33,621 nucleotides of DNA, taken from positions 1 to 33,621 of the forward strand of contig LOET01000011.1 of assembly GCA_001515985.1 (NCBI GenBank), in the 5' to 3' direction. Below are positions 1 to 33,621 of this stretch, piece after piece; the first letter of the stretch is position 1, and every line of letters begins with the position of its first letter. The notes beneath the pieces are model-generated. The model did no database searches, was not told where the DNA came from, and saw only the letters and a list, made by a program, of their open reading frames with translations. The translations under genes and the position numbers were made by a program. This stretch comes from Sphingomonadales bacterium BRH_c3 (lineage in GTDB: Bacteria; Pseudomonadota; Alphaproteobacteria; Sphingomonadales; Sphingomonadaceae).

Positions 1-1479
1 ATCGACCGGCAGCGGCAGCGCGATGCAGGCCAGCGGTTCGTCTGCCGGTTCGGGAGCAGGTCCAGCTTCCAGCGCCAGCGCGCCCCGGCGCGAAGCCAGC
101 AGGCGCAGTTTGGCGCGCGTCTCCAGGTTAAAGCACAGCGCCTGAATCTGGTTGCGCGCGGCATGGCGATCGAAAGAAAAGCCCAGCTCATGCGCTGAGG
201 CCTTGATCCGCTCCAGATGCAGTTCGAGCAGGTCGATGCCGCTTTCGGGATCGAACAGCATGGTCTCGATCAGATCGCAATCCGCCGCGCGGTGATTTGG
301 CGCGCTGCGGCGCAGGAAGCCTGCCTTGACGTCGCATTCGCGCCGTTCGGCCATGGCTTCACTATCTGCCACGATGGCGGAGCCCACCCCCATAACCGCG
401 CGCCCGCGATCGTTTTCCTCGGGCGTCAGCCGCAGCGTGCGGATCGCCACATTGAAGGCAGCATCGCCATTTGGATCGATCCGCCCGATCGCCCCGCAAT
501 AGGGGCCACGCGCATCGCGTTCGATCTCGTCGATCAGTTCCATCGCGCGGATCTTGGGTGCACCGGTAATCGAGCCGCAGGGAAAGATTGCGCGGATCAG
601 GTCAGCCGCGCCGATGCCGGTTTGCAGCCGCGCCCGCACGGTGGAAACCATTTGGTGCACGGTGGGATAGGATTCGACGGTGAAGGGCGCGTCCACCCGC
701 ACGCTGCCCGCTTCGGCCACGCGGCCAAGATCGTTGCGAATCAGGTCGACAATCATCAGGTTTTCAGCCCTGTCCTTGGCCGAATTGGCCAGGTCATCGG
801 CCAGCGCACGATCCGCCGCCTCGGTTGCACCGCGCGGGCGAGTGCCCTTCATCGGCTTGACCTTGGCTTCGCCACCCCGGAGCGAGACGAACAGCTCGGG
901 GCTGAGGCTCAGCAGCCAATGCGACCCGTCGAAGATCACTCCGCCGTAGCCCGCTTCGGCGGCGGGGCGCAGCGCGGCATAGAGCGCGAGCGGATCGCCG
1001 CGATATGAGCCGGCAAGCCGGTAAGTCAGGTTGACCTGATAGATGTCGCCTGCGCGGATCGCTTCCTGCAACCGCGCGAATGCCGCCTGGTAACCGCCGG
1101 CGGAAAGCTGCGGCTCCAACGGGCCAAGCGAAGCCTCGCCGCTGGCGCGCGAGGCAAGCCATAGCGGCACTTCATCGGCGGCAAGTTCGCGCGTCTCATC
1201 GAACAGGCCGAGCCACACAAGCGGGCCTGCCGCGCCGGTTCGCGCATCGGCCAGCGGCGCCAGTTTTGGCTCAAGCGCCAGCCCTGCCTCGTAAGCGAGA
1301 TAGCCCGCCAGCGTTGCACCACTTGCGAGCCGTGCGGCATCTGCCGCGGCCAGCACATCGGCCACTTCATCTGCCCGCTGCGCGACGAACAGCTTGCGCG
1401 GATTCTCGAACAGGTGCGCCGCAGCGGGATCGACGCCGCGCGCATCGTCAAGCAGGATAAAGGGAGCGGCCTGGCTCAT
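1..1479 (-). CDS. pabB: aminodeoxychorismate synthase component I (PabB) with C-terminal PabC-like (class IV aminotransferase/lyase) extension; 3' end truncated by window edge
   Basis: Manual reverse-strand translation from ATG at 1479 is open to position 1: MSQAAPFILLDDARGVDPAAAHLFENPRKLF...IYQVNLTYRL...GGVIFDGSHWLLSLSPELFVSL...VKPMKGTRPRGATEAADRALADDLANSAKDRAENLMIVDLIRNDLGR...IFPCGSITGAPKIRAMELIDEIE... (chorismate-binding motifs), then ...ETMLFDPESGIDLLELHLERIKASAHELGF (PabC-like). Missing from the ORF track because no stop lies inside the window. Confidence 0.93.
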   Translation of the reverse strand, partial: MSQAAPFILLDDARGVDPAAAHLFENPRKLFVAQRADEVADVLAAADAARLASGATLAGYLAYEAGLALEPKLAPLADARTGAAGPLVWLGLFDETRELAADEVPLWLASRASGEASLGPLEPQLSAGGYQAAFARLQEAIRAGDIYQVNLTYRLAGSYRGDPLALYAALRPAAEAGYGGVIFDGSHWLLSLSPELFVSLRGGEAKVKPMKGTRPRGATEAADRALADDLANSAKDRAENLMIVDLIRNDLGRVAEAGSVRVDAPFTVESYPTVHQMVSTVRARLQTGIGAADLIRAIFPCGSITGAPKIRAMELIDEIERDARGPYCGAIGRIDPNGDAAFNVAIRTLRLTPEENDRGRAVMGVGSAIVADSEAMAERRECDVKAGFLRRSAPNHRAADCDLIETMLFDPESGIDLLELHLERIKASAHELGFSFDRHAARNQIQALCFNLETRAKLRLLASRRGALALEAGPAPEPADEPLACIALPLPVD

Positions 1480-1550
1480 GATTCACGCCTTAGCTTATCG
1501 CGCCAGCAAGTCGAGCACTTGACCGCGCTGCCTGCGGTGCGCCACACAGA

Positions 1551-3164
1551 ATGTCGCAATTCTCGGGCAAAGGGACACCGGCAACCATCATGAATAGCAT
1601 TTTCATGGGCCTCGCCGCCAATGGCGAGAAGCAATATCTCGATTTGTCGCGGGCCAACCGTCATGGTTTGATCGCGGGCGCCACCGGAACCGGCAAGACG
1701 GTGACTTTGCAGGGACTGGCTGAGAGTTTCTCTGCCGAGGGCGTGCCGGTCTTTGTCGCAGATGTGAAAGGCGATTTGTCGGGCGTTGCCCTGCCCGGAT
1801 CGCCTACTTTCAAGCATGCCGACAAGCTGGAGTCGCGCGCGAAGGAACTGGGCATGGAGGATTATGCCTATTCCGACAATCCGGTGGTGTTCTGGGACCT
1901 TTATGGTGAACAGGGCCACCCGATCCGCACCACGATTTCCGAAATGGGGCCGCTGCTGCTGGCGCGCCTGCTCGATCTCAACGACACGCAGGAAGGCGTG
2001 CTGCAGATCGTGTTCCGCCACGCTGACGAGAACGGGCTGTTGTTGCTGGACTTTGCCGATCTGCAGGCGGTGCTGGCCTGGGCAGCGGAGAATGCCGCTG
2101 AACTGTCCGGCAAGTATGGCAACGTGGCCAAGCCCACAGTTGGCACAATCCAGCGCCAATTACTGAGTTTCGAGGCGCAGGGCGCGGACCGGTTCTTTGG
2201 CGAGCCGGCGCTCGAGATTGACGATTTCCTGAAGCTGGACGAACAGGGCCGCGGCATAATTAATGTGCTGGCTGCCGATCAGTTGATGCGCAGCCCCAAG
2301 CTTTATGCCACCTTCCTGCTGTGGCTGCTGGCGGAATTGTTCGAAAGCCTGCCCGAAGTGGGCGACCCGGAAAAGCCCAAGCTGGTGTTCTTTTTCGACG
2401 AGGCGCACCTGTTGTTCGACGATGCGCCCAAGGCGCTTGAGGACAAGATCGAACAGGTCGTGCGCCTGATCCGGTCGAAGGGCGTTGGGGTCTATTTCGT
2501 CACGCAGAACCCGATCGACATCCCGGAAGAGATCGCTGGCCAGCTCGGCAACCGTGTGCAGCACGCGCTGCGTGCCTTCACCCCGCGTGATCAGCGCGCA
2601 ATCAAGGCTGCGGCTGAAACCTTCCGCATCAATCCCGATCTCGATGTCGAACAAGCGATCACCCAGCTGAAAGTGGGCGAAGCGCTGGTTTCCACGCTCG
2701 ATGAAGACGGCGCACCCACGGTGGTGCAACGCACGCTGATCAAGCCGCCGCGCTCGCGGCTCGGCCCGGTCACGCCCAAGGAGCGCGCGATCATCCAGTC
2801 TGTCAGCCCGCATGACGGCAAATATGACATGCGGGTCGATCGTGAAAGCGCGATGGAGGTGCTTGCCGCCAAGGCACTCGACGCGGCTGCAACCGCCGCG
2901 GAAGTCGAGGCAAAGGGCGAGGAAGAAGTGCGCAAGCGCAGCCGCAAGACCACTTCGGTGTGGGACAAGGCAATCAAGCGCGCGACCGCTGCCGCGGCCG
3001 GCTCTACCGCCTCGATCGCCGCTGCCGCTGTGCTGGGCAAGAAATCGCGCGCTAATCCGATGAGATCCGCGGCCACTTCGGCGGCCGGCGCAATCGCAAC
3101 CGAGTATGGCGGCGGTATCGCCGGGCGCTTTGTGCGCAATTTGATCGGCGGGCTGATGCGCTAG
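1551..3164 (+). CDS. HerA/VirB4-like ATPase, DUF853 family (YjgR-like)
   Basis: 537 aa ORF; Walker A GATGTGKT, Walker B-like [15 protein letters not shown]853-type sequence ([57 protein letters not shown]). Confidence 0.92.
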
Positions 3165-4249
3165 CGCGCAATGCCGAGACGATGGTTTTCGAACGTCAGC
3201 CGCAGCGGCAGGTCGAAATTCAGCAGCGCTTCGCCGCCCACCTGGCGCAGCAGAGCCTCGCATGCGGCGCGATCCGCACCTGAAAGCGATGCCAGATAGT
3301 CAAGGCCGCGTTGCAGCATCCACAAGCTGAACGGGAAGGCCATCCGCTGCGAGCCTATTCCCTCGATAGCGAAATCGGCCATGCCCAACCCGCGCGGCGG
3401 CTCATTTCCCTCATTCTGGCGGGCCCATTCCCCCAGCATTCGCGCCACGCCCTGCAGATGCGGGACTTGCTCCTCCATCATCCGCCGCAAAACGGGATGA
3501 AGCGTTTCCGGCACTTCGTCATTGGGCAGGAATTCACCTGACTGCGGAGCTTCGACATTGACCATGCGCCGCACCCATTTCGCGACGCGCGGGGCCAACC
3601 GCTCCATGATCTCGCCCGAGGCTGGATCGCGATAGAGATGGGCATAGAGCGGACCGATAAGGCCATAATCGCCGATCGAAGGGCGTGTCCCGAAGAGGAA
3701 GGCGTGCTCGGCAAAATGGGAGTCCAGATCGGCCAGCAGCGCTTCATAGCCGGCTTCGATCGCCGGGACAGTCTCATCGTTGACGCCAAGAATGGGCAGC
3801 GAGCCGCGAAACGGCCCTGCGCGTTCCTTGCCCAGCCGATATTGCTCCTCCGCCGATGCGCCGGGCGCGGCAGTCTTGCCGAATTCGCTATAGGCAAAGT
3901 CTTCATTGTAGTGCCAGCGATAGTGCATCGCCGGGATCACCAGCCATTCATCACCGAAACATTCGAGCAGCAGCGCGGCGAGCCGCTGGCGCGGTGTTTC
4001 AGGATAGACCGAGGGGCCGGGTTCGGCCCGTTCGAAATGGTCGATTATGCAGGTGGTATCCTGCAGGATCTCGCCGCCGGATGTTTGGACAACCGGGATG
4101 ACCGGCCGCCCGATATTGGGCAGAATCACGTCACGATAGACATCCGGCGTAGGCAGCCGTTCCTCATATTCCACGCCTTTCCAGTCAAAATAGGCGCGTG
4201 CTTTGCCTGAAAAGAGCGACAGCGGGGCGCCATAAAGAATGTTCGGCAA
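3161..4249 (-). CDS. glutathione S-transferase family protein
   Basis: 362 aa; N-terminal thioredoxin-like GST domain ([30 protein letters not shown]...[26 protein letters not shown]), C-terminal GST-type helical region. Confidence 0.85.
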
Positions 4250-4312
4250 ATTGTTTCTCCCATGTCGGCTCGTGAATGTGGAAATCTGCGGCGGTCGCTG
4301 GTTGAGCGCCTG

Positions 4313-5749
4313 TCAGCCTGTTGGCAAGCGGATATCCGCGCGAAGGCCGCCTTCCGGGCGATTGGCGAGCTCCAGTTCGCCGCGATGCTGAAGGGCGATC
4401 GCGCGCGCGAGCGTCAGGCCCAGGCCCGCACCGCCAGTGCCGCGATTGCGGCTTGCCTCGCCGCGCTGGAAAGGTTCGAGCATGACAGCAATCTGCTCCG
4501 CCGGGATGCCCGGGCCTTCGTCTTCGATGCGGATCACTGCCCAGCCTTGCTGTTGCACCACTGAAACCCGGGCACGCTTGCCGTAGCGCAGCGCGTTGTC
4601 GACAAGGTTGCGGATTGCGCGGCGTAGCAATGTCGAGCGAAGCGGCAGTGCAATTCGCGGTAGCTCGCCCGCTTCGACCGGTTTTTCGAGATCTTCGTAT
4701 TCCTCCACCACCGAAGCGACCAGCGCGCCGAGATCGGTTACCTCTACCGCTTCACCAGGCCGGCCGATCCGCGCCAGTTCAAGGATATCGTCCAGCGTGC
4801 GGGTGATATCCTCGATACTTTCGGCCATGCGGGCACGCTGCGTTCCATCGGGGACGCTTTCGATCCGCACCCGCAGCGCGGCGAGCGGTGTCTTGAGATC
4901 GTGCCCGATCGCGCCCAGCATAACGTCTTTCTCGTCGAGCATGGCGGCGATGCGCGCTTCCATTGCGTTGTGCGCAGCGATCAGGCGGCGCATGTCCTGG
5001 GGGCCGCGTTCTTCCAGGCGGACCGCATTTTCCGGCCGAAGCGAGAAATCGCCAACTCGCGCGGTCAATTGGGCCAGAGGGCGGGTCATGCGCCGCAGAA
5101 CCAGGAACAGGGGCACGAACAGCACTGCAAGGATGACCAGCGTCTGGAACAGGATTGTCCTTGCCGCGCCCTTCGGGCGGTCAGGCAGCGGATGGCGGAC
5201 GATCGTCCATCCGTTCCCGTCGGCGCGCTCGATCCCCGCAACCAGCACTTTCTTGTTGCGCCAGTCGAGATCGCCCAACCGCCGCTTCAGGCGGGGGCTT
5301 GCGGCGATCAACGGGTCATCATTGCCCCGCCGTGCCACGATCTGGATGCTGCGCGGCGACATCCCCTGCTCGGCCAGTATCTCGCCAAGCGCGGATTCGA
5401 AGCGCGGCATCCGCACTTCGCCGGATAGCATTGGCGGGGTGTCGCTTTGTTCGATGCCCGATCGTTCCAACCGCATCATCCGGCGCATCGGCCCGATGTG
5501 ATCCTCCTCGTGCGGCATTACAGGCCGCTCGCGCGCGTCACGAACGGCTTCGCGCATGGCGCGGCGCTGGGCGGCGCGTTCCTCGGCGGTGAGGAGGTGC
5601 AGGGCGATCTGGTTGACTGCATTTGCGTCACGGCGCTGTTCGGCGGCGCGATAGAGCAATATGCCCGAGATCGCCTGGCCCACCAGCAGTCCGACCGCAA
5701 GCACCAGCATGACCTGGCCCTGCAGGCTCCGGGGAAGGAGGCGCGCCAT
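4313..5749 (-). CDS. two-component sensor histidine kinase (TM-periplasmic-TM-HAMP-HisKA-HATPase)
   Basis: 478 aa; H-box AIGHDLKTPLAALRVRIES, N-box RAIRNLVDNALRYG, G-box RIEDEGPGIP...GTGGAGLGLTLARAIALQH. Confidence 0.95.
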   Translation of the reverse strand: MARLLPRSLQGQVMLVLAVGLLVGQAISGILLYRAAEQRRDANAVNQIALHLLTAEERAAQRRAMREAVRDARERPVMPHEEDHIGPMRRMMRLERSGIEQSDTPPMLSGEVRMPRFESALGEILAEQGMSPRSIQIVARRGNDDPLIAASPRLKRRLGDLDWRNKKVLVAGIERADGNGWTIVRHPLPDRPKGAARTILFQTLVILAVLFVPLFLVLRRMTRPLAQLTARVGDFSLRPENAVRLEERGPQDMRRLIAAHNAMEARIAAMLDEKDVMLGAIGHDLKTPLAALRVRIESVPDGTQRARMAESIEDITRTLDDILELARIGRPGEAVEVTDLGALVASVVEEYEDLEKPVEAGELPRIALPLRSTLLRRAIRNLVDNALRYGKRARVSVVQQQGWAVIRIEDEGPGIPAEQIAVMLEPFQRGEASRNRGTGGAGLGLTLARAIALQHRGELELANRPEGGLRADIRLPTG

Positions 5750-6489
5750 TACCTTGCGTCCGGAGCCGGGCGTGTGACATCCGCCGCCAGGCGGTAACCT
5801 CCGCCGCGAACGGTGAGGATCAGCTGCGGATCGCGGCTGTCGGATTCGATCTTGCGGCGCAGGCGGCTGATCTGGTTGTCGACCGCGCGATCGAACAGGT
5901 GCGCTTCACGGCCCTGAACCATATCGAGCAGGCGGTCGCGATTGAGCACTTCGCGCGGATGGTCGAGGAAAGCGCGCAGCATACGGAATTCGGCGGTCGA
6001 TATCGGCACCAAAGTGCCCTCGGGATCAGTCAGGCGGCGCTTCAGGGGATCAAGCCGCCAACCTTCGAAACTGTAGTGCCGATCGCCGTTTGCCGGATCG
6101 CTGGTAGGTGGCTGCGCCGCTCGGCGAAGCACGGAGCGGATGCGTGCTACCAGCTCGCGCGGTTCGAATGGTTTCACGATGTAGTCGTCCGCGCCCATTT
6201 CCAGCCCCAGTATCCGGTCCATTGCTTCACCGCGTGCGGTCAGCAGGATCACGGGAACGCGTTGAGTTTCGACCAGATGGCGGGTCAGCGAAAGTCCATC
6301 CTCGCCCGGCATCATGATATCGAGCAAAACAAGGTCAGGCCGCTGAACGCGCAATTCACTGCGTGCCAGCGCGGCGCTTTCCGCCTGGCGCACGCTGAAC
6401 CCCTGACCGGTTAGGTACTCGGCCAGGGGTTCGCGCAGGGTCGGTTCGTCATCGACCAGCAGCAACTGCGTGGGTGCGTCAAGCGTCAT
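5749..6489 (-). CDS. OmpR/PhoB-family response regulator
   Basis: 246 aa; receiver domain (LLVDDEPTLREPL...PDLVLLDIMMPGEDGL...VILLTARGEAMDRILGLEMGADDYIVKPFEPREL) and winged-helix DNA-binding domain. Its TAA stop overlaps the kinase ATG by 1 nt (TAATG). Confidence 0.96.
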   Translation of the reverse strand: MTLDAPTQLLLVDDEPTLREPLAEYLTGQGFSVRQAESAALARSELRVQRPDLVLLDIMMPGEDGLSLTRHLVETQRVPVILLTARGEAMDRILGLEMGADDYIVKPFEPRELVARIRSVLRRAAQPPTSDPANGDRHYSFEGWRLDPLKRRLTDPEGTLVPISTAEFRMLRAFLDHPREVLNRDRLLDMVQGREAHLFDRAVDNQISRLRRKIESDSRDPQLILTVRGGGYRLAADVTRPAPDAR

Positions 6490-6541
6490 GCCAGATCACC
6501 TTGCCGCAGCTTTGCCTGTCGCTCAACCGGGGGCATACACT

Positions 6542-7252
6542 CTATTTGCCATCACGGCGCTGCTGCATGCGCTCCTTCATTGCGGTGTGAGCGGCAGCGC
6601 GCTCTTCGGCGGTAATCGTGCCAGAGCCATCGCTATCTGCCTGTTTGAAGCGCGCTTCGACGGCTGCATCGAATTCGGCGCGAGTCACGGATTTGTCACC
6701 ATCGGTGTCAGCCTGGCGAAGCATCGCCATGCCGCCGCCGCGGCCATGGCCGCGCATCATCTTGCCGTCGTGATCGCCCTTGCCCCCGCGTTCGCCCCCG
6801 TGTTCGCCCATCCGGCCATGCCGCATGGACTGCCGCGCCTCGTGGGCCGCGCGCATTTCTGCTTCGGACAGAGTGCCATTGCCATCGGCATCAGCGCGGG
6901 CGAACATCGCGGCGTGCCGATCGGCGCCGCGTTCCTGCATCCTCTCTTTGCGCGCTTCGCGTGCTGCCTGCATTTCTTCCTGCGAGACTTCACCGTCAGA
7001 ATTGGCATCGAGTTCGGCGAAGCGCTCGGCATGATGTGCCGCACGGTCTTCGGCATTGATCACGCCGTCGCCGTTGGCATCCATTCTGGCGAACATGGCG
7101 GCGGAATGCGCCTTGGTTTCAGCCAGCGTCACAATGCCGTCGCCATTGGCATCTGCTCCATCATGCTTGCCGCCGTGATGCGCGGCATAGGCGATGGACG
7201 CAGCGCCGAGTGCCAGGGCGGCTGCGGAAAGGGTGAGTGTCAGTTTGCGCAT
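6542..7252 (-). CDS. secreted EF-hand calcium-binding-type protein with six EF loops and a Gly/His/Met-rich linker
   Basis: 236 aa; signal peptide MRKLTLTLSAAALALGAASIAYA; loops DANGDGIVTLAE, DANGDGVINAED, DANSDGEVSQEE, DADGNGTLSEAE, DTDGDKSVTRAE, DSDGSGTITAEE. RBS-like AGGAG upstream. Confidence 0.93.
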   Translation of the reverse strand: MRKLTLTLSAAALALGAASIAYAAHHGGKHDGADANGDGIVTLAETKAHSAAMFARMDANGDGVINAEDRAAHHAERFAELDANSDGEVSQEEMQAAREARKERMQERGADRHAAMFARADADGNGTLSEAEMRAAHEARQSMRHGRMGEHGGERGGKGDHDGKMMRGHGRGGGMAMLRQADTDGDKSVTRAEFDAAVEARFKQADSDGSGTITAEERAAAHTAMKERMQQRRDGK

Positions 7253-7458
7253 GATTCAATTCTCCTGCAATCTTTTCGGGGGAGCCGCGAAGGTTGGCCC
7301 GGCCATCAGGGGGACAGGCCGAAATTCGTTGCCAGATCCTTCGCAGCTCGTCCTGTTGTTCTAACCCCGCCACGTCGCAGGATTATGCCGGTTTTGCAGG
7401 AAATTGTCGCGCAATGTATCGCGCTATGCGCGGCATTCATCCGCGCGCAACGTAGAAG

Positions 7459-7851
7459 TCACGCATCTGCCATGCAGAATGCGTTGAGCTTGTTACCGTC
7501 AGGATCGCGGAAATAGCCGGCGTAGAACACCTTGCCGTTCTGGTCGGGCTCGCCGCGCGGCCCGGGTGCGCCCTCGTCACTGCCGCCATGCGCCATCGCG
7601 ATATCGTAGAGCCGGTGGACTTGCGCCTTGTCGGCCACCCCGATCGCCACCATCGTGCCATTGCCCACTGTGGCCTCTTTGCCGTCAAACGGCTTGGTCG
7701 CGGCGATTCCAGCGCCGCCATCCCACGTTCCCCATGCAATGAAGGTGTCAAAATCCATCATTCGCCCGACGCCCATCTCCTCGGCTATCGCGTCATAGAA
7801 TTTTGCCGCGCGCGCCAGGTCATTCGTGCCAAGTGTCACATATCCGATCAT
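7459..7851 (-). CDS. VOC (glyoxalase/bleomycin-resistance) family protein
   Basis: 130 aa; MIGYVTLGTNDLARAAKFYDAIAEEMG...GYFRDPDGNKLNAFCM, typical VOC pattern. Confidence 0.9.
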   Translation of the reverse strand: MIGYVTLGTNDLARAAKFYDAIAEEMGVGRMMDFDTFIAWGTWDGGAGIAATKPFDGKEATVGNGTMVAIGVADKAQVHRLYDIAMAHGGSDEGAPGPRGEPDQNGKVFYAGYFRDPDGNKLNAFCMADA

Positions 7852-7867
7852 GCTTGCTCTCCCGATG

Positions 7868-7888
7868 GAGTCGCCCCATTTGCGACTC
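7868..7888. promoter_or_regulatory. perfect 7-7-7 inverted repeat upstream of VOC gene
   Basis: gagtcgc-cccattt-gcgactc read directly; lies between the VOC start codon and the GAAC-N7-GAAC site. Confidence 0.35.
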
Positions 7889-7897
7889 GTGCAAGTG

Positions 7898-7912
7898 GAA
7901 CATTAAGTGAAC
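7898..7912 (-). promoter_or_regulatory. candidate alphaproteobacterial LexA/SOS box (GTTC-N7-GTTC on the minus strand)
   Basis: + strand reads GAACattaagtGAAC, i.e. GTTCacttaatGTTC on the strand of the VOC gene, about 46 bp upstream of its ATG. Confidence 0.45.
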
Positions 7913-7952
7913 AAAGCTGATCCCGCAAGCGCAATTGCATGGTAATGTCGGC

Positions 7953-9770
7953 TCACAGCGGGGCGCAGTGGCGCTCAAGCCATGCCAGATCGTCACCCTC
8001 CATCTGAGGGGCGAGAATGCCATGAACCTTGGCGTGATACTCGTTCCACCAGGCGATTTCGTCAGGCGTTAGCAGAGCCTTTTGCACCAGAGTGCGGTCG
8101 ATCGGCACGAAGGTAAGCGTTTCAAAGCCGAGGTAATCCCCCTCCGCCCCGTCGAGCTTGCGCTGCACGGTCAGCACAAGGTTTTCGATCCTGATGCCGA
8201 AATGGCCCTGCTTGTAATAGCCGGGCTCGTTCGAAAGGATCATCCCGGCAAACAGTTCCTGGTCAGCGCCTGCCTGTCCGCCGCCCAGCTTGGCTATACG
8301 CTGCGGACCCTCATGGACCGAGAGGAAGCTGCCCACACCGTGCCCGGTGCCATGCGCATAGTCGACGCCTGCCTGCCACAGATACTGGCGGGCAAAGGCA
8401 TCCAGTTGCCCGCCCACGGTGCCTTGCGGGAATACCGCCCGGTCAAGCGCGATATGGCCCTTGAGCACGCGGGTGAAGCGATCCTTCATCTCTGCGGTCG
8501 GTTCGCCCAATCCATCTGGCGTCCCGATCCATACGGTGCGGGTGATGTCGGTTGTGCCGGCGGGATATTGCCCGCCCGAATCGACCAGATAGATCGAGCC
8601 CGGCGGGATCGGGATATTGCTGTTTTCGTCCACTTTGTAATGCGGCAGCGCGGCATGACCGGCAGCCGCCGAAATGGTGTCAAACGAGAGATCCTTGAGG
8701 TTGCCAAGCTCTTCGCGCAGCTGCTTGAGCTTGGCTGCGGCGCCCACTTCATCGATCTCGCCCGAGGGGGCGTTTTCCTCAAGCCAGCGCAGGAAACGCG
8801 CAACCGCCACCCCGTCGCGGGCCTGCGCATCGCGGTGCCCCTGCTGCTCGACCGGGTTCTTGATCGCGCGTGGCAGGATCGTGGGATCGCGCTCGAAGCT
8901 GACCTTTGCTTCGCCAGCCTCCAGCAGTTGGGCAATCGCCGCCACGCCATACTCGGGATCTACCGCCACGCGCTTGCCCGCCATTGATCCAAGCGCATCG
9001 GCAAATGCGCCGCGATCACGCAGAGTCACGGCATTGCCGAGATGCTGGACGAGCGCGGGCGTGAGTTTTTCAGGCGCAATGAACAGTTCCGCCGTGCCGT
9101 CGGCATGTGCGATGACATAGCTCAGCGCCACCGGTGTGTGCGAAATGTCAGCGCCGCGGATATTGAGCAGCCAGGCAACCGAATCGAGCGCCGATATAAC
9201 CACCGCATCGTGCCCTTCGGCCTTAAGCCAATCGGCAATTTCGGCCCGTTTTTCGGATGATGAGCGTCCGGCGTGCCGGTCATCCTGGATCAGTGCGGCG
9301 GCGCCTGACGGTTCGGGCTGGTCTTGCCACACCGCGTCGATCGGATTGCTTTCAAGCGCAATCAGTTCCACGCCGTTCCTGGCCGCGGCCAGGCGCACCG
9401 CGTCCACCCATTTGCGGCTGTGGAGCCAGGGATCATAGCCGATCCGCGCGCCTTTCGCGGCGTGCTGGGCGATCCATCCGCCGATCGTGTCCTTGGGTAC
9501 GGAGCGGTATTCGAACAGTTTTTCATCTACCTGATCGCGCACCTGCACCGTGTAACGCCCGTCGACGAAGATCGCGGCCGAATCCTGCAATACAACAGCG
9601 CTGCCGGCGCTGCCGCCAAAGCCGGTCAGCCAATTGAGCCGCTGGGCATAGTCGCCGACATATTCGCTCATGTGTTCGTCAGATATGGGCACTATGAAGC
9701 CGTCGAGCTCGCGGCGCTTCAATTCCTTGCGCAAGGCGTTCAGGCGGGCTTCGTGGGTTTGCATGAGCAT
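7953..9770 (-). CDS. aminopeptidase P family (M24B) metallopeptidase
   Basis: 605 aa; Xaa-Pro peptidase architecture: YLVDSGGQYPAGTTDITRTVW, DYAHGTGHGVGSFLSVHEGPQRI, GMILSNEPGYYKQGHFGIRIENL, GFETLTFVPID. Confidence 0.95.
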   Translation of the reverse strand: MLMQTHEARLNALRKELKRRELDGFIVPISDEHMSEYVGDYAQRLNWLTGFGGSAGSAVVLQDSAAIFVDGRYTVQVRDQVDEKLFEYRSVPKDTIGGWIAQHAAKGARIGYDPWLHSRKWVDAVRLAAARNGVELIALESNPIDAVWQDQPEPSGAAALIQDDRHAGRSSSEKRAEIADWLKAEGHDAVVISALDSVAWLLNIRGADISHTPVALSYVIAHADGTAELFIAPEKLTPALVQHLGNAVTLRDRGAFADALGSMAGKRVAVDPEYGVAAIAQLLEAGEAKVSFERDPTILPRAIKNPVEQQGHRDAQARDGVAVARFLRWLEENAPSGEIDEVGAAAKLKQLREELGNLKDLSFDTISAAAGHAALPHYKVDENSNIPIPPGSIYLVDSGGQYPAGTTDITRTVWIGTPDGLGEPTAEMKDRFTRVLKGHIALDRAVFPQGTVGGQLDAFARQYLWQAGVDYAHGTGHGVGSFLSVHEGPQRIAKLGGGQAGADQELFAGMILSNEPGYYKQGHFGIRIENLVLTVQRKLDGAEGDYLGFETLTFVPIDRTLVQKALLTPDEIAWWNEYHAKVHGILAPQMEGDDLAWLERHCAPL

Positions 9771-9898
9771 TTGGCTGATCCTGATTTGTGGCGCTTAGTG
9801 CTTGCGGCACACACGCCATCCTCTAAATATACCCGTCATAGTCTTCCGGTGCGCATGTTTCCAGCCGCACCGGGTCGCAAGGAAGGATGCCCGTTCTC

Positions 9899-12091
9899 AT
9901 GACGTTTTCTCGCATCGCATCGAGCGCGATCGCAGCCTGCATGGCCATTGTGCCGCTTGCTGCGGCCAGCGCCGCCACAGACAAGGATAATGCACCAGTG
10001 ACAGCCAAGGCTCCGGCCGCTCCGCCCATTGCCGAGAAGCGCGAGCACAATTACACTCATCACGGCATCACGATCAGCGACCCGTATCACTGGCTGAAAG
10101 ATCAATCCTATCCCACGGTCGATGACGAGGACGTGCTCGATTACGTCAAGGCCGAGAATGCCTGGTTCGAAACGCGCATGGCGCCGCAACAGGCGCTGAC
10201 GGACACATTGTTCGAAGAGATGAAGGCGCGGATCAAGGAAGACGACAGCACCGTGCCGCAAAAGGATGGCGACTGGGTCTACTGGTCCGAATTCGAGGAA
10301 GGCGCGCAATATCGCAAACACTATCGCCGTCCTGTGGCAGGGGGCGATGCGGTGCTGATGCTCGATGAGAACCAGTTGGCGGAAGGCCTCGAATATTTTC
10401 GCCTCGGAGCGGCCTCGGTCAGCAAGAACGGGCGCTTTCTCGCCTATTCGACCGACACCAATGGTTCGGAACGTTACACCGCGCGGATCAAGGATCTCGA
10501 AACCGGCGAATTGCTGCCCGATGAGCTGACCAATTTGCGCGGGGGCCTGACCTGGGTCGCAAATGATACAGCGCTGGTTTACGGCCCGTCGACCGAGGAA
10601 TGGCGCACGCTTGAGGCAAAGCTGCACGTGATCGGCACACCGGTTGATGCAGACGTCACGCTCTACAAGGAAGATGACGAGAGCTTCGGCGTGGGCACCG
10701 GCCTGTCGGCGCAGGAAGACTGGCTGATCATCGCCACCGGCGACAATGAGACGAGCGAAGTGCGGCTGGTGCCAGCCGCCAATCCCACTGCCGAGCCGAT
10801 TCTGGTCAAACCGCGCAGCAAGGGCGTCGAATACGCGGTCGATGTGCGCGACGGTGTTCTCTATGTCCACACCAATGACGATCACATCAATTTCCGCCTC
10901 GCCAAGGCCTCGCTCGACAAGCCGGGCGAGTGGCAAACGGCGATCGCCGGGTCCGACGAGTTCTACTTGACCGGATTCGAGCTGTTCAAGGGCTTCTATG
11001 TCACCGAAGGGCGCCTGAATGGCCTCGATCAGATCCAGATCCGTTCCTATGCAGATCCATCGAAACTGACGCCGATTGCTTTCCCCGAAGCCAGCTACAG
11101 CACCGGCCTGTCGAACAACCCGGAATATGACGTGAGGAAGCTGCGGCTGTCCTACCAGAGTATGGTCACGCCTGCTTCGGTCTATGATTATGATATCGGA
11201 TCGGGACAGCTTGAACTGCTCAAACAGCAGGAAATCCCCAGCGGTTATGATCCCTCGCTTTACACTACCGCGCGTTTCGAAATCGAAGCGCGCGATGGCA
11301 CCATGGTTCCGGTCAGTGTGGTAATGCGCAAGGATCGCGCGCCGGATAAGGATGGGGGCGCCGGCCCGCTGCACCTTTATGCTTATGGCGCTTATGGCTA
11401 TGCCGTGCCGCCGGGCTTTTCGACCAGCCGCCTAAGCCTGATCGACCGCGGTTTCGCCTATGCCATCGCGCATATCCGTGGCGGCGATGATCTCGGCCGT
11501 CGCTGGTACCTGCAGGGCAAGATGTTCGAGCGGCGCAACACCTTCAATGACTTTGTCGACGTGGCGAAAGGCCTGGTCGAGAAAGGCTACACCGAAAAGG
11601 GCAAGATCACGGCCAGCGGTGGCTCGGCTGGCGGCGAGCTGATGGGGGCGGTGATCAACCAGGCGCCCGAACTGTTCGGGGCGGTGGTGGCGCATGTGCC
11701 CTTCGTCGATGTGGTCAATACGATGCTTGATGAAAGCCTGCCGCTGACGCCGGGCGAATGGCAGGAATGGGGCAACCCCATTACCGACAAGGAAGCCTTC
11801 GCCTATATGCTCAGCTATTCGCCTTACGATCAGGTGGTGGCGAAGGACTATCCGCCGCTGCTGGTGACCGCCGGGCTCAACGATCCGCGTGTGACCTATT
11901 GGGAACCGGCCAAATGGGTCGCCAAGCTGCGTGATGTGAAGACCGACAGCAACGAGCTGCTGCTCAAGACCAATATGGGCGCAGGGCATGGCGGCAAGTC
12001 AGGCCGCTGGAATTCGCTCTATGAAGTGGCGGAGGAATACGCCTTCATCCTGTGGCAGATGGGGCTGGCCGGGAAAGCGGACAAGGATTGA
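9899..12091 (+). CDS. S9 family prolyl oligopeptidase, exported
   Basis: ORF from 9887; internal ATG at 9899 gives a cleaner signal peptide (MTFSRIASSAIAACMAIVPLAAASAA). Catalytic GGSAGGELMGA, ...GLNDPRV..., ...NMGAGHGGKSGR. Confidence 0.93.
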   Translation: MTFSRIASSAIAACMAIVPLAAASAATDKDNAPVTAKAPAAPPIAEKREHNYTHHGITISDPYHWLKDQSYPTVDDEDVLDYVKAENAWFETRMAPQQALTDTLFEEMKARIKEDDSTVPQKDGDWVYWSEFEEGAQYRKHYRRPVAGGDAVLMLDENQLAEGLEYFRLGAASVSKNGRFLAYSTDTNGSERYTARIKDLETGELLPDELTNLRGGLTWVANDTALVYGPSTEEWRTLEAKLHVIGTPVDADVTLYKEDDESFGVGTGLSAQEDWLIIATGDNETSEVRLVPAANPTAEPILVKPRSKGVEYAVDVRDGVLYVHTNDDHINFRLAKASLDKPGEWQTAIAGSDEFYLTGFELFKGFYVTEGRLNGLDQIQIRSYADPSKLTPIAFPEASYSTGLSNNPEYDVRKLRLSYQSMVTPASVYDYDIGSGQLELLKQQEIPSGYDPSLYTTARFEIEARDGTMVPVSVVMRKDRAPDKDGGAGPLHLYAYGAYGYAVPPGFSTSRLSLIDRGFAYAIAHIRGGDDLGRRWYLQGKMFERRNTFNDFVDVAKGLVEKGYTEKGKITASGGSAGGELMGAVINQAPELFGAVVAHVPFVDVVNTMLDESLPLTPGEWQEWGNPITDKEAFAYMLSYSPYDQVVAKDYPPLLVTAGLNDPRVTYWEPAKWVAKLRDVKTDSNELLLKTNMGAGHGGKSGRWNSLYEVAEEYAFILWQMGLAGKADKD

Positions 12092-12495
12092 CCGCGCGCT
12101 TCACCCGCACCTTCACCGCTGAGCCCCAGCACATCGACGAGCTGGGGCATGTCAACAATGCGGTGTGGGTCAGCTGGGTGCAGGATATTGCCACCGCGCA
12201 TTGGGACGCAGTGGCGCGGCCTCAGGATCGCGCCGCCTTCTTCTGGGTCGTGGTGCGGCACGAGATCGACTATCGCGGCAATATCGCGGAAGGCGAAAGC
12301 GTGACCGGCGAAACCTGGATCGACGGGGCGGCGCAGGGGGCGACCTCGATCCGGCGGGTCGATTTCCACGGCGCAGCGGGCAAGGTGATCATTTCAGCGC
12401 GGACAAACTGGGCAATGCTCGATCGGGAAACTCAGCGCCTGGTGCGCGTGCGACCTGAAGTGATCGCGCCGTTCATAGGCCCGAACACGGACTGA
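12088..12495 (+). CDS. acyl-CoA thioesterase (hotdog fold, 4-hydroxybenzoyl-CoA thioesterase-like)
   Basis: ORF HIDELGHVNNAVWVSWVQDIATAHWDAV...FFWVVVRHEIDYRG; likely TTG start overlapping the upstream stop (TTGA); the 12052 ATG in the ORF track would overlap the peptidase gene by 40 nt. Confidence 0.82.
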   Translation: MTARFTRTFTAEPQHIDELGHVNNAVWVSWVQDIATAHWDAVARPQDRAAFFWVVVRHEIDYRGNIAEGESVTGETWIDGAAQGATSIRRVDFHGAAGKVIISARTNWAMLDRETQRLVRVRPEVIAPFIGPNTD

Positions 12496-12496
12496 A

Positions 12497-14251
12497 TCAG
12501 GCCGCCGTTGCCCTTCTCTGCTGCGCCCTGCGGCGATCGCCTGTCCGGCGTTCGAACCCGCGCAGCTTTTCGCAGGCGATCCGGTTTCGCCCGCGCGATT
12601 TCGCGTCATAGAGCAGCCGGTCGGCATGATTGTACAGCAACGAGAATTCAGCCTTGGGCAAGGCGCGGCGGGGCGCAACGATCATGCCCACACTGGCAGT
12701 CACGAGTCCTTCAAGCTGGGGCAGGGCATGGGCCACCCTGATGGGGATCTGCTTGCGCAATTGCTCCAGCCGTAGCTCGGCGTCGTCTCCACGCATTAGC
12801 AGCAGAAACTCCTCGCCTCCCATGCGGATCGCGATACTCGCTTTGTCATCGTTAAGGACTTCGGCAACGATCTGCAGCACCCTGTCACCCGTGCTGTGGC
12901 CGGCGGTATCATTGACCCGCTTGAAATGGTCGAGATCGATCAGCGCGAAGGTATCATAACCGGCAGCATGCAGATCGGCGAACCGCGCATCGATGGCGCG
13001 CCGGTTGAGCAGGCCGGTGAGCGGATCGCGCTCGGTCAGTTCGCCCAACGCGTCTGCCCGCGACAGGGCAATGTCCCGCTCGCGTTTGATCACAAAGAAG
13101 CGCTCAGCCACCGCCAACGAGATGACGATCACCTCGAACCCGATGGCAATGAAAAGCAGCAGTTCGAGCGAGGGCGACCCGACATGGCTGCCCAATCCGC
13201 GCATCAGCCTTTCGATTGATGCGACCATGATCGGCAACCAGGCCAGCGTGACGAAACGCGCACCCCTGCTGCCACGCAAGAGCGCTTCGGCGAGCGCGAT
13301 TGCGATAAAGACGAGCGTGGCTGTGATGCTGTAGAAATACCCCTGATCGTCGAATGCCTGGGTTGAGTGGAGCTGCAAGGCGAAAAACCCGGGCACCAGC
13401 AGCGTCCATATTACGAACGCCTTGCTCAAAAAGCGCATAAGCGGCGATTGCGCGCTCTTTTCCAGATAGGTGAGGAGAAATAGGATCGAGCAGCACACGC
13501 CCAAAATCCAGGCAAAGATTCCAGCAACCGAAATCACCGCCACCGGCAGTTGCACAAAGGCAGAAATCAGCCCGCCTGCAAACAGCACGTAGTTGATCAT
13601 TGCAACGACCATGGCCGCGTGCACCAGCACAAATTTCTCGCGCAGGACGATGTAGAAATTGACGTCGAAGAATAACGGCAGGATCAGCATCCCGCACAAG
13701 ATTGCCAGGATTATGACATCTCGCTGCGACCAATGGCTCTGCCCGGCAGTTGCGGTGAGCCGCGCTTTGGTCAGCAGCGGAAGGCTATGCGGCAGTTCGA
13801 TCCGCACCAGGACATGTTGAGTATCGGGCCTGATTTCGGGCAGGGCGAGTTCGAACACCGGCCCATTGGCCAGCGCGCGACCATCTGCTTCGTTCCAGTG
13901 CTTTTCGCGAATTGTCCCGTCAGTATCTATCGCCGCGATGGCAATGCTTTTATGGCGCGATATCCGTGTGAAAAAGTTCTGTGGCAGTTGGTCTGCACGC
14001 CACCCGGTTGCATCGAAGCGCAGCCATGAAACAGGCTGGTTTGCCTGCCAGTTGCTGTTGCTGCAATTCCACCCCGCATCACGAGCAGCCATGTCCGCAA
14101 AATTGCGCGCGAGATCCGAATTGGCATGACAGGCAGGCTTGATGGCCGCGCCTTCCGTTTGGGCGTTGCCCGGCGCAATGAGCAGCAGGGCTGCAAGTGC
14201 AGCCAGGGCAGCCAGCAGCGCCGCTGCAATGTAAATCACCCTTCCCATCAA
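12497..14251 (-). CDS. 7TMR-DISM-type membrane diguanylate cyclase (GGDEF)
   Basis: 584 aa; N-terminal extracytoplasmic region, about 7 TM segments, then DPLTGLLNRRAIDARF...RMGGEEFLLLM. Confidence 0.92.
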   Translation of the reverse strand: MMGRVIYIAAALLAALAALAALLLIAPGNAQTEGAAIKPACHANSDLARNFADMAARDAGWNCSNSNWQANQPVSWLRFDATGWRADQLPQNFFTRISRHKSIAIAAIDTDGTIREKHWNEADGRALANGPVFELALPEIRPDTQHVLVRIELPHSLPLLTKARLTATAGQSHWSQRDVIILAILCGMLILPLFFDVNFYIVLREKFVLVHAAMVVAMINYVLFAGGLISAFVQLPVAVISVAGIFAWILGVCCSILFLLTYLEKSAQSPLMRFLSKAFVIWTLLVPGFFALQLHSTQAFDDQGYFYSITATLVFIAIALAEALLRGSRGARFVTLAWLPIMVASIERLMRGLGSHVGSPSLELLLFIAIGFEVIVISLAVAERFFVIKRERDIALSRADALGELTERDPLTGLLNRRAIDARFADLHAAGYDTFALIDLDHFKRVNDTAGHSTGDRVLQIVAEVLNDDKASIAIRMGGEEFLLLMRGDDAELRLEQLRKQIPIRVAHALPQLEGLVTASVGMIVAPRRALPKAEFSLLYNHADRLLYDAKSRGRNRIACEKLRGFERRTGDRRRAQQRRATAA

Positions 14252-14308
14252 CCGGCCTATGGCAGGAAGCGATTGATGGACGGTTAAATCTACCGAAGAC
14301 TTTCCTAG

Positions 14309-14330
14309 GTATTAACCCTAAGTATTAACC
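14309..14330. repeat. GTATTAACC direct repeat (13-bp period) upstream of diguanylate cyclase gene
   Basis: gtattaacc at 14309-14317 and 14322-14330. Confidence 0.4.
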
Positions 14331-14400
14331 ACTATTCTCAATCATCGCCAGCCCGGCGCGGTCCACAAGATAGCGGCCTTTTTCTTCCGTCAAGGACTCA

Positions 14401-14412
14401 GCACAGCTGTGC
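14401..14412. promoter_or_regulatory. perfect 12-bp palindrome GCACAGCTGTGC in the diguanylate cyclase/porin divergent region
   Basis: Read directly; self-reverse-complementary, next to an AT-rich island. Confidence 0.35.
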
Positions 14413-14484
14413 ATGCAGGCATATTTTCATACTTATATTCAGCATATTACATGGATCTTTCGGCTACGCCGCTGTGGACGCAAA

Positions 14485-14502
14485 ATGTCATCAAACTGTC
14501 GC
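14485..14502 (+). promoter_or_regulatory. putative Pho box (PhoB site)
   Basis: ATGTCATcaaaCTGTCGC vs consensus CTGTCATWAWMCTGTCAY: 11-bp-spaced TGTCA/TGTCg direct repeat upstream of porin. Confidence 0.65.
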
Positions 14503-14548
14503 ATCAGCGCCGTAATCACGCCATCAAACCTCAACCAAACGGAAACCA

Positions 14549-15940
14549 ATGAGTAACATTGTGAAGCACACGGCCCCCCTTCTCGCGTTTGGCCTTGGCC
14601 TTGGCCTTTCTACACCCGCGCTGGCGCAGCCGGATGACCCGCAATTGCGCGCCGAACTGGCTGAAATGCGCGCGGCCATGGCCACGATGGCGCAGCGCAT
14701 CGACACGCTCGAGGCCGAGCTTGCCCAGGCAGAGGCCAAGTCTGACGCGGCCAGCGCTGAAGCGAGCGCTGCGAATGAAGCCGCGGCAACCGCCGTTGCA
14801 ACGGCAGAGAAAGCCGATGATGGCGTCAGGATCGCCTTCAAAGGCGCACCCGAGATCAAGGGCAAGGGCGGCTGGAGCTTCAAGCCGCGCGGTCGCCTTC
14901 AGTATGATGCAGGCTTTACCTCGGTACCTTCCTCGACCGGCCGCAGCGATGGCTTCGGCAGCGAAGCGCGCCGCGCGCGGCTGGGCGTTTCGGGCGATAT
15001 GCCGGGCGGCCTTGGCTACAAGTTCGAAGTCGACTTCGCCGGAAATTCTGTCGCTGTGACCGACGCTCTCATTTCCTATGACGCTGGCGGAGCCGAGATC
15101 AGCGTCGGCCAGTTCAACAATTTCCAGTCGCTGGAAGAACTGACCAGCTCGCTCCACACCAGTTTCATCGAACGCGCCGCCTTCACAGATGCCTTTGGCT
15201 TTGAGCGCCGTGTCGGTGCGGCGGCTGAATTTGGCGGCAAGGACGTGCTGGTCCAGGGCGGCCTGTTCACCGACAATATGGAAGACCTCTCCAACAAGAA
15301 ATGGGGCGCAGACGGCCGCGTGGTGTTCATGCCCCGGCTTGGCAATGCGCAGCTCCATTTCGGCGGTTCGCTGCATTACACCGATCTCGAGGCGGGCGAG
15401 ACGGTCCGCTATCGCCAGCGTCCACTGGTCCACTTCACCTCGGAACGTTTTATCAATACCGGCAACCTCGGTGGAGGCAGTGAGTTCGGCCTCGGGCTCG
15501 AAGGTGCGGTTATCTCTGGCCCGTTCCACGCGGCGGCAGAAGGCTTCTGGCAGAACGTCAACATGCCCACCGGGATGGCCGATCCGACCTTCTTCGGTGG
15601 CTATGCCGAAGTCGGCTACTTCCTGACCAAGGGCGATACGCGCGGTTACAAGGGCGGCAAGTTTGACCGTACCAAGCCCGCCAATCCTGTTGGCGAAGGC
15701 GGCATGGGATCAGTGCAGCTCAATTTGCGTTATGATCGCCTTGACCTTAGCGATGCCGGCATCCTTGGCGGTACGCAGGACGGCTATTTCCTCTCGCTGG
15801 TGTGGAAGCCGACCGATTACACCATGCTGCTCGCCAATTATGGCAGGCTCGATTATTCGGGCGCAGTCCATCCGGCTGCGGGCGGTGACACCGATTATGG
15901 TGTCGATGTTGTGGGCGTGCGTGCGCAGGTCGATTTCTGA
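14549..15940 (+). CDS. OprO/OprP-family phosphate-selective-type porin with N-terminal coiled coil
   Basis: 463 aa; signal peptide, coiled coil (LRAELAEMRAAMATMAQRIDTLEAELAQAEAK), WSFKPRGRLQYDAGF..., terminal ...GVRAQVDF ending in Phe. Confidence 0.9.
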   Translation: MSNIVKHTAPLLAFGLGLGLSTPALAQPDDPQLRAELAEMRAAMATMAQRIDTLEAELAQAEAKSDAASAEASAANEAAATAVATAEKADDGVRIAFKGAPEIKGKGGWSFKPRGRLQYDAGFTSVPSSTGRSDGFGSEARRARLGVSGDMPGGLGYKFEVDFAGNSVAVTDALISYDAGGAEISVGQFNNFQSLEELTSSLHTSFIERAAFTDAFGFERRVGAAAEFGGKDVLVQGGLFTDNMEDLSNKKWGADGRVVFMPRLGNAQLHFGGSLHYTDLEAGETVRYRQRPLVHFTSERFINTGNLGGGSEFGLGLEGAVISGPFHAAAEGFWQNVNMPTGMADPTFFGGYAEVGYFLTKGDTRGYKGGKFDRTKPANPVGEGGMGSVQLNLRYDRLDLSDAGILGGTQDGYFLSLVWKPTDYTMLLANYGRLDYSGAVHPAAGGDTDYGVDVVGVRAQVDF

Positions 15941-15959
15941 CCGGCACCACCTCAAATTA

Positions 15960-15977
15960 TTGTCACACTCTTGTCAC
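15960..15977 (+). promoter_or_regulatory. putative Pho box (PhoB site)
   Basis: TTGTCACactcTTGTCAC: perfect 7-bp direct repeat at 11-bp period upstream of pstS. Confidence 0.75.
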
Positions 15978-16032
15978 GGTTGACGCCTAGTCGGGCGTCT
16001 AATCCAACCGGGAGCAAATCAAGGATAATTCC

Positions 16033-17076
16033 ATGCGTCACTTCAAGACCACCTGCCTGATCGCCCTTTCAACCCTTGCGCTTGCTGCCTGCGGTGAAAG
16101 CGGCAATTCGGGCACACGCGATTCAATCCGTGCCGTCGGCTCTTCGACCGTATTCCCCTTCGCGAAGGCGGTGGCGGAGAGCTTCCAGAACACCAATCCG
16201 AATTTGAAGTCGCCGCTGATCGAATCGACCGGCACCGGCGGCGGCATGAAACTGTTCTGTTCGGGCATTGGCGCCAGCACGCCTGATGTGACCAATGCAT
16301 CGCGCCGGATGAAACTTTCCGAATTCGAGACTTGCCAGAAGAACGGCGTAACCGAAATCATCGAAATGCAGATCGGGCTCGACGGGCTGGTGTTTGCCTC
16401 GAAAGCGGGCGGGCTCACCATGAACCTGTCACCCAAGATCGTTTATGAAGCGCTCGCGGCCAATCCCTACGGCGAGCCGCAGGCTGCCAAGACATGGGCG
16501 GATGTCGATCCTTCGCTGCCGAATGAACCGATCCTTGTTTACGGCCCGCCGTCCACTTCGGGCACACGCGATTCGCTCAAGGAACTGATTCTCGAAAAGG
16601 GATGCCAAAGCGATCCCGCGATGAAGACGCTCAAGGAAACCGACGAAGACAAGTATGATCAGGTCTGCACCGAGGTCCGCTCCGATGGCAGTTATGTCGA
16701 TCAGGGCGAGCAGGACAATCTGATTGTCCAGAAGCTGACCGGCAACTCCAAGGCTGTCGGGGTGTTTGGCTACTCCTTCCTCGAAGAGAACCTGGGCAAG
16801 GTGCAGGGATTGCCGATGAACGGCGTTGCGCCAACCTACGAAAATGTCGTGAGCGGGGCCTATCCGGGCGCCCGTGAAATGTTCATCTACACCAAGAAGG
16901 CGCATCTTGGAGTAATTCCCGGGCTCAAGGAATTCCTGGTGGAATGGACCCAGTCATGGGGGCCAGGCGGTCGGCTGGCGAAGATCGGACTGATCATTTC
17001 GCCCGAGGACAAACTCACCAAGTATGAAAAGGTTGCGAAAGAAGCCATCGTTATGACGGCTGACGAGCTGAAGTAA
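16033..17076 (+). CDS. pstS: phosphate ABC transporter substrate-binding lipoprotein PstS
   Basis: 347 aa; lipobox LALAAC; SSTVFPF...STGTGGGMKLFCSG...; phosphate loop STSGTRDS; VIPGLKEFLVEW. Confidence 0.94.
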   Translation: MRHFKTTCLIALSTLALAACGESGNSGTRDSIRAVGSSTVFPFAKAVAESFQNTNPNLKSPLIESTGTGGGMKLFCSGIGASTPDVTNASRRMKLSEFETCQKNGVTEIIEMQIGLDGLVFASKAGGLTMNLSPKIVYEALAANPYGEPQAAKTWADVDPSLPNEPILVYGPPSTSGTRDSLKELILEKGCQSDPAMKTLKETDEDKYDQVCTEVRSDGSYVDQGEQDNLIVQKLTGNSKAVGVFGYSFLEENLGKVQGLPMNGVAPTYENVVSGAYPGAREMFIYTKKAHLGVIPGLKEFLVEWTQSWGPGGRLAKIGLIISPEDKLTKYEKVAKEAIVMTADELK

Positions 17077-17101
17077 GTTTCTCACTCGCTACTTCATCGA
17101 G

Positions 17102-17145
17102 AAGCGCCGCTCCGTCACGCAGACGGGGCGGCGTTTCGCGTTTTG
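17102..17145 (+). terminator. rho-independent-type terminator after pstS
   Basis: agcgccgctccgtc-acgca-gacggggcggcgttt stem-loop followed by T-containing tract cgcgtttt. Confidence 0.7.
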
Positions 17146-17204
17146 GCGAGAGTTTTCCGCAGCATCGCTTGCCACGCCATCACAATAGGTTAGTCTGAGC
17201 CGCG

Positions 17205-18344
17205 ATGGGTGTGCGCAAGCTCAACGGCTGGATCGAAGCGGGCCTGATCGACGCGGCCACGGCGGAGCGTATCCGTGCGCACGAGGCTCAGCATGCGCGC
17301 CCGCTGGCGCTGTGGGCAGCGTTCGGAATCGGCGCACTGGCGATCGGGCTGGGCGTGATCTCGGTCATCGCCGCCAATTGGGAAGACGTGCCGGGGCAGG
17401 TGCGCCTCGCGATCCACCTGGCGCTGATCGGAGCGCTCGCGGGTTTCATCCTGCTGCGCGGCGAGCGGATCGGGCACGACCAGCCCTGGGCGGCGGAGGT
17501 GACGCTGTTCCTGCTTGGCGTGCTGGGCCTGGCCTTTTTCGGGCATCTGGGACAGGTCTATCAGACAGGCTCGCCCTTGTGGCAACCGCTCGCCGTCTGG
17601 CTGGTGCTGTTTGCACCGCTCATGCTCTCGCGCGGGCAAAGCTGGCTGCTGGCAGTGCTGGTCATGGGCGTGCTCGTCTATGCATGCTGGGATTATGCCT
17701 TCGCATATGATCGATATTTCGGCGCGGATCAGCAGCTTCCCGACAGTTGGCTGGCGCTGGTCACCGCGGTGCCGGTGCTGGCCGCCCCGCTGGGCGCATG
17801 GATGCGGGGACGCAGCCCGCGGGAAGTGTTCTGGAAGCGGATCGAGCAGCTTGCCTTTGTCTATGCAGTAGGCGGCGCATCGCTGGTCGCGATTGCGGCA
17901 GGGATCGAGAAATTCGACGAAAATATGATGGCGCTCGATGCGCAAACGGTGCGTACGGTTCTGGCGCTGGCGGCGGCGGCTCTCGTCTATCTGACGCGGC
18001 GCAATCCTTCGGACGAGGCGAGCGCGGCGGTCATTGCCGGAACGGGCATCGTGTGCCTGATCGCCTATCCCCTGTCGGGCGAGGAGTTGGCGGGCGGATT
18101 GCTGCTGATGGCGCTGTGGTTCGGCATCGCGGCAGCGGCGCTGCACGCGGGGTGGCGCGGGGTGTTCCAGGCCTCGGTGGCGGTGGTGGCGCTGCGGCTG
18201 ATCGTCCTGAGCTTCGAACTGGCGAGCGACCTGCTCACCAGCGGCTTCGGCCTGATCCTCGCCGGGCTGCTGATCCTGGGCATTGCCTGGGCCGCGCTGC
18301 GGATTTCCAGGCAATATGCGCCCGCCTCGGGAGAGGCGAAATGA
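17205..18344 (+). CDS. DUF2157 multi-TM membrane protein
   Basis: 379 aa; soluble N-terminus (LNGWIEAGLIDAATAERIRAHEA) then many TM segments; DUF2157-like. Confidence 0.85.
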   Translation: MGVRKLNGWIEAGLIDAATAERIRAHEAQHARPLALWAAFGIGALAIGLGVISVIAANWEDVPGQVRLAIHLALIGALAGFILLRGERIGHDQPWAAEVTLFLLGVLGLAFFGHLGQVYQTGSPLWQPLAVWLVLFAPLMLSRGQSWLLAVLVMGVLVYACWDYAFAYDRYFGADQQLPDSWLALVTAVPVLAAPLGAWMRGRSPREVFWKRIEQLAFVYAVGGASLVAIAAGIEKFDENMMALDAQTVRTVLALAAAALVYLTRRNPSDEASAAVIAGTGIVCLIAYPLSGEELAGGLLLMALWFGIAAAALHAGWRGVFQASVAVVALRLIVLSFELASDLLTSGFGLILAGLLILGIAWAALRISRQYAPASGEAK

Positions 18345-18904
18345 CGGGCAAGCCATGGCACATCGCAGCCCTTGCCTTGCCGGTTGCCGGCCTCGCGGCC
18401 CTGTGGGGCTGGAGCGATTACAAGAGCCGTCAGGGCACCGATTGGGACGTGCCGGTTGCGGGGTACGATCCGCGCGACCTGCTGCGCGGACACTATGTCG
18501 AATTCACCTACGAATGGCCGGGCGAGACGCGCGATGACAATTTCTATCTGACACAGTTCTGCATCGAGGGCGAAGCGCCCGTGATCGACCGAATCGTGCC
18601 TGTAGACGATCTTGCCGTCTGCGCCCATCCGGCGCGCATCAGCACCGGTTCGATCTATGGAGACACAGGGCTGCGGAACGGCCGACTGTACATCGCGCAG
18701 ACGCGCTCAGGCGAACTGCAGGAAAAGCTGGCCGATCGCGACCTGCGCGGCATTGTCCGCATCCGCCAGCGCGATGACGGGCTGATCACGCCGCGGGAGA
18801 TCAGCTTCCGCCCGTTGACGGACGAGGAGCGCGCGGCCCGCGATCCGCAGCGCGAAGACGATGCGCTGCCTCCGCCGCCGGTGGTAGTCACGCCTGAGAA
18901 TTAG
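18341..18904 (+). CDS. GDYXXLXY-domain-containing membrane-anchored protein
   Basis: ATG at 18341 overlaps the DUF2157 stop (ATGA); MTGKPWHIAALALPVAGLAALWGWSDY...GYDPRDLLRGHYVEFTYEW. The ORF track start (17747) is an upstream in-frame artefact. Confidence 0.85.
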   Translation: MTGKPWHIAALALPVAGLAALWGWSDYKSRQGTDWDVPVAGYDPRDLLRGHYVEFTYEWPGETRDDNFYLTQFCIEGEAPVIDRIVPVDDLAVCAHPARISTGSIYGDTGLRNGRLYIAQTRSGELQEKLADRDLRGIVRIRQRDDGLITPREISFRPLTDEERAARDPQREDDALPPPPVVVTPEN

Positions 18905-18907
18905 GGT

Positions 18908-18933
18908 GGGCTGCGGTGACGGGCTGCGGTGAC
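18908..18933. repeat. perfect 13-bp tandem duplication
   Basis: gggctgcggtgac x2 (18908-18920, 18921-18933). Confidence 0.85.
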
Positions 18934-19038
18934 AGTGCATTTAATTGACGGCAGAGCGCGTCCCGCGCCCCGCGCGGTCGTGCGGATCGATCCAGACGAC
19001 GCTAACGGTATGGCCGTTGAGGCGTGCTGCGCGGCAGA

Positions 19039-21387
19039 TCAGAGCGGGTTGCCGTCCTGGTCGCGGAAGATCTCGCGCCTTCCGACATGGTTGGCCGGCC
19101 CAACCAGCCCCTCGCTCTCCATCCGCTCGATCCATTTGGCTGCGGTGTTGTAGCCCACGCCCATCTGGCGTTGCAGCCATGAGCCCGAAGCCTTCTGGTT
19201 CTCGATCACGATCTGGCACGCCTGACGGTATTTGCGCTCTTCGGGATTGTCGCTGGCGGTGAATTCATCCTCGTAGGAGAAGCCGCCGTCTTCGGGCTCT
19301 TCAGTGACCGCATCGACATATTCGGGCTTGCCCTGAGCGCGCCAGAAATCGGCCACGCGCTCCACCTCGTCATCGCCTACAAAGGGCCCGTGCACGCGGA
19401 TCAGTGCACCGGTATTGGGTTTGTAGAGCATGTCGCCCTTGCCCAGCAGCTGTTCTGCCCCCTGTTCGCCCAGAATGGTGCGGCTGTCGATCCGGCTGGT
19501 CACCTTGAAGCTGATGCGGGTGGGCAAATTGGCCTTGATTACCCCGGTGATGACGTCGACCGATGGGCGCTGCGTCGCCATGATCAGATGGATGCCGGCG
19601 GCGCGCGATTTTTGCGAAAGCCGCTGGATCAGCACTTCGATTTCCTTGCCCACTGTCACCATCAGATCGGCCAGCTCATCGACGATCAGCACGATCTGCG
19701 GCAGCGGTTCGTAATCGAGCTGTTCTTCCTCGAACAGTTCCTCGCCGGTCTCAGGGTCGAATCCGGTTTGAACCCGGCGGCCAAGCGGCTTGCCCTTGGC
19801 GGCAGCCGCCGTGATCTTCTCGTTGAAGGAATTGATGTTGCGCGAATTGACCGAGCTCATCATGCGATAGCGCCGCTCCATCTCCTCGACCGCCCATTTC
19901 AGCGCGCGCACCGATTTGTGAGGTTCGGTAACCACCGGCGAGAGCAGGTGAGGGATGTCATCATAGGTCTTGAGCTCGAGCACCTTGGGATCGATCAGGA
20001 TCAGCCGGCACTCGGCCGGGGTAAAGCGATAGAGCAGCGACAGCAGTATCGCGTTGAGGCCCACCGACTTGCCCGATCCGGTGGTACCCGCGACCAGCAA
20101 ATGCGGCATGGCGGCAAGATCCGCCACGATCGGCTCACCCGCTATATCCTTGCCCAGGATAATCGGCAGATTGCCTTTGGCCTCGGCAAAGGCGGCGCAA
20201 GCGGCCAGTTCCTTGAAGCTGACCATCTGCCTTGCGGTATTGGGCAATTCGATCCCCATTACCGTCCTGCCCGGGATCGGTGACACGCGGGCAGAGATCG
20301 CGCTCATGTTGCGGGCGATGTCTTCTGCCAGGCCAATCACCCGGCTGGCCTTGATGCCGGGGGCAGGCTCAAGCTCGTACATGGTCACCACCGGGCCGGT
20401 GCGCACCGCAGTGATTTCGCCCTTCACATTGAAATCGTCGAGCACATTCTCAAGCAGGCGGGCGTTGCGTTCCAGTGCCATCTTGTCGAGCTTCACACCC
20501 TTGTCCTCGGGCGGGTCGGCCAGCAGGTCGAGGCTGGGCAAATCGAAGCTGGCGAACATATCGCGCTGTCTGGTCTCGGCCAGAACCGCCTTTTTGGGCG
20601 GCGCGGAAGGATCGCTGATTTCCGGTGCGCGCCGCGGAGCAGGCTCTGGTCTGGGATCGGTTACGGGTTTGGTCCGGCGCGCTTTGCCGCGCGCCAGCGC
20701 AATTTGCCCGGAATCATCGCTGATTTCGCGGGTAGCGTGGTGGGGCCTCAACCGGTGCATGAAATCGGGCAGCGTCAGCAGGCTGCGCCAATCGATCGCG
20801 AAGACGCGGGTAGTGAGCGCAATGCCAATCGCCAGGCTTGCCAGCGCCAGACCCAGTGTAACCCAGCCCGATGCCCCTTCGCCGAAGCGCGCAGCCACCG
20901 CTTCAATCGCTGCGGCACCCAGCAGGCCGGACATGCCGCCCATTTGCGCGGGAAGCGTGCTGCCCGGTCCTTCGAACGTCAGGCCCAGCACGCTTGAAAG
21001 CAGGATCATGGCCAGCACCAGCATTGCCAAGGGCAGCCACCAGCGCGTGGTATCGGGCTCATCCTCATGCTCGACATCGCGCCACAATTTGCGCGCGCCA
21101 ATATAGAGAAGCGGCAATAGCAACACCGACGTTATGCCGAAAGTTGCCAGCACCTTATCGGCCACCCATGCCCCGCTCGCGCCCATCCAGTTGCGGATGT
21201 CCTCTCCCGAGGCCGCGGTCGAGCCAGAGGGATCGGTTTGGGTATAGCTCGCCAGGGCGAGGGCGAGGAACAGCATCAGCGCGAGTAACCCGCCGGCACC
21301 GGCCATCTGCGCAGCGCGGCGCATCGAGCGGCGAAACGCCGCGCGCCAATCTGTCGCGCCCTTCTTGCTCATCGCGCGGGTTGCCAT
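19039..21387 (-). CDS. ftsK: DNA translocase FtsK/SpoIIIE
   Basis: 782 aa; N-terminal TM segments; Walker A LVAGTTGSGKSVGLNAIL; DPKVLELKTYDDIPHLLSPVVT; ATQRPSVDVITGVIKANLPTRISF; C-terminal winged-helix gamma domain (SWLQRQMGVGYNTAAKWIERMESEGLVG). Confidence 0.97.
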   Translation of the reverse strand: MATRAMSKKGATDWRAAFRRSMRRAAQMAGAGGLLALMLFLALALASYTQTDPSGSTAASGEDIRNWMGASGAWVADKVLATFGITSVLLLPLLYIGARKLWRDVEHEDEPDTTRWWLPLAMLVLAMILLSSVLGLTFEGPGSTLPAQMGGMSGLLGAAAIEAVAARFGEGASGWVTLGLALASLAIGIALTTRVFAIDWRSLLTLPDFMHRLRPHHATREISDDSGQIALARGKARRTKPVTDPRPEPAPRRAPEISDPSAPPKKAVLAETRQRDMFASFDLPSLDLLADPPEDKGVKLDKMALERNARLLENVLDDFNVKGEITAVRTGPVVTMYELEPAPGIKASRVIGLAEDIARNMSAISARVSPIPGRTVMGIELPNTARQMVSFKELAACAAFAEAKGNLPIILGKDIAGEPIVADLAAMPHLLVAGTTGSGKSVGLNAILLSLLYRFTPAECRLILIDPKVLELKTYDDIPHLLSPVVTEPHKSVRALKWAVEEMERRYRMMSSVNSRNINSFNEKITAAAAKGKPLGRRVQTGFDPETGEELFEEEQLDYEPLPQIVLIVDELADLMVTVGKEIEVLIQRLSQKSRAAGIHLIMATQRPSVDVITGVIKANLPTRISFKVTSRIDSRTILGEQGAEQLLGKGDMLYKPNTGALIRVHGPFVGDDEVERVADFWRAQGKPEYVDAVTEEPEDGGFSYEDEFTASDNPEERKYRQACQIVIENQKASGSWLQRQMGVGYNTAAKWIERMESEGLVGPANHVGRREIFRDQDGNPL

Positions 21388-21464
21388 CGACTTGCCTCCT
21401 GTCGGAACACACCATGAATCCTTGGCGAGTCCCGCGTCAAGAGGCGTGCGGCCAAGCGAGTCCT

Positions 21465-21998
21465 CTATAAGAGCCCGTCAATCGCCGCCCAGCGCGGCCA
21501 ATCGAGTTCCTTTGCACGTTCTGCATTCATACCTCCCAAGGCGATAACCGGCATCTCCGCCTGCAAAGCGAGTGCGTTGAAATGTGATATTCCGAGACAA
21601 GCGCCACCTTTATGGGAACGGGTGGGAAAAACCGGCGAAAGAAATACGCCATCGACCATTGCGCGATTCGCGAGCAAAATCTCCCCTGCGTCATGCGCTG
21701 TGGCGAAGCGAAGCAAACCCGGTCTGTTGCCCAGCTTGCCAGGCGGACCATAGACTCCGTCTGCGCCCCATTCGAAAGCCAAATCGGCGTGGCCTGACAA
21801 TATGGCAAGATGATCGCTCGCACGGGCAATTGAAGCGAGTTGGCGAAACCTCTTGCGGCGCGCCTGATCATTCAGGTGATAGTGGCGAAAGACGAAGCCC
21901 GATCCACGCGGCAGTTGGCGCAGTGCCTCCTCCAGCGCTGCGTCATTGCGCGCGTCCGATATCAGCCAAAGCGCAGGAAGGGCCTGTATCTTCGCCAT
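21465..21998 (-). CDS. ThiE/TenI-like (thiamine phosphate synthase fold) protein, divergent motifs
   Basis: Start ATG at 21998 (MAKIQALPALWLISDAR); VFLSPVFPTRSHKGGACLGISHFNALALQAEMPVIALGGMNAERA is ThiE/TenI-like. The ORF track start (22127) would overlap yggS. Confidence 0.75.
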   Translation of the reverse strand: MAKIQALPALWLISDARNDAALEEALRQLPRGSGFVFRHYHLNDQARRKRFRQLASIARASDHLAILSGHADLAFEWGADGVYGPPGKLGNRPGLLRFATAHDAGEILLANRAMVDGVFLSPVFPTRSHKGGACLGISHFNALALQAEMPVIALGGMNAERAKELDWPRWAAIDGLL

Positions 21999-22020
21999 GG
22001 GGACGCTATAGCGCAGCGCG

Positions 22021-22695
22021 ATGGAAATGGCAGACAATCCGCTCGACCAGGTGCGCGCCAATATCGCCCGCGCTTGCAAGCCCGCGCGCCGCGATCCTGC
22101 GGACATCACCCTGATCGCGGTCAGCAAGACGCAACCGGCCGAACGGATCGTGCCGCTGCTCGAACAGGGGCAGCGGGTATTCGGCGAAAACCGGGTGCAG
22201 GAAGCGCAAGGGAAATGGCCCGCGCTGCGCGAAGCTTATCCCGATGTAGAGCTGCATCTCATCGGCCAGGTGCAATCGAACAAGGCGGAGGAAGCGGTCG
22301 CGCTGTTCGATTGCATCCATGCGCTCGACCGGGCGAGCCTTGTGACTGCATTGGCGAAGGCGATGAACAAGGCTGAGAGGCGCGTGCCGTGCTTTATCCA
22401 GGTCAATATAGGCGAAGAAGAGCAGAAAGGCGGCTGCGCGATCGGCGATCTGCCTCAGCTGATCGAACAGGCGCGGGCGGCGAATATCCCGGTCGCCGGG
22501 CTGATGTGCATCCCGCCTTTCGATATCGAACCCGCGCCCTTCTTTGCGCTGCTGGCAAAACTCGCGGCGGACAATGGACTGGACAGAGATTCGGGCGGCC
22601 TCAGCATGGGGATGAGCAGCGACTATGAAACCGCAGTTATGCTGGGCGCGACGCATGTGCGTGTGGGCACTGCGCTGTTTGGGGATAGGGCCTAA
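22021..22695 (+). CDS. YggS family PLP-homeostasis protein (PLPBP)
   Basis: 224 aa; ITLIAVSKTQPAERI, FGENRVQEAQGKW, LHLIGQVQSNKA, PCFIQVNIGEEEQKGG, LSMGMSSDYETAVMLGATHVRVGTALFG. Confidence 0.95.
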   Translation: MEMADNPLDQVRANIARACKPARRDPADITLIAVSKTQPAERIVPLLEQGQRVFGENRVQEAQGKWPALREAYPDVELHLIGQVQSNKAEEAVALFDCIHALDRASLVTALAKAMNKAERRVPCFIQVNIGEEEQKGGCAIGDLPQLIEQARAANIPVAGLMCIPPFDIEPAPFFALLAKLAADNGLDRDSGGLSMGMSSDYETAVMLGATHVRVGTALFGDRA

Positions 22696-22724
22696 AATGA
22701 AACGGGCGACCCGAAGGCCGCCCG
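22690..22724 (-). terminator. rho-independent terminator for the TonB receptor gene (UUCG tetraloop)
   Basis: Minus strand: CGGGCGGCC-TTCG-GGTCGCCCG-TTTCATTTT. Confidence 0.75.
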
Positions 22725-22747
22725 CTTGTGAGTGCTGGAACGATGCT

Positions 22748-25465
22748 TCAGAACTGGCCGCGCAAGGTCACCCCATAGGTGCGCGGCTCTGCCAGGAAGG
22801 CCGAGAAGGTCTGCTGCGGAGCAACGAAGGACGTGTTGAACGCAACCTGCGTATAATCCTTGTTGAGCAGGTTGTTGGCCCAGAATTCGACTGCCCAGGC
22901 GCGGTCGGGGCCGACTACCCCGACACGGCCGTTGACGATGACATATCCGTCCTGCTCCTTGCCGAACAGCAGGTCGGAACCGGTATTGAAATCATCGGTC
23001 ATGCGGGCGTTGACGAAGAACAGGCCGGTAAGGCCGGAATCACCGATCGGCGGGCTCCAGTTGAGCGAAGCCGTGCCCACCAGTTCCGGTGCGTTCGACA
23101 AATTGTCGCCCGGAAGCAGGCGCAACGCCGGATCAAGCGGCGTGCCGGTGTCATTACCGATCAGATTCTTGCCATAGCTCGTATCCGCGTAGGTGATGCC
23201 AAAGCTCGCCGATAGATCCGGGATCGGTGAAACAGTGGCTTCCAGTTCGAAGCCCTGGGCCACCACGCCAAACTTCACGTCGTCAGTGTCGCAGGCGCCC
23301 GTGGCGGCGCTGGCATCGCGGTCAGCTCCACCAAGATCGGCGCTGCAGCCATTGATGTTCTGCACCAGGAATACCGAGCCATTGAAGGTATTCAGCTGGA
23401 AATTGCTGAACTGCTGGCGGAATGCGGCAATGCTGGCCGAAAAGGCACGGGTTGAATATTTAGCGCCGATTTCAAAGGCGTTGACCGTTTCCTCGTCGAA
23501 CTGAAGATTGGCGGTGTTGAGATTGTTGGCATCAAGGAACAGCGGATTGGCCAGTGCCGAACGATCGAGGTTGAAACCGCCCGCCTTGTAGCCGCGCGAA
23601 TAGCTGGCATAGAGCAGCAGATCGGGATCCACCTTGTACGAAAGCACCGCTGTGCCGGTGAATTCATTCTCACTCCGCTTGTCGTCGATCGAGACACCGT
23701 CAAGCTCGGCGTTCGAATTGCCCTGGCAGGACAGTGCGATCAACCCGCCTGCCAACCCGGCAAGAGGGCCGCCCAGCAACCCGCTCAGCAACGCCCGGTT
23801 CTGCGGACAGAACACGTTGTCATTGGCGAAGGTGGCATCCAGCTTCTTCGATTCATCGGTGTAACGCAGGCCGAGTGTGAGATCGAGCTGGTCAGTGATG
23901 TGGAAGATGTTGTGCGTGAACACAGCGATGCTTTCGCTCTTCTGGTTGAACACGTCACCCGTGCCGCCGACATCGCGCACGTTCGATAGATTGGTGATGC
24001 CCTGAACGATCAGCGGTGTTGCCGCACCAAATGCGCCCGCGCCGCCATTGGCATTTGTCAGGGCAGCGATATTCGCGCCGAAGCAATCGGTCGCACCGGG
24101 ATTGGCCAGCGCCGGATTGATCGCCAGTGCGATGCGGCATGCGGCGAAGGTGCCATACTGCGTGCCGAAACGCAGATTATCGCGCGTTTGCAGCTTCTCA
24201 TTGGTGTAGAAGCCGCCAACCAGCCAGTCGAGCCGACCGCCGAAGGCGCTGCCGTTGAATCGCAGTTCCTGCGTGAAGGTTTCAAAATCGCGCGCGCCGG
24301 CGTTGCGGCCCGGAGCCCGGTACAGGATGTCGACCCCGGTGTAGTCGGTGTCGGAAGCCTGAGTATTGAAATATTCGCGATAGGCGGTGATCGATGTCAT
24401 CGTAACATCGCCAAAGCTCCAGTTGAGCTCGCCCGAAATGCCGTAATCTTCGGTCACCCCGTCATAGCTGCGCCCCTCCGTGGGATAGATAGTGCGCTCG
24501 AACGTGCTCTGTGTGAGCGCCCGCGGATCCTGCCCCAGCGCCAGCAGGATCGGAACGATCGGGTTCGATGTGCTGGTCAGCGCTGGACCGCCCACGGGCC
24601 GGGTGAAAGAGTCCAGGCCGGGGCTCATTCTGGCGAGCGGAGCGAAGTCGGGCTGCACGAAAGTTGCGGCGCAGCAGGCTTCTTCCTTGCGCGAATAATC
24701 GCCGATCAGGTGGAAGCTTATATCGCCAGTCGGTTCGAACAGCGCTTGCGCGCGGATCAGATAGCGGTCGCGATCGTTGACCGTCGTATTGTTGACCGCG
24801 TCCTCGATAAAGCCGTCACGCTCGAAATAGACACCATCGATCCTGGCCGCGATCTTGTCGCTGAGCGGTGCGTTGACGCCAGCCTCGACCCGAATGGCGT
24901 CGAAATTGCCATAGGTAAAGGCGCCATGGCCGCTGAAGACGAATTCGGGAGGTGCGGTGTTGACACTGATCACGCCTGCGCTGGAGTTGCGCCCGCCCAG
25001 CGTACCTTGCGGACCGCGGCGAATTTCGATCGACTCGATCGGCCCAAGCTCGCTGAGCGCATTGCCCGAACGCGAACGATAGACGTTGTCGACAAACACC
25101 ACGACCGAGCTTTCGAGGCCCGGGTTGTCACCCACGGTGCCGATCCCGCGAACGCGGGCAGAGCCATTGGCTTCGTTGCCGGTTGAGGAAACGAGCAGCG
25201 AAGGAGCGATCTGTGTCAGATCGCGGATATCGTTGACCCCCGACTTCTCTAGCACTTCACCCGATACCGCCGATACTGCGATCGGAACATCTGCCAGAGA
25301 CTGTGCGCGGCCTTGTGCCGTAACGATGATCTCGCTTGCGTAAGGGATATCGCCAGCTTCATCCTGTGCTGTTCCGGCGTTGTCCTGCGCCATAGCCGCC
25401 GGGGCAAGCGCCATTCCAGCGCCCAGCATTGCCAGCGCAGAAAGCGAACTGAATCTATGGATCAT
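22748..25465 (-). CDS. TonB-dependent outer-membrane receptor
   Basis: 905 aa; signal peptide; plug domain (SEIIVTAQGRAQSLADVPIAVSAVSGEVLEKSG...RRGPQGTLGGRNSSAGVISV); C-terminal TonB barrel ending in ...YGVTLRGQF. Confidence 0.95.
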   Translation of the reverse strand: MIHRFSSLSALAMLGAGMALAPAAMAQDNAGTAQDEAGDIPYASEIIVTAQGRAQSLADVPIAVSAVSGEVLEKSGVNDIRDLTQIAPSLLVSSTGNEANGSARVRGIGTVGDNPGLESSVVVFVDNVYRSRSGNALSELGPIESIEIRRGPQGTLGGRNSSAGVISVNTAPPEFVFSGHGAFTYGNFDAIRVEAGVNAPLSDKIAARIDGVYFERDGFIEDAVNNTTVNDRDRYLIRAQALFEPTGDISFHLIGDYSRKEEACCAATFVQPDFAPLARMSPGLDSFTRPVGGPALTSTSNPIVPILLALGQDPRALTQSTFERTIYPTEGRSYDGVTEDYGISGELNWSFGDVTMTSITAYREYFNTQASDTDYTGVDILYRAPGRNAGARDFETFTQELRFNGSAFGGRLDWLVGGFYTNEKLQTRDNLRFGTQYGTFAACRIALAINPALANPGATDCFGANIAALTNANGGAGAFGAATPLIVQGITNLSNVRDVGGTGDVFNQKSESIAVFTHNIFHITDQLDLTLGLRYTDESKKLDATFANDNVFCPQNRALLSGLLGGPLAGLAGGLIALSCQGNSNAELDGVSIDDKRSENEFTGTAVLSYKVDPDLLLYASYSRGYKAGGFNLDRSALANPLFLDANNLNTANLQFDEETVNAFEIGAKYSTRAFSASIAAFRQQFSNFQLNTFNGSVFLVQNINGCSADLGGADRDASAATGACDTDDVKFGVVAQGFELEATVSPIPDLSASFGITYADTSYGKNLIGNDTGTPLDPALRLLPGDNLSNAPELVGTASLNWSPPIGDSGLTGLFFVNARMTDDFNTGSDLLFGKEQDGYVIVNGRVGVVGPDRAWAVEFWANNLLNKDYTQVAFNTSFVAPQQTFSAFLAEPRTYGVTLRGQF

Positions 25466-25493
25466 TTCCGTCTCCTCTCAAAAACTTGCCGGT

Positions 25494-25521
25494 ATGATAA
25501 GTTAACGGTAGCCCGATGCAA
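25494..25521 (-). promoter_or_regulatory. candidate sigma70-type promoter of TonB receptor gene
   Basis: Minus strand TTGCAT-N16-TATCAT, about 28 nt upstream of the ATG. Confidence 0.4.
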
Positions 25522-25607
25522 CCGGCATGCCGCACCCACAGGATGCAATTCGCAGGCCGGTATCGTTTTTGCCACACCTGCCTGGCCACAGCTGCCCGCA
25601 CCCCCGT

Positions 25608-28367
25608 TCAGGCTTGTTCGAGCTGCCTTTGGCGCGTGTCACTTGCGGCATAGAGCAGGCGTTGCTCGATTTCGGCGAGCCGGTCTGCCGCGGTAATCTT
25701 GTCGCCGGTCAGATCGGTCACGTAGAAGGTATCAGCCGCGCGCTCGCCGTATGAGGTGATATGCGCGGACTGGACCACAAGATTGCTTTCGAACAGTGCG
25801 CGTGCGAGCCGATTGAGCAATGCCGGGCGGTCCCGCGCATTGACTTCGATGACCGTGAAACGGTTCGAGGCATTGTTGTCATAGGTAACGCGCGGCGCAA
25901 CATCGAAGGTTCCCGCGCGGCTGCGTGGCAGCGGACGCGCCGCCAGCTTTGGCACCAGCTCGATCCGGTTGGCGAGCGCGTCACCGATCGATTTGCGCAG
26001 CCGTTCCAATTGCCCTTCTTCACAGAACGGCATGCCAAGCGGGTCCTGCACCAGGAAATTGTCGACCGCCCAGCCCGACCGCGCGGTATGAATACGCGCG
26101 TCGATGATGTTCGCGCCAGCCAGCGCGATGCCCCCGGCAATACGATAGAACAGGCCGGGGTGGTCGGCGGCGATCACACTGACCAAAGTGGCTCCGCGTT
26201 CCGGGTCGAATTCGCACTCGATCGAAAGGTGTTCCTCGACCAGTCGCGCCGCATCATATTGCACCAGATTGCGCGCGATCATGGCTTCGGGTTCGGCGAT
26301 CCAATAGGAATCGTCGAGCAGCGCACCGACTTCCTCGACCAGATTCGCCTTGTCGCCCAGTAATTCGCGCACAGCCTCGCGCTTTGCCGCCACGCGCTGG
26401 CGGCGCCCCTCGCGCATATGGCCCAGCCGCAGGCGTTCTTGTGCGGCATCGTAAAGCTCGCCCAGCAATTGCCGCTTCCAGCTGTTCCACGTGCCCGGCC
26501 CCACCGCGCGGATATCGACCGCAGTTAGCATCACGAGATTGCGCAGGCGCTCTAGGCTTTGCACTTCGCCCACGAAGTCCTCGATCGTCTTGGGATCGGT
26601 CAGATCGCGCTTGAAGGCGGTCGCGCTCATCAGCAGGTGTTGCCGCACCAGCCAGGCGATGAGATCGGTTTCGTTTTCGCTCAGGCCCAAACGTGGGCAC
26701 AATTCACGCGCGACCTCCGCCCCCAGTACCGAATGATCGCCGCCGCGCCCCTTGGCGATATCGTGCAGCAGCACCGCGACATAAAGCGCACGGCGTGAAT
26801 TGATGCGGTGGATCAGCCGCGCTGAGCACGGATGGTCGGCATTGAGTTCACCCTTCTCGATCCGGCTCAATAGCCCGATGGCGCGGATCGTATGCTCATC
26901 GACGGTGTAGTGATGATACATGTCGAACTGCATCTGCGCATTGACCCGGCCGAAATCGGGTATGAAGCGGCCAAATACCCCCGCTTCGTTCATCCAGCGC
27001 AGCACCGTTTCGGGATCGTTGCGGCCCGCAAGCAACTCGAGGAACAGCGCATTGGCCTGCGGGTCCTCGCGCACATCGGATCTGATCAGCGCGCTGTCGC
27101 GATCAGCCAGGCGCATGGTTTCAGGGTGGATCTCCAGACTGTTGGCTTCAGCCAGCTGGAAGATTTCGATCAGCCGCACCGGATCCTGGCGAAACCAGTC
27201 ATCCGATGGCGCCGCGATCTTGCCGCCAAATACGCGGTAGCCTTTCAGCAGGCGCGATTTCTGCGCCCAGCCGGCAAAGAAGCCCTTGCGCGCCCGCTTG
27301 CCTGCAAATTCATTGTCGAGATGCGAGAGGAACACGCCGGTCAGGCTGCCCACCCGCTTGGCCTGGAGGAAATAGAACTGCATGAAGCGTTCGACCGCGC
27401 TTTTGCCGGGGCGGTCGGCGAAATTCATTCGTGCGGCAACTTCGCGTTGCAAGTCGAAGGTCAGCCGGTCTTCCGGGCGCCCGGTGATGATGTGCATGTG
27501 GCACCGCACCGCCAGCAGGAAGCCCTCGGCGCGGCGGAAGCTGCGGTATTCGGGCCGCGTCAGCAGGCCGACATCGACCAGCTCGGCGGCGCTGCGCACC
27601 CGGTGAATATACTTGCCGATCCAGTACAGCGTCTGCAGATCGCGCAGGCCGCCCTTGCCTTCCTTGATATTGGGCTCGACCACATAACGGCTGTCCCCCA
27701 TCCGTTTATGGCGGGCATTGCGCTCTGCCAGCTTTTCGCTGAGGAATTGCCGCTCGCTGCCCTTGACAACATCGGCCCAGAAACGGGCACTGGCTTCCTC
27801 GTCGAGCTTGCGGTCGCCCCAGATGAACCGGCTTTCGAGCAGCGCAGTGCGGATGGTCAGATCCTCGCGCGCCATGCGGATAGTGTCATCTACAGTGCGG
27901 CTCGAGTGCCCCACTTTCAGGCCCAGGTCCCACAGGTAATAGAGCATTGCCTCAATCACCTGCTCGCACCACGGCGCACGCCTGGTCGGTGTGATAAAGG
28001 CGATATCGACGTCTGAATGAGGCGCCATTTCAGCCCGGCCGTATCCTCCCACCGCCAGGATCGCGAGCCGTTCAGCACGGCTACGATTGGCCACCGGGTA
28101 GACGTGCTCGGTTACGTGATCGTGCACCACGCGCACGATCTGATCGATCAGGAACGATTGCGCGCCGGTGCATTCGTGCCCGGCGGATGGTCTTTCCTCA
28201 AGACGACGGGCTATCTCGGCGCGACCTGTGTCGAGCGCGTCGCGCAGCAGCTTGACGATCTGCGGGCGCGCCTTTTCACCCTTGTCGGAGGCGAGCGCGT
28301 CGATCGCTTCGGCAAGCGCACGGCGATCGATAATCGCCCGCTGGTTTGTGACCTTGGGGGAACTCAA
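25608..28367 (-). CDS. glnD: [protein-PII] uridylyltransferase/uridylyl-removing enzyme
   Basis: 919 aa; nucleotidyltransferase LAVGGYGRAEMAPHSDVDIAF; HD domain VLLHDIAKGRGGDHSVLGAEVA; two C-terminal ACT domains. Confidence 0.97.
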   Translation of the reverse strand: MSSPKVTNQRAIIDRRALAEAIDALASDKGEKARPQIVKLLRDALDTGRAEIARRLEERPSAGHECTGAQSFLIDQIVRVVHDHVTEHVYPVANRSRAERLAILAVGGYGRAEMAPHSDVDIAFITPTRRAPWCEQVIEAMLYYLWDLGLKVGHSSRTVDDTIRMAREDLTIRTALLESRFIWGDRKLDEEASARFWADVVKGSERQFLSEKLAERNARHKRMGDSRYVVEPNIKEGKGGLRDLQTLYWIGKYIHRVRSAAELVDVGLLTRPEYRSFRRAEGFLLAVRCHMHIITGRPEDRLTFDLQREVAARMNFADRPGKSAVERFMQFYFLQAKRVGSLTGVFLSHLDNEFAGKRARKGFFAGWAQKSRLLKGYRVFGGKIAAPSDDWFRQDPVRLIEIFQLAEANSLEIHPETMRLADRDSALIRSDVREDPQANALFLELLAGRNDPETVLRWMNEAGVFGRFIPDFGRVNAQMQFDMYHHYTVDEHTIRAIGLLSRIEKGELNADHPCSARLIHRINSRRALYVAVLLHDIAKGRGGDHSVLGAEVARELCPRLGLSENETDLIAWLVRQHLLMSATAFKRDLTDPKTIEDFVGEVQSLERLRNLVMLTAVDIRAVGPGTWNSWKRQLLGELYDAAQERLRLGHMREGRRQRVAAKREAVRELLGDKANLVEEVGALLDDSYWIAEPEAMIARNLVQYDAARLVEEHLSIECEFDPERGATLVSVIAADHPGLFYRIAGGIALAGANIIDARIHTARSGWAVDNFLVQDPLGMPFCEEGQLERLRKSIGDALANRIELVPKLAARPLPRSRAGTFDVAPRVTYDNNASNRFTVIEVNARDRPALLNRLARALFESNLVVQSAHITSYGERAADTFYVTDLTGDKITAADRLAEIEQRLLYAASDTRQRQLEQA

Positions 28368-28389
28368 GCCGGTTCTCTGCCTCGCTGCT

Positions 28390-28450
28390 AGAGCCTGATC
28401 GTGTGAGATTGAAGCGCTTCGGTTTCGATCTCACACGTGCATCAGGCTCT
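28390..28450. repeat. long intergenic inverted repeat (palindromic element, part A)
   Basis: agagcctgat (28390-28399) pairs with atcaggctct (28441-28450); cgtgtgagat (28400-28409) pairs with atctcacacg (28428-28437); inner 10-bp palindrome gaagcgcttc (28411-28420). Confidence 0.9.
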
Positions 28451-28466
28451 TATCAATATGATGAGA

Positions 28467-28509
28467 CCTTGATTCACGTTTCAGTTGATTCCGCCTGAAA
28501 CGATCAAGG
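28467..28509. repeat. intergenic inverted repeat (palindromic element, part B)
   Basis: ccttgat/atcaagg outer arms (28467-28473, 28503-28509) and cgtttcag/ctgaaacg inner arms (28477-28484, 28495-28502). Confidence 0.9.
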
Positions 28510-28510
28510 C

Positions 28511-30208
28511 CTACGCCGCCGCCTGTTCGGCGGTAAACATGTTGCGCACGGTGCGTTTGTCGATCTTCTGGGTGCCGAGCCGCGGCAGCGCCTTTTCCGA
28601 AACCCAGATGTGATCTGCCAGCGGCACCTTGAACGGGGCGATATGCGCGAGCAGGAATTCGCGCAGTTCGGGCCCGCTCAGGCTGTGCCCCGGTTTGAGA
28701 TAGAACACCGCCGCGGGCACTTCGCCCATTCGCTCGTCGGGAATGCCGAACACCGAACATTCGGCGATCGCATCATGCGCATAGATCGCTTCTTCCACCT
28801 CGATGCAGGTGATGTTTTCGCCGCCGCGGATGATGATGTCCTTCTTGCGGTCAACGATATAGACATAGCCGTCTTCATCGACCCGGCCGAGATCGCCGGT
28901 GCGGAAATACCCGTCGGCGGTAAAGGCCGCTGCGGTTGCTTCCTCATTATTCCAATAGCCGATGAAATTGCACACGGAACGGATCGAGATTTCGCCGATC
29001 TGGCCCTGCGCCAGGGGCTTGCCGGCATCGTCGAGTATCGCCAGATCCACCAGCGGGCGGCTTGGCTTCCCGGTCGAGGAAGGCTTGGCGAGATAGTTTT
29101 CGTTGAAATTGGCGCAGCCAACGCCGTTGGTCTCTGTCAGGCCATAGCCCAGCAGCGGGAAACCGTCGGGGAAGGCTTCCCTGATCTTGCCGACATGATC
29201 AACCGGGCGCGGTGCGCCGCCAGCGGCAAAGCCGGTGCAAGAGCTGATGTCATATTTGTGCCGGTCAGGATGAGTTGCGATTTCATAGCTCATCAGCGGC
29301 ACGCCGGCGAAATAGCTGACCTTCTCCTTGTCCATCAGCCGCAGCGCCTCGCCCGCGTCCCAGCGCGGCATCAGCACCAGCTTGCGGCCGAGCGCGAAGC
29401 TTTGCAGGAACACAGGAACCTCTCCGGTAACGTGGAACAGCGGCACCGCCACCAGCGCGCAGGCCTGAGTGGATGGCGCGTTGCCGATACTATCGAAATA
29501 GGTGAACGCCATCAGCGACTGCATGGCATAGCTGAGCGCACCGCTGACCACGCCGAGGTGATCGGACCATGCCCCTTTGGATTTGCCGGTCGAACCCGAG
29601 GTGTAGAGGATGGTGGCGTAGTCCAGAGGCCCCATTTCGGGGAAACTGGCAGTGGCGGGATCAGCCCACAATTCGCCAAGCCCGCGCGAAGGTTGCTCGT
29701 CATGGTCGAACAGGACGATCCGGGCGCCATGATTGTGCCCGTCGAGCCGCTGGGCGCGCTGGGCATCGGCCAGCAGCAGGCGGCAGCCGACCAGCTCGAT
29801 CTGGTCCGCCAGCTCTTCGCCACTGGAAAATCCATTGAGCAGCGTGGCGCAACCGCCGGCGGCCAATATGCCCATATAGGCGATGATCCAGTTGGCCGAA
29901 TTGCGTGCCGCAATGCCCACGCGGTCGCCGCGTGCGACACCGTGATTGGCAATCAGCCCGGCGGCAACGTGCTGCGCCGCATCCCAGGCCTGGGCAAAGC
30001 TGATCCGGATGTCTCCGTCGATAAGAAATGGCAGGTCGCCATGCTGGTTGCAGTAATGGGCAAAGTAATGGACCAGGCTGGGCGGGGCGTTCTTTAGCGA
30101 AGGCATGTCCACGCCGCCGCGACTGACCGGCACGGTCTCAGCGGGGGCTCCGGCGGCGGTAAGTTTGTCCATGATAGCATCGAGGGCTGTATCAAGATCG
30201 GTGGGCAT
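28511..30208 (-). CDS. AMP-dependent acyl-CoA synthetase/ligase (class I adenylate-forming enzyme)
   Basis: 565 aa; ATILYTSGSTGKSKGAW, GYGLTETNG, GYFRTGDLGRVDEDGYVYIVDRKKDIIIRGGENI. Confidence 0.94.
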   Translation of the reverse strand: MPTDLDTALDAIMDKLTAAGAPAETVPVSRGGVDMPSLKNAPPSLVHYFAHYCNQHGDLPFLIDGDIRISFAQAWDAAQHVAAGLIANHGVARGDRVGIAARNSANWIIAYMGILAAGGCATLLNGFSSGEELADQIELVGCRLLLADAQRAQRLDGHNHGARIVLFDHDEQPSRGLGELWADPATASFPEMGPLDYATILYTSGSTGKSKGAWSDHLGVVSGALSYAMQSLMAFTYFDSIGNAPSTQACALVAVPLFHVTGEVPVFLQSFALGRKLVLMPRWDAGEALRLMDKEKVSYFAGVPLMSYEIATHPDRHKYDISSCTGFAAGGAPRPVDHVGKIREAFPDGFPLLGYGLTETNGVGCANFNENYLAKPSSTGKPSRPLVDLAILDDAGKPLAQGQIGEISIRSVCNFIGYWNNEEATAAAFTADGYFRTGDLGRVDEDGYVYIVDRKKDIIIRGGENITCIEVEEAIYAHDAIAECSVFGIPDERMGEVPAAVFYLKPGHSLSGPELREFLLAHIAPFKVPLADHIWVSEKALPRLGTQKIDKRTVRNMFTAEQAAA

Positions 30209-30429
30209 GCGAATTTCTCTCCTTGTCGTCCCGGTTGTTCGACATCTTCACAGCGCACGCCAAGCCAATACGCCAGTGTGCGTTTGCCGTTATGCCGTTG
30301 ATGCCGCGTCCTGCAGCCTGTCAGCGGAGTTTCTCTCCGCGAACGGGCTTTCCCCCAATCCCCGGCTGTGCCAAAAGCCGCTCCGAACGGTGTGCCGGAC
30401 CGGCATACCCCTATATAGAGGTTCGCTTC

Positions 30430-31356
30430 GTGCTGTCACTACTTGCCGCCACCGGGGCCGTCGTCGGCGGTACCGCTGACCCGATTTTCTGGAAAGACCT
30501 GGGCCTTGTCGAGGGGATCGACCTCGGCTTTTTCACCCTCCGCTTCTATTCGATGGCCTATCTTGGCGGGATCCTGTTCGCCTATTGGCATCTCAGCAAG
30601 ATGATCAAGGCACCAGGAGCGCCCATGGCGCAGCGCCATGTCGATGACCTGTTCTTCTACTGCACACTGGGTGTGATTTTGGGTGGGCGGCTGGGCTATG
30701 CTGCATTCTATCGCCCGGAGCTGTTTGTCAGCTTTGAAGGTCAGGGCTTCGTGAGTTGGGAACTGCTGCGTTTGTGGGATGGCGGCATGAGCTTCCACGG
30801 CGGGCTGCTGGGCGTGCTGGCGGCGATGGCCTGGGTTTCCTGGCGCGGCAAGCTGCCGCTCCTGCGCGTGACCGATTATGTCGCGGTCAATGTGCCGATG
30901 GGCATGTTCCTGGGCCGGCTTGCCAATTTCAACAATGGCGAGCTGTGGGGCCGCGAAACCGATGTGCCGTGGGGCATGGTGTTCTGCGATCTTCCCAGCC
31001 TGCCGGGTGAATGCGCCACTACCTTCATCGTGCGCCATCCCAGCCAGCTCTACCAGGCCGGACTGGAAGGGCTGCTGATGCTGGCGATCATGCTGCCGCT
31101 GTTCTGGAAGACCGGCGCGCGCTACCGCCCCGGGCTGATGGTGGGCATTTTCACCACCGGCATCGCGACTGCGCGCTTCATTAACGAATTCTTCCGGGAA
31201 CCGGATGCACATCTGGCCGAATTCGCTGCGACAACCGGGCTTTCGATGGGGCAATGGCTCACAATACCGCTGATTCTGCTTGGATTGATTGTAACGCTTT
31301 ACGCGCTCAGCCGCGACCCGGTCGGGACCGGCGGGAGCAAGCCGGCCGGGGTATGA
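30430..31356 (+). CDS. lgt: prolipoprotein diacylglyceryl transferase
   Basis: Lgt signature GRLANFNNGELWGRETDVPWGMVF; RHPSQLYQAGLEG; FINEFFREPD. Likely GTG start at 30430 (MLSLLAATGAVV...); the ORF track extension to 30223 is non-Lgt-like. Confidence 0.93.
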   Translation: MLSLLAATGAVVGGTADPIFWKDLGLVEGIDLGFFTLRFYSMAYLGGILFAYWHLSKMIKAPGAPMAQRHVDDLFFYCTLGVILGGRLGYAAFYRPELFVSFEGQGFVSWELLRLWDGGMSFHGGLLGVLAAMAWVSWRGKLPLLRVTDYVAVNVPMGMFLGRLANFNNGELWGRETDVPWGMVFCDLPSLPGECATTFIVRHPSQLYQAGLEGLLMLAIMLPLFWKTGARYRPGLMVGIFTTGIATARFINEFFREPDAHLAEFAATTGLSMGQWLTIPLILLGLIVTLYALSRDPVGTGGSKPAGV

Positions 31357-32411
31357 GCGGCGGTGCACGGGCCGATCTGGCGGGCACTTTCCGGCGGCTG
31401 ATCCGCGAAACAGGCCCGATCAGCCTTGCCCAGTATATGGGCGAAAGCAACGCGCACTATTACACCAGCCGCGATCCGTTGGGTGACGCGGGCGATTTCA
31501 TTACCGCGCCTGAAGTAAGCCAGGTATTCGGCGAGCTGATCGGGCTGTGGCTGGCAGACATCTGGGTGCGGGCGGGGCGGCCCGGGCCGGTGCACTATGT
31601 CGAACTGGGCCCCGGACGCGGCACTCTGGCGTCTGACGCGCTGCGCACGGCCGGGCGCTACGGGCTCATCCCGCAGGTGCATTTCGTCGAGGGTTCAGAC
31701 GCCTTGCGGCAAATCCAGCGCGGCACGATTCGCGGAGTGACGCATCACGCCGATGTCACCACCCTGCCAGAAGATGGCCCGCTGCTGATCATCGCCAATG
31801 AATTCTTTGACGCGCTGCCGGTGCGGCAATTGCTGCGCGCCGCAGAGGGCTGGCGCGAGCGGATGGTTGGGCTTGAAGGTGATCGGCTGGTGTTCGTTTA
31901 TGGCGATCGGCCGATGGATGCCGCTGTGCCACAAAGCTGGCGCCATGCAAGCCAGGGCACGGTGATCGAAACGAGCCCAGCAGCGGCAGCGGTGATGAGC
32001 GAGCTTGCCGACCGTCTGGTGGCGCAGGGCGGGGCGGCGCTGATGATCGACTATGGTTCGCGTGAGAGCCGTGCTGGTTCAACACTGCAGGCGATCAAGG
32101 GGCATCAGAAAGTCGATGTCTTTTCGGCCCCCGGCAAGATGGACCTGACCGCGCATGTCGATTTTGAAGTGCTGAGCCATGTCGCGCAGCGCCAGGGCGC
32201 GAATTTGCTGGGGGTTCAGATGCAAGGCGAATGGCTGAGCGCGCTGGGGATCGACATGCGGATGGAGGCGCTCAAACGCCGCGCGCCTGACCAGGCCGAG
32301 AAACTCGCGCGGCAGCACGCCCGCCTGGTCGCGGAAGACCAGATGGGCTTGCTGTTCAAGGTAATGGGTCTGTCCGGCAAGGGCTGGCCTGCCGAAGCAC
32401 CGGGTTTCTAG
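31353..32411 (+). CDS. class I SAM-dependent methyltransferase, MidA/NDUFAF7 (DUF185) family
   Basis: ATG at 31353 overlaps lgt stop (ATGA); SLAQYMGESNAHYYTSRDPLGDAGDFITAPEVSQVFGELIGLWLADIW...VELGPGRGTLASDALR...IIANEFFDALPVRQ. Confidence 0.93.
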   Translation: MSGGARADLAGTFRRLIRETGPISLAQYMGESNAHYYTSRDPLGDAGDFITAPEVSQVFGELIGLWLADIWVRAGRPGPVHYVELGPGRGTLASDALRTAGRYGLIPQVHFVEGSDALRQIQRGTIRGVTHHADVTTLPEDGPLLIIANEFFDALPVRQLLRAAEGWRERMVGLEGDRLVFVYGDRPMDAAVPQSWRHASQGTVIETSPAAAAVMSELADRLVAQGGAALMIDYGSRESRAGSTLQAIKGHQKVDVFSAPGKMDLTAHVDFEVLSHVAQRQGANLLGVQMQGEWLSALGIDMRMEALKRRAPDQAEKLARQHARLVAEDQMGLLFKVMGLSGKGWPAEAPGF

Positions 32412-33621
32412 AGGCCCACCCGCCGCGCAAGCTGGCGCGCGGCTTCGTCGGGCGTCAGCTTTTCCTCGTCGCGGTCGACCGCAAAATTCGCCTCGCGCAT
32501 GGCATCGACGTCGACCGCACCGATCACCGGACGCAATGCATCGATGAATGCGGCGTCTGCGGCACGCCCGGGGCTGGCCAGCAGCACCGCATCATAATTG
32601 GGGAAGGCCTGCCGCTTGTCCTCCAGCACGCGCAGCCGATCTGCGGCGATTCGCCCGTCGGAAGTATAGGCGCCGATCACGTCTGCCTCGCCCGATTGCA
32701 GCGCGTTGTACATGAAGGTGGGGGCAAAATTGCGCTGGCTGGCGAATTTGAGGCCATAGGCATCGCGCACCGCCACCCATTCGGGCCGCTCGAAGAATTC
32801 GGGATCGCCGCCAACGGTCAGCTGCGGGGCAACGCGCGCGAGATCGGCCAGGTCCTCCACGCCGAGCGCCGCCGCGCGATCCTCGCGCATGGCGAAGGCA
32901 TAGGCATTTTCGAACCCCAATCGCCCCAGCACGCGGGTGCCGCTGGCCGCCTGTTCCCATTGCTCGATTTCGGCCAGCATGGTGTCGCGCGGCGGGTTGT
33001 CGCGGCGTTTCATCTGGTTGGTCCAGATAGTGCCAGTATAGTCGACCAGCAGATCGATATCTCCGCTCGAGACTGCGCTATGCGCCACTGCCGAGCCCAG
33101 CCCGTCGCGATATGCAACCCTGTATCCTGCCGCCTCGAGCCGCTGGCCGATCAGCCGGGCGAGCACATATTGTTCGGAAAAGCCCTTTGCGCCGATCAGC
33201 ACGCGGTCACGTTCGCCGCTGCCGAATTGCGCGAAGAGCGCTGCAGCAATGCCCAGCACAACCACGGCAAGCCCGCCCAGCGACAAGCTGCGCCTGCGCT
33301 CGGCCATCCCGCGTTCGATCAGGCCGAGCAAATTGTCCGCCACCAGTGCGAGCCCGGCAGAGGCGATGCAGCCGGCGAGCACCAGTGCCCAGTTCTGCGT
33401 CTGAAGCCCGGCAAAGATCGGATCGCCCAGGCTGGGCTGGCCAATGGTGGTGGCCAGCGTGGCCGCGCCGATGGTCCAGACGCTGGCGGTGCGGATACCC
33501 GCCATGATGAAGGGCGCGGTCAGCGGCGCTTCGACCAGCCGCAGCTTCTGCCAGCCGGTCATCCCCACACCGTCAGCCGCTTCGAGCACGCCCGGGTCGA
33601 GATTGGCCTGCGCGGTCACGG
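32408..33621 (-). CDS. glycine betaine/choline-type ABC transporter permease fused to substrate-binding domain (OpuCB-OpuCC-like); 5' end beyond window
   Basis: Permease tail (LRLVEAPLTAPFIMAGIRTASVWTIGAATLATTIGQPSLGDPIFAGLQ) followed by an OpuAC-type binding domain (VLIGAKGFSEQYVLARLIGQRLEAAGYRV...DIDLLVDYTGTIWTNQMKR...NFAPTFMYNALQSGEADVIGAYTSDGRI). The GTG at 33619 is probably internal. Confidence 0.9.
   Translation of the reverse strand, partial: VTAQANLDPGVLEAADGVGMTGWQKLRLVEAPLTAPFIMAGIRTASVWTIGAATLATTIGQPSLGDPIFAGLQTQNWALVLAGCIASAGLALVADNLLGLIERGMAERRRSLSLGGLAVVVLGIAAALFAQFGSGERDRVLIGAKGFSEQYVLARLIGQRLEAAGYRVAYRDGLGSAVAHSAVSSGDIDLLVDYTGTIWTNQMKRRDNPPRDTMLAEIEQWEQAASGTRVLGRLGFENAYAFAMREDRAAALGVEDLADLARVAPQLTVGGDPEFFERPEWVAVRDAYGLKFASQRNFAPTFMYNALQSGEADVIGAYTSDGRIAADRLRVLEDKRQAFPNYDAVLLASPGRAADAAFIDALRPVIGAVDVDAMREANFAVDRDEEKLTPDEAARQLARRVGL

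Follow-up and report, generated by a model that had tools for sequence, protein, structure and literature searches.

The CcrM-associated intergenic repeats (CIR) of Caulobacter (Chen and Shapiro 2003) are described as elements of ~110 bp with two arms and a linker, with TA at their ends and with conserved GANTC sites exposed at the loop, and in the same description their mobility mechanism is presented as one that needs more information (PMC2229807). These two-arm repeats entered the literature in 2003, and more information on their movement was asked for in a review of 2007. In Streptococcus pneumoniae, the 107-bp RUP is a gene-less element located at TA targets, and IS630-Spn1 has been proposed to move it (PMC2229807). 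A literature search, outside which most subscription papers fell, found no report joining IS630, MITEs and CIR-type alphaproteobacterial repeats. At the locus analyzed here a gene-less mobile element has inserted; the insertion is real and clearly delimited, ordinary in kind and informative on how this class of repeats moves. We consider it likely that the element is one copy of a non-autonomous, gene-less MITE of the IS630/Tc1-mariner type, moved by such machinery.

The spacer between the AMP-ligase gene and glnD

In the window (the whole stretch of 33,621 nt that was analyzed), a gene of the AMP-forming acyl-CoA ligase type (28511-30208, minus strand; NCBIfam matches, with none shown above the curated cut-off) lies upstream of glnD, which encodes a [protein-PII] uridylyltransferase (25608-28367, minus strand; NF003467 at 1278 bits against a cut-off of 959) and starts with a TTG at 28367. 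Elsewhere in the window, one ORF on the minus strand (32408-33619) matches an ABC permease as well as a glycine betaine binding protein, and is apparently a fused transporter component. Two strong hairpins occupy nearly all of the 143 nt between the ligase gene and glnD, and every part that the first-pass annotation had described for them was found where it had been placed. Hairpin A (28390-28450) has arms of 10 bp + 10 bp and an apical part (28410-28427). Its outer pairing joins AGAGCCTGAT (28390-28399) with ATCAGGCTCT (28441-28450; 10/10) and its inner pairing CGTGTGAGAT (28400-28409) with ATCTCACACG (28428-28437; 10/10), with a 3-nt bulge, TGC, at 28438-28440 and a gaagcgcttc palindrome at 28411-28420. 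An AT-rich linker (28451-28466), variable among homologues, leads to hairpin B (28464-28512), which has arms of 10 bp (with one mismatch) + 8 bp. Here CCTTGAT (28467-28473) pairs with ATCAAGG (28503-28509) on the outside, and CGTTTCAG (28477-28484) with CTGAAACG (28495-28502) on the inside. The initial description had missed a 3-nt bulge in hairpin B, TCA, at 28474-28476, so that each hairpin carries one such bulge, in both cases on the arm adjoining the linker. In addition, the composite as a whole is bounded by inverted repeats, its two outer ends matching in opposite orientation (28389-28407 with 28495-28513, 74%).

The predicted fold of the spacer reached -55.6 kcal/mol, against -36.8 +/- 3.9 for shuffled sequences (z -4.8; 0/200 shuffles as good). 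No intrinsic terminator or sigma-70 promoter was matched in the spacer, and a scan of the element against Rfam returned no family at the gathering score.

Copies in other genomes and the empty site

The draft genome of the host (2.5 Mb, 82% complete) contains one copy of the element, and a covariance-model search of 99 other sampled genomes of the same genus found none, in agreement with laxer filters applied to 19 of the 100. The suggestion of a repeat family of the host clade was therefore not borne out at the level of the genus, with one copy in the 100 genomes. The element is single in its own genome, yet homologous copies are present in genomes of other genera. When 151 genomes of the bacterial family were searched by BLAST, full-length copies (71-79%) turned up in several genera, and Hankyongella ginsenosidimutans (G008) had at least five near-identical ones; the A-end pattern occurred in 26 exact copies in the genome of this species, against 0 for the reversed control. 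A pattern scan of public genomes gave at least 119 stretches, for example in Sphingomonas, Sphingobium, Rhizorhabdus, Brevundimonas, Peiella and Hyphomicrobium; the Brevundimonas copies are related ones. In a class-wide sample the covariance model matched 24/337 genomes. Homologues that share both arms and the linker are numerous in Sphingomonas, Hankyongella, Hyphomicrobium and others, where a single genome can have ~100 matches; carriers hold tens to ~100 model matches, with ~100 in, e.g., Sphingomonas cavernae and Hankyongella, counts in which both strands are sometimes included.

We aligned 31 full copies, the window copy among them, and built the covariance model from this alignment, so that the match of the model to 28389-28513 (111 bits, E 2.6e-21) follows by construction. 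In the alignment 97.5% of the cells pair, and 19/45 pairs show compensatory change, values reached by 0/500 shuffles; when the pairing partners were slid, pairing was lost. The proposed check by homologues and covariance model thus recovered full-length copies in other genera and compensatory changes in both hairpins. At least one GANTC site was present in 43/44 full copies and at least two in 40/44. The TA on the B side was not intact in 19/44 full copies, as would be expected of old copies, and also of imprecisely set boundaries.

Several derivative or unusual arrangements were also observed. Two Hankyongella loci (L049 and L051, in G008:C1 near 218244 and 596289) hold head-to-tail tandem copies with one common TA. 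In L052, L055 and the flank of L054, also from Hankyongella, a different module (TAGAGCCTGATGACTTTAGGTTGA...) stands in place of hairpin B or adjoins the element, which suggests that MITE families exchange parts in a mosaic fashion. L031 and L036 (G116) are internal deletion derivatives, in which ATCAAGGTCTAG, B's outer end, comes immediately after hairpin A. Some A or B hairpins stand alone, lack a bulge and have both ends of the outer type (L012 and L026 in G073; G008:C1:1157717, 1408751 and 1554066); these are minimal two-end MITEs of roughly 50-65 bp. At the Brevundimonas and Peiella loci L139, L155, L172 and L191, hairpin A is combined with a different B arm (GGACCGAAATCTGA...CCGATTTCGGTC). 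One copy (L209) lies on a 70% GC stretch in an assembly labelled Pseudanabaena biceps, a cyanobacterium, and is probably alphaproteobacterial contamination.

This distribution bears on the proposal that the element is of the REP/BIME type and moved by a RAYT (TnpA_REP) transposase. Palindromic, intergenic and multi-copy in relatives, with two hairpins and inverted-repeat outer ends that resemble a REPIN, the element has some of the expected features; however, Y1_Tnp (PF01797) was absent from the host, G008, G087, G116, G073 and G141, a set that includes the copy-richest carrier, and with 123 bp and a duplicated TA the unit differs from REPs, which measure 20-40 bp (PMC3733652). A RAYT-moved REP is thus very improbable, and we rejected the association. 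The original view of a dispersed palindromic element of alphaproteobacteria holds in kind, with homologues in many genomes, and loses its REP/RAYT part, as neither the host nor the carriers that match most strongly have a member of the RAYT family.

The order ligase-glnD was kept in all 18 other genomes of the genus that gave the locus; the spacer measures -4 to 76 nt in these genomes and 143 nt in the window, and none of these loci contains the element. Such empty sites decide against reading the element as a conserved leader that regulates glnD in cis, or as a structured RNA of the ligase-glnD operon. The element does adjoin the upstream side of glnD and folds strongly, but with homologues at many other loci, no Rfam match at the gathering score and empty sites in all other genus members examined, this explanation is scarcely credible and was rejected; the element is not conserved only as a syntenic glnD leader.

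In the closest relative (G158, with an 86% identical ligase), a 10-nt spacer without insert follows the TAG stop, and the junction reads ...GCGGCA TAG AGGCCCGCAA TTG. The corresponding junction in the window reads ...GCGGCG TA [G...C] TA GCAGC...TTG. Once the insert and one TA are removed, the window reads ...GCGGCGTAGCAGCG... and lines up with the TAG stop of G158, which indicates that a TAG stop was already there, that the element inserted into its TA and that this TA was duplicated. The element proper extends over 28391-28511 (121 bp without the TAs, 125 bp including them), and its insertion adds 123 bp; one copy of the duplicated target lies at the glnD-side end (28389-28390) and the other at the ligase-side end (28512-28513), where G158 has a single TA at the empty site. 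The ligase TAG (28511-28513, minus strand) consists of the target TA and the first G of the element, and the G158 orthologue has its TAG at the same place with no insert. Judged from this comparison, the first G restored the stop codon of the ligase and the end of the gene was kept undamaged. The earlier placement of part B 1 nt from the ligase stop consequently needs correction, since the unit from TA to TA (28389-28513) overlaps the stop codon; it is also a little longer than first described. The single TA shared by the tandem Hankyongella copies is as expected for the same target rule.

The frame of the terminal TAG was also counted over other copies. In a simple ORF count without curated gene calls, 81 element ends had a clearly dominant long ORF running into them, and the terminal TAG was in frame in 42, with 20 and 19 in the other frames (P 0.0004 against 1/3). 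This excess is consistent with stop codons being sites where insertion is tolerated, or even favoured.

With the insert, the ligase-glnD spacer measures 143 nt instead of ~20 nt, and a joint transcript, if there is one, would gain two strong hairpins. The copy might now act as an mRNA element that insulates or destabilizes this transcript via RNase III or RNase E, a role compatible with a MITE origin. Two long hairpins in a co-directional spacer and the precedent of Correia and ERIC processing (PMC10969869) argue for such a role, whereas the lack of a terminator match and the presence of the copy in one lineage only, with no sign of selection at the site, argue against it, and we regard it as rather doubtful. 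Any effect on glnD mRNA is thus putative, and processing by RNase III or RNase E would be a reasonable expectation by analogy with Correia and ERIC.

Terminal repeats and inner arms

IS630-type transposase matches were present in 37 genomes of the bacterial family; the best loci were taken for an end search, and IS630 ends were located as TA-flanked inverted repeats, with the element itself left out. In most cases these ends start with GAGC or GAGT, and they share a common block near positions 18-25. One IS630 element, L122, has the ends GAGCGTGATC and identical exact borders in four copies. The outer terminal inverted repeat A of the element (GAGCCTGATCGTGTGAGATTGAAGC; 28391-28415, plus strand) agrees with the L122 end at 20/25 positions, and 0/20,000 shuffles were as good. 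With a profile of IS630 ends from which L122 had been left out, repeat A and the outer terminal inverted repeat B (GGCCTTGATCGTTTCAGGCGGAATC; 28487-28511, minus strand) took ranks 1 and 2, respectively, when all 1174 TA sites of the window were scored; across further loci from the host and other members of its genus, 5646 TA sites gave no score as high as either of them. The element hence has terminal inverted repeats like those of the IS630 family; it is short (123 bp), has no transposase gene, and is multi-copy in some genomes, with one copy in the host.

An IS with exactly the ends of the element was sought among the IS630 loci and none was found, L122 being the best. A candidate IS in Hankyongella (341182-343318), with ends of this kind on both sides, had promising spacing and was rejected; the sequence inside its ends is unlike the element and looks like ordinary coding sequence. 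An IS630 transposase gene was detected neither in the host, whose draft is 82% complete, nor in carriers including G087, G073 and G141, nor in 7/12 named carrier genomes, so that no present-day partner was found there.

The missing transposase genes in many carriers are a point in favour of another explanation, in which a CIR-class element is moved by means other than IS630 (e.g., IS5-group transposases or recombination) and the TA ends are coincidental. Some IS5-group elements also use short TA-centred targets. However, the agreement of the 25-nt ends with IS630 ends, in both sequence and spacing, is far greater than expected by chance. A 4-bp duplication of CTAG or YTAR was considered and rejected: the bases flanking the two TAs disagree and vary independently, which does not fit such a target and leaves the TA alone. 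Movement by non-IS630 means is therefore unlikely.

We then used the IS630-end profile to score the arms for the inner block of the IS630 ends. The outer arms fitted this block at offset 0 in 31/31 copies on each side, whereas the inner arms fitted only at +3, in 31/31 copies for A and 29/31 for B. The inner-arm match follows partly from hairpin pairing and is not fully independent of the outer-arm match, so that the offset is the informative part. With the outer arms at native spacing and the inner arms at +3, the element corresponds to four IS-like ends, the inner two of which are out of register. The shift is due to a 3-nt insertion, the bulge of each hairpin; a loose pattern test applied to 25 copies that come from other families of the class found it on both inner arms in 20. 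These 3 nt create GATTC or GAATC, that is, a GANTC site of CcrM. In the window copy the GANTC at the insertion is kept in B, on its inner arm (28471-28475), and lost in A; another GANTC lies in the loop of hairpin B (28487-28491).

Movement of the element and its relation to known repeats

Read as a MITE of the IS630 type, the element has imperfect 25-bp IS630-type terminal inverted repeats as its outer ends, and its mover would be an IS630 transposase with GAGCNTGATC ends. Supplied in trans, such a transposase would have inserted the element at a TA, which was duplicated, and the target here was the TA of the TAG stop of the AMP-ligase. As the element begins with G, the stop codon was rebuilt and the gene end kept. 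Inside the element there are two back-to-back pairs of IS-like ends, forming the two hairpins with the linker between them, and the inner ends are those with a 3-nt insertion between tip and inner repeat block. This +3 spacing may serve as a lock by putting the inner ends out of register for the transposase, so that the composite would move as one unit. Since no IS630 gene was detected in the host and its relatives have no copies, the host copy probably arrived on foreign DNA by horizontal transfer, or was moved by an IS that has since been lost.

At the level of sequence, the clean empty site, the TA duplication and the IS630-like ends provide a specific, testable answer on the movement of this repeat class, and the ends in particular suggest how a poorly understood class may move. 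The spacing of the inner ends suggests a reason why a double-hairpin element stays whole, and the insertion at a stop codon points to how such elements can land harmlessly at gene ends. A wider proposal, which we put forward tentatively, is that CIR-type two-arm repeats might be composite IS630 MITEs made of four IS ends, in which the conserved 3-nt insertion, the one that creates the GANTC methylation site, disables the inner ends and keeps the composite together during movement; CcrM methylation might control this movement and tie it to the cell cycle, with stop-codon TAGs as safe, self-repairing landing sites.

Among known systems, REP/REPIN elements with RAYT are likewise palindromic, dispersed and paired, but the element has no RAYT in its main carriers, is a larger unit and uses a TA target. 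Correia/NEMIS and ERIC share with it a length of 100-200 bp, TA termini, strongly folded transcripts and an intergenic location (PMC2229807); their ends pair in one stem, whereas each half of the element forms its own hairpin. The L122-type IS630, from the same bacterial family, is ~1.05 kb long and TA-bounded and has 25-nt ends that start with GAGC beside the TA; unlike the element it has a transposase, and its ends match at 20/25 positions and are not identical. RUP resembles the element in being gene-less, in its TA targets and in ends that resemble those of IS630-family IS, and differs in its unrelated host and sequence and in not being described as a two-arm composite. On comparison with the published description of CIR1-4, the element is CIR-like rather than a proven CIR. 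The table entry for CIR gives no terminal inverted repeats and no known target duplication, whereas the element has IS630-like ends and a TA duplication. Set against the same published description, the element agrees with CIR in its length of ~110 bp, in its two long inverted repeats as two arms with a linker, in its terminal TA, in its intergenic location and alphaproteobacterial hosts, and in its conserved GANTC sites (28471-28475 and 28487-28491), one of them at a hairpin loop.
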